Positions 1 to 41,362 of a stretch of DNA of 41,362 bases are shown here, one piece after another. The notes under the pieces were generated by a model, which saw only the letters and a program-made list of their open reading frames with translations, had not been told where the DNA came from and did not search any database. Source of the DNA: Oceanobacter sp. (GTDB taxonomy: Bacteria > Pseudomonadota > Gammaproteobacteria > Pseudomonadales > Oceanobacteraceae); contig NVWL01000016.1 of the NCBI GenBank assembly GCA_002733645.1, positions 30,665-72,026 on the forward strand, written 5' to 3'. Position 1 is the first letter of the stretch, and every line of letters begins with the position of its first letter. The position numbers and the translations under genes are program-made.

Positions 1-77
1 GATTGTTTTGCGTGCCGCATAATGACTGCCGTTGGCTGGATGAAGCCGGATGCGCCGAGAAGAGAGGATCGTAAGGA

Positions 78-116
78 GAAACCTCTCCTTGCATGGGGCC
101 GGGGGCGGAGCCCCGA
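78..116. other. Two adjacent hairpins downstream of the EPS export operon
   Basis: An AAGGAGA/TCTCCTT stem with a 4-nt loop (about 74-91) is followed by a GC-rich GGGGC/GCCCC inverted repeat (about 96-115). They lie past the last gene of the minus-strand operon. No clear U-tract follows on the minus strand, so a factor-independent terminator is not proven; they may be mRNA 3'-end structures or part of a repeat. Confidence 0.35.
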
Positions 117-120
117 AAGA

Positions 121-178
121 GAACTGAATTTAAGAACTGAATTTAAGAGCTGAATTTAAGAGCTGAATTTAAGAGCTT
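121..178. repeat. 13-bp tandem repeat
   Basis: About 4.5 direct copies of a 13-bp unit (gaactgaatttaa, with copies 3 and 4 reading gagctgaatttaa) lie just downstream of the VpsP-like gene. The first two and next two copies form sub-types, suggesting stepwise duplication. Function unknown; slipped-strand expansion is the simplest origin. Confidence 0.9.
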
Positions 179-216
179 AGAATAAGGCTTTGAGCTTGTA
201 ACCAGGCGCTATCCAT

Positions 217-897
217 CTATTTCTTCGCGCACATCTTGCCAACGATTGGCCAAGGTAATTCATCACAATACGACCGGTTGTCGGCCAATAACGATTCTAT
301 TAACCTAGCCATCTCTTTTCGAGTTTGGTGTTTAGCGGTGCGTAAGCGTTGGCCAATCAAGCGCTTCTGATCAGGTCTTAGCTGATGCCAGGCAAGCAAG
401 GATATTTCTATTAAGCTTCGATCTAAACCGCGCTCGTTTGGCGCTAGCGTTAAAATCGTATCAATACGCTGCTGAATCACCGCATTGCTACTTTGCAACA
501 AGTACTCAACATCAAACGCACCAAGTTGGTAGTACGGCCAAAAAGGGCGAGCCGCAATGGCTTGATCAAACATAGCCAACGCATCTTGCAAAATCCCAGC
601 TCTGGTTTTCGCGATTGCTAAATTCTCAGCGTCTGATTCAGCATTAAACTCTAACGTGACAGCATAAGCACGAAGGTACTCACCCCGTGCAATTAGAGCA
701 TCGGCGCTCCAAGGGGCAATTTTTACAGCGGTGTCTAGCCAGAAATTTTCAGGGCGTTCAGCTGAGCGTGTCGCACCGAATGATGCAAACGAAAAGACCA
801 AAAAGAAATAGGCGGCCAAAAAGGCTGGTAATAAAAAAAGCCACCAAAACCGGCCTATTGCAGCAGACATTGATGGCTTATGTTGACTATCAGACAT
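217..897 (-). CDS. VpsP-like exopolysaccharide biosynthesis protein
   Basis: A 226-residue protein with one N-terminal membrane segment (about residues 17-42) followed by a soluble, largely helical part with TPR-like character (alternating Ala/Leu helices such as the stretch around residues 60-120). It is the last gene of the export operon, and its ATG shares one base with the wzc stop (TAATG), implying translational coupling. Position directly after a Wzc-type kinase and the general architecture match VpsP of the Vibrio polysaccharide cluster, whose biochemical role is not established. The family assignment rests on context and layout more than on a diagnostic motif. An inner-membrane anchored, periplasm-facing accessory of assembly is the likely role (inference). 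Confidence 0.7.
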   Translation of the reverse strand: MSDSQHKPSMSAAIGRFWWLFLLPAFLAAYFFLVFSFASFGATRSAERPENFWLDTAVKIAPWSADALIARGEYLRAYAVTLEFNAESDAENLAIAKTRAGILQDALAMFDQAIAARPFWPYYQLGAFDVEYLLQSSNAVIQQRIDTILTLAPNERGLDRSLIEISLLAWHQLRPDQKRLIGQRLRTAKHQTRKEMARLIESLLADNRSYCDELPWPIVGKMCAKK

Positions 898-3068
898 TAG
901 CTTTTTGGATCAGACATATAGCCATACGAATCGTAGTAGCCCGCATAACTTTCAGCGTATTTCGCTTCGCGTTTAATATCTACTTGGTTCAATACAACTC
1001 CCAATACACGGGCGTTATGATCACTGAGACGCTCAAGGCCTTTATTCGCCATTTTATCACTGGTTGAATCAGCTTTAACGACATACACAACACCGTCGGC
1101 GATGGTAGACAAGTACAGTGCATCACTGACGGCATGAATAGGCGCAGAGTCGATAATAATTCGTTGATAGCGACCACGAAGTTTCTCAACGATTTCCTTA
1201 AAGTTCTTCGATGCTAACAACTCAAGTGGGTTAGGCGGTATAGGCCCTGCCGAAATCACATCAATGCCTAACTCATTCACGGTTTGAATACACTCATCGA
1301 GCGTATCTGGGTAGGCCACGGCATTTGATAAGCCCGGCTTGTTACCCGGTAAACCGAATTTTTTAGCCATAGAAGGACGACGCATATCGCAGTCAATCAG
1401 CAGTACTTTTTCCATCTGGCCAAAGGCTTCAGCAATATTACACGATGAGGTTGTTTTACCCTCACCCGGCACAGAAGACGTAAACAAAATAACCTGTGCA
1501 GGCTCGGACATACTCGCCAAAGTCAGTCCCGTACGTACTGTTCTTACTGATTCACGGAATCCATTTTGTTCATCATCCACAAAAGCTCGAACCAATAGCT
1601 CTGACTTAGCGACATCTTTCTTGCTACCAATTAAAGGCAGTAATCCCAGCATTGGCGTATCAAGTTTACGATCAACATCGTCTGCATTTTTAATGGTTGA
1701 ATCAAGAATATCGAGTAAGAAAGCGAGCGCCACACCAAACATTCCACTCACCACTATGGCCAATAACACCATCAGCTTTTTATTCGGCTTAACCGGTACA
1801 TCCGGTAAAATAGCAGGATCGACTACGCGTGCATTGGCTGTTTGTAGATCGCCGGTTGCAGATGTCTCACTAATACGATTAAAGAAGGTGTCATAAAGTT
1901 TGCGATTTGAGCTCACCTCTCGCAAATGCTCACTCAGTGCAAACTCTGTGCGGTTTAACTCACGTACTTCCTTCTTAGAATTATTTAATGCTTCTTGTAG
2001 CGAGCTTTCTTTTGCTTTAGCCACCACAAAGTCGTTTTCGATACCCGAAGCAATGCGCATCATCTGAGTCAGCATAGATTCACGCACCGCCTCAAGGTCA
2101 GATTGTGCAGCAATCATTTTCGGGTGAAGAGGGCCGTAACGCTTGCTTAATTCAGACACCTTTAGCTCAACTTCGGTTTCACTTTCCCTAAGCTTCACTA
2201 CCAAGGGATTATTCAATATCCTAGGTAAACTAGATAAGCTTTCAAAGGTTTTTACGTCCAAGCTTTGTAGTTGCTCATATGTGCCACGTAATTCTATACG
2301 GCGAGCACGAGCATTAATTAACTGCTCGGTAATTTGATCAATCTCTTTAGCTACTAAGGTGTTAACCCCTTCAACATCCACCAAGCCATTTGCTTCACGG
2401 TATTCCTGAAGTTTGCGTTCCGAGACATCCAGCTTATCTTTTAAGCCTCCCAAACGATCTGTTAACCAACCAGCCGCCTGTTGGGTTAAACCCACTTTGG
2501 CTTCTAGCTGGCTATTAATATAACCGCTTGCCATCGCATTGGCCGCACGCTGAGCCAGCTCAGGGCTTTCACTCTGCACAGACACTTTGACCAGCTGAGT
2601 TTTACGTATAGGCGCTACATTTACCGCCCTCCAAAAACTCTGAACTGTAGCTTTCAAGATCTCAGCATCCGTTGGTGGCTCAGGCTCGCCTAAAATCATT
2701 GATTTAAAATTAAAGGACTTCTTATTCGACGGGTGATACGGATTAAACTCCGCAACGTTCTCCAAATTAAGCTCTTCCGCCACGCGGCGCGCCAGGTCAC
2801 GAGACTTTAATATTTCAAACTGAGTTTGGTAGTATTCATCCGAAGCAGAGTTAAGCCCGTACATTTCTTCAATAGAAAGTACCTTTGCTTCTTCAGATTC
2901 AATAAGAAGAGTCACACTGGCGCTGTATACCGGCGTGATAACAAGTGCGATCAACACGGCGATCAAAGTCGCGATAAAACTAAGCAAGATGATGCTTTTT
3001 AGATTTCGGCGAATCACCTGCCAGTAATGCGAGAGGTCAATAACTTCTACGGAATTCGGATTATTCAT
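897..3068 (-). CDS. Wzc-type polysaccharide co-polymerase / BY tyrosine autokinase
   Basis: A fused Wzz chain-length domain and bacterial tyrosine kinase. Residues about 10-50 hold a first membrane segment inside a Wzz motif (SHYWQVIRRNLKSI). A long periplasmic coiled-coil region (about 200-400) and a second membrane segment (about 435-455) follow. The cytoplasmic kinase has Walker A (SVPGEGKTT, about 533), Walker A' (LLIDCDMRRP) and Walker B (IIIDSAP), and ends in a tyrosine cluster (YAESYAGYYDSYGY) for autophosphorylation. It controls polymer length and couples the inner membrane to the OPX exporter; it is the counterpart of VpsO or Wzc. GTG at 3071 directly precedes the ATG at 3068; neither has a strong Shine-Dalgarno site, so ATG was chosen. 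About 35 nt separate it from the OPX gene. Confidence 0.95.
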   Translation of the reverse strand: MNNPNSVEVIDLSHYWQVIRRNLKSIILLSFIATLIAVLIALVITPVYSASVTLLIESEEAKVLSIEEMYGLNSASDEYYQTQFEILKSRDLARRVAEELNLENVAEFNPYHPSNKKSFNFKSMILGEPEPPTDAEILKATVQSFWRAVNVAPIRKTQLVKVSVQSESPELAQRAANAMASGYINSQLEAKVGLTQQAAGWLTDRLGGLKDKLDVSERKLQEYREANGLVDVEGVNTLVAKEIDQITEQLINARARRIELRGTYEQLQSLDVKTFESLSSLPRILNNPLVVKLRESETEVELKVSELSKRYGPLHPKMIAAQSDLEAVRESMLTQMMRIASGIENDFVVAKAKESSLQEALNNSKKEVRELNRTEFALSEHLREVSSNRKLYDTFFNRISETSATGDLQTANARVVDPAILPDVPVKPNKKLMVLLAIVVSGMFGVALAFLLDILDSTIKNADDVDRKLDTPMLGLLPLIGSKKDVAKSELLVRAFVDDEQNGFRESVRTVRTGLTLASMSEPAQVILFTSSVPGEGKTTSSCNIAEAFGQMEKVLLIDCDMRRPSMAKKFGLPGNKPGLSNAVAYPDTLDECIQTVNELGIDVISAGPIPPNPLELLASKNFKEIVEKLRGRYQRIIIDSAPIHAVSDALYLSTIADGVVYVVKADSTSDKMANKGLERLSDHNARVLGVVLNQVDIKREAKYAESYAGYYDSYGYMSDPKS

Positions 3069-3105
3069 CACAACGTCTACTATTTAATTCCAATAAGAGA
3101 AGAGC

Positions 3106-3642
3106 TTAGAAAAAACTCTGCTCAACTGTGATCACGTCACCAGGACGCACAACGTCTTCAATACTGATACGTCGCTTTTCAATAGAAGCACCCGACTCAC
3201 TTTGAAAGCTGCTGTCATGCACTACATAAATTTTGCTTTTGGATGCTCGCTCAGTGAAACCACCCGAAATAGATATCGCACGAGCCACATTGAGCCCAGG
3301 ATGAAATGCATAACTGCCCGGCTTTTTTACTTCGCCCGTCACGTAAAAAGGGCGATATTCCATGATAGTAACGTTAACACTTGGATCGATAAGATAAGGG
3401 CCTTTCAGCTTTTCGACTAACCTAACTTCTAACTCTTTAGGACTAAGACCAGCGACTTTAACGTCACCAAGCAGAGGGTAAGAAATATTGCCAGATAAGC
3501 CAATTCGTAGCTCTAAGCTAAGGTCAGGTTCATCGTAAACACTGATTGACACAAGATCACCAGCACCAAGGCGATAAACGCCCTCTTCGGCGAATGATGA
3601 GAAGGAAAGGCACAAAATAAACAGGCCAACTAAACGCAGCAT
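3106..3642 (-). CDS. Short Wza-like polysaccharide export (OPX) protein
   Basis: A 178-residue periplasmic/outer-membrane export protein. A signal peptide (residues about 1-18, ending SFA) is followed by the poly-export domain (YRLGAGDLVSISVYDEPDLS and SGNISYPLLGDVKVAGL) and one SLBB domain (FYVTGEVKKPGSYAFHPG). It is about half the length of E. coli Wza and lacks the C-terminal helix that forms Wza's outer-membrane barrel, and no convincing lipobox is seen. Short OPX proteins of this sort work with a separate beta-barrel porin, which is the gene just upstream. ATG is preceded by an AAGAGA site. Counterpart of VpsN in Vibrio by position (inference). Confidence 0.93.
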   Translation of the reverse strand: MLRLVGLFILCLSFSSFAEEGVYRLGAGDLVSISVYDEPDLSLELRIGLSGNISYPLLGDVKVAGLSPKELEVRLVEKLKGPYLIDPSVNVTIMEYRPFYVTGEVKKPGSYAFHPGLNVARAISISGGFTERASKSKIYVVHDSSFQSESGASIEKRRISIEDVVRPGDVITVEQSFF

Positions 3643-3673
3643 GAATGGTCTCTTTGGTTACACCAGAAAGTAA

Positions 3674-3696
3674 CGAGGCCTGATAAACAGGCCTCG
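3674..3696 (-). terminator. Intercistronic stem-loop (attenuator-like)
   Basis: A perfect 9-bp stem CGAGGCCTG / CAGGCCTCG with a 5-nt loop lies between the beta-barrel gene and the OPX gene. On the minus strand the stem is followed by a modestly T-rich run (TTACTTTCT). It could be a leaky terminator or an mRNA stabiliser that lets the abundant outer-membrane protein be made in excess of the downstream products. Confidence 0.65.
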
Positions 3697-3717
3697 AAGA
3701 AGAATGACTCAGCAATA

Positions 3718-4923
3718 TTAAATTGCCAATGCCACTCCCAAAGTAATCACTTGCTGTTCGTAATCTAAGTTATCAACCGTTGAATCACGATCAGCTTGTT
3801 TTACGCTCGCTTTAACATCAAGTGATGTAGTTGGCGAGTAAGTACCGGTTAGGCCGTAAGACAAAGTATCATCTTCACGATCAGAAGTGTCATTGTAGTA
3901 AGTATCTTTAGCCAAAGACACATCCGCCGTCAGCGAGAAGTACTCAGAGAACTCATGCTTCCAACTAGCCATTGAGTAGTTAGAATCAATGTAGTTACCC
4001 GGGCCACTTGTCTCGTTAGCAGCTTGTGCAGTAAACACAGTAAAAGTCGAGTAAGTACGCGGACTCCAAGTTAGGTTTATTTCCCAGCTTAATGCGCTGT
4101 CAGAATCGATGTCTGATTCATCAAAGCTGCGCTGAGACACACCCACTTTAGCCGAACCAGTAACCTTACCAGAAAGGTCGTAGTTCGCACCTACAAGGGC
4201 TTTAACCAAACTACCTTCGCGGTTGTCAGCTATCGCTGAATCGTTGTTGTATTCAATATTGGTTGAGCTTACATCAACCAAGATATCAGTGGCAGAGCTA
4301 ACATCAAAAGCGGCTTGAGCGCTTAGAGTTGTTTTCACGTGGTCACGATCACGAGTGCCATCACTGAAATTATTAGAGTATTCTTTCTCGTAACGCTTCA
4401 AACCAGTCGTCAAGTTCAAGAACGCACTTGCACTACCGTAAATAAAATCAGCTGCCATGGTTGTTTCGTCGTACTCATCAGGATCAGTACTAAGTACACC
4501 AGCGCCCTGTAGCGTTGCTGTGGAAGCACCACGAGCATCGTGTGCGTCTTTTAAAAGAGCACTTAAGTTCAACTGGTGGCGCGACGTCATTTCGAAATCA
4601 GCACCAGCAGCAATTGTCTGGTCAGTGTAATTATCATTGTCATCAGAGGAATAAGTCCCCTTCTCTGCTACGTAACCCAAGCGTACTTGAGTCTGACCTA
4701 AGTCAGCTTGAACACCCAAAGCAGGCCTTAAACGAGTGATAGTAGAACCTTCTTGAGTTGCTTCAGGCTGAAGATAAACATTATCGTCATCCGACACAGA
4801 CAGCTCGACAGACGGCAACAAAGTGATTCCACTATCTAGCACAATACCCTCAGGCTCTACCGCGTAGGCACCAACACTGATAGCAAAAATAGCGGAGCTT
4901 AGTGGTAGCTTCCAAGCTTTCAT
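3718..4923 (-). CDS. Outer-membrane beta-barrel protein of the EPS operon
   Basis: A 401-residue protein with a signal peptide (about 1-21, ending AYA) and then a long run of alternating amphipathic strands rich in Thr, Ser, Asp and aromatic residues, ending in a strand closing on a hydrophobic residue (ITLGVALAI), as in outer-membrane barrels. It resembles the BBP2-type outer-membrane beta-barrel family found in exopolysaccharide loci (VpsM in Vibrio, porin partners of short OPX proteins in Myxococcus). Likely role: the outer-membrane pore through which polymer leaves, docking on the short OPX protein encoded next. The start has a good AAGGGG ribosome site. Specific strand number not determined. 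Confidence 0.85.
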   Translation of the reverse strand: MKAWKLPLSSAIFAISVGAYAVEPEGIVLDSGITLLPSVELSVSDDDNVYLQPEATQEGSTITRLRPALGVQADLGQTQVRLGYVAEKGTYSSDDNDNYTDQTIAAGADFEMTSRHQLNLSALLKDAHDARGASTATLQGAGVLSTDPDEYDETTMAADFIYGSASAFLNLTTGLKRYEKEYSNNFSDGTRDRDHVKTTLSAQAAFDVSSATDILVDVSSTNIEYNNDSAIADNREGSLVKALVGANYDLSGKVTGSAKVGVSQRSFDESDIDSDSALSWEINLTWSPRTYSTFTVFTAQAANETSGPGNYIDSNYSMASWKHEFSEYFSLTADVSLAKDTYYNDTSDREDDTLSYGLTGTYSPTTSLDVKASVKQADRDSTVDNLDYEQQVITLGVALAI

Positions 4924-4984
4924 AAAATATCCCCTTACCCAAAGTAATTCAGCCCTGTTAATAACAGAACCTTAATAAAATAAA

Positions 4985-5398
4985 TCAGTGGTGAGTAACA
5001 CCATCCCTGATAAACACTACTAGCAAGTACCCCAACGCACCTGATAGCAAGCCCGACACACCCCACACCAAGTCTAAAAACTCAAAGCGTCTTGTAGCCG
5101 TTAAGAACTGCAGTGCCTCATCTATTGCTAATGCCAGCACCAGAACAGGGAAAACGCGGATTGTACGCTTAATTGCCGCCAAATCTAACACCCGTTCCGA
5201 CGCAAAACAAGCCAGAATTGCAAGAATGCCCGATAGTTTAAAATGCATCCATTTATCACCACCGAGCCAACGCTCAATTCCATAAACCGTTGGTAGCGCG
5301 ACTTCGGCAGATTTGAACGCACTCAACGCCAATAAAAGAGCACCGTACACAATAAACACATACACCCAGAAAACATGAGACGGTCGCTGCTCTATCAT
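4985..5398 (-). CDS. VanZ-family membrane protein
   Basis: A 137-residue integral membrane protein with about four hydrophobic segments (about 9-26, 50-65, 80-95, 112-130) and the VanZ-type pattern DKWMHFKLSGILA ... AIDEALQFLTATRRFEFLDLVW. The Asp/Glu and aromatic motif near the third helix is typical. VanZ-like proteins recur in exopolysaccharide clusters (VpsQ in Vibrio lies in the same segment), but their activity there is unknown. It starts 32 nt after the initiating transferase and has no Shine-Dalgarno sequence of its own; instead two upstream mini-ORFs overlap the start (see 5394-5430), so initiation probably depends on re-initiation or coupling. Confidence 0.88.
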   Translation of the reverse strand: MIEQRPSHVFWVYVFIVYGALLLALSAFKSAEVALPTVYGIERWLGGDKWMHFKLSGILAILACFASERVLDLAAIKRTIRVFPVLVLALAIDEALQFLTATRRFEFLDLVWGVSGLLSGALGYLLVVFIRDGVTHH

Positions 5399-5430
5399 TT
5401 ACGTTCAATCATTTACGTTCAATCATTTAC
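5394..5430 (-). repeat. 14-bp tandem repeat duplicating the VanZ start region (mini-ORFs)
   Basis: 2.6 copies of a 14-bp unit lie between the transferase stop and the VanZ-like start. On the minus strand each full copy gives an ATG opening a five-codon ORF (M-I-E-R-K-stop) whose TGA overlaps the next ATG as ATGA; the second mini-ORF overlaps the true start codon at 5398. The arrangement gives three chained start codons without a Shine-Dalgarno site. Confidence 0.85.
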
Positions 5431-6833
5431 TAATGCACATGCTTCCCGGTAAATCCTTTAAAGAAGGTCAAAAATACAATTTTCACATCCATCCACAAAG
5501 ACCATCGGCGAATGTAATCAAGATCGTACTCCACTCGGCCTTCCATTTTATCTAACGTATCGGTTTCACCACGAAAGCCGTTGATTTGTGCCCAACCTGT
5601 TATGCCAGGCTTCACCTTATGGCGCAGCATGTAATAAGGAATCAACTTACGGTATTCCTCATTGTGCGCAACAGCATGAGGGCGAGGCCCAACTACCGAC
5701 ATAGACCCTTGCAAGACATTAATAAACTGTGGAAGTTCATCTAACGACGTTTTGCGTATAAAAGCGCCAATGGGGGTAATGCGTGCATCACCCTTAGTTG
5801 CCTGCACCACCTTGCTGCCATTATCTTGCGTCGTCATGCTGCGGAATTTCCACACCTCAATACGACGACCATCAAGCCCGTAACGAACTTGTTTGAAAAT
5901 GGCTGGCCCACGAGATGTCAACTTAACCAAGCCTGCGATAAACAACATTGGTAATGCGATTACAGTAAGCGTACACACAGAAAAAACAATATCGAACGCA
6001 CGCTTAAGTACGTCATTGATGCCAAAGATAGGCGAATCGTACACGCTCAAGGTTTGCATACTGCCCACTTCGGTAAAACGCGCATGCAATAAGTTGTACG
6101 TGAAGAAATCAGGAATCAAATGAACAGAGGCTGTTGTGTCGCCGCACTTCTCTAAAACTTCCGCAATACGGGCCTGAGCTTTAAGTGGGAGGGAAATAAA
6201 GATCACCTCAAACTCGCCCTCTTGTGTGCGGCGAATCAAATCATCGATAGTGCCTGCCAAGTGCTCCTCAGGGAATTCATCAGCAAGACGCTCCGGTGAG
6301 CGATCATCAAAGTAACCGTAAAAGTTGTAACCAAGTTCAGGGCTTAACGCTAGCTGGCGGCGCATCTCTATGCCAGCTTCATTGATGCCTACAATAGCAA
6401 CACAGCGAGTGTTGTAGCCCTTTGCCCGTATCGACCGTAAAAACTGTCGAAACACCAAGCGCCAACTGGATAACAGCAGCAAAGAACCAACCATCCAGCC
6501 ACCAATCACAACACGGGAATAGCCCTCAGATACCTTCGCAAAGAAGCCCAGCATCATAAGACCAAACACGACAATCAACCACGCTGATGCCGTCGCTGTA
6601 ATCATACGAATAGCAGAAGTACCCCGCCAAGAGCGATACACCTCAAGAGACTCAGCAATCAGAAGATAAGAAATAGACGCAATCAAACCAGCGGCAAGGT
6701 ACAAGGGCGTGAAACCTACGCCATACACAGTAACCGCCCCAAGGAGAACAATCAGGATGATAAACAAGTCGAAAGCGCGGTAAACAACCCCGAAGCTTCC
6801 CTCATTCGAACGAATTAACCCTTGTTTACCCAT
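5430..6833 (-). CDS. Undecaprenyl-phosphate glucose phosphotransferase (EPS initiating enzyme)
   Basis: A polyisoprenyl-phosphate hexose-1-phosphate transferase that starts the repeat unit by transferring a sugar phosphate, most likely glucose-1-phosphate, to undecaprenyl phosphate. The N-terminal half has four membrane helices, then a nucleotide-binding-like central domain (CVAIVGINEAG), a fifth helix, and the catalytic bac_transf domain: KRAFDIVFS, FKQVRYGLDGR, VWKFRSM, DELPQFINVLQGSMSVVGPRP and the GWAQINGFRGET end. Length 467 aa equals typical VpsL/WcaJ-type enzymes. The ATG at 6833 was chosen because it has a strong AAGGAG site; upstream TTG/ATG starts at 6881 and 6878 have none. First gene of the six-gene export operon. 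Confidence 0.93.
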   Translation of the reverse strand: MGKQGLIRSNEGSFGVVYRAFDLFIILIVLLGAVTVYGVGFTPLYLAAGLIASISYLLIAESLEVYRSWRGTSAIRMITATASAWLIVVFGLMMLGFFAKVSEGYSRVVIGGWMVGSLLLLSSWRLVFRQFLRSIRAKGYNTRCVAIVGINEAGIEMRRQLALSPELGYNFYGYFDDRSPERLADEFPEEHLAGTIDDLIRRTQEGEFEVIFISLPLKAQARIAEVLEKCGDTTASVHLIPDFFTYNLLHARFTEVGSMQTLSVYDSPIFGINDVLKRAFDIVFSVCTLTVIALPMLFIAGLVKLTSRGPAIFKQVRYGLDGRRIEVWKFRSMTTQDNGSKVVQATKGDARITPIGAFIRKTSLDELPQFINVLQGSMSVVGPRPHAVAHNEEYRKLIPYYMLRHKVKPGITGWAQINGFRGETDTLDKMEGRVEYDLDYIRRWSLWMDVKIVFLTFFKGFTGKHVH

Positions 6834-6931
6834 ATCTACTCCTTGAAAGCTAGTCTGCACAAACTCCGAATGGCTCATCAAAGAAGGAGAATAGCCGGTC
6901 GCAATTTCAGTACTGACAGAAAGTTCCCGGA

Positions 6932-6960
6932 ATTATGCGACTGAGTTGACCGAATGTCCA
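6932..6960 (-). promoter_or_regulatory. Predicted sigma-70 promoter of the EPS export operon
   Basis: On the minus strand TGGACA (-35, 5/6 consensus) and CATAAT (-10, 5/6) are separated by exactly 17 nt. Transcription would start near 6925, leaving an untranslated leader of about 90 nt before the transferase ATG at 6833. Confidence 0.6.
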
Positions 6961-7025
6961 TTACCGACTAACAAGCAATGAATGACAAACCGGACTTCCC
7001 CGTGAATTGGGCTAAATTGTCGCCT

Positions 7026-7049
7026 ATGAACACTCGATAATCGTGTTTC
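7026..7049. promoter_or_regulatory. Imperfect palindrome upstream of the EPS promoter
   Basis: A 24-bp imperfect inverted repeat (TGAACACTCGAT and its near complement ending TGTTTCA) lies about 65-115 bp upstream of the predicted -35 box, where an activator would bind. No regulator identity can be read from it. Confidence 0.35.
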
Positions 7050-7121
7050 ATAAATCCGTAAAGATCACTGGTACGCCGATACACCGGTTTCTGTCGTAAT
7101 CGGCTCCTAGAGCGACTCACT

Positions 7122-8531
7122 CTAAGGAATCAAAACAGATGCCTCAGGCAACATCTCCTGAACTTTACGACGCAGGGCGTATTTTGCGTCGTCATCGCCA
7201 TGTACAATACGAATTGCAGATGGCTTAAAACGCATACGCTTGACGAAATTAAGCAGGTCTTTTTGGTCAGCATGAGCGCTGTAACCAGATAACGTATGAA
7301 TACCCGCACGGATATCAATGCGTTGATCATCAATAAACACATAACCACCGCGCGGGCCGTACTGTTGAATATCACGCCCCGGTGTTCCCACGGCCTGATA
7401 ACCCACAAACACCACATCGGTGCGTTCATCGCCCAACAGAGCTTGCAGATAATTCATCATACGGCCACCAGCGCACATGCCACTGGCGGCAATCACAATC
7501 GCCGGACGGCCGGAATCTGCCAAATGTGATACGGTACGCAAATGCTCCTTATGCGACTCAATCGTCGTGAGCTGCTCAAACGACAACGGATGACGCCCCG
7601 CCCGAACCCGCTTACGTGCCTCCGCATCCCACAACGACTTGAGTGAGCGATAATGCGCGGTAAACTCAGAGGCCAAAGGAGAATCAACAATCACATCCAA
7701 CTCTCCCCAAAGCTTCGCCTTAGACGACTCCGGCGACTTATGCGTTACCCGATGAATAATCTCCTCGATTTCATACAGGAGCTCTTGCGTGCGGCCAATC
7801 GAAAACGCCGGAATCAACACCGTGCCCTTATTACTTAGGCAGCGCTCAATGGTCTTTTGTAATCGCGCACGACGAGTACGGCGGCCTTCATGGCACTTAT
7901 CACCATAGGTACTCTCAATGACCAACTCATCGCAACGATACGGTGATTTAGGCGCAGGAAGTAGCGGAGAATATGGCGCACCTAAATCCCCCGAAAACAC
8001 CACCCGCTTCGATCCGCGTAGTTTGAACTTGTCAGCACTGGTCGACAGCGCAAACTCCACATAAGCCGACCCAAGAATATGCCCGGCTCGATGCAACTTA
8101 GCCTGTACCCCAGCCACATCATCCAACGTGAACCAAGCATGATACGGCACAGCCACCAGCTGCTTTTTAAGCAATCGTAAAAAATTATTAATCAGAGACA
8201 CATCGCGAGTCACGCCGATTTTTAAGGCATCTTCCAACACCAAGGGCAACAACTGTGCGGTTGCCTCAGAGGCATAAATAGGGCCATTAAAACCCGACGC
8301 CATCAAATAAGGAATACGACCCACGTGATCGATATGGCAATGCGTTACCACCAAAGCACGAACCGCAGACACATCAAAATCAATGGGCGACTCACCCGCT
8401 TCAACACGAGACGACTCCGCCCCCTGAAACATACCGCAATCAATAAGAAAGGCATCACCAGAAGCAAGCGTTAAACGATGACAAGAACCGGTGACACCAT
8501 TCACCGCACCGTGATGAGAAATAGAATACAT
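7122..8531 (-). CDS. Beta-CASP metallo-beta-lactamase RNase-like protein
   Basis: A 469-residue metallo-beta-lactamase fold hydrolase of the beta-CASP/CPSF (YSH1-like) group. The zinc-binding HxHxDH is at residues 64-69 (THCHIDHVGR). Further ligands sit in the HILGSAY and FSGDLG motifs, with beta-CASP motifs ESTYGDK and AFSIGRTQE and the C-terminal RMMBL domain (LSGYSAHADQKDLL and the last His in VHGDDDA). Members act as RNA endo/exonucleases, but bacterial copies like this one are poorly characterised. ATG has a GGAGG site. It is separated from the EPS operon by its own intergenic region, and a link to polysaccharide synthesis is not shown. Confidence 0.92.
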   Translation of the reverse strand: MYSISHHGAVNGVTGSCHRLTLASGDAFLIDCGMFQGAESSRVEAGESPIDFDVSAVRALVVTHCHIDHVGRIPYLMASGFNGPIYASEATAQLLPLVLEDALKIGVTRDVSLINNFLRLLKKQLVAVPYHAWFTLDDVAGVQAKLHRAGHILGSAYVEFALSTSADKFKLRGSKRVVFSGDLGAPYSPLLPAPKSPYRCDELVIESTYGDKCHEGRRTRRARLQKTIERCLSNKGTVLIPAFSIGRTQELLYEIEEIIHRVTHKSPESSKAKLWGELDVIVDSPLASEFTAHYRSLKSLWDAEARKRVRAGRHPLSFEQLTTIESHKEHLRTVSHLADSGRPAIVIAASGMCAGGRMMNYLQALLGDERTDVVFVGYQAVGTPGRDIQQYGPRGGYVFIDDQRIDIRAGIHTLSGYSAHADQKDLLNFVKRMRFKPSAIRIVHGDDDAKYALRRKVQEMLPEASVLIP

Positions 8532-8711
8532 ACGAAGCCCTCCGTGGCTTTTAAAAAAGAATCATTGCTGTTAATGAAATAAAACACAGCGTACCGGCAA
8601 CAGCGGCCAATCGCCACGACAAGAACCACATCGCATAATAGCAATACCATCGCAGTCCCGCTGTGACCGCCTCATACAATGTCATGTGTAAACGCAGACG
8701 TAGCAGAAAAC

Positions 8712-8738
8712 GTCATTCCCGCGAAGGCGGGAATCCAC
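8712..8738. repeat. REP-like palindromic repeat, copy 1
   Basis: Copy of the window's dispersed element: gtcattcccgcg aag gcgggaat core, an inverted repeat of ATTCCCGC/GCGGGAAT around a short loop, followed by ccac. It lies in the roughly 300-bp gap between the beta-CASP gene and the ugd fragment. Apart from this element I see no gene in 8532-8830. Confidence 0.88.
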
Positions 8739-8830
8739 GTAGAATCGGTTCAATTGTCGCCACGGTATCGAATAACACAACAACATCAACCGACAATTAA
8801 CCGCGAACAATTTAAAGGCAACAAGCCAAA

Positions 8831-9076
8831 TCAATCACTACCAAACAAATCTCGTGTGTACACCTTATAGGCGACATCGCGAATATCATCCGACAGACGA
8901 TTAGCAACAATTACATCAGACATGGCTTTAAACTCATTAAAATCTTTAACCACACGCGAATTAAAGAAATCGTCTTCCTCAAACACCGGTTCATATACAA
9001 GAATCTCAACCCCTTTCGCTTTGAAGTGGTTATCAATGTCACAAGCAAGAGCGTAATAATCCTCAACAGAAAACAT
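8831..9076 (-). pseudogene. Truncated duplicate of the 3' end of ugd (UDP-glucose dehydrogenase)
   Basis: The last about 60 codons are almost identical to the end of the intact ugd at 14237: [34 protein letters not shown] and [11 protein letters not shown] are shared. By eye there are about 9 mismatches in some 157 nt up to 8989, then similarity falls off, and the first about 22 residues are unrelated to Ugd. It has no NAD-binding or catalytic domain and its ATG lacks a ribosome site, so it is a remnant rather than an enzyme. Together with ugd it brackets 9077-14236, pointing to insertion by recombination in the ugd 3' end. Confidence 0.88.
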
Positions 9077-9159
9077 TTTTACTTTATTTTAAAATCAGAA
9101 ATAGTTCATCATGCTACTAACGCATAAAAAACAGTACCCAACCACTTCTGCCAAATTAA

Positions 9160-10062
9160 CTAAAAAAGCTTCCTTCCATATAAATTCCGGTAAAATATAA
9201 CCAGAGATCGCTTAAAAATTTTCTTTAAAATCACAAACAATCTGCCAAAAATCATCCACTGGCTCCGTCCATTACCAAAAGACTTATCATCAGTAGACAA
9301 CTTTAATTGATCCATCAGAAGCCTTTTATTCCCCGGATCTATAGTACTAACAACATCCTCATCTTGAGTAAATAAAGGGGGGATTACAGTTACCACCTTA
9401 CTTCTTGAACCATCCGAGATAAACCGCCAATCATCCGCTAAAAAACCTGTTTTATTTGCTAATTCCACATAGCGATTCGCAGCCTCTTTACTGATAATAT
9501 ATGCGTGCGCCCGCCATAGTTTCGTTTTTCTATCTACTAGCTCAAACAAATCATTCCCATGAATAGCACAATCGTTTCCATTGATAACCCTTCTTGTAAA
9601 AGCTGAACGCCACTGATCCAACCTAGGCCCTAGATGACAAATATAAGGATTTCCGTCTTTCGCATATACCCCGAAAAAGTCTGTCAATTCGCTCAACACT
9701 TCTAAACTTTTTCTTGTTGCAGGTATAACATCATCTTCGAAAATAACAACCTGTGAAACCATATCTTGCTCAGACAGCCACCTAATAATTTCACTATGAG
9801 AGAAAAAGCATCCCAATTCAGCTGGAACAGGGGGACGATTATAGATCTCTTGAATATCATTATATTGATCATAATTCTGCAGTTCAGAATCAGCCAAGCC
9901 TCTCATATCGCAAGCAGGCCAAAAATTATTGACAAGCTCTGGTAAAAAGCCTCTATCTATCAGAGTCTGTCTTCGCTCTCCGGCATCACCAAGCGATATT
10001 ATTGCCACAGGAATATCATCAACTTCTAACGGACTCTTATTCCAAGGAACTAGCTTACCCAT
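9160..10062 (-). CDS. Glycosyltransferase family 25 protein
   Basis: A 300-residue GT25 (LPS glycosyltransferase, LgtB/LpsA-type) enzyme, transferring a sugar (often galactose in known members) to a glycan acceptor at the cytoplasmic membrane face. Visible motifs: N-terminal VAIISLGDAGERRQ, AELGCFFSHSEIIRWL, the metal-binding acidic motif VVIFEDDVIP (about residue 107), AHAYIISKEAANRYV, and LADDWRF. The C-terminal about 60 residues are basic and hydrophobic (FGRLFVILKKIFKRSLVIFY), fitting membrane association. Good GAGGGG ribosome site. It is visibly AT-rich compared with manC/ugd, supporting recent acquisition. Last gene of the inserted cassette; donor sugar and linkage unknown. Confidence 0.9.
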   Translation of the reverse strand: MGKLVPWNKSPLEVDDIPVAIISLGDAGERRQTLIDRGFLPELVNNFWPACDMRGLADSELQNYDQYNDIQEIYNRPPVPAELGCFFSHSEIIRWLSEQDMVSQVVIFEDDVIPATRKSLEVLSELTDFFGVYAKDGNPYICHLGPRLDQWRSAFTRRVINGNDCAIHGNDLFELVDRKTKLWRAHAYIISKEAANRYVELANKTGFLADDWRFISDGSRSKVVTVIPPLFTQDEDVVSTIDPGNKRLLMDQLKLSTDDKSFGNGRSQWMIFGRLFVILKKIFKRSLVIFYRNLYGRKLF

Positions 10063-10095
10063 GATATCCCCTCAAGAACATTTTATAGTCACACT

Positions 10096-11232
10096 CTATA
10101 TAGATGAAGAGTCTTTAATAAAATCCAAACTACTCTTTCGCCCTTCATTTTTAATTTTATTGACCACCGTCCAATCAATGTTCTCAAGAACAAGAGATGA
10201 ATCAACCTGCGCGCTATCATCTACCAAACGAGATTCCAATCCAAATCTCCTCAGAATTGAGTGAAACCGCGCCAATCCTCGAGATTTATTTCCAATAACA
10301 AGAAATTGCTTATTAAATATTATCGAAAAGACACACCCATGAAAGGAATCTGTCACGACAAAATCCGCAGATTTAAAACTATTTAGCCAGTCACCAACTC
10401 TCGGATAGAATTCAGTTCTATTTTTCAACCTAGATTTCGCTCGAGTTGGATTGTTCATCATATAAAATGGTGTACTACCAAATACATTACAAACTTTTTC
10501 AACAACTCCCTCTTTCGATTCATCCATATCCAGAATGTATGCAAGCACACCACTTGGCAATACCGCTTCTGTTGAACCATCGTTTTTTATTAAATATTCG
10601 TAGTCATTGACATCAAGGAGCAGGGTTGGGTCAAGCACCACCTCCGAGTCTACATTAAAATAATCCCGCAAAAGTTCGACACCTGAATCCTCCCGAACTG
10701 ACATTGCATCAAAACGCTTGGCGAGAGGTCGACATATAGCCACCTCCTCTTCGGTGAATTCCTTTTCATCCACACCAAAAGATGCCGCATAGGCTACTCT
10801 CTTTGATTTAAGATGCAAATCATCACAAAAATCCAGAAAATAATTAGACAACTTTGGTGAATAGCACGGGCGCCAAACTTGGTCACTACCAACAAGGAAA
10901 ACATCAAAATTATTCAGCGAATAATACGATAAAAGATCTCGATCAGACTCAACCAACGGAGATAATAAAATAAAATTATCCCTAAAATATTCAAGGTTCA
11001 CACAAGGATTCCTGTTTGAGTCAAGATACTTTTCCACTCCAAATTTTGCCAGAATATTTTTAACCAGATATTTAAAGTGGGAGATAAGCCTGACTTTAAC
11101 AGGAAAATATTTCCTCCTATTCAAGGTTTCAACATCGCAACCAAGATTTTTCAAAACCAGTTGCAATGCATAAGCCTGCAGTAACCCCCCATAATTCCTA
11201 CCAAGCGGCTGTGTCAATATTGAAACCTTCAT
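10096..11232 (-). CDS. Polysaccharide pyruvyl transferase family protein
   Basis: A 378-residue member of the polysaccharide pyruvyl transferase family (CsaB/ExoV/WcaK-like), which adds ketal-linked pyruvate from phosphoenolpyruvate to a sugar and so brings negative charge. Motifs: an N-terminal KVSILTQPLGRNYGGLLQAYAL, FLVGSDQVWRP, KRVAYAASFG, DAMSVREDSGVELL, VLDPTLLLD, and the C-terminal VTDSFHGCVFSIIFNKQF with its conserved His. Start has a GAGGAT site. AT-rich. It is 15 nt from the F420-hydrogenase-beta-like gene upstream; such pairs recur in polysaccharide clusters. The specific sugar modified cannot be told. Confidence 0.93.
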   Translation of the reverse strand: MKVSILTQPLGRNYGGLLQAYALQLVLKNLGCDVETLNRRKYFPVKVRLISHFKYLVKNILAKFGVEKYLDSNRNPCVNLEYFRDNFILLSPLVESDRDLLSYYSLNNFDVFLVGSDQVWRPCYSPKLSNYFLDFCDDLHLKSKRVAYAASFGVDEKEFTEEEVAICRPLAKRFDAMSVREDSGVELLRDYFNVDSEVVLDPTLLLDVNDYEYLIKNDGSTEAVLPSGVLAYILDMDESKEGVVEKVCNVFGSTPFYMMNNPTRAKSRLKNRTEFYPRVGDWLNSFKSADFVVTDSFHGCVFSIIFNKQFLVIGNKSRGLARFHSILRRFGLESRLVDDSAQVDSSLVLENIDWTVVNKIKNEGRKSSLDFIKDSSSI

Positions 11233-11247
11233 TTACATCCTCATTTC

Positions 11248-12651
11248 TCAGTTCCCATAGAACAGTCTTTTTAATTTTGATTTCAACCTACTTTTTAATG
11301 ATACACCAAGCCTTTTATACTTTGTATAAACTGGCATCATTGATTTAACGTAGACATTAATATCTGATCGCACCTTAGCCAGATTAAAACTCTCATGAGA
11401 TAGTTCTCTCATTTTAACCCGCAGCCTTTGCTTTTCATTCTCAAGCCCCGGATTTGCACGGTGCGTCATCTTTATGCGCTTAGCAGGAACCCAGTGACCA
11501 GCCTCGGCCTCAAACGCCAATCTGTCAATGATCCCTATTCTCCGGTGACGCAATCCCGCATCCTGGGATTGCACAGCTTTCTCAACAGGAAGATCATCCA
11601 TGGCTAAACGTCCTTCCGCAAGGGCATTTGTAATCAACTGCTGCACATCCTGATTTCTGGTCACAACAACATTGGTACCATTACCATCCTGCACATATTC
11701 CGGCAGCCAGGCGTCGCCCAGTGCGATATCGGCAGTTTCGGCAAACACATCGTCACAGAAATCGCAGGCTTTGTACTTAAATGCACCTGCACCCCAATCT
11801 GTACCAAAGAGCTGGTTAGTTAGCACCACTTTTTCAGCAGAGTGACCTTTGACATACGTGTTGTAACGGTTTGCAGGCTGAGATGGATCCTTGGCTCGAA
11901 AATCTATTCCTTCAAGCTCCTGCGGGGTTATACCCATTTGCCAAGCCAGGCTTTGTGCATAATGGGCACTTTTCAGATGGCCGCATACCAAACCTACGCA
12001 GTATCGAATTCGCTCAGCGAGAATTGGCTCCTGAGCCTGGAGCAGCCGTATACTTTTAATAAAGCATGGCAACCCCACCACCACATAACGCCCAGGCTTG
12101 TTTTTCACCTCTTTCAACACTTCAGATAACTCAATTGGGTAGTAGCGGGATTTTCCACCCTTCTGGGTTTCATCCAGAGTTGCACTCACCTGATACTTAA
12201 ATGGAAGATTGTGCAGGTTTACGTCAGCATTTTCGGATTTAACGTGTACCACGTAATCCACCAAACCTTTAGAGAGAAGTTCGTTAAGTACCCACGAGCC
12301 CATTCCACCAGAACTACCCTGCTTGCGAAAATCACCTTCACTAACATGTCCAGCGAACACCCCGCTGTAATAACCAACCTGGTCATTGTGTTTGCACGTT
12401 TCAGAAAAGTGCTGTTTGGCTATTTCATCCTCATTCAGAGCCCCCGAACCAAATGGACAGATTTTTTCGTAGTCGCTTTGTGTCGTCGCAAATATATCGG
12501 AGTTTTTAAGAACAGACTGATATTGCCCATAGTCATCCATAACCATTTTGAATGGGCTTCGTTCAGGTATGGCACAAGCTCCGCAACCTACACAATAGCC
12601 ATTTTTGATAACTGTGTCGTTCAGAGCCTGGGGGCTTTGTTTGGTAGTCAC
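11248..12651 (-). CDS. Coenzyme F420 hydrogenase/dehydrogenase beta-subunit family protein
   Basis: A 467-residue iron-sulfur protein. The N-terminus has a ferredoxin-like cysteine motif (CVGCGACAIP, about residues 21-30), then the FrhB-type N-terminal domain (GSSGGMGSWVLNELL, GKSRYYPIELSEV) and C-terminal domain (VGLPCFIKSIRLL, YCVGLVCGH, YKACDFCDDVFAETADIALGDAW). Bacterial relatives are common in polysaccharide loci next to pyruvyl transferases, although these bacteria need not make F420; a redox or glycan-modifying role is presumed but unproven. Starts with GTG overlapping the flippase TGA (GTGA), so translation is coupled. Sits between wzx and the pyruvyl transferase. Confidence 0.9.
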   Translation of the reverse strand: MTTKQSPQALNDTVIKNGYCVGCGACAIPERSPFKMVMDDYGQYQSVLKNSDIFATTQSDYEKICPFGSGALNEDEIAKQHFSETCKHNDQVGYYSGVFAGHVSEGDFRKQGSSGGMGSWVLNELLSKGLVDYVVHVKSENADVNLHNLPFKYQVSATLDETQKGGKSRYYPIELSEVLKEVKNKPGRYVVVGLPCFIKSIRLLQAQEPILAERIRYCVGLVCGHLKSAHYAQSLAWQMGITPQELEGIDFRAKDPSQPANRYNTYVKGHSAEKVVLTNQLFGTDWGAGAFKYKACDFCDDVFAETADIALGDAWLPEYVQDGNGTNVVVTRNQDVQQLITNALAEGRLAMDDLPVEKAVQSQDAGLRHRRIGIIDRLAFEAEAGHWVPAKRIKMTHRANPGLENEKQRLRVKMRELSHESFNLAKVRSDINVYVKSMMPVYTKYKRLGVSLKSRLKSKLKRLFYGN

Positions 12652-14171
12652 TTTGAGGCCAATTTCCTAGTAGTTAGAAGTTTTATTAGGTCTATAATCC
12701 CGATCAACTCATTCCGTGTAGGTTTTGTCAATAAGCAAAGCAGCAGGTAAATCACAGCTGCTGCAGCAATAAAAACAGCTAAACCTGCTATTGGGTTTTG
12801 GATAAGAGTATGCTGCTTGAGGAAATGTAATGCGGCAGCCGTTAACAGTGCACATACTCCCGTAGGTAGTAATGCCTTAATGAACTCGCCAAATGTAACC
12901 GGCAGAAACCGACTAGCGTAATACAGAAATCCCGGCAAACGGATAAACACGCCAGAAAGCGCATAGGCTGTAACGACACCAAATGCACCCCAATATGAAC
13001 CAATGCCAACCGACACAATTAGAATAGAGAGAGTAATCGTCTTCCAGCGTAATAGTGCCTTAGCATTGCCTATAGCTATAAGACTAACAGCTAGAAAACC
13101 TGCAATAGGCTCCACTAACGAAAACACTGCCAGCATCTGAAAGATAGGAACAGCACCTTCCCAGCCAGAGCCAAGAAACAACTTAACAATCCAATCGGCT
13201 AAAATAGCCATAGTTAGGGTCACAAACATGGTAGCCAGCACCAGTTTCCCCATGATGGACGTGAGAGTACTACGAAGCCGCTTTGGGTCATGTGCAACCC
13301 GAGCCAGAGTTGGTTGTAATACGTTCATGACAGGCGGCAGCATCTGGCTTGAAGGTATAGAGGTGAGTACATTAGCCCTGTTAAAAAGCCCCAGCGACTG
13401 AGCACCACCAATATAACCAACAGCAAACGGTGTGACATTAGTAGCAATATACCCGATAAAGTTAGCTCCAGTCAGGTTTGCCCCGAACCCCAACAGTGGC
13501 CGTACACCGGAGCCCCGGCTCATCAACGACGGCACCCAGCGGACGATCAACCAACACATGATAGTTTTTGTTGCTATGGTACCAACAGGACTGATCACCA
13601 AGGCCCAGTACTCAAGGCCATTATAGGCTGCGGTTACACCAGCGATAATGCCTGTCGCCATGGACACAATGTCGATCACCGAGACTGCTTTAAATCGCAT
13701 CTGCCGGCGCAACAGGGCATCGTGCTGTACCGATAGCCCGCCAATCAAAAAAGTCAGGCTCATAGCAGCCATCACCAAAGTCAGACGGGGTTCGTCATAT
13801 ATGATGGCAACCAACGGTGAGATCAGGACACCCAGCAAGCACAAACCTGCGCCCAAAGCGCCGTTTACCCAGAACAGATTAGACACCTGTGCATGAGTAA
13901 TATGCTCGCGCTGAATAGTAGCCATTGAGAGACCTCCTTCCATGAACTGGAGCGCCAGCCCAGTGAACACGGTAACCATTGCAATCAGGCCGAAGTCTGA
14001 CGGCAGCAACAAACGGGCCAGTATGGCTATCGAACCCAATTGTAAGATCAGTTTGATACCCTGTGCAGCCAAAGTGATTCCCGCGCTTTTTACAGCCCGT
14101 TCTTTCAAGCCGGTTTTCAAATGATCGGTGTCGAATAACTGGTTTTTGTCTTGCAATGTAATGTCCTGCAT
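12648..14171 (-). CDS. Lipopolysaccharide/EPS repeat-unit flippase (Wzx, WzxC-like)
   Basis: A multi-helix membrane protein of the MOP/PST superfamily that moves undecaprenyl-PP-linked repeat units across the inner membrane. About 12-14 hydrophobic segments are seen; the N-terminus (LKERAVKSAGITLAAQGIKLILQLGSIAILARLLLPSDFGLIAM, broken here by description) follows the WzxC pattern, and MNVLQPTLARVAHDPKRL is typical of the family. TTG at 14204 opens the frame, but ATG 14171 (MQDITLQ) is preferred; no strong Shine-Dalgarno for either. First gene of the inserted cassette and the only full-length flippase in the window, so it probably replaces the truncated flippase at 31732. Confidence 0.9.
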   Translation of the reverse strand: MQDITLQDKNQLFDTDHLKTGLKERAVKSAGITLAAQGIKLILQLGSIAILARLLLPSDFGLIAMVTVFTGLALQFMEGGLSMATIQREHITHAQVSNLFWVNGALGAGLCLLGVLISPLVAIIYDEPRLTLVMAAMSLTFLIGGLSVQHDALLRRQMRFKAVSVIDIVSMATGIIAGVTAAYNGLEYWALVISPVGTIATKTIMCWLIVRWVPSLMSRGSGVRPLLGFGANLTGANFIGYIATNVTPFAVGYIGGAQSLGLFNRANVLTSIPSSQMLPPVMNVLQPTLARVAHDPKRLRSTLTSIMGKLVLATMFVTLTMAILADWIVKLFLGSGWEGAVPIFQMLAVFSLVEPIAGFLAVSLIAIGNAKALLRWKTITLSILIVSVGIGSYWGAFGVVTAYALSGVFIRLPGFLYYASRFLPVTFGEFIKALLPTGVCALLTAAALHFLKQHTLIQNPIAGLAVFIAAAAVIYLLLCLLTKPTRNELIGIIDLIKLLTTRKLASK

Positions 14172-14236
14172 ACAAATGTGATGCGATATAAACCGCTTAT
14201 ACAATATTTATGCTTTTTAGCTTGAAATGCGAAATT

Positions 14237-15403
14237 TCAATCACTACCAAACAAATCGCGCGTATACACCTTATCGGCGACATCACGAATATCATCCGAC
14301 AGACGATTGGCAACAATCACATCAGACATGGCTTTAAACTCATTAAAATCTTTAATCACACGCGAATTAAAGAAATCGTCCTCCTCAAACACCGGCTCGT
14401 ACACCACCACCTCGATGCCCTTCGCCTTAATACGCTTCATAATGCCCTGAATCGCCGACGCCCGGAAATTATCCGACCCCGACTTCATCACCAAACGATA
14501 AATACCCACCACCTTTGGGTTACGCTTGATAATAGAATCCGCCACAAAATCTTTGCGCGTGCTATTAGCATCCACGATGGCGCGTACAATATTACTCGGC
14601 ACATCTTCAAAGTTAGCCAACAACTGCTTGGTGTCCTTCGGCAAACAATAACCACCGTAACCAAACGATGGATTGTTGTAATGATTGCCAATGCGAGGGT
14701 CTAAACCAACCCCCTCAATAATCTGGCGGCTGTTTAAGCCGTGCGTCTCGGCGTAAGAATCTAGTTCATTAAAATAGGCAACACGCATCGCCAAGTACGT
14801 ATTTGAGAACAGCTTCACAGCTTCGGCTTCGGTGGAATCAGTAAACAGAATATCAATATTCTCTTTCACCGCGCCCTGCGCCAACAAACCCGCAAACTCC
14901 TTCGCACGCTCAGACTGCTCACCAACAATAATACGGCTTGGGTGAAGGTTATCGTACAAGGCACGACCCTCACGCAAGAACTCAGGTGAGAAAATCAAAT
15001 TAGCGCAGCCGGTGTCTTCTTTCAGGCGAGCCGTGTAACCCACAGGTACGGTAGACTTGATAACCATCACCGCATCTGGGTTAACCGAAGTAACATCGCG
15101 CACCACGCTCTCAACCGAGCTAGTATTAAAATAATTCGTGATTGGGTCGTAATCAGTAGGTGTAGCAATCACGACAAAGCGAGCACCTTTATAAGCCTCT
15201 TCTTTATCTAACGTTGCCCGAAAATTGATCTCGCGGTTCGCCAAAAACTCTTCAATCTCGGTATCGACAATCGGCGAGCGCTTATTGTTCAGCATTTCGA
15301 CCTTCTCAGGCACGATATCTACCGCCACAACCTCGTTATGCTGCGCCAACAACATCGCATTCGACAAACCAACATAGCCAGTACCGGCAATCGCAATCTT
15401 CAT
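14237..15403 (-). CDS. ugd: UDP-glucose 6-dehydrogenase
   Basis: A 388-residue NAD-dependent enzyme oxidising UDP-glucose to UDP-glucuronate, a precursor for acidic polysaccharide. N-terminal Rossmann motif [16 protein letters not shown], the VIATPTDYD and [10 protein letters not shown] loops, [20 protein letters not shown], helix with [11 protein letters not shown], and the catalytic Cys in [14 protein letters not shown]; the UDP-binding C-terminal domain ends DLFGSD. The ATG at 15403 fits family length and has an AGGA site; the frame opens nine codons earlier. Its last about 60 codons are repeated at 8831-9076. Confidence 0.95.
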
Positions 15404-15515
15404 ACGTGAACAATCCTGATCAGTAACCATAAAATTGGGAGGGATTCTAACAGCTCCGCCCAGAAAACGTTAACCGAGAAATGTTAACAACCCCGTAAAC
15501 CACTCGATAACTTCA

Positions 15516-15569
15516 CACATAACCGACACCCTCTCACATAACCGACACCCCCTCACATAACCGACACCA
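15516..15569. repeat. 19-bp tandem repeat upstream of the HepT/MntA region
   Basis: 2.8 direct copies of cacataaccgacaccctct (exact 19-bp period, only small changes) lie in the 255-bp gap between divergent ugd and the first HepT-like gene. They could be operator half-sites or a decayed repeat. Confidence 0.85.
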
Positions 15570-15621
15570 TCGCCGCTAAACCACCAAGACGACATAGACA
15601 GCTCCAACAAAACAAATCGTG

Positions 15622-15627
15622 TATAAT
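15622..15627 (+). promoter_or_regulatory. Candidate -10 box of the first HepT/MntA module
   Basis: A perfect TATAAT 32 nt before the first HepT-like ATG. No good -35 element at standard spacing was found, so this may need an activator or be chance. Confidence 0.35.
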
Positions 15628-15658
15628 TTCACCAAAGGTAAGATCAACAGGGCACACA

Positions 15659-16075
15659 ATGGAAACTCACGACATTCGCTGGCAGCAATGTTTTCAAAAT
15701 TTCCGACGAGCATTTACCCTACTGCGGGAAGCAATGGAAAACGACCTAGACACTCTTAATCAGCTTGAGAAAGAAGGCATTATCCAACGCTTTGAATATA
15801 CTTTTGAACTAGCTTGGAAAGTCTTAAAAGATAAAATGGAGTTCGACGGCCTTGAACTCAATCAAATTTCGCCAAAAGCAGCGGTACGACAAGCCTTCCA
15901 AGCAAAGTACATAGCCAACGCTGACTGTTGGATGCGCATGATTGGTGATAGAAACCTAATGAGCCACACTTACGACTTCGCCAAATTCGAAGCCGTCATC
16001 AGAACAATACAAGCAGAATACTTACCTATGCTAGATAAGTGGTACACGGGACTTTTAGAAGAGCTACAGCCATGA
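15659..16075 (+). CDS. HepT-like HEPN protein (HI0074 family), module 1
   Basis: A 138-residue all-helical protein of the HI0074 nucleotidyltransferase-substrate-binding family (FNFRRAFTLLREA, QRFEYTFELAWKVLKD, AVRQAFQAKYI). It carries the RX4HXY motif (R98-NLMS-H103-T-Y105), the RNase active-site signature of HEPN toxins such as HepT in type VII toxin-antitoxin systems, where the partner inactivates it by adding AMP to the Tyr. The stop overlaps the next ATG (ATGA). Toxic RNase is the inferred role; HI0074-type proteins have also been described only as nucleotidyltransferase partners. Confidence 0.88.
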   Translation: METHDIRWQQCFQNFRRAFTLLREAMENDLDTLNQLEKEGIIQRFEYTFELAWKVLKDKMEFDGLELNQISPKAAVRQAFQAKYIANADCWMRMIGDRNLMSHTYDFAKFEAVIRTIQAEYLPMLDKWYTGLLEELQP

Positions 16076-16371
16076 CTTATACCCTGCCGGAGCACATCAA
16101 AACAAAAATCCGTGAGATTATAGGTCACTACACACAAGTTGAACGTGCGACTTTATTTGGATCTCATGCCAAAGGAACAGCCACCGAAAGGAGTGATGTT
16201 GACATAGCGCTTCAAGGCCAAAAACTCGATCGCTTCGTGATCGCAGACATAGCCTTATCGTTTGATGATAGCGACATTCCTCTGCAGATAGACCTACAAA
16301 ACTATTCTGAAATCAAAAACACTGCACTAAAAGAACACATTGATCGTATTGGTATCCAACTATATCCATAA
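16072..16371 (+). CDS. MntA-like nucleotidyltransferase, module 1
   Basis: A 99-residue minimal nucleotidyltransferase (HI0073/MntA type). The active-site signature GSX10DXD is intact (G30, S31, D42, D44 in LFGSHAKGTATERSDVDIAL). In type VII systems the enzyme AMPylates the HEPN toxin's Tyr and so acts as antitoxin. ATG 16072 overlaps the HepT-like stop and is better than the upstream in-frame ATG at 16039, which lies inside the previous gene. Confidence 0.9.
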   Translation: MTYTLPEHIKTKIREIIGHYTQVERATLFGSHAKGTATERSDVDIALQGQKLDRFVIADIALSFDDSDIPLQIDLQNYSEIKNTALKEHIDRIGIQLYP

Positions 16372-16403
16372 ATGATTAAGGCACTTCAGAATAATACAGT
16401 CAT

Positions 16404-16460
16404 GCTCGGCTTTGGCTTCCTGTGTCGCCCTATCTCCTGCATCCATTCAGTCTTGTGCGT
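16404..16460. repeat. Degenerate copy of the composite palindromic repeat
   Basis: Between the two HepT/MntA modules, tcggctttggcttcctgtg and following bases align with 32583-32637 (tcggctttggcatcctgcg, then cctgca and cagtc blocks) with scattered changes. It is an old copy of the dispersed element family. Confidence 0.65.
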
Positions 16461-16534
16461 GAGTCCTCTAACTCACTGGCTATGCAATACCAGCAACTAT
16501 ATACTTTGCGAAAGCATCAAACCGTAGATCTCCC

Positions 16535-16951
16535 ATGAACTTAGACATCCGCTGGCATCAACGCCTTGCTAATTATGCCTCGGTTTTCAACGAACTTGAT
16601 GAAGCCGTTGCGCTTAACAATCAACGACCACTCAGTAAATTAGAAGAACAAGGTCTAATTCAAGCATTTGAATACACCTACGAGCTAGCGTGGAACAGCA
16701 TTAAAGACTTCTACCAAGCCCAAGATGAAAATGATATTCAAGGTAGCCGTGATGCAATTCGAATGGCATTCCGCCGAGGGCTAATCACCGACGGTGATCT
16801 TTGGATGGAGATGATTAAAAGCCGAACGCTCACCTCACACACATACAACCGCGAAACAGCGCGTTTAATTGTTAACCAAATATTAAACAAGTATCACAAC
16901 GCATTTAAACTTCTCTTAACGAACCTGCAACACAGAAAACAAGAAGAGTGA
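16535..16951 (+). CDS. HepT-like HEPN protein (HI0074 family), module 2
   Basis: A 138-residue paralogue of the module 1 protein with the same helical layout (QAFEYTYELAWNSIKDFY, DAIRMAFRRGLI) but clearly diverged in sequence. RX4HXY is intact (R97-TLTS-H102-T-Y104). Stop overlaps the partner's start. Divergence suggests an old duplication or separate acquisition rather than a recent tandem copy. Confidence 0.88.
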   Translation: MNLDIRWHQRLANYASVFNELDEAVALNNQRPLSKLEEQGLIQAFEYTYELAWNSIKDFYQAQDENDIQGSRDAIRMAFRRGLITDGDLWMEMIKSRTLTSHTYNRETARLIVNQILNKYHNAFKLLLTNLQHRKQEE

Positions 16952-17256
16952 TGAAAACGCTGCTAAACACAGGATTAAAAACCGAAGACATTGAAGCCAT
17001 TAAGCGCGTTATGCAGCAACACCCTGGAATTATCAGCGCTCTACTTTATGGCTCCAGAGCCAAAGGTAATTACAGGAATAACTCCGACATAGACCTCTGC
17101 TTGATAGCCCCAGACATCAACTACAGCGAATTTAGCCAAATATCGCTTGAACTTGACGACCTGATGCTGCCCTACGACATTGATCTTAGCCTGCAACACC
17201 ACATCGAAAACCAAGCGCTGTTAGAACATATCGCAAGAGTAGGAAAACCGTTGTGA
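16951..17256 (+). CDS. MntA-like nucleotidyltransferase, module 2
   Basis: A 101-residue nucleotidyltransferase with intact GSX10DXD (G34, S35, D46, D48 in LYGSRAKGNYRNNSDIDLCL) and a third acidic strand (YDIDLSL). ATG at 16951 shares a base with the HepT-like TGA and follows AGAAGAG; a GTG one codon earlier is possible. Likely partner/antitoxin of the preceding HEPN protein. Confidence 0.88.
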   Translation: MKTLLNTGLKTEDIEAIKRVMQQHPGIISALLYGSRAKGNYRNNSDIDLCLIAPDINYSEFSQISLELDDLMLPYDIDLSLQHHIENQALLEHIARVGKPL

Positions 17257-17260
17257 TTAT

Positions 17261-17286
17261 ATCGCCCACAGGATGGGCTCCTACAA
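17261..17286. repeat. Small palindromic repeat between convergent genes
   Basis: An element with hairpin GCCCA-CAGGA-TGGGC followed by gctcctacaa resembles dispersed hairpins seen in many gammaproteobacteria. It lies between convergent mntA-like 2 and manB and supplies the manB stop codon (TTGTAG on the minus strand). May act as a two-way terminator. Confidence 0.55.
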
Positions 17287-18714
17287 ATTAATGCTCTGCA
17301 CCTTGCTCAATACCTGCACGACCAGCTGCTTCGCTTGTTCATCACTGGTTGATTCTGCATAGCAACGCAACTCAGGGGCATTGCCAGAAGGCCTTAAATG
17401 CACAACATCACCAGTTGATAACATCATGCGAAGGCCGTCGGTAACATCCACTGACTCAACCGCAACCCCTTCAAAGCCAAGTAAACCAATCAATGAGCCT
17501 GCATCATCGGTATATTTTGCAATGATCTGCTTACTCTTCTCGGTAGCAAAATTTTGGATGCGATCACTGGCCGAGAATCGCTGTGTGCACTCGGCTACCA
17601 ACTCTGAAACACGCTTGCCACTACTCGCCGCCGCCAACAACATAATGGCAGGCAACAACGCATCACGCGTTGGCAGTGCTTTTAGCACCTTGCCATTAAT
17701 CACGGTATCCGAACCAAGTAAAAAGCCGCCGTTTGCTTCAAAACCCGCGACCGAATCGAATTTTTTACTTAGCTGCTCAAACTCAGCAATAACGAAAGGC
17801 GAGCCGATTCGAGTGCGCTCTACCGCTTTAAAAACCTTAGATAATTCAACCGACGAATTACTGTTCACAGGGATAGACAGTGCATCCGCTGCTAGTTGCT
17901 GCGCGCACAATAAACCAAGAATATCCCCACGCAACCAAGTGCCCTTTTCATCGGCTACTAAGGGTCTGTCACCGTCACCGTCGGTCGAGAAAATGGCATC
18001 AAAGCCGAACTCTTGTGACCAATTAATCGCCTTAAGTTGATCTTCCTGTGACACCGCCTCGGTATCAATGGGTACAAAATGATCACTACGCTCTAACGGC
18101 GTCACTTTAGCGCCAAGCTGTTCAAACACGCCCTGATATAAATCACGCCCCGCACTAGAGTGCTCGTAAATACCAATATGCTTTCCCGTTAAAAATGGCT
18201 CATCAAACAAAGATAAATAACGCTGTGTATATTCTTCTGCCGCTTCATGCTTCACCGATAACTTATCGAGTGCGCCTAGGCCCTCAAAACTCACCCCAGC
18301 GTTTAAAATCAATTGCTCGTCGGCTTTGGTTATTTCGCCATCGGGGCGATAAAACTTTAAACCATTGCGATCAAAAGGAATGTGGCTACCCGTTACCATA
18401 ATGCAAGGGATGTTTCTTTCCATCGCTGCAAACGCTAACGCCGGGGTGGGAATAACACCAAAATACATTGTCTCGATGCCTTGCTGCTTCAACGCTGCGC
18501 TACACGCTTGGGCCATAGCATAACTGCTTGGACGATTATCAATAGCAATAGCCAGCGAGGTAACATCAAACTCATCTTTAAGTGCATGAATAAAAGCCAG
18601 CGAAAAAGCAGCACACACATCCGGCGTAAACTGCTCCACCAAACCCCTTGCGCCACTGGTACCGAACGCAACACCGCTATCCGCCAGCACGCGATTTGAA
18701 TGTAATACAGCCAT
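17281..18714 (-). CDS. manB: Phosphomannomutase
   Basis: A 477-residue phosphohexomutase converting mannose-6-phosphate to mannose-1-phosphate for GDP-mannose. Motifs: substrate-phosphate region GVAFGTSGARGLV, the active-site Ser loop MVTGSHIPFDRNGLKFY (the serine in TGSH), the metal loop FSTDGDGDRPLV, sugar loop FEANGGFLLGS and phosphate loop RPSGNAPELR. The ATG at 18714 has an AAAGAG site at good distance; the frame opens 24 codons earlier within repeat sequence. The stop codon falls in a palindromic repeat. Works with ManC just upstream. Confidence 0.92.
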   Translation of the reverse strand: MAVLHSNRVLADSGVAFGTSGARGLVEQFTPDVCAAFSLAFIHALKDEFDVTSLAIAIDNRPSSYAMAQACSAALKQQGIETMYFGVIPTPALAFAAMERNIPCIMVTGSHIPFDRNGLKFYRPDGEITKADEQLILNAGVSFEGLGALDKLSVKHEAAEEYTQRYLSLFDEPFLTGKHIGIYEHSSAGRDLYQGVFEQLGAKVTPLERSDHFVPIDTEAVSQEDQLKAINWSQEFGFDAIFSTDGDGDRPLVADEKGTWLRGDILGLLCAQQLAADALSIPVNSNSSVELSKVFKAVERTRIGSPFVIAEFEQLSKKFDSVAGFEANGGFLLGSDTVINGKVLKALPTRDALLPAIMLLAAASSGKRVSELVAECTQRFSASDRIQNFATEKSKQIIAKYTDDAGSLIGLLGFEGVAVESVDVTDGLRMMLSTGDVVHLRPSGNAPELRCYAESTSDEQAKQLVVQVLSKVQSINL

Positions 18715-18795
18715 ATAATTCATCTCTTTCATTGGTTTATTACTAACTCTATTCCAGCACGGCCCGTAACGTTCCCACGCCTTCACGGGGACAGG

Positions 18796-18886
18796 CTATT
18801 CCCGCGAAGGCGGGAATCCATATAGAAGCGACGCAGGATGCCAAAGCCGAGGCGGGAATCCATATAAAAGCGGCTCAAGTGCCGCT
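18796..18886. repeat. REP-like repeat pair and terminator downstream of manC
   Basis: A full palindrome copy (attcccgcgaaggcgggaat, 18798-18817) is followed by a partial composite unit (cgacgcaggatgccaaagcc then gaggcgggaatcca, 18828-18862) that is the reverse complement of 32571-32602. It occupies the gap between manB and manC. Confidence 0.88.
18864..18886 (-). terminator. Intrinsic terminator after manC
   Basis: On the minus strand AGCGGC-ACTTGA-GCCGCT is followed by TTTATAT, directly after the manC stop codon. Separates manC from manB transcriptionally at least in part. Confidence 0.65.
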
Positions 18887-18900
18887 ATATTAAACCCGCT

Positions 18901-20409
18901 TTAAGCCCGACCGTACTTATCCTCAAAACGCACGATGTCGTCTTCACCTAAATACGACCCTGACTGCACCTCGATCATCTCCAGCTCAACCTTACCCGGA
19001 TTCTCCAGCGCATGAATCTGGCCAATAGGGATATAGGTAGATTCGTTCTCGGTCACTAAGAAGGTGTCATCGCCATTCGTGACTTTTGCCGTACCCGATA
19101 CCACCACCCAGTGCTCGGCACGGTGATGATGCATTTGTACCGACAACTTAGCCCCAGGCTTCACGGTAATGCGTTTTACCTGATAGCGTTCGCCGTTATC
19201 AATGCTGTCGTAAATACCCCATGGGCGATACACCTCACGGTGCTGGTGATGCTGCTGGCCACCGCGTGCTTTAATCTCCGCCACAATCTTTTTAACGTCT
19301 TGTACTTTATCTTTATGCGCAACTAACAGGGCATCTTTGGTATCAACAATCACCAGATCATCCACACCTAACGTTGTCACCAAACGATCCGACGTACTCA
19401 CTAAGCTATTGCGCGAGTCATTTAAAATCGTATCACCAGTGCCTTTGCCTGCATGAAGCACAGCATTGCCATGTTCACACTTCTCTGCAATTTCCCACAA
19501 GGCCGACCAACTCCCCACATCACTCCAACCGGCATCCAGCGGTGCAACCACAACTTGAGGCTCGCCCTCAAGTGCGCCACTATTTTGAGAGCAAAGTGGC
19601 TCCATCACCGCGTAATCAATAGAATCGTCTGGGCAGGCTTTAAATGCATCAGCATCCACTCGTACAAAATCAAAATCGCTTTCGGTATTCGCCATCGCCG
19701 CGTCACACGCCGCGTACATCTCAGGGCTAAAACGCTTTAACTCCTCAAGGTAACGGTCAGCACGTACCATAAACATGCCGCTATTCCAATAGTATTTACC
19801 TGAATCTAAATACGCTTGGGCGGTGGCCGCATCTGGCTTTTCTACAAACTGTTCAACCGCATACAAACCGGCAGATTCATTACCTGCCTTGATATAGCCA
19901 TAACCCGTAGCCGCCTCAGTAGGCACAATACCCAAGGTACCGAATTTACCCGCTTGAACTTCTGGCAAGAGCGCCGCCGCTGCTTTCTGAAATGCAGCGG
20001 TGTCTTTAATCACGTGATCGGCTGCCAACACCAACAACACAGGGGCTTCGCTATTCCCGCTTTTTTTCTCGTCATTCCCGCGAAGGCGGGAATCCACATC
20101 ACCCGCCCCCGAATCACGCAACGCCTGAAACGCCGCCAACGCAATCGCTGGTGCTGTATTACGCCCCACCGGCTCAAGCATAATGCGGCCTTGAGTATTC
20201 ATTTGGCGCAGTTGCTCAGCCACCAAAAAGCGGTGTTCTTCATTACTAATAACAATAGGAGCCACATCACTTAAACCATTCAAACGAGCTAAGGTTTGCT
20301 GCAGCATGGTTTGGTCGTAACCCAACGACAAAAACTGCTTAGGAAACGCCGTACGTGACAACGGCCATAAACGAGTGCCGGAGCCACCGGCCATAATAAC
20401 GGGAATCAT
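18901..20409 (-). CDS. manC: Mannose-1-phosphate guanylyltransferase / mannose-6-phosphate isomerase, with in-frame repeat insertion
   Basis: A bifunctional type II enzyme making GDP-mannose and interconverting fructose-6-P and mannose-6-P. N-terminal nucleotidyltransferase: [49 protein letters not shown]; linker with [11 protein letters not shown]-terminal cupin isomerase: [55 protein letters not shown]. The ATG at 20409 gives the normal N-terminus; the frame opens at a TTG five codons before. Residues about 104-121 ([18 protein letters not shown]) are absent from ordinary family members and are encoded by a palindromic repeat at 20071-20097 placed in frame before the LVLAADHVI strand. Confidence 0.94.
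20051..20105. repeat. Palindromic repeat inserted inside manC
   Basis: The same gtcattcccgcgaaggcggg core as at 8712 lies within the manC reading frame (20071-20097), flanked by a partial second copy (ctattcccgc, 20051-20060). It keeps the frame and encodes a short polar peptide with the VDSRLRGND signature. Confidence 0.92.
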
Positions 20410-20522
20410 TATAGTAAATCTCAATATCTAATATGAATGTAAGGTTAACATGGCGCACGGTTGCAACACAGCAACAGACGGCAGCTAACACCAACTGTCG
20501 TAATGATCACTCAATCTGAATC

Positions 20523-21683
20523 TTAAACTGCCCAATCTTCATTACCCTTGCCAAAGGTTGCCGAAAACGCCCCTTGAATATTACGCGCATAGGCACTGTT
20601 CTTTTTGTAGGAGTCTTTAACCACCAAATACCCAACCAGCAAGATACCACCGGCAACAGCGGCACTTGGAGCACTGATAGCAAGATCCAAACTCTTGGCC
20701 GCATCGCTAAGCCCTATCGCCCCCAAGCCGCCGCCTAGGGTTAATTTCGCGCCAACAGACAACATCTCATTAATAGCCTCTGACCGAGCGTCTGGATTGT
20801 GTATCACATCGCGCTTATTAACATTAATGCCCTGCAAAACAAGGCCAGACTTTTTACACAGCGCTTTTAAATCATTTTCGCTGGTCGTTTTACCACGCGG
20901 GTTCGAGAAAAATACCGACTGTTTTTCCAAGCCACGTTGAGCAACATGAATATCACTCGAAGCCGGGTTGCTATTAAGATAATTCAACGCCTTAACAAAG
21001 CACGCAGCGCCTTCGCCGTGTACCAACCAGCGCAAGCTTTCTTGTTTTCGTTGCGCCATTTGAATTAATGAAATCAAATGATCCAGTTGGTCTTTGCTGG
21101 TGAATTCGTTATTCATCCAAAACAACGAATAATGATTGCTCGGCTGGCGATAATCGTTAATCTCATCATTATTTAGCCAAGCGTTTTCAATATGCGCGCC
21201 GAGTTTTTTCGCTGCATCTCTACAAGAATCAAATTTACCCGCCACTGCAGCCATATGGGCTTTACCCCACTTATGGGTTAAGTCCATTGACACTTCAGGT
21301 CTGCTACCATTTGCTAGTGACCAAGATCTCTCTTCAACACCCCATTCCGCTTGATACAAACCCGCTGCTTTATGCTTAGGCGCTTCGAGTGCTTCATCCA
21401 CCACAAATAAGTCGACTTGCACATCGCCATTATCGAGGATTTCATAAAACATTTTGCACGGCCCAAAGATTTTTTGCTGCATCATGCGCCGATTACCCTC
21501 GGGTAAAATGGCCAGCGCATACAAGGCACGTAACATAGTGGTCATGTAATAATTGCCCTCATGACCAGCTTTCAGTTTCTTCCAAGAGCCGCCTGCGTCT
21601 TTGCGAACAAATACGCTGCGGTTAATGTTGGTGTTTTCACCTTTTTGAACAATAATTTCCCACTCGGCTGAATTTAGGGCCAT
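20523..21683 (-). CDS. Unrecognised protein with hydrophobic C-terminus
   Basis: A 386-residue protein that I cannot assign. The main part is soluble (EWEIIVQKGENTN near the N-terminus; a Trp/Asn-rich middle). Near the C-terminus a glycine- and alanine-rich stretch (SVGAKLTLGGGLGAIGL) precedes one likely membrane helix (AAVAGGILLVGYLVV). ATG 21683 has a strong AAGGAGAG site, so the earlier in-frame ATG at 21734 is rejected. It lies 22 nt after the other unknown gene and forms a two-gene unit with it. No signal peptide is seen. Its place near toxin/immunity genes suggests, without proof, a secreted effector or its helper. Confidence 0.75.
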   Translation of the reverse strand: MALNSAEWEIIVQKGENTNINRSVFVRKDAGGSWKKLKAGHEGNYYMTTMLRALYALAILPEGNRRMMQQKIFGPCKMFYEILDNGDVQVDLFVVDEALEAPKHKAAGLYQAEWGVEERSWSLANGSRPEVSMDLTHKWGKAHMAAVAGKFDSCRDAAKKLGAHIENAWLNNDEINDYRQPSNHYSLFWMNNEFTSKDQLDHLISLIQMAQRKQESLRWLVHGEGAACFVKALNYLNSNPASSDIHVAQRGLEKQSVFFSNPRGKTTSENDLKALCKKSGLVLQGINVNKRDVIHNPDARSEAINEMLSVGAKLTLGGGLGAIGLSDAAKSLDLAISAPSAAVAGGILLVGYLVVKDSYKKNSAYARNIQGAFSATFGKGNEDWAV

Positions 21684-21705
21684 GTCTACTCTCCTTGTAT
21701 GATTT

Positions 21706-22575
21706 TTATTTGCTGATATTAGATTTATCTTCAAATTTAAATTCGGGTGCTGGGCTACCCGCTTCTAGAATAACGATATGTGGCTCGCCTTCGCTGGTGC
21801 GACCATTACGCCATTTGGGCTGAATCCATTGTTCTGGTTCACGATATTCCGAGATTTTGGCATCGGGCCATTTGTTTTTTGCTTCGGCTATCCGGCGCGT
21901 TAAATCCGCACTTAAGGTTAGTTTTAAACTGCGACATATTTGATCGCGAACACGACGAGAAAACTCTACCGGTGGTGAGCCTGTATTCAGAAACATGATG
22001 CGCAGAATATAACGGTCATCCAGCGGCGTAACCGCATAGCTAGAATATTCAGTAAAATGATGCGAAGTTGGCTCTATGACATCTGTTAAATCATCATGCA
22101 TCTCGTACACCACCCAAGGTAGATGGTCTGTTGGCAACAATCTCCACGCCCTAGGCCCCATAAGCCCAAAATGCCTCCCAGGACCTAAGCGATGAATAAA
22201 CCGCATCACCACTTGCTCAAAGTACTCAGGGTTAAGACACGTCATACCTTCGGGCAAGCAATCAACACGATCTATCGCAACCTTAACCGAGATAGACCCC
22301 ATGCTGGATGACAAGCCAAACGGCGCGGCATACAGATCCAGATCACGCCCCATCAACAGGGCTGTTGAAAAGGTGCCGCCATCAGGATCAAAGCCGTCGG
22401 TCGAGTATAAATTGAAGTGACTCAGCGGTGCTTGCTGCTCGGGCAGCGATGCATCGTTGTGCGCAGGCACATCCAGCTCCAGCTTAGATCCAGATATATC
22501 CATCTCAATATGTTGAGGATTGTTTAAGCCAGAAAGAAAGGGGCGCTTGCGTGAGGCAAAAAGACGATTCAGCAT
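21706..22575 (-). CDS. Unrecognised protein, first gene of a two-gene unit
   Basis: A 289-residue predicted soluble protein without signal peptide or membrane helix. It has a basic, hydrophobic start (LNRLFASRKRPFL), a central GRDLDLYAAPFGLSSSMGSI region, and a Pro/Gly-rich middle (RLGPGRHFGLMGPRAWRLL). I do not recognise a family. Good AGGGAT ribosome site. Probably cotranscribed with the downstream 386-aa gene. Not part of any known sugar-nucleotide pathway, yet it sits between gmm and manC. Confidence 0.75.
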   Translation of the reverse strand: MLNRLFASRKRPFLSGLNNPQHIEMDISGSKLELDVPAHNDASLPEQQAPLSHFNLYSTDGFDPDGGTFSTALLMGRDLDLYAAPFGLSSSMGSISVKVAIDRVDCLPEGMTCLNPEYFEQVVMRFIHRLGPGRHFGLMGPRAWRLLPTDHLPWVVYEMHDDLTDVIEPTSHHFTEYSSYAVTPLDDRYILRIMFLNTGSPPVEFSRRVRDQICRSLKLTLSADLTRRIAEAKNKWPDAKISEYREPEQWIQPKWRNGRTSEGEPHIVILEAGSPAPEFKFEDKSNISK

Positions 22576-22665
22576 AATCCCTGCTTTGTGTATTCAAATA
22601 GACCGATATTCTAACACCCGAAGCCTGACGCTGTTAACCTTGGGTTAAAAGCCAAGCTCGTAAAG

Positions 22666-23199
22666 CTACCTGCTCTTAAATCCTTTCGTCTTATCAACAT
22701 ACCAGCGACTATGCACATGCACCTCGTCACTGGCTTTAAACTCTTCTTCACTTAACCATTGGTACTCGTTGTGCTGCTCGCAGGGCAGGCCTGCATAGCC
22801 ATTTTGAGAAAGCCCTTCTGACGATTCGGCCTCTGGCAAAACAACCTCAAAGCCATTCACCACATAATGTGTTGAAACTTCTGTACCACCCACACCGGCA
22901 TCGTCGGTAAAAATGCTGTCATCGTAAAAATGCTCATACAAACCCAAATACCGAGCATTCTTGATATCCAGCTGTACACCTAACTCTGCCTCAGTTAAAC
23001 GAGAAAACGCCTCAGAGAGGCGTTCGTTTTTAAGTATTCTACCACCGGGCACAAACCAATACCCCTGTGCAGGCCGATTAACACGTTTGCCCACAAGGAT
23101 TTGGCCTTGAGAATTACGCACCAACAGGTCAATCGACACCAGAGGCGTGGTATCAATGATGGTTTTGAATGTCTCTCGATCAAGCCACTGCTTACTCAT
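22666..23199 (-). CDS. gmm: GDP-mannose mannosyl hydrolase (Nudix family)
   Basis: A 177-residue Nudix-fold enzyme that splits GDP-mannose (and related GDP-sugars) to GDP and sugar, probably tuning GDP-mannose and GDP-fucose pools; homologous to WcaH/Gmm of colanic acid loci. Visible: SIDLLVRNSQGQILVGKRVNRPAQGYWFVPGG (shown in pieces here) and a modified Nudix box at residues 52-74 (GGRILKNERLSEAF then RLTEAELG), where canonical REUXEEXGU is altered, as is known for this subfamily. Family-typical EHFYDDSIF and STHYVVNGFE follow. Starts at ATG 23199 with AAAGG. Confidence 0.92.
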   Translation of the reverse strand: MSKQWLDRETFKTIIDTTPLVSIDLLVRNSQGQILVGKRVNRPAQGYWFVPGGRILKNERLSEAFSRLTEAELGVQLDIKNARYLGLYEHFYDDSIFTDDAGVGGTEVSTHYVVNGFEVVLPEAESSEGLSQNGYAGLPCEQHNEYQWLSEEEFKASDEVHVHSRWYVDKTKGFKSR

Positions 23200-23201
23200 A
23201 A

Positions 23202-23233
23202 ACCAAACCTTTTACCAAACCCTGTACCAAACC
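23202..23233. repeat. Three 8-bp iterons before gmm
   Basis: accaaacc occurs three times with an exact 12-bp period immediately upstream of the gmm start; on the mRNA strand GGTTTGGT. The last one overlaps the ribosome site. Could be a regulatory repeat. A perfect hairpin ATCCGGC-TT-GCCGGAT follows at 23250-23265. Confidence 0.6.
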
Positions 23234-23403
23234 ATATAGAAGCCGCCCTATCCGGCTTGCCGGATTAACGGCGAATATTACTTTAACGACCAAGATAACC
23301 TACGCTAGTTACAACTGGTTAATTAACCTCGAACTCAACCTTCGGCATTACATACCAAAAAGTCATGACAACCCTGTTATTTATCCCTAAAGCTTCAAAA
23401 AAT

Positions 23404-23973
23404 CTAACCAATGAGGTCCTCAGAAAATACAAGGCCACTTAAACAGTTAACATCTACCAAGCTAACGAACTCTCTCGTACAAAAAAGCGTTGAACACCTA
23501 TCAAACCGAGTTTTAAAAATCAGTTTACTAGCCGTTTCCTCCTCAATAAAATGAAGAGATTTCAACCCCTGCCAAACGCCATTAACAATATTAGATGAAC
23601 TACGTGATTTATCTGCTCTGATAGAATCTAAACAGTTAAAAATTTTAAATTTTTCATCATTAACGGAAACATCCAAGAATTCACCAAATGGTTTTAAGTA
23701 CCCACAAAGGCATTCATATGCATGTGGAGAAAGTACCAAGTAAACTTCATTCCACAATGTTAGATCCGGTCGCGCGGAATTATTCTCTGCACCGTCATCG
23801 GCAATAAATTCAGCAGAAATATTGGGCCATATTCCCGCCAGAGACTTAAGATCCCAACTGCAAATGTCAAACTCTTCGGGTGTCAGCTTGCCATCTAACG
23901 CCTCTATAAGTTCAAAAGGATCAAGGTCGAAATCATGATAAACCTGAACATTTTTATCAAGCCTATAAATCAT
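23404..23973 (-). CDS. Probable immunity protein for the AHH nuclease (Imm11/DUF1629-like)
   Basis: A 189-residue acidic, soluble protein without signal peptide. The central part (NEVYLVLSPHAYECLCGYL then FKIFNCLDS) is reminiscent of the DUF1629/Imm11 immunity fold, but the match is by eye only. ATG overlaps the toxin stop by one base (TAATG), the order expected of toxin then immunity. Neutralising the adjacent AHH nuclease is the inferred role. AT-richer than manB/manC. Confidence 0.65.
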   Translation of the reverse strand: MIYRLDKNVQVYHDFDLDPFELIEALDGKLTPEEFDICSWDLKSLAGIWPNISAEFIADDGAENNSARPDLTLWNEVYLVLSPHAYECLCGYLKPFGEFLDVSVNDEKFKIFNCLDSIRADKSRSSSNIVNGVWQGLKSLHFIEEETASKLIFKTRFDRCSTLFCTREFVSLVDVNCLSGLVFSEDLIG

Positions 23974-24713
23974 TATGGTATCCGCCCTATCAGTTTATTA
24001 AATTCAGCCGTCGTAACTTCAAGAGGTTGCTTACCATACTTTAAGTCCTCACGAATACCCCACAGTTTAGACCTTAACTCAAGTTCTGATGATAAATAAC
24101 GAATAGATCTATAGACCCAACGCTCATAATTCTTTGTATGTATTCTCAAATGCGGAGGACATTTAGGCATAGCCCAATGCCCCAAATCTTTATCTTCTCT
24201 AGGCATCCATACGCCATTATCCGGATCATTGATACGAATATTGTACGTAAACAATTTAAGTCGTGCCCTTTTAGTGTCTGAGAGTGTGAGTTTACCGCGC
24301 CCCTCCACAATATGATGAGCACTGTATCGATCACTTGGCTGAGCCCTGCCAACACGCCGAAGATTTTTTTCTAAAACAGAGGTTGGGTGGTGCGCCTCCG
24401 CATTACACTTTTTAATCCTCTCTGTTGAGGTTAAGGAGCGATATTCATCTCTGTATTCTCTTAACAAGAGCTGCTCCTCAACGTCAATCATGGACATTAT
24501 GCGGTTATGTTCAAGATCAAGTAGTACCTTTGCTTCTTTTAATTCAGTTAGCCTGTCACTCCTCTCCTCAGGCGTTTCGTTAGGTGCTTTACACTTACGA
24601 TAGTAGTAGTTTTTACATTTAGTTTCGTATTGATAAATCGACAAGTCTAAAGGTGATAATTCCCAAACCTCAGGCTCTGTTTGCCTCCCTGCTACATACG
24701 ATCTATTAATCAC
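23973..24713 (-). CDS. AHH-family HNH-like nuclease toxin domain protein
   Basis: A 246-residue protein. The N-terminal half is charged and helical, with a coiled-coil-like stretch (about 45-115). The C-terminal half has the AHH nuclease signature: SAHHIVEGRGKL (about 145), INDPDNGVWMPR, then a conserved His with HTKNYERWVYRSI. AHH domains are toxin modules of polymorphic and contact-dependent/T6SS systems that cleave nucleic acid. No PAAR, RHS or signal sequence is present, so this is a stand-alone or cargo effector. Starts with GTG four bases after the fcl stop, using GAGGG in the fcl end as ribosome site; the immunity candidate overlaps its stop. Confidence 0.85.
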   Translation of the reverse strand: MINRSYVAGRQTEPEVWELSPLDLSIYQYETKCKNYYYRKCKAPNETPEERSDRLTELKEAKVLLDLEHNRIMSMIDVEEQLLLREYRDEYRSLTSTERIKKCNAEAHHPTSVLEKNLRRVGRAQPSDRYSAHHIVEGRGKLTLSDTKRARLKLFTYNIRINDPDNGVWMPREDKDLGHWAMPKCPPHLRIHTKNYERWVYRSIRYLSSELELRSKLWGIREDLKYGKQPLEVTTAEFNKLIGRIP

Positions 24714-24717
24714 TTAA

Positions 24718-25710
24718 CTACCCTCTAAAATCATCCTGATGTGCTAAAAACCATTTATAGGTACTAGCCAAGCCGTCTTTCAGCTCAATACTGTACGTCC
24801 AACCTAACTTTTTAAGCGTATCCACGTTCATTAATTTACGCGGCGCGCCATCTGGTTTCGTTGTATCGAATGAAACTTCACCCTTATAACCAACCACCTC
24901 TGCCATGGTTAAGGCCATTTCAGCAATGGTGCAATCAACTCCAGTGCCGACGTTAATGTGCGACAACATTGGCTCGGTGCATGATTCATAAGTTTCTTGG
25001 CTCACGTTCGCGACAAAAATAGACGCCGCTGCCATGTCGTCTACGTGTAAAAACTCCCGCATTGGTTTACCAGTACCCCACACAACCACTTCCGGCGTAT
25101 CGTTTTTTTTTGCTTCATGGAAACGACGCATCAAAGCTGGGATAACGTGAGAATTATCTGGGTGGAAGTTGTCATTCTCGCCGTACAAGTTGGTTGGCAT
25201 CACACTGCGATAATTACGACCGTATTGGCGGTTGTAGCTTTCACAGAGTTTAATACCCGCAATCTTAGCCACAGCGTAAGGCTCGTTGGTCGGTTCTAAC
25301 GTACCTGTTAGCAGCGCACTCTCCTGCATCGGCTGTTCAGCCAATTTAGGATAAATACACGATGAACCTAAAAATACCAAGTCATTCACACCGGCCAAAT
25401 GCGCCGAGTGAATGATATTGCATTGGATCATTAGGTTTTCGTAAATAAAATCAGCTGGGTAGGTATTGTTTGCCACAATCCCTCCGACTTTCGCTGCTGC
25501 TAAATAGACTTGATCAATTTTTTCGTTTTCGAAAAAAGCACGAACGTCGGCCTGATCAAGCAAATTAAGCGTTTGTCGATCACGCACAATAATCTCAATA
25601 TCATCGAGCTGCTCTGCTTGCTGAGACAACTGACGCACAATCGCCGAGCCCACCATACCTTTATGGCCAGCAACAAAGACGCGTTTTTTTGAAGTATTAG
25701 AGATTGTCAT
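24718..25710 (-). CDS. fcl: GDP-L-fucose synthase
   Basis: A 330-residue SDR-family epimerase/reductase converting GDP-4-keto-6-deoxymannose to GDP-L-fucose. Rossmann motif [14 protein letters not shown], the AAKVGGI loop, LGSSCIYPK, catalytic [17 protein letters not shown], and [20 protein letters not shown] all match Fcl/WcaG. Family-normal length. Nine bases after gmd, so the two are one transcription unit. The toxin gene starts just beyond its stop. Confidence 0.96.
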
Positions 25711-25719
25711 AAATCACCC

Positions 25720-26844
25720 TTAGCTCTCAATCGCAACGCTGACATCAAAGCCATGCTTTTTAAGTAACGCGTGTTGTTTAGCTTTTTGTAGGTCGTTCTG
25801 AACCATCTCGGCACACATCTCTTCGACGGTAATTTCAGGCACCCAGCCCAGCTTGTTTTTCGCGTTAGTTGGATCACCAAGCAGAGTTTCTACTTCAGCC
25901 GGGCGGAAGTACTTAGGATCAACCCGAACAATCACATCACCCACCTTCAGTGCATGGGCGTTATCACCCTCAATCGCTTCAATGACTGCAGTTTCATCAA
26001 CGCCTTCGCCTTCAAAACGTAAGGTAATGCCCAGCTCTTTCGCCGATAGACGCACAAACTCACGCACAGAGATTTGCTTACCGGTAGCAATCACAAAATC
26101 TTCTGCGGACTCTTGCTGCAGCATCATCCACTGCATGCGCACGTAGTCTTTTGCGTGGCCCCAGTCACGGAGAGCATCCATGTTGCCAAGGTATAAACAC
26201 TTCTCTAACCCTTGAGAGATATTGGCTAAAGCACGTGTGATTTTACGGGTAACAAAGGTCTCACCACGGCGAGGAGACTCGTGGTTAAACAAAATACCGT
26301 TGCACGCATACATGCCATATGACTCACGATAATTTACCGTAATCCAGTAGGCGTACATCTTAGCAACAGCGTATGGAGAGCGCGGGTAAAATGGTGTGGT
26401 CTCTTTTTGTGGGATCTCTTGCACTAAGCCGTATAACTCAGAGGTAGACGCTTGGTAGAAACGCGTTTTCTTTTCTAGCCCTAAAAAGCGAATCGCTTCA
26501 AGCAAACGCAGAGTGCCCATCGCATCAACGTCGGCAGTATATTCAGGAGAATCAAATGAAACGGCAACGTGAGATTGAGCCCCAAGGTTGTACACCTCAT
26601 CCGGTTGTACTTCTTTAAGAATACGAGTCAGGTTAGATGAATCAGTTAAGTCACCATAATGAAGAAAGAAGTTAACATTCTCTTCGTGTAAATCTTGATA
26701 AATATGATCAACACGCTGGGTATTTAAAGATGATGCACGACGTTTAATGCCGTGAACCTCATAGCCTTTTTCGAGCAGAAGCTCAGCAAGGTAAGATCCA
26801 TCTTGACCGGTAACACCCGTAATTAAAGCAACTTTTTTAGACAT
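25720..26844 (-). CDS. gmd: GDP-mannose 4,6-dehydratase
   Basis: A 374-residue SDR enzyme dehydrating GDP-mannose to GDP-4-keto-6-deoxymannose, first step to GDP-fucose. Motifs: [38 protein letters not shown] (given in part), [22 protein letters not shown], catalytic [50 protein letters not shown]. Full length for the family. Followed directly by fcl. Confidence 0.97.
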
Positions 26845-26880
26845 TTTAGAGAGTCCCTTACAACTTAAATTTATGAAATT

Positions 26881-28110
26881 TTATGAGTCGATTAGATTTT
26901 TAAGGTCTTCACGAAAGCGGCTTAAAATAGCCTCTTTATTTAAATTCTTTTCTGCGTATTCGCGTGCAACATGGTTTACGCCAGATTTAGCTAATTCAAT
27001 GTCTAGCCCTTTACAAAATGCATCAACATCTTCAGGTTCTACAGCGGTATATATACCAAGATACTCATCAACCAAACGGCCTAATTCGGTGTCCGCTTCA
27101 GCGGTGATTACTGCATTGCCGCCAGCCGACAGGACATTAGTTAACTTAGAAGGTAACACTGCATCCGCAGCGCCTTTACGCTGTACAACTAAGTGAACAT
27201 CGGCCATAGCCAACATAGCCGGAACATCTTCCCATGCTTGCAGTGGCTTGAATTCTATATTAGTCAGATTACGATCAATGACCATGCACTTAAGCTCATC
27301 GACGTAAGCCCCCGAACCCACCATAAAAAACGTAACATCAGGGCGCGAAATATATCGCGAAGCGGCTTCTACCACCAGCTCTAGCCCTTGTTTGGCACCA
27401 ATGTTACCAGCGTAAAGTACGATCTTTTGTGACTCTTTCACGCCCCATTGCTCACGAAGCGCAGAGCCATCAACATCAGGATTTACAAACGAGGTATCTG
27501 ACCAGTTAGGGAAGAAGATTAAACGAGAAGGATCAACTCCCTTCTCTTCAGCTTTAGCCATCATGCTATACGAAATAGTAGACACCGCATCGAAACGTCG
27601 CATCAACCAGCGCTCAACACCAAACGCAAACTTAGATAAAAACCCAGCTTTTCCAGCCATGCCTAACCCAAACATGGCATCGACTTCATAATCTTGAATA
27701 TGGAGCACGGCCTTAGCGCCAGTTAATTTGCAGAATAACAAAACAGAAGGCACGCAGAATAAAGTAGGCTCAACAACCAGAACTACATCTGGCTTTTTGA
27801 ATAATCGACTAAATAACGCGACACTAGAACTAAACGCAAACGACCCAAGATGTAATAAGCGCTTAACTGTAGTCGGTTGAGCAGGTACATAGGTTGGGCA
27901 ACGGGTAACAGAAACACCATTTTCTATAGAAGTGGTAAAACGTTTACCGCTAAAACCGGCGTGAACTTTCCATTCAGGGTAATAAGGTGGAGAGCAAAGC
28001 ACAGAAACATCATCCCCCTGCGAAACAAACCACGGTGACATTTCACCGTTATATTTGCCGATGCCAGTAAGTTCTGGGGCATAATTAAGTGTGTGAAGAC
28101 TAACTTTCAC
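26881..28110 (-). CDS. WcaI-family glycosyltransferase (GT4)
   Basis: A 409-residue GT-B fold glycosyltransferase resembling colanic-acid WcaI, a probable fucosyltransferase. N-terminus KVSLHTLNYAPELTGIGKYN plus CSPPYYPEW, then an interdomain region with FPNWSDTSFVNP and VLYAGNIGAKQGL; C-terminal VQRKGAADAVLPSKLTNVLSAGG donor site. GTG 28110 was chosen because GGAGA precedes it and the family N-terminus starts there. It overlaps the end of the upstream GT by 11 nt. Located next to gmd/fcl, consistent with use of GDP-fucose (inference). Confidence 0.9.
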   Translation of the reverse strand: MKVSLHTLNYAPELTGIGKYNGEMSPWFVSQGDDVSVLCSPPYYPEWKVHAGFSGKRFTTSIENGVSVTRCPTYVPAQPTTVKRLLHLGSFAFSSSVALFSRLFKKPDVVLVVEPTLFCVPSVLLFCKLTGAKAVLHIQDYEVDAMFGLGMAGKAGFLSKFAFGVERWLMRRFDAVSTISYSMMAKAEEKGVDPSRLIFFPNWSDTSFVNPDVDGSALREQWGVKESQKIVLYAGNIGAKQGLELVVEAASRYISRPDVTFFMVGSGAYVDELKCMVIDRNLTNIEFKPLQAWEDVPAMLAMADVHLVVQRKGAADAVLPSKLTNVLSAGGNAVITAEADTELGRLVDEYLGIYTAVEPEDVDAFCKGLDIELAKSGVNHVAREYAEKNLNKEAILSRFREDLKNLIDS

Positions 28111-29251
28111 GGATTCTCCGATATTCCAACTCAAACCTCATAGCAACATCATCCCAGAGTATACAATTATCTTTGATGTAACCTTCATAATCACCCGCAC
28201 CAACCGTTTCTACGTCTGAATTTGCTTCACTATACTTCAGCAAAGCATCGCAAACTTCTGAAACTTCGATACCACATGAACATCCCACTCCATATTGTTC
28301 TAAATTCGACCATGGCGTATTCTTACTGATAATCACATAAGTATTAAATGAGAGTGCCTCTGCAATTGACATTCCAAAATTCTCAAAATCACTAAGCAAA
28401 ATAAAAACATCGCAATATTGATAAAGCAATGATTTTTCTGGCTCTACTACCATGCCCAAAAAAGTAACACTCTCATTGATTGAGTAGTCATGTATGCAAC
28501 GATTTATAGAGCTGAAATAAGCTCTATCGTCCACCGGGCCAGCAACTAAAAATTTCCAACCCATTTTAGCTAATCCGCTACTAGCAAAAGCCTCTATTGC
28601 AACACGTAAATTTTTACGAGGATGTATACGAGAACAATAAAGTATGTTGCGACGGCCGAAATCTATCTTGTTAAAAGCCTCACTACTGGAACTCCCCACA
28701 TGAGACCTGTAAGGGAGATCGACCCCATGTGGTATAACGCGAGTTCGACAGTTGCAAAACCGAACAACGTCGATCTCCTCCTCTTTATCCGTACAATGTA
28801 CAAACTCACACGTGCTAATAAATCTTTTTAAGAATAAAACTGACAATAAAGATTTTAGGACACGTTTCTTTTGCAGAGACTTACTGTAGAGACTAGAGCG
28901 TGGAGATAAAACATAGGGGACTTTAAAAATTCGACAAAAAAACATGCCAAACCATGTTGGACTAGACCATACTGAATGGAAGTGAAATAAATCAACATCT
29001 TTCTTAATACACGAAGTGAGCATTTTGAATATCAGCGCACAGGAGACGTACTTGCTTAATGTCCTACGAAAAATGAAAAAATTTAATTTAAAGTCATGCA
29101 ATAATTTATTATCCACATAACCATCATTTGATATAGACCAAATTTCAGACTCAACACTTAATTTATCCAGCGACTTTATAAACAATGGCAATGAAACAGC
29201 CGGGCCGCCATAAGATGAGTCTAAACGCTCAATAACATGAACAACTCTCAT
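28100..29251 (-). CDS. Glycosyltransferase family 4 protein
   Basis: A 383-residue GT-B glycosyltransferase. N-terminal MRVVHVIERLDSSYGGPAVSL, middle LSPRSSLYSK, RVIPHGVDLPYR, and C-terminal VFILLSDFENFGMSIAEALSF, the E-x7-E-type donor-binding region. Its ATG overlaps the Wzy-like stop (ATGA) and its end overlaps the WcaI gene. Visibly AT-rich in comparison with gmd. Donor and acceptor unknown. Confidence 0.92.
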   Translation of the reverse strand: MRVVHVIERLDSSYGGPAVSLPLFIKSLDKLSVESEIWSISNDGYVDNKLLHDFKLNFFIFRRTLSKYVSCALIFKMLTSCIKKDVDLFHFHSVWSSPTWFGMFFCRIFKVPYVLSPRSSLYSKSLQKKRVLKSLLSVLFLKRFISTCEFVHCTDKEEEIDVVRFCNCRTRVIPHGVDLPYRSHVGSSSSEAFNKIDFGRRNILYCSRIHPRKNLRVAIEAFASSGLAKMGWKFLVAGPVDDRAYFSSINRCIHDYSINESVTFLGMVVEPEKSLLYQYCDVFILLSDFENFGMSIAEALSFNTYVIISKNTPWSNLEQYGVGCSCGIEVSEVCDALLKYSEANSDVETVGAGDYEGYIKDNCILWDDVAMRFELEYRRIRES

Positions 29252-30486
29252 ATAAAAATTCTCTTTTCATAAAATACCATAGCCGCTAAACCCATAATCC
29301 ATAACGGATTTGAGAAAACGAAAGATGAAGCAAATAGTGAAAAACCAAACATAGCAATAACAATCGCAGAGCCCCATATTGGTAAAAAACTTATATTAGA
29401 TTTTGAAAACTCGCATGAACAACGATACAGAAATCTTATTGAAGCCAGAAGGATAAGAGCAATCAACAAACACCCAGCGACACCATAACGATAAAGGATG
29501 GCATAATGAAGATAGTGTATATTATGGGTATCTTCTGCACCAACCAACTGGCTCCCCACGACCGAATCATCCTCAGATGCACTCATATCAAGAGTCGCAC
29601 CAAAACCTTTCCCAGCGATGACATATATGGGATTTTCGATAAAAAACCGCCTTACCTGAGAAGCTTCATATTCTCTCTGCATGAGCGGAAGAGATACATC
29701 TTCGATACTTTCACCTGCCAGAATGTCAAGCGTCTCTGATACACGACGATCCAATGGCGTACCCGAAAATATTTCTTTAATATCATATGAAAAAGTATTT
29801 ACTGCCAATGAAAGGAAAATCCACGCAAAAACCGTAACCACAAAAGTTCGAAAAACACCATACCTAGCCAAGATAAAAACGTAAGAGACGACTATAACCT
29901 GGAGAAAAAAAGCGCGATTAGAACTCACAGCTAGCAGAACAATCAAGAATAAAAAAATCAATCTCCAAAGTTGATTCACACCGTGAAAAATATAGATCAC
30001 TACATAAGTAGACAATGCAACAACAACTTCCATCGGAACAGAAAATGATAATTGCCGTATAAGGACCAGCAACAAACCTACCAAAAGAGTTCCTCTTAAA
30101 AGTACTCGATTCTCAATGGACAGATCCAACGAATAATAGATAGAATTATAGAAAACATAAAAAACCAACACCCCAAACAAAAAGTAATAAGCATCAGTAA
30201 CAACATAAAATCCAAAATCCAGCATTCCTAAAAAAAGCCACATAGGAAAAAGGAATATATATATCAGAAACACCTTACTAAAAAAACCAGAGTTATCCAT
30301 ATATATCTTATTGCGAATTTTGAGAACAAAAATCAGGCAAACAGTAGTATATGACAGAATATAAAGAAGTCTAATGTAAGGTAGTGCAGAGAAGCCAGTG
30401 ACAAATAAAGATACGATAACGGCTGATAGAATATGAATAACAATATACAATTGCATCATTGACAACCACGAATACGTCAATTTCAT
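29248..30486 (-). CDS. Wzy-like O-antigen/EPS polymerase candidate
   Basis: A 412-residue integral membrane protein with about 11-12 hydrophobic helices and a large periplasmic loop (about residues 225-315, EIFSGTPLDRRVSETLDIL to HNIHYLHY), the layout of Wzy polymerases and O-antigen ligases, with AEDTHNIHYLHYAILYRYG in the loop. Low similarity between Wzy proteins is normal, so topology and place among glycosyltransferases are the evidence. It would polymerise flipped repeat units at the periplasmic face. AT-rich. ATGA overlap with the next gene. Confidence 0.8.
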   Translation of the reverse strand: MKLTYSWLSMMQLYIVIHILSAVIVSLFVTGFSALPYIRLLYILSYTTVCLIFVLKIRNKIYMDNSGFFSKVFLIYIFLFPMWLFLGMLDFGFYVVTDAYYFLFGVLVFYVFYNSIYYSLDLSIENRVLLRGTLLVGLLLVLIRQLSFSVPMEVVVALSTYVVIYIFHGVNQLWRLIFLFLIVLLAVSSNRAFFLQVIVVSYVFILARYGVFRTFVVTVFAWIFLSLAVNTFSYDIKEIFSGTPLDRRVSETLDILAGESIEDVSLPLMQREYEASQVRRFFIENPIYVIAGKGFGATLDMSASEDDSVVGSQLVGAEDTHNIHYLHYAILYRYGVAGCLLIALILLASIRFLYRCSCEFSKSNISFLPIWGSAIVIAMFGFSLFASSFVFSNPLWIMGLAAMVFYEKRIFI

Positions 30487-30497
30487 TAAGAAAACAC

Positions 30498-31502
30498 CTA
30501 TTGTTTCGCCAGCATCATTTCAAAAAAATACTCTTGTTTTTTAAAATCATGTATATAAGCATGAGCCAATAACTCTTCTTGCAAATACTCGGATTTTTTT
30601 ACGACTAAAATACTATTAATAATCCCCTCGACAGTACCATCACAAACCTCTCCAGTGACGCCAGGAACCACCGCCTCAGGCATACCGCCACTATCACCAC
30701 TTAACGATGGCACACCCATTGCTGAAGCCTCCACAAACACCATGCCATAACCTTCGACTGTAGCATCATCAGGCTTATACAAGGACGGCATCGCGAATAA
30801 ATCAGCACAACTAAGTTCATTGTTTTTTTCTTCATCTGAAAGACTTCCAAGCACATGAACATATTCACTAACACCCAATTCGTCAATTAAGGTATTGATT
30901 TCATTCAGCATAGGTCCAGAACCAATGATGCTATATTGATATTTTTCATCTCCATAAGAATTCAACTCACTCACGGCTCGAATCACACCAGCATGATTTT
31001 TTCTTAATACAAGGCGACCGACACTTACTATTTTAAAAACATCTTCACGCTTTCTTTTTAGCTTTGGAATATCTACCACTTCAATAAACGGATTAACAAC
31101 TTCAGAGCTTCTACCCCACTTTCTCTCCAACAATTTCTGGGTATAGACACTATTCGATATATATTTAGCTCTAACAAAATAAAAAAGAATAAAAAGAAAT
31201 AACTCCTCCATCTTAGATTTAGATAAAACATCATCACCATGGACAACAAAAAATACTCTCTTAAAAAAGGACAGAGGAATTAATACTGGCAACATAAACT
31301 TCATACAACGAACATTCATAACCAACAATACTTTTGAAGTAATAATATTCCAGAAATAAAATTTAGACACATCAGTCTCTACTACTCTAACTAGCGTTGA
31401 AGGAGAGCATATTTCAAAACCTCTCCTAATCAAGTTCGACCAAGCTTGAATGCCACCCTTCCGATTATCTACTGACTCAGTAACCAAACAAACACTTATC
31501 AT
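30498..31502 (-). CDS. Glycosyltransferase family 4 protein
   Basis: A 334-residue GT-B glycosyltransferase. N-terminal SVCLVTESVDNRKGGIQAW, middle FKIVSVGRLVLRKNHAGVIRA, YSIIGSGPML, ADLFAMPSLYKPDDATVEGYG and SGDSGGMPEAV; the E-x7-E-like donor motif is in the GMVFVEASAMG region. Good GGGGATGG ribosome site. AT-rich as its neighbours. Starts the block of three AT-rich genes 28100-31502. Substrate unknown. Confidence 0.93.
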   Translation of the reverse strand: MISVCLVTESVDNRKGGIQAWSNLIRRGFEICSPSTLVRVVETDVSKFYFWNIITSKVLLVMNVRCMKFMLPVLIPLSFFKRVFFVVHGDDVLSKSKMEELFLFILFYFVRAKYISNSVYTQKLLERKWGRSSEVVNPFIEVVDIPKLKRKREDVFKIVSVGRLVLRKNHAGVIRAVSELNSYGDEKYQYSIIGSGPMLNEINTLIDELGVSEYVHVLGSLSDEEKNNELSCADLFAMPSLYKPDDATVEGYGMVFVEASAMGVPSLSGDSGGMPEAVVPGVTGEVCDGTVEGIINSILVVKKSEYLQEELLAHAYIHDFKKQEYFFEMMLAKQ

Positions 31503-31731
31503 ACCATCCCCATCAATGTTAACAAAAAATTATAGACACTCTCTAACAACTATAACTCTTATAAAGAATTATCAATCTTTATTTCGATTAAAAGTACACC
31601 CAAAAATCTCATGATCAGGTTTTTACAACTGATATACTTTTTCTTTAATTACTTCGCCACAATGCACTCTATAGTCGTTTTGACTACTAACACTCTATTG
31701 AGGCTGTGTCAGCCCCCACCAATTGCCAAAT

Positions 31732-32478
31732 TCAATCTCGTCCCCTCACCCAATGCACTGACAAGGTCATCAGCGAAGCAGTCCAAAGAACCATCGCCTC
31801 TGAGGTCATTTCGCCGTCTTTATAGCCTGAGTATCGCAATCCAACATTATTTTGTCTGAACCACAATATAAATGCTAAAACCAAAACAATCTGAGCTGCA
31901 GCACTATGTATGTTAGTAAGAAGAGCCACTCCCAAAAGTTCCGTGTAGTCATACCAAATATAAACCAGCCCAACTACTAGAAGAGCTAATACTCCAAGAT
32001 TTTGAACAAGTGTGCCCAAGATTACTTTATGCCGAGATTGATAAGCAAATGAGAATAAATAAAATAGAGCTATTGCTGGCAATGCAGGCAACATCCAGAA
32101 CAATACACCCCAAAATTCAGGCTTATTAAAGATATCACCTGCAATGAATTGGACGAAGATCATCGACAATGATGTGAGTGGTATGCTTACAGTTATTGCC
32201 CAGAGTATTGCTTTGTTCAGTTTTTCTTTTCTGTACTCATCTAGGCCATGATCAGATAAAAAGCGTAAAACTACATTATTAGGACAAAGACGAACAACAA
32301 AGAATACTGTGTGGATGATAAGGCCTGATAGAATAATGCCGGCTTCGTCGTTGGGCACGTTGCGAGTAACGAGTGCGGTTAGGCCAAATGCGATAAAAGC
32401 GGCGCTCAGTTTTGCCCCCGCCGCGAAGGCGAGTTTTAAGAGGGTGGCGGCGCGGCCTGTGGCAAGGGTGTGTTGCAC
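31732..32478 (-). pseudogene. Truncated Wzx flippase
   Basis: A 248-residue open frame with six to seven membrane helices and MOP-superfamily N-terminus (LLKLAFAAGAKLSAAFIAFG, ALVTRNVPNDEAGIILSG). It stops at about half the usual length of 430-500, with an abrupt tail (SVHWVRGRD), and no continuation was found in 31503-31731. GTG start with AAAGGA site is still intact. Most likely an inactivated flippase, its job taken by the flippase at 12648. A small hairpin (GGCTG-TGT-CAGCC) lies past the break. Confidence 0.8.
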
Positions 32479-32493
32479 CTGTATTCCTTTATT

Positions 32494-32646
32494 TGGATTC
32501 CCGCCTTCGCGGGAATGACGGTCTAACTTATGGATTCCCGCCTTAGTTAGCAGCGTGCTTTCCCTGCCAAATGGTTTCCCGCCTCGGCTTTGGCATCCTG
32601 CGTCGTTCTACCTCCTGCAACCTTGCAGTCGTTCGCGGGAATGACG
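32494..32646. repeat. Cluster of REP-like and composite repeats
   Basis: Full palindrome copy at 32494-32519, partial copy 32531-32544, then composite unit 32571-32646: gcctcggctttggcatcctg, an inner perfect hairpin CTGCAA-CC-TTGCAG (about 32616-32629), and cgcgggaatgacg. It fills the gap between the DHH gene and the truncated wzx and is the reverse complement of sequence at 18828-18862. Confidence 0.88.
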
Positions 32647-33621
32647 TTACGAAAATTCAGCCCATAGGGTGTCGATTTCTGTTTCTAATAATCTGTCTAT
32701 GCCTGCTGCGCCTTTGCGCCCACCGCCACCAAATTTTACGGCGATGGTGTCTGCGCCTACTAAGTTATTTTTTGCTGCACGTATGCTTACTAAGTAGGTT
32801 TTTTCTTTTTTACTGTCTGGACCATCTATTTGTTCTTCGCGCTCGCTCAATATGGCGTGAGCGCGGTCTGGGTATTGGTTGGCCAGTTCGTTACCTAATA
32901 CGCCACTGATGCGTCGTGCCCATTGCTCGTTCGGTAGCATGATCATGGCGGCGTTATCACTGCTGCGTACTGGCATGATGTTTAGCCCTTTTTCTAAATC
33001 GGTGGCGTAACCCTCGGTTAGGGTTTTGTATACGTCGGCGCGTTCTTTTATAAAGTCGAACGGGCTTTGGTAGGGTGCAGCTAGTTTATAGAGTTCGGCT
33101 GGGGGGTAGAAGAGGTCTTCTTCACTTGCGCCGTAGCCGTTGTAGTTCATAGCTACGCCGAGCGTGCGCAGTTGGCTGCGTTGTTCGTCGGTTAATTCGG
33201 CGTGTGTGGCGTATTCATCCGCCACTTGGTTTATGTTGTCGCCGTAGGCGGCGACGATTGCCCACTCGCGGTATTGGCCTTTTAGATAGTAATCAATGAT
33301 TAGGCCAGTACAGGTATTCGCGGCGGTGTTGATATGGGCTTCGAGTGCTGGGTGGTCTGGTATCTCGCCTGACTGGTGGTGGTCGGCGTAAAATACATTA
33401 ACTCCCGCATTAAGTGCCGCGTGCAACCCGGTTTGGTTTTTATCCATAGACACATCAAGCACGGTGATGTTGTCGCCCGCTTGTGCTTTTAAGCTGTTAA
33501 GCAGCTTGATGTCACGCTTTACGCCGGTCACTAAGCTAGCTTTACGTGGCTGTGCCAGTCGCAGCTGTATGAGTGAGCATATGCCGTCGGCGTCGCCATT
33601 AAATAAATCGTAGTTCGGCAT
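32647..33621 (-). CDS. DHH/DHHA1 family phosphoesterase
   Basis: A 324-residue phosphoesterase: Asp-rich N-terminus (LFNGDADGICSLIQL), the DHH motif (FYADHHQSG, about residue 92), NTCTGLIIDYYL, and a DHHA1 glycine motif near the C-terminus (KFGGGGRKGAAGI). Relatives cleave nanoRNA or 3'-phosphoadenosine 5'-phosphate. CysC lies 75 nt upstream on the same strand, so a role in removing PAP is plausible but unproven. Repeat sequence begins right at the stop codon. Confidence 0.88.
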   Translation of the reverse strand: MPNYDLFNGDADGICSLIQLRLAQPRKASLVTGVKRDIKLLNSLKAQAGDNITVLDVSMDKNQTGLHAALNAGVNVFYADHHQSGEIPDHPALEAHINTAANTCTGLIIDYYLKGQYREWAIVAAYGDNINQVADEYATHAELTDEQRSQLRTLGVAMNYNGYGASEEDLFYPPAELYKLAAPYQSPFDFIKERADVYKTLTEGYATDLEKGLNIMPVRSSDNAAMIMLPNEQWARRISGVLGNELANQYPDRAHAILSEREEQIDGPDSKKEKTYLVSIRAAKNNLVGADTIAVKFGGGGRKGAAGIDRLLETEIDTLWAEFS

Positions 33622-33696
33622 GGTTGCGTGGTGTCCTTTCCTTTATAGGGGCTGTATTAGGGGGCTGTATTTTTGCTGCTAAATTTACTGCTAATT

Positions 33697-34299
33697 CTAC
33701 TGCGGAAGAATACCCGCATTGTTCAAATGTTCAATCACCCGGTTTACACATTCTTCTACCGTCATACTGGAGGTATCTAGGGTAACTTCTGGGTTTACCG
33801 GTGGCTCGTAGGTTGAATCGATACCGGTAAAGTTTTTGATCTCGCCTGCACGGGCTTTTTTGTAGAGGCCTTTGGAGTCGCGCTCTTCGCAGGTGGTTAG
33901 AGGCGTATTCATATACACTTCAAAAAACTCACCTTTTTTGACCAACTCTCGCACTGTCTGCCGCTCGTGTTTAAACGGGGATATAAAGGCGGTGATCACG
34001 ATAAGGCCTGCATCAACAAAAAGCTTGGCCATTTCACCTATGCGGCGAATATTTTCTTTACGATCTGCGTCGTTAAAGCCTAAATCTTTATTGAGGCCGT
34101 TGCGTACGTTGTCGCCATCCAGTAAATAGGTGTGTAGATTAAGTTCAGACAAACGCTGTTCTACTGCGTTTGCTATGGTCGATTTGCCCGAGCCACTGTA
34201 GCCGGTGAACCATACGATAAAGGGGTGCTGTTTCTTTAAGGTGGAACGGCTTTCTTTGGTAACTATTGGAGAATGCCAAACGATATTGGTGGCAGACAT
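33697..34299 (-). CDS. cysC: Adenylyl-sulfate kinase
   Basis: A 200-residue APS kinase making PAPS from adenylyl sulfate. P-loop FTGYSGSGKSTIANA, LLDGDNVRNGLNKDLGF, then NIRRIGEMAKLFVDAGLI and TAFISPF; the lid region has YKKARAGEIKNFTGIDSTYEPP. ATG 34299 has a strong AAGGAG site; earlier ATG at 34317 lacks this. No CysD/CysN or sulfotransferase is seen nearby, so the PAPS made could serve sulfation of the polymer or general sulfate reduction. Confidence 0.95.
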   Translation of the reverse strand: MSATNIVWHSPIVTKESRSTLKKQHPFIVWFTGYSGSGKSTIANAVEQRLSELNLHTYLLDGDNVRNGLNKDLGFNDADRKENIRRIGEMAKLFVDAGLIVITAFISPFKHERQTVRELVKKGEFFEVYMNTPLTTCEERDSKGLYKKARAGEIKNFTGIDSTYEPPVNPEVTLDTSSMTVEECVNRVIEHLNNAGILPQ

Positions 34300-34317
34300 T
34301 GTCGCTCCTTGATGCAT

Positions 34318-34657
34318 TTCCAGCCTTACTAATTTCTAGTTGCTATATCGCTATAACTTATGGGGTGAAAGGTACTGGATTTTGCACTAAATTGGAACAT
34401 GCCACCGATTAGAAACTGGCGTAATATGCCAATGTGTGCAATGACATTTATGTCAGCAGGTTGGCACTCGATACTTTTTATCTTTTTTTACCTCTTCTAC
34501 CTCTTTTATCTCTTGTTATTTATAGGATCGGTAAATTATCTGTCAGTCACGGCATTATGGCCTTTTTAGAGCGCTTTTTAACAACTCGCCTATTGGCTTT
34601 ATGATGTAGCCGTTTTAAACTAGCTCAAATTCTAATTGCTTCGTCGAGGGAAATATT
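34318..34657. other. Divergent intergenic region cysC / Ala-rich protein
   Basis: A 340-bp gap between divergent genes. It holds a pyrimidine-rich stretch (about 34475-34520, poly-T and CTCTTCTACC-type blocks) and must contain promoters for both sides, but no clear consensus was found. The plus-strand gene has a good GAGGGAAATATT leader. Confidence 0.5.
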
Positions 34658-35227
34658 ATGCGTAAGCTTATTGCAACTATGGTTTTGGCTGCTGCTTTGC
34701 CACTGACGGCTATTGCAGCCGAAGGTGATGCCCCAGCTACTAACCCAATCGCTGCCTTTATGGCACAAGGGTTAGATGCTGCTGCTGCTGTTGATGCTGC
34801 TATGGCCGCTGATCCTAGCTTGTCACTTGAAGATGCTCTGTCTGGCGCTATGGAAGCCGGTGCAGATCTTGGCGTTATTATGACGATTGCGCTTGCTAAG
34901 TCTGCAGATGCTACGGCTGCTGTTGCTGCGGTAACGGCTGCTGCATCTAGAAACGGGATTGATTCAAGCGCTGTTGCTGCCGCTGCTCAGGCTGCTGGTG
35001 TATCTGGTGATGCGATTGCTGCCGGTATTGCTCAAGGCGCTCCTACTGCTGCTGGTAACAACGGCAATGGCAACCAGAGCAACAATGGTCAAAATGGTAA
35101 TGGCAATCAGAATGCTCCAGGCCAAACAGGTAACACACCTGGCCAGAGTGGTCAGACGCCTGCTAACGGTTTTGTGGCTCCAACAGTGCCTACTCCACCA
35201 GCCAATGCTGGTCAGCCTATCAGCTGA
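34658..35227 (+). CDS. Secreted Ala-rich protein with Asn/Gly/Gln low-complexity tail
   Basis: A 189-residue protein with a clear signal peptide (MRKLIATMVLAAALPLTAIA, cleaved after AIAA). The mature middle is Ala-rich with regular AADP/AAVDAA-type helical heptads; the C-terminal third is Asn/Gly/Gln-rich (GNNGNGNQSNNGQNGNGNQN), then Pro-rich. No cysteine. I know no family. A strong terminator follows, so it is a single-gene unit with its own promoter. Possible surface or matrix protein (inference). Confidence 0.85.
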   Translation: MRKLIATMVLAAALPLTAIAAEGDAPATNPIAAFMAQGLDAAAAVDAAMAADPSLSLEDALSGAMEAGADLGVIMTIALAKSADATAAVAAVTAAASRNGIDSSAVAAAAQAAGVSGDAIAAGIAQGAPTAAGNNGNGNQSNNGQNGNGNQNAPGQTGNTPGQSGQTPANGFVAPTVPTPPANAGQPIS

Positions 35228-35246
35228 TTTTGGTTTAGTTACTGCG

Positions 35247-35276
35247 AAAACCCGGCTTTATGCCGGGTTTTTTTAT
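35247..35276 (+). terminator. Intrinsic terminator of the Ala-rich gene
   Basis: Stem AACCCGGC / GCCGGGTT with a 4-5 nt loop followed by seven T residues, 20 nt after the stop codon. Confidence 0.9.
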
Positions 35277-35682
35277 GGGTTAAATTTGTGAATTAAACTT
35301 TGTGGGCTAAACCTTGTGATTGTTGGCTATTCTCGCCTATCGTTAGCTTATGTGTCGGCTTAGGTGTCTGAATGAGTAACCTGCTGAGTGCGCTCTTTGC
35401 TTAAAGCAAAGCAAGGCCTCGTGGTTAAAGCCTAGGCATTACTTAATAACCATTGGCTTTAGTGGCCGGTAAGCTGTGCTGTTTCTGAGTAGAGGATTAG
35501 TGCGCTGAATAATTATTAGGCATAAAAAAGGCTCCCGAGGGAGCCACAAAGAAACTACTCCTCAAGAAGTAGCCGTAAAACTGGTTCGGCATTACTTGAA
35601 GTATCCATTTCAAGTCATTGCCATTAGTGCCAATTATGGCGTGTATTGTCATATTGTCAATCAAAATCGTTCAAGTATTGAA
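35277..35682. other. Intergenic region with hairpins, no gene seen
   Basis: Between convergent genes. It contains the terminator at 35524-35545, an ACTTGAA/TTCAAGT hairpin near 35595-35616, and a GTTCAA-GTA-TTGAAC hairpin at 35669-35683 at the phosphatase stop. No open frame or RNA gene is recognised. Confidence 0.5.
35524..35545 (-). terminator. Terminator for the phosphatase operon
   Basis: On the minus strand GGCTCCC-TC-GGGAGCC followed by six T. It lies 138 nt beyond the phosphatase stop, the only good terminator there. Confidence 0.75.
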
Positions 35683-36342
35683 CTAAAGACGTTTAATGAT
35701 GAAATCGTTGCCTAAGAACACGCCCGGTTCAATGTATATGCGATTTCCGAGCTTGAGTTCACCTTCGCTGACGCAGTGCCCGTGAAACAAATAATCTATA
35801 CCGTTTATTGAGTGTGGTGAACGGCTTCGGAAGTTTCCGCGAGACCAAATGCAGCGGTACAGTTCATCCGAGGTAAAACGTTCGAACGAGTTCCAAGATT
35901 GCGCTGGGTAGTCGGCATGTACAATGCCATAGCGAACACCTTCTGATGATTCCACTTCGATGGCAATGGGGAGTGCTTCTATCAGGTCAAACCATTGTGG
36001 CCATTGCGATGCGTCGGTGTCCATTATCCAGTTGCCGCCATGGTTTAGCCATGTCATTCGGTCTTTGCTGTTTTGGTACTTCATGCCACTGAGCATTAGG
36101 TACTCGTGGTTACCTAGCACCGAGAAAAACCAAGGTTCGTTGAGCAACGCTAGTGCTTCTATAGACTCTGGGCCGCGATCAATTAAGTCGCCCACACATA
36201 TTAATCTATCTACGGTGGCGTCAAAGCCGATAGTATCCAATTGCTTTAGCAATTTTTGGGCGTGCCCGTGTATATCGCCCACTACATAGTCATTACCTTT
36301 GGTGTTTACCGGCAAAACTAGGCGATTTGCTTTCAGTTTCAT
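35683..36342 (-). CDS. PPP-family serine/threonine protein phosphatase (metallophosphoesterase)
   Basis: A 219-residue phosphatase like PrpA/PrpB and lambda PP. Motifs: GDIHGH (about residue 22), GDLIDRGPES, and GNHEYLML for metals and phosphate; VHADYPA and a final FHGHCVS give the other ligands. ATG 36342 was chosen, since the longer in-frame reading (to 36585) would overlap the O-antigen ligase gene antisense-free but in another frame. It starts 15 nt after the ligase stop, so a role linked to surface polysaccharide signalling is possible but unproven. Confidence 0.92.
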   Translation of the reverse strand: MKLKANRLVLPVNTKGNDYVVGDIHGHAQKLLKQLDTIGFDATVDRLICVGDLIDRGPESIEALALLNEPWFFSVLGNHEYLMLSGMKYQNSKDRMTWLNHGGNWIMDTDASQWPQWFDLIEALPIAIEVESSEGVRYGIVHADYPAQSWNSFERFTSDELYRCIWSRGNFRSRSPHSINGIDYLFHGHCVSEGELKLGNRIYIEPGVFLGNDFIIKRL

Positions 36343-36356
36343 TTCAGAATCCAGCA

Positions 36357-37685
36357 CTAACGTCGGAAAGAGTGTGTACGGTTTTGATGAGGTGACCACC
36401 GAGCTATGGCACCCAGCGCCAATATAAGCACAAAAACCATCGCATTGGCAGGTATCTGCAAGTTGAAGTCTACTGTTGAGTGAATTCCAATGGCCACTAT
36501 GGCCATAGTGACGGCAAACCCCACACCTTGATAAAACGAGCTGTTGCGCTGCCGCATTGCTGCAACCCCAGACCAAAACGCCCATAGCACGAGTAATCCG
36601 AGCGCTAGAAATGCTGGTAAACCAAACTCCGCTAAAAACTGTGCGTAATCATTGTGCGCGTTGTTGTAGTACTGGGTTGAATTGATGTCGTCACTTTTTT
36701 CACTCGGGAACACGTAGATAAAGGTTCCTGCACCTATTCCGGTTACTGGATACTCTTTCCAGAGGTTGATTGTGTCTCGTGTTACTTCGTCTCGGCTTTC
36801 GGTGTCGGTGGTGGTTTTTTGTAAGCGCTCGGCGACTTTATCGACGCCAAAGAAGGTACCTACGATGGCGATATCAATTATAAGCAAGCTACTGAGTAAT
36901 ACTGTCGTGGCTGTGGTTTTGTTGCGCATTAGTAATAAAGCTAAACCGCCAGCGATTAACAAGCTGGCAAAAAATGCGGAGTTGCCCATACGAGAGCGCG
37001 ATAACACTAAGGCAATCACAAGAACAGCAAGCAGCAAACGTAAGATCACTTTTGTGCTGAGTAACATTTTAACCACTTGCCTAGCTCGCTGGCGCAAGCT
37101 ACCTGAGTAGCTTGCAGGCTGGCCGAGTAAAAGCCCTATCCCTAGCGCTAACGAAAGCTCCATAAATCCGGCTAGGTGGTTACGGTTTAAAAACGTGCCG
37201 GTGGCTACGCCTTGATATTTATCTTTGGGTTGGAAAAAACCGTACTCCACACCTGAGAGAGTCATGGTTGATCCGTATATGGCCTGAGCCGCAGCGGCAA
37301 GCACGACAATCCAAATGATTTCTTTTACTCGCTGGCGGGTATCGATAATAAGTAGACACAAGGTAAAGAAACCAGCGTAAGTGACGCCTTTTTGCAGCGA
37401 GACCAATGAATCATGCGGGCTAAGCGAGAACACAAGCCACTGCACGACACACCAAATTTGTACTCCCCAAATGAGCGCTAAAGGCAAAGCGGCGTGCCGG
37501 AATGCTACCGGTAAGGGTAAATAAGGCAGTTGATTGAAACGCTGACTCATGGAGAGGGATCGAAGCTCTAACGCCAGTAATGCAAACACCGTCATACCGG
37601 CGAAAGACCAAGCCCAGCCTGTGTCGAGACCAAATGGTAGAGGCAATAAAAAAACAAGCACGCGAAAAGCGTTCCAGCGATTCAT
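36357..37685 (-). CDS. O-antigen ligase family protein (Wzy_C domain)
   Basis: A 442-residue polytopic membrane protein with about 12 helices. The Wzy_C signature: GTFLNRNHLAGFMELSLA, LSRSRMGNSAFFASLLI, then a periplasmic loop with GIGAGTFIYVFPSE and YNNAHNDYAQFLAEFGLPA, ending in an aliphatic helix. The NRNHLAG and HNDYAQFLAE motifs occur in this family of polymerases/ligases. It may be a second polymerase, distinct from the one at 29248, or a ligase moving the glycan to lipid A core or protein. No strong ribosome site. Upstream gap holds a large inverted repeat. Confidence 0.9.
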   Translation of the reverse strand: MNRWNAFRVLVFLLPLPFGLDTGWAWSFAGMTVFALLALELRSLSMSQRFNQLPYLPLPVAFRHAALPLALIWGVQIWCVVQWLVFSLSPHDSLVSLQKGVTYAGFFTLCLLIIDTRQRVKEIIWIVVLAAAAQAIYGSTMTLSGVEYGFFQPKDKYQGVATGTFLNRNHLAGFMELSLALGIGLLLGQPASYSGSLRQRARQVVKMLLSTKVILRLLLAVLVIALVLSRSRMGNSAFFASLLIAGGLALLLMRNKTTATTVLLSSLLIIDIAIVGTFFGVDKVAERLQKTTTDTESRDEVTRDTINLWKEYPVTGIGAGTFIYVFPSEKSDDINSTQYYNNAHNDYAQFLAEFGLPAFLALGLLVLWAFWSGVAAMRQRNSSFYQGVGFAVTMAIVAIGIHSTVDFNLQIPANAMVFVLILALGAIARWSPHQNRTHSFRR

Positions 37686-37794
37686 TAAGAGGTAACCATT
37701 AAAAGTGAATCATTTTAAATGAGGGTGGATCATAGCCCTGACGGAGGGATGTATCAATCAAGCGTGGGCGCGGGTGAAATATAGATCGAATGAA

Positions 37795-37865
37795 ACGTAG
37801 GTCGGAAAAGCCAGGACATTGTCTGGACATTATCGGAAGGCGCCTTCGGCTTTTCCGATCTACGT
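37795..37865. repeat. Long imperfect inverted repeat
   Basis: Arms of 18 bp, acgtaggtcggaaaagcc and ggcttttccgatctacgt (one mismatch), around a 35-bp centre that itself pairs (tcggaaggcgccttc). A REP/MITE-like element between the ligase and M19 genes, unlike the gaaggcggg family. Confidence 0.85.
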
Positions 37866-37878
37866 GTTGCAATTTCGG

Positions 37879-40044
37879 TTATAGCTCGTAATCGATGCCT
37901 TCTGGGTCGTGGTGGTTGGTTACACCTGAGCGCTCTGCTCGTTCCCACGTTTGCAAGTAAGCTTCTGCGGAGTTCATTACGGCTTCGTAGATGCGTGTGG
38001 GTGCACGTTGACGAAGGTCTTCGATGAAATCGGGCAGTAATCCATAGTGGGCGATGCCGTCGGTGTTTAGATCAAACACTCGGTTGCCTGAGATTTGTTT
38101 ATCAAACTCAATACCAAATTCCGAGGTAAATGGGTATACCAATGGCAGTTCTGCCGCATCTGAACGCGGGCCAGGTTGCCCACCCAATCCACTCATGTCG
38201 GTACCGATACCAATACCATTCCAGTAAGGAGTTGCTTCGGTGATGCTTAAGTAGCGGTCTACACGATACGTCATGTCGTTGGCATCGCTGTTGTACGGCG
38301 CTGCAAAACCACCCGCTTCGATGAGGCGTTCGGTGTTGTCGTGGACGGTGCCGCCTTTACCGCTGCGCATCCAGCTGTGTGTGGTTAACACGCCGCTGTA
38401 GCCACGAGCTTCGGCGATGTCCATTACGGCGGTCGCGGTGTCGGTGCTCATGTGATCAAGCTCAACCAGCATTTTCATGTCGATCATGCGGTTAACAAGA
38501 TAGCTACCTAGCTCACTTAAGCCGTGGCTGTTGCAGTGTTCTATGTCTTGGTCATATTCCGGGTTTAAGTGCACCGCATCGAGTATTTCGCGGATGCCGT
38601 CAATATCACCAATCAATGGGAAACCACTGGCCATTGAGCGCCCTTGGGTGTGTTCGTCACATTCTTTGGTTTCAAAGAATCGACCGGATGAGAGTAATTG
38701 ACCAATGTTAATAAATCCGTCTTCTACCGCTGAGCCAGCCAATTGATTATCGAATTTATGGGTTGGGTACAGCGAGCGGACGCCAAGGTCGTAGACTTCT
38801 TGCAGTAGGTCTTCGATGGTGTCGCGTGTACAGAAATCATTGAGGCCACAGTTAAACGTCTCTGAGGCTTCAATCCCCATGACTACGGCCATACGGCCAG
38901 CCGCAATGGTTTCGCGCGCATCTTCTGGGCTGGTTACAATATGAAAGAAGCCTTTTCCCGGCCCGCCCGCTTGGGCATCAATGTAATCTTCCAGTTCATG
39001 TAGGCGCTGAGCCTGTAAGCGAATACTGTCCATCACGTTACAGCTGTTGGGGTTGATCCATGAGGCTGGGTTGATGTTGCTTTGTGCCCAACACAGTACT
39101 TCGTTTTCGACGAGGTTGGTGACCATGACGCGTAAGCCAGACAAGTAAGCTCGTTCCATCCATTTATGGTAGTAGCCCATATGGCTCATCTGTTGAGCGT
39201 TTGGCCACCATGGGAAGTCTGGCCAACCGCGCGTGTCGTAGCGATTTGTGATGTCGTCAAAGGTATATAGGTTACCAATTAGATCGAGTGCACCGTCTTT
39301 GCCGTGTAGGTGTTTTGAGTCTTTTAGGGCTTCTTCAACCCCCCAGCGGTTGAAGGGTTCGCCTGCCATGAACTTGCCACCCATAAACTCATACGAGGTG
39401 ACGTGTGCGTGTGCATCTATGTAACCGCGTACAGGCTGACTGGCATCTCCCGCTAATTGCTGACGCTGCCCATCGCTGTTGAGTGAGACTTCGGGGAAGT
39501 CGGTACACCCTTCAAGTGCCACAATACGAAGTGTATCTTCTTGATGGAAACTAGCATCTAACCAGCCCGTAAAATAAAGCTCGCCGTCGTTGGTGTGATG
39601 CCCCATCGACATACGACGCGTGGTTGAGCGCAGTTCAAAACCGGCGTCTTCCCGAGTAATTTTCCACTCGTTGTTATCACTGAGGGTATTATTTGCCACC
39701 ACGCCTGCGGTGAGATGACTACTCAGGTAGTAACCGTTACTGTCGCGCAATAAAAAGTGCCCGGTTTGAGTTGGCTTCACATAGAAGCGGCTAGCGTTTG
39801 AATCATTTTCGGCAAGCACTTCGTATGTTGGCAGACCATCAAGCTGACCTGGGTTTTCGTCAAATTGTACAAATTTGCCATTGTCGTTCGACTGTAAGCC
39901 AAAACAACCTTGAGCGAGTTCGTCTACTCTGCCATCAAACAATGGTAGGAGGTCTGGGGTGTTGTCCGGTACTTCGGACATAGCATGTGTGATGGCCGAG
40001 GTGGCCGTCGCCGCGATGATTACAGCCAACTTAATAGAGTTCAT
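37879..40044 (-). CDS. Secreted M19-family dipeptidase-like amidohydrolase with N-terminal extra domain
   Basis: A 721-residue protein with signal peptide (about 1-21, ending THA). Residues about 35-170 look like a beta-trefoil-type domain (repeated GKFVQF, GHFLLRD, NGYYLSS, NEWKI units). The rest is a metal-dependent TIM-barrel of the M19 group: DAHAHVTS, MGIEAS, YPTHKFDNQ, ELDHMS, THSWMR and GIGTDMSG with putative metal-binding His/Asp. M19 enzymes cut dipeptides, but this long secreted form has an unknown substrate. ATG 40044 has an AAGG site; the frame opens 20 codons earlier. Confidence 0.9.
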   Translation of the reverse strand: MNSIKLAVIIAATATSAITHAMSEVPDNTPDLLPLFDGRVDELAQGCFGLQSNDNGKFVQFDENPGQLDGLPTYEVLAENDSNASRFYVKPTQTGHFLLRDSNGYYLSSHLTAGVVANNTLSDNNEWKITREDAGFELRSTTRRMSMGHHTNDGELYFTGWLDASFHQEDTLRIVALEGCTDFPEVSLNSDGQRQQLAGDASQPVRGYIDAHAHVTSYEFMGGKFMAGEPFNRWGVEEALKDSKHLHGKDGALDLIGNLYTFDDITNRYDTRGWPDFPWWPNAQQMSHMGYYHKWMERAYLSGLRVMVTNLVENEVLCWAQSNINPASWINPNSCNVMDSIRLQAQRLHELEDYIDAQAGGPGKGFFHIVTSPEDARETIAAGRMAVVMGIEASETFNCGLNDFCTRDTIEDLLQEVYDLGVRSLYPTHKFDNQLAGSAVEDGFINIGQLLSSGRFFETKECDEHTQGRSMASGFPLIGDIDGIREILDAVHLNPEYDQDIEHCNSHGLSELGSYLVNRMIDMKMLVELDHMSTDTATAVMDIAEARGYSGVLTTHSWMRSGKGGTVHDNTERLIEAGGFAAPYNSDANDMTYRVDRYLSITEATPYWNGIGIGTDMSGLGGQPGPRSDAAELPLVYPFTSEFGIEFDKQISGNRVFDLNTDGIAHYGLLPDFIEDLRQRAPTRIYEAVMNSAEAYLQTWERAERSGVTNHHDPEGIDYEL

Positions 40045-40294
40045 GGCAGTCGCCTTTTTATTGTTTTTATAATTTTGCCTATTGATCAGCCTACCATGAC
40101 CCATCGAAGGCTTGTTGATATTGGCTTCCTGTGATCACTTTTTTGCCGCAACTAATCTGTGTTTGCGGAAAGATATGCAGCTACATCAATAACGGGGCGC
40201 GGGGACGAGTATAAAATTCGGTGTTAGGTCGGTTAGTCAGGTAAACTTGCCGCCTAATTTTTTGCCTTTAACTTACAAAATCAATGGAGTGGCT

Positions 40295-41230
40295 ATGTTT
40301 GCTTTTCATTCTAGGTTTGCTTTTCATTCTAGGTTTGCTTTTCATTCTAGGCTCGCTTTTCGTTCTCGCCCTGCTATTGCCCGCCAGTTGGTAACTGCGG
40401 CTCTAGTTATGTCGGCCACGGTGATGTCTGGCTGTGCGTCACTAAAACAAATGATAGATGTACAAAAGCCAACCGCTTCTGTGGCGGGGGTATCTTTGGG
40501 TGATTTATCACTTGATCAAGCCACCTTACTGGTCGATGTGGCTATCGCTAACCCAAATCCATTCACGCTAGATGCGGCGGGCTTTGATCTTGATTTGACG
40601 ATTGCTGGCCAGCAATTGGCCAGTATTGCTCAGCCTGATGCGGCGGTGTCTGTTCCTGCTAAGGGCAATAATTCGATTCAACTACCGGTGACGTTAAAGT
40701 TTAGTGAGATTGCCGCTGCAATCGGTGGTTTGGGCAGTAAGAATTCTGTGGATTACGCTCTGGATGGCAATATCACGATGAACTTACCTGTACTCGGCGA
40801 TATTAGTTTGCCGGTCAGTTTTGCAGATATGTTGCCTATTCCACAGTTACCGAAAATCAGCTTCAGCGATGTCTCTTTGAGTGATGTGAGCTGGAGTGGT
40901 GCCAAACTGAAGGTGGATTTAGATGTAAGTAATCCAAATATCTTTGGTCTGGATTTAAATACCTTGGCTTACAACTTAGAGGCCGAAGGTAAATCATTGG
41001 GGAGTGGTTCTCTTGAGGGCGTTAAGCTTGAAAAAGGCCAAACTCAAACGCTGTCTATTCCTATGGATGTAAGCCTGACTAATTTGGGAATTAGCCTATT
41101 CCGCATGTTATCCGGCGGTGAGGCGGTTGATATTGGTTTAAGCGGTAAAGCGGATGTTGCGCCGGATATTGGTGTATGGAAGCCTGAACCAATGACGTTT
41201 GAAGCGAAGCGTACGTTGAATCAAAAGTAA
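40295..41230 (+). CDS. LEA14/WHy-domain lipoprotein
   Basis: A 311-residue lipoprotein with a lipobox (VMSGC, then ASL). Two repeated WHy/LEA-2 domains follow (first about GVSLGDLSLDQATLLVDVAIANPNP, described in parts; second DVSLSDVSWSGAKLKVDLDVSNP), each with an NPN-type motif. Such proteins are known as desiccation/hypersensitive-response homologues of uncertain role. ATG 40295 has GGAG and is chosen over the TTG-opened frame at 40247. Before the signal peptide is a repeat FAFHSR x3, LAFRSR. Confidence 0.88.
   Translation: MFAFHSRFAFHSRFAFHSRLAFRSRPAIARQLVTAALVMSATVMSGCASLKQMIDVQKPTASVAGVSLGDLSLDQATLLVDVAIANPNPFTLDAAGFDLDLTIAGQQLASIAQPDAAVSVPAKGNNSIQLPVTLKFSEIAAAIGGLGSKNSVDYALDGNITMNLPVLGDISLPVSFADMLPIPQLPKISFSDVSLSDVSWSGAKLKVDLDVSNPNIFGLDLNTLAYNLEAEGKSLGSGSLEGVKLEKGQTQTLSIPMDVSLTNLGISLFRMLSGGEAVDIGLSGKADVAPDIGVWKPEPMTFEAKRTLNQK
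40298..40369. repeat. 18-bp coding tandem repeat in the lipoprotein leader
   Basis: Three perfect copies of tttgcttttcattctagg plus a fourth diverged copy (ctcgcttttcgttctcgc) encode FAFHSR, FAFHSR, FAFHSR and LAFRSR, lengthening the n-region ahead of the lipoprotein signal helix. Confidence 0.92.
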
Positions 41231-41263
41231 TCATTTTACTGATAACTGAATATCGCCGTTTAT

Positions 41264-41362
41264 CCTAGGGCACCTCTGATTAATGCAGAGGAGGCTGCGG
41301 CTTTCAGGAAAATGGCAGTTCAAGGCGCTACTTTGAAGGCATGGCGGGTCACGTCAAAAAGT
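41264..41362. mobile_element. Candidate repeat or insertion-sequence end, cut by window edge
   Basis: After the WHy gene comes CCTCTG-ATTAATG-CAGAGG (41273-41291), a perfect 6-bp-stem hairpin, then sequence that continues off the window. The hairpin sits in a non-coding tail and looks like the border of a mobile or repeated element, but no transposase is visible. Confidence 0.3.

Follow-up and report, generated by a model that had tools for sequence, protein, structure and literature searches.

A literature search brought up loci from Neisseria, Vibrio and Klebsiella as parallels to the one analysed here; the four reports concerned are cited from extracts. In the cps island of Neisseria meningitidis, Regions D and D' carry an intact galE1 and a truncated galE2, the truncated copy being, in the authors' proposal, a remnant of the recipient's own gene, into which the island recombined (PMC5349592). 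In Vibrio O- and K-antigen loci the variable polysaccharide region ends at rjg, with ugd among the genes of the 3' flank (PMC2987987, PMC7829505), and frequent insertions after ugd have been interpreted as high recombination activity (PMC7829505). The cps locus of Klebsiella pneumoniae lies between galF and ugd; it is altered by recombination, with breakpoints thought to fall near or within it (PMC4453057). A search for truncated or duplicated ugd surfaced no report of a ugd stub, its direct matches being concerned with animal UGDH, and one for Thalassolituus with polysaccharide or O-antigen gave nothing on this locus among the best 10 of 4,712 matches.

The window, by which we mean the whole 41,362-nt stretch of DNA analysed, resembles the meningococcal island as described in the extract in that a polysaccharide block is flanked by two copies of a sugar-nucleotide gene, one intact and one truncated at its 5' end (Table 1). 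In the window the truncated copy stands where the empty locus has the gene, as judged from other species. The meningococcal repeats, however, are inverted and larger, belong to galE, and enclose an invertible block with a whole synthesis and transport island, whereas those of the window are direct and short, belong to ugd and enclose four genes. Both ugd copies lie on the minus strand; the inverted repeats that enable inversion in meningococci, and without which the mechanism also works, are absent. As in the Vibrio-type loci, a relative of rjg ends a variable polysaccharide region, but the left border in Vibrio is gmhD and the extracts describe no ugd stub. The Klebsiella locus shares conserved end genes, including ugd, but there ugd is the outer flank and the extract again describes no stub.

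Table 1. Features of the ugd–rjg region, in window coordinates
Feature	Position	Strand	Basis or remark
wcaJ-like sugar transferase, conserved neighbour past rjg	5430..6881	-	NCBIfam WcaJ_sugtrans 536 bits, cut-off 411
rjg-like beta-CASP/RMMBL gene, right border of slot	7122..8531	-	Pfam Beta-Casp, RMMBL, Lactamase_B
Palindrome ATTCCC-N8-GGGAAT (dRS3-like)	8715..8734	.	Spacer between stub and rjg
ugd stub, 81-codon frame with ATG	8831..9076	-	18 leading codons, then last 64 codons of ugd and stop
Native-like ugd tail of stub, 158 nt	8831..8988	-	Sequence comparison; 94% to resident ugd
Foreign ugd segment of stub, 34 nt	8989..9022	-	65% to resident ugd; breakpoint at about 8989
GT25 glycosyltransferase, AT-rich	9160..10062	-	Pfam Glyco_transf_25, E 2.5e-10; GC 39.0%
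Polysaccharide pyruvyltransferase, AT-rich	10096..11232	-	Pfam PS_pyruv_trans, E 2.8e-33; GC 38.1%
FrhB/FdhB-like (F420-beta-like) gene	11248..12651	-	Pfam FrhB_FdhB_C and _N
wzx-type flippase	12648..14204	-	Pfam Polysacc_synt_3, E 9.6e-74
ugd–wzx junction, homologous to T. maritimus junction	14205..14236	-	Alignment including wzx start scores 148
ugd 3' end inside intact gene	14237..14428	-	Left repeat of bracket in coding order
Intact ugd (UDP-glucose 6-dehydrogenase, 388 aa)	14237..15403	-	Pfam UDPG_MGDP_dh N, middle, C

The preliminary description of this DNA held that the end of ugd occurs twice, with about 94% identity and with similarity starting at the stop codon. The repetition is confirmed as a direct repeat of 192 nt (14237-14428 and 8831-9022, spacing 5406), although the identity quoted holds for a 158-nt core and is too high for the whole repeat, which is 89% identical. 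Counted from the stop codon, the copies show 9 differences in 158 nt (94.3%) and then 12 in the adjoining 34 nt, and over 170 nt they are 92.4% identical; beyond the stop codon the likeness does end, with 18 of 60 bases matching. A collapsed-repeat artefact is unlikely, since the copies are 11% different and both lie inside one contig. The homology of the intact ugd begins at 15403, in a reading frame that opens at 15430; the gene scores 704 bits against NCBIfam PRK15057 (cut-off 757), and its product is 84-88% identical in seven of eight same-genus genomes. Other Ugd matches in the 3.88-Mb genome are all distant (26-32% identity).

Pfam bears out the four genes that had been named between the copies. 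Their predicted contributions, judged from their families, are a flippase, a pyruvyl group and the addition of a sugar, and the "decoration" and change of polysaccharide structure proposed in the preliminary description are predictions on the same footing. The AT-richness noted there is found in the right half and not in wzx (47.8% GC) or the FrhB-like gene (45.8%), with ugd at 47.2% and the window at 45.1%; it is restricted to the pyruvyltransferase, the GT25 gene and the 5' part of the stub. Relatives of the GT25 gene occur in two of the other 380 genomes of the order, as weak matches of 39% and 35%. Only the right half of the cassette looks foreign. The ugd–wzx end appears long established in the genus, to judge from its homology, intergenic DNA included, to the junction in Thalassolituus maritimus (200 shuffles of the alignment in Table 1 scored at most 65).

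Evidence of exchange lies in the stub itself. Its 158-nt core matches the resident ugd far better than it does the ugd of other species (65-78%), and the score of the breakpoint that follows was reached 3 times in 20000 shuffles of sites and 11 times in 20000 shuffles of codons. The adjoining 34-nt block is not a fast-evolving part of the gene, since the resident ugd is 74-85% identical to 13 relatives there, compared with 66-77% in the core. The differing codons are synonymous in 7 of 9 cases in the core and 6 of 9 in the 34-nt block, implying that the two copies diverged as working genes. Such a mosaic fits a crossover inside ugd. Two further results count against this explanation: the foreign piece is short and its donor was not found, either among the relatives compared or by searching the stub start in 380 other genomes of the order, and 150-nt sliding identity along the intact ugd reveals no clear change in which relative is nearest, such as would mark the gene as a recombinant of relatives.

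What occupies the corresponding place in related organisms? The comparison set has one genome per species, so that all relatives compared are other species. Of the 15 family genomes in which ugd lies upstream of rjg on the same contig, 7 have less than 1 kb between the two genes, and in these the intact ugd stands where the stub stands in the window; the stub thus sits where the tail of ugd once met rjg. Other relatives carry different genes in the slot, in agreement with the exchange site postulated in the preliminary description, and the order differs among relatives rather than being the same throughout. A search of the other 380 genomes of the order for the 30-residue start of the stub gave no match. 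In the close relatives G001 and G004 (ugd 99%, rjg 94% and pgm 96% identical in amino acids) a 6.4-kb cassette in the one corresponds to 165 bp in the other. These two genomes also diverge well outside the slot (Wzz/kinase 72%, barrel 53%), which weakens the case, as do a slot in G034 holding DUF222/HNH and unknown genes with no sugar genes among the three ORFs scanned, so that the slot does not accept polysaccharide cassettes alone, and the slot of T. maritimus, which is occupied without a ugd stub, so that recombination at ugd is not the sole route of entry. The right border is conserved: the rjg-like gene, named by its resemblance, is 72-84% identical in amino acids in same-genus genomes and 47-48% identical (tblastn) to genes at the Vibrio loci L027-L029, and the wcaJ-like gene follows it in relatives also.

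Some other Pseudomonadales and Vibrionaceae likewise have polysaccharide genes bordered by ugd copies, whole or broken. In G036 a 3'-replaced ugd is followed by a flippase-like gene, a two-piece FrhB, a pyruvyltransferase, EpsG and GT2 genes and then a complete, AT-rich ugd, and in G125 the order is ugd, epimerase, ugd stub and GT2; both layouts favour recombination at ugd. Across 390 genomes of the order, the ugd end is present in 110, and four (G000, G125, G272 and G418) have a copy lying in a reading frame of at most 110 codons. The short copies of G125 and G272 sit among sugar genes, and the two of G418 apparently do not (ORF starts read by eye, without Pfam). In the Vibrio family 169 of 197 genomes have a ugd-end match, and at least 11, counted by eye, carry a pair of ugd ends no more than 40 kb apart on the same contig and strand; three of those 11 (G564, G557 and G500) were inspected together with G600, which has a truncated copy.

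We conclude that this is probably a recombination scar at the ugd–rjg end of a surface-polysaccharide locus, and that the four-gene block between ugd and the stub most likely recombined into a site where relatives swap such genes. The short gaps, the G001/G004 comparison, the stub mosaic and the AT-rich right half all support this conclusion. From the ancestral order seen in relatives, ugd directly followed by rjg, incoming DNA would have brought ugd–wzx and further sugar-coat genes, with its right-hand crossover falling inside the rjg-adjacent ugd at the observed breakpoint, about 159 nt before the stop codon. The resident tail would then have been left against rjg as a stub, capped by 34 nt of the cassette-borne ugd, giving one complete ugd and a second copy, redundant and broken. 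Recombination between the direct repeats could drop the cassette and restore the ugd–rjg order, that is, the empty state of relatives. A wider generalisation is tentative and rather doubtful: ugd may be a recurrent, portable homology arm at ugd–rjg ends in several Gammaproteobacteria. On this view cassettes carry their own ugd end and integrate by recombination with the resident gene; insertion would then be reversible owing to the direct repeats left behind, and dRS3-like palindromes (pattern after PMC2911385) would be clustered in the same slot in some species.

The entry of a cassette by homologous recombination, as first proposed, is partly supported, by the breakpoint inside ugd and the varying slot; that all four genes arrived together is less certain, given the old-looking left end. 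The shared ugd–wzx junction, which counts against our explanation, means that part of the cassette may be inherited. Could the genus have inherited ugd–wzx and part of the cassette, with losses among relatives, and could the stub stem from an unconnected, more recent rearrangement on the right-hand side? The T. maritimus junction is consistent with this, as is the 69% amino-acid identity of wzx to the gene after ugd in that species, which falls within the 63-88% of neighbouring genes. Such a history is nevertheless unlikely, as it requires losses in several empty-slot genomes and a separate source for the native-type ugd tail beside rjg. Also unlikely is a Campbell-type single crossover, in which circular DNA carrying a ugd end and the cassette entered the resident ugd. 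This would yield at once the observed layout, a full copy upstream and a 5'-truncated copy downstream in direct orientation, and would place the crossover at the change from foreign to native sequence in the stub; but it leaves the shared ugd–wzx junction unexplained, and the Pfam matches of the window ORFs scanned include no plasmid, integrase, transposon or phage family, on which ground a transposon or phage origin is rejected. Local duplication of ugd or its end, with sugar genes inserted later between the copies and one copy decaying without any foreign ugd, is improbable too. The 158-nt cores are closer to each other than to any of the 13 relatives, as duplication predicts, but the 34-nt block has a disproportionate share of the differences, and a decaying copy is not expected to gain mostly synonymous changes (7 of 9 has P = 0.001, 0.016 or 0.09 if 24%, 37% or 50% are assumed to be expected). 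A role for the stub as a small functional gene encoding a UDP-binding domain is very improbable and is rejected, despite its open frame with ATG and mostly synonymous differences, given a start unique among 381 genomes of the order, a partial match to Pfam UDPG_MGDP_dh_C (20.9 bits, under the cut-off of 30) and a tyrosine where one ugd codon reads aspartate.

If recombination at ugd is the correct reading, the mechanism is one already described in the meningococcus, of which this locus would be a fresh example. Through its visible breakpoint, the locus illustrates a way for polysaccharide cassettes to enter a conserved slot in a marine genus. A 3' stub of ugd beside rjg provides a sequence flag by which further exchanges of this kind could be recognised. 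Surface sugars influence both phage attack and attachment, and reversibility of the slot would therefore bear on each of them.

Two copies of the 3' end of ugd lie in the window, as the preliminary description had claimed. A repeat search returned a single long direct repeat (192 nt, 89% identity), one copy ending the intact ugd and the other lying in an 81-codon frame, the ugd stub, whose last 64 codons are ugd. Reading back from the stop codon, the aligned copies differ at 9 of the first 158 positions and at 12 of the following 34; only 18 of 60 bases agree beyond the stop, where the likeness therefore begins. Between the copies lie wzx, an FrhB-like gene, and genes for a pyruvyltransferase and a GT25 glycosyltransferase. 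The AT-richness noted for part of this cassette holds for GT25 (39.0% GC) and the pyruvyltransferase (38.1%) but not for wzx (47.8%) or the FrhB-like gene (45.8%), which are ordinary. Remaining Ugd matches in the source genome are distant (26–32%). A domain search placed a beta-CASP/RMMBL gene past the stub, which we call rjg after the Vibrio gene; the best NCBIfam match of its product is the type VII CRISPR beta-CASP nuclease Cas14, but the score of 315 bits is below the cut-off of 800, so the protein is related to that family without belonging to it. Farther outward are wcaJ, a weak VanZ-like match, an outer-membrane barrel, a polysaccharide exporter and a Wzz/tyrosine-kinase gene on one side, and pgm, manC, nudix, fcl, gmd and glycosyltransferase genes on the other.

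Coordinates of features in the window and, where an L-number is given, in loci of other genomes
Feature	Position	Remark
rjg-like gene	7122-8531	
ugd stub	8831-9076	
Direct repeat	8831-9022 / 14237-14428	
Intact ugd	14237-15403	starts at 15403; 388 aa
ATTCCC-N8-GGGAAT palindrome	8715-8734, 18798-18817, 20074-20093, 32497-32516	
Nucleotidyltransferase pairs	15659-17256	+ strand, directly upstream of ugd
AHH-family nuclease gene and companion	23404-24713	inside polysaccharide locus
rjg preceding ugd, G007	L089:937-3609	
rjg preceding ugd, G011	L109:7943-10663	
Two rjg copies, G038	L123:3949-5352, 9585-11042	about 4.2 kb apart, one strand
GTGGGAGCTATTCAGCCAGC... repeat	L007:9201-10000, end of L088, L020:9840-10000	arrays or copies at right edge of ugd-rjg slot

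The stub is itself a mosaic. Its 158 nt nearest the stop are 94% identical to the resident ugd, while 13 relatives are 65–78% identical to the stub there and 66–77% to the resident copy. Over the adjoining 34 nt the stub is only 65% identical to the resident ugd and 65–79% to the 13 relatives, to which the resident gene is 74–85% identical over the same stretch. This block is real ugd, since its protein reading parallels resident Ugd over 12 residues; synonymous changes account for 6 of 9 differing codons in it and 7 of 9 in the 158 nt. Shuffling the sites 20000 times reached the score of the best single breakpoint, 159 nt from the stop, in 3 cases; shuffling the codons as often reached it in 11. 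We infer that a foreign ugd end borne by the cassette (the 34 nt) crossed over with a species-native tail. Sequence searches gave no convincing match for the 18 codons upstream of the ugd part, and found no donor.

Among 44 family genomes surveyed (one per species), an rjg relative reaches E<=1e-90 in 25, and in the other 19 none does. Fifteen of these 25 carry ugd ahead of rjg, both genes sharing a contig and a strand. The intervening gap is short in G002 (47 bp), G028 (111), G004 (165), G023 (about 273), G022 (280), G008 (404) and G024 (826). Longer gaps hold one long ORF with no Pfam match (G030, 1.4 kb), DUF222/HNH and two ORFs without match (G034, 5.0 kb), or rml genes, an epimerase, a MatE-like gene, DUF1501 and DUF1800 (G025, 10.8 kb, the contig end cutting ugd); the source genome has 5.7 kb and G001, Thalassolituus maritimus, 6.4 kb. 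Among ten ORFs scanned in the largest gaps (G035, 16.9 kb; G038, 17.0 kb; G037, 22.4 kb) are those for glycosyltransferases, flippases, an aminotransferase, an Asn_synthase and a sugar transferase. Short ugd-rjg adjacency is thus common and the slot is variable. Elsewhere the two genes are on separate contigs or far apart (G005, G026, G029, G040, G041), or rjg is present without a close ugd (G006, G012, G021). In G007 and G011, ugd has shifted to the opposite side of rjg, between it and a wcaJ-like gene. The rjg border gene can be duplicated too, as in G038, which has a third copy on another contig.

The sharpest contrast is between T. maritimus and G004, whose closeness is judged from ugd (99%), rjg (94%) and pgm (96% amino acid identity), and whose gaps are 6.4 kb and 165 bp. 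Farther out they also diverge (wcaJ 87%, Wzz/kinase 72%, barrel 53%), which means that variation is not confined to the slot.

The T. maritimus slot is occupied but has no ugd stub. Its wzx, which follows ugd, is 69% identical in amino acids to that of the window, and the ugd-wzx intergenic DNA and wzx start also align (score 148, against at most 65 in 200 shuffles). To the right the contents differ: FrhB, pyruvyltransferase and GT25 in the window, a phosphodiesterase-like gene, pyruvyltransferase and GT2 in T. maritimus, the pyruvyltransferases being 45% identical. For this reason the cassette's left end looks long established in the genus; its right end, AT-rich in the window, looks exchanged.

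Other genomes supplied parallels. G036, of another genus in the family, is a mirror image of the window arrangement. It opens with a ugd (GC3 0.61) whose final codons, about twenty, have been replaced; next come a flippase-like ORF that matches no Pfam family, FrhB in two pieces, pyruvyltransferase, EpsG, GT2, more ORFs and a second GT2, and the series closes with a complete ugd that is AT-rich (GC3 0.38) and 69% identical to the first. This suggests that cassettes can carry their own ugd. Two sampled surveys of ugd ends gave further cases. G125, of another family, has ugd, epimerase, ugd stub and GT2. Among the matches listed, G564, of the Vibrio family, has sugar genes between a frame-broken and an intact ugd next to rjg, and in G557 two complete ugd genes enclose rjg together with other genes.

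The repeat, the slot, the turnover of its contents and the mosaic stub are all observed directly. The cassette probably entered by recombination inside ugd, a foreign ugd end arriving with it, and the redundant copy would have eroded afterwards. The direction of transfer is likewise inferred, such an insertion may be reversible, and the chemical role of the cassette is predicted from its gene families.

Several other features were seen. The palindrome ATTCCC-N8-GGGAAT, a pattern by which dRS3 elements of Neisseria have been recognised (PMC2911385), occurs 4 times in the window (0.11 expected) and 8 in the whole genome; in G008, 3 of 5 fall in the ugd-rjg gap. The ugd-bearing contig of G005 terminates in an array or copy of the GTGGGAGCTATTCAGCCAGC... 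repeat, which is also intergenic. The two tandem NTase_sub_bind (HEPN-like) and Polbeta nucleotidyltransferase pairs resemble, by family, MNT-HEPN toxin-antitoxin pairs. The AHH-family nuclease gene and its small companion ORF, which lacks a Pfam match, are possibly a toxin-immunity pair.

The published account of the meningococcal capsule island describes a galE1/galE2 flanking arrangement (PMC5349592), and the same logic is found here. For Vibrio O/K loci, rjg is described as the right border (PMC2987987, PMC7829505), though not always (PMC7829505). The window locus is therefore a further case of a known kind of event, in a different bacterial group and involving a different gene.
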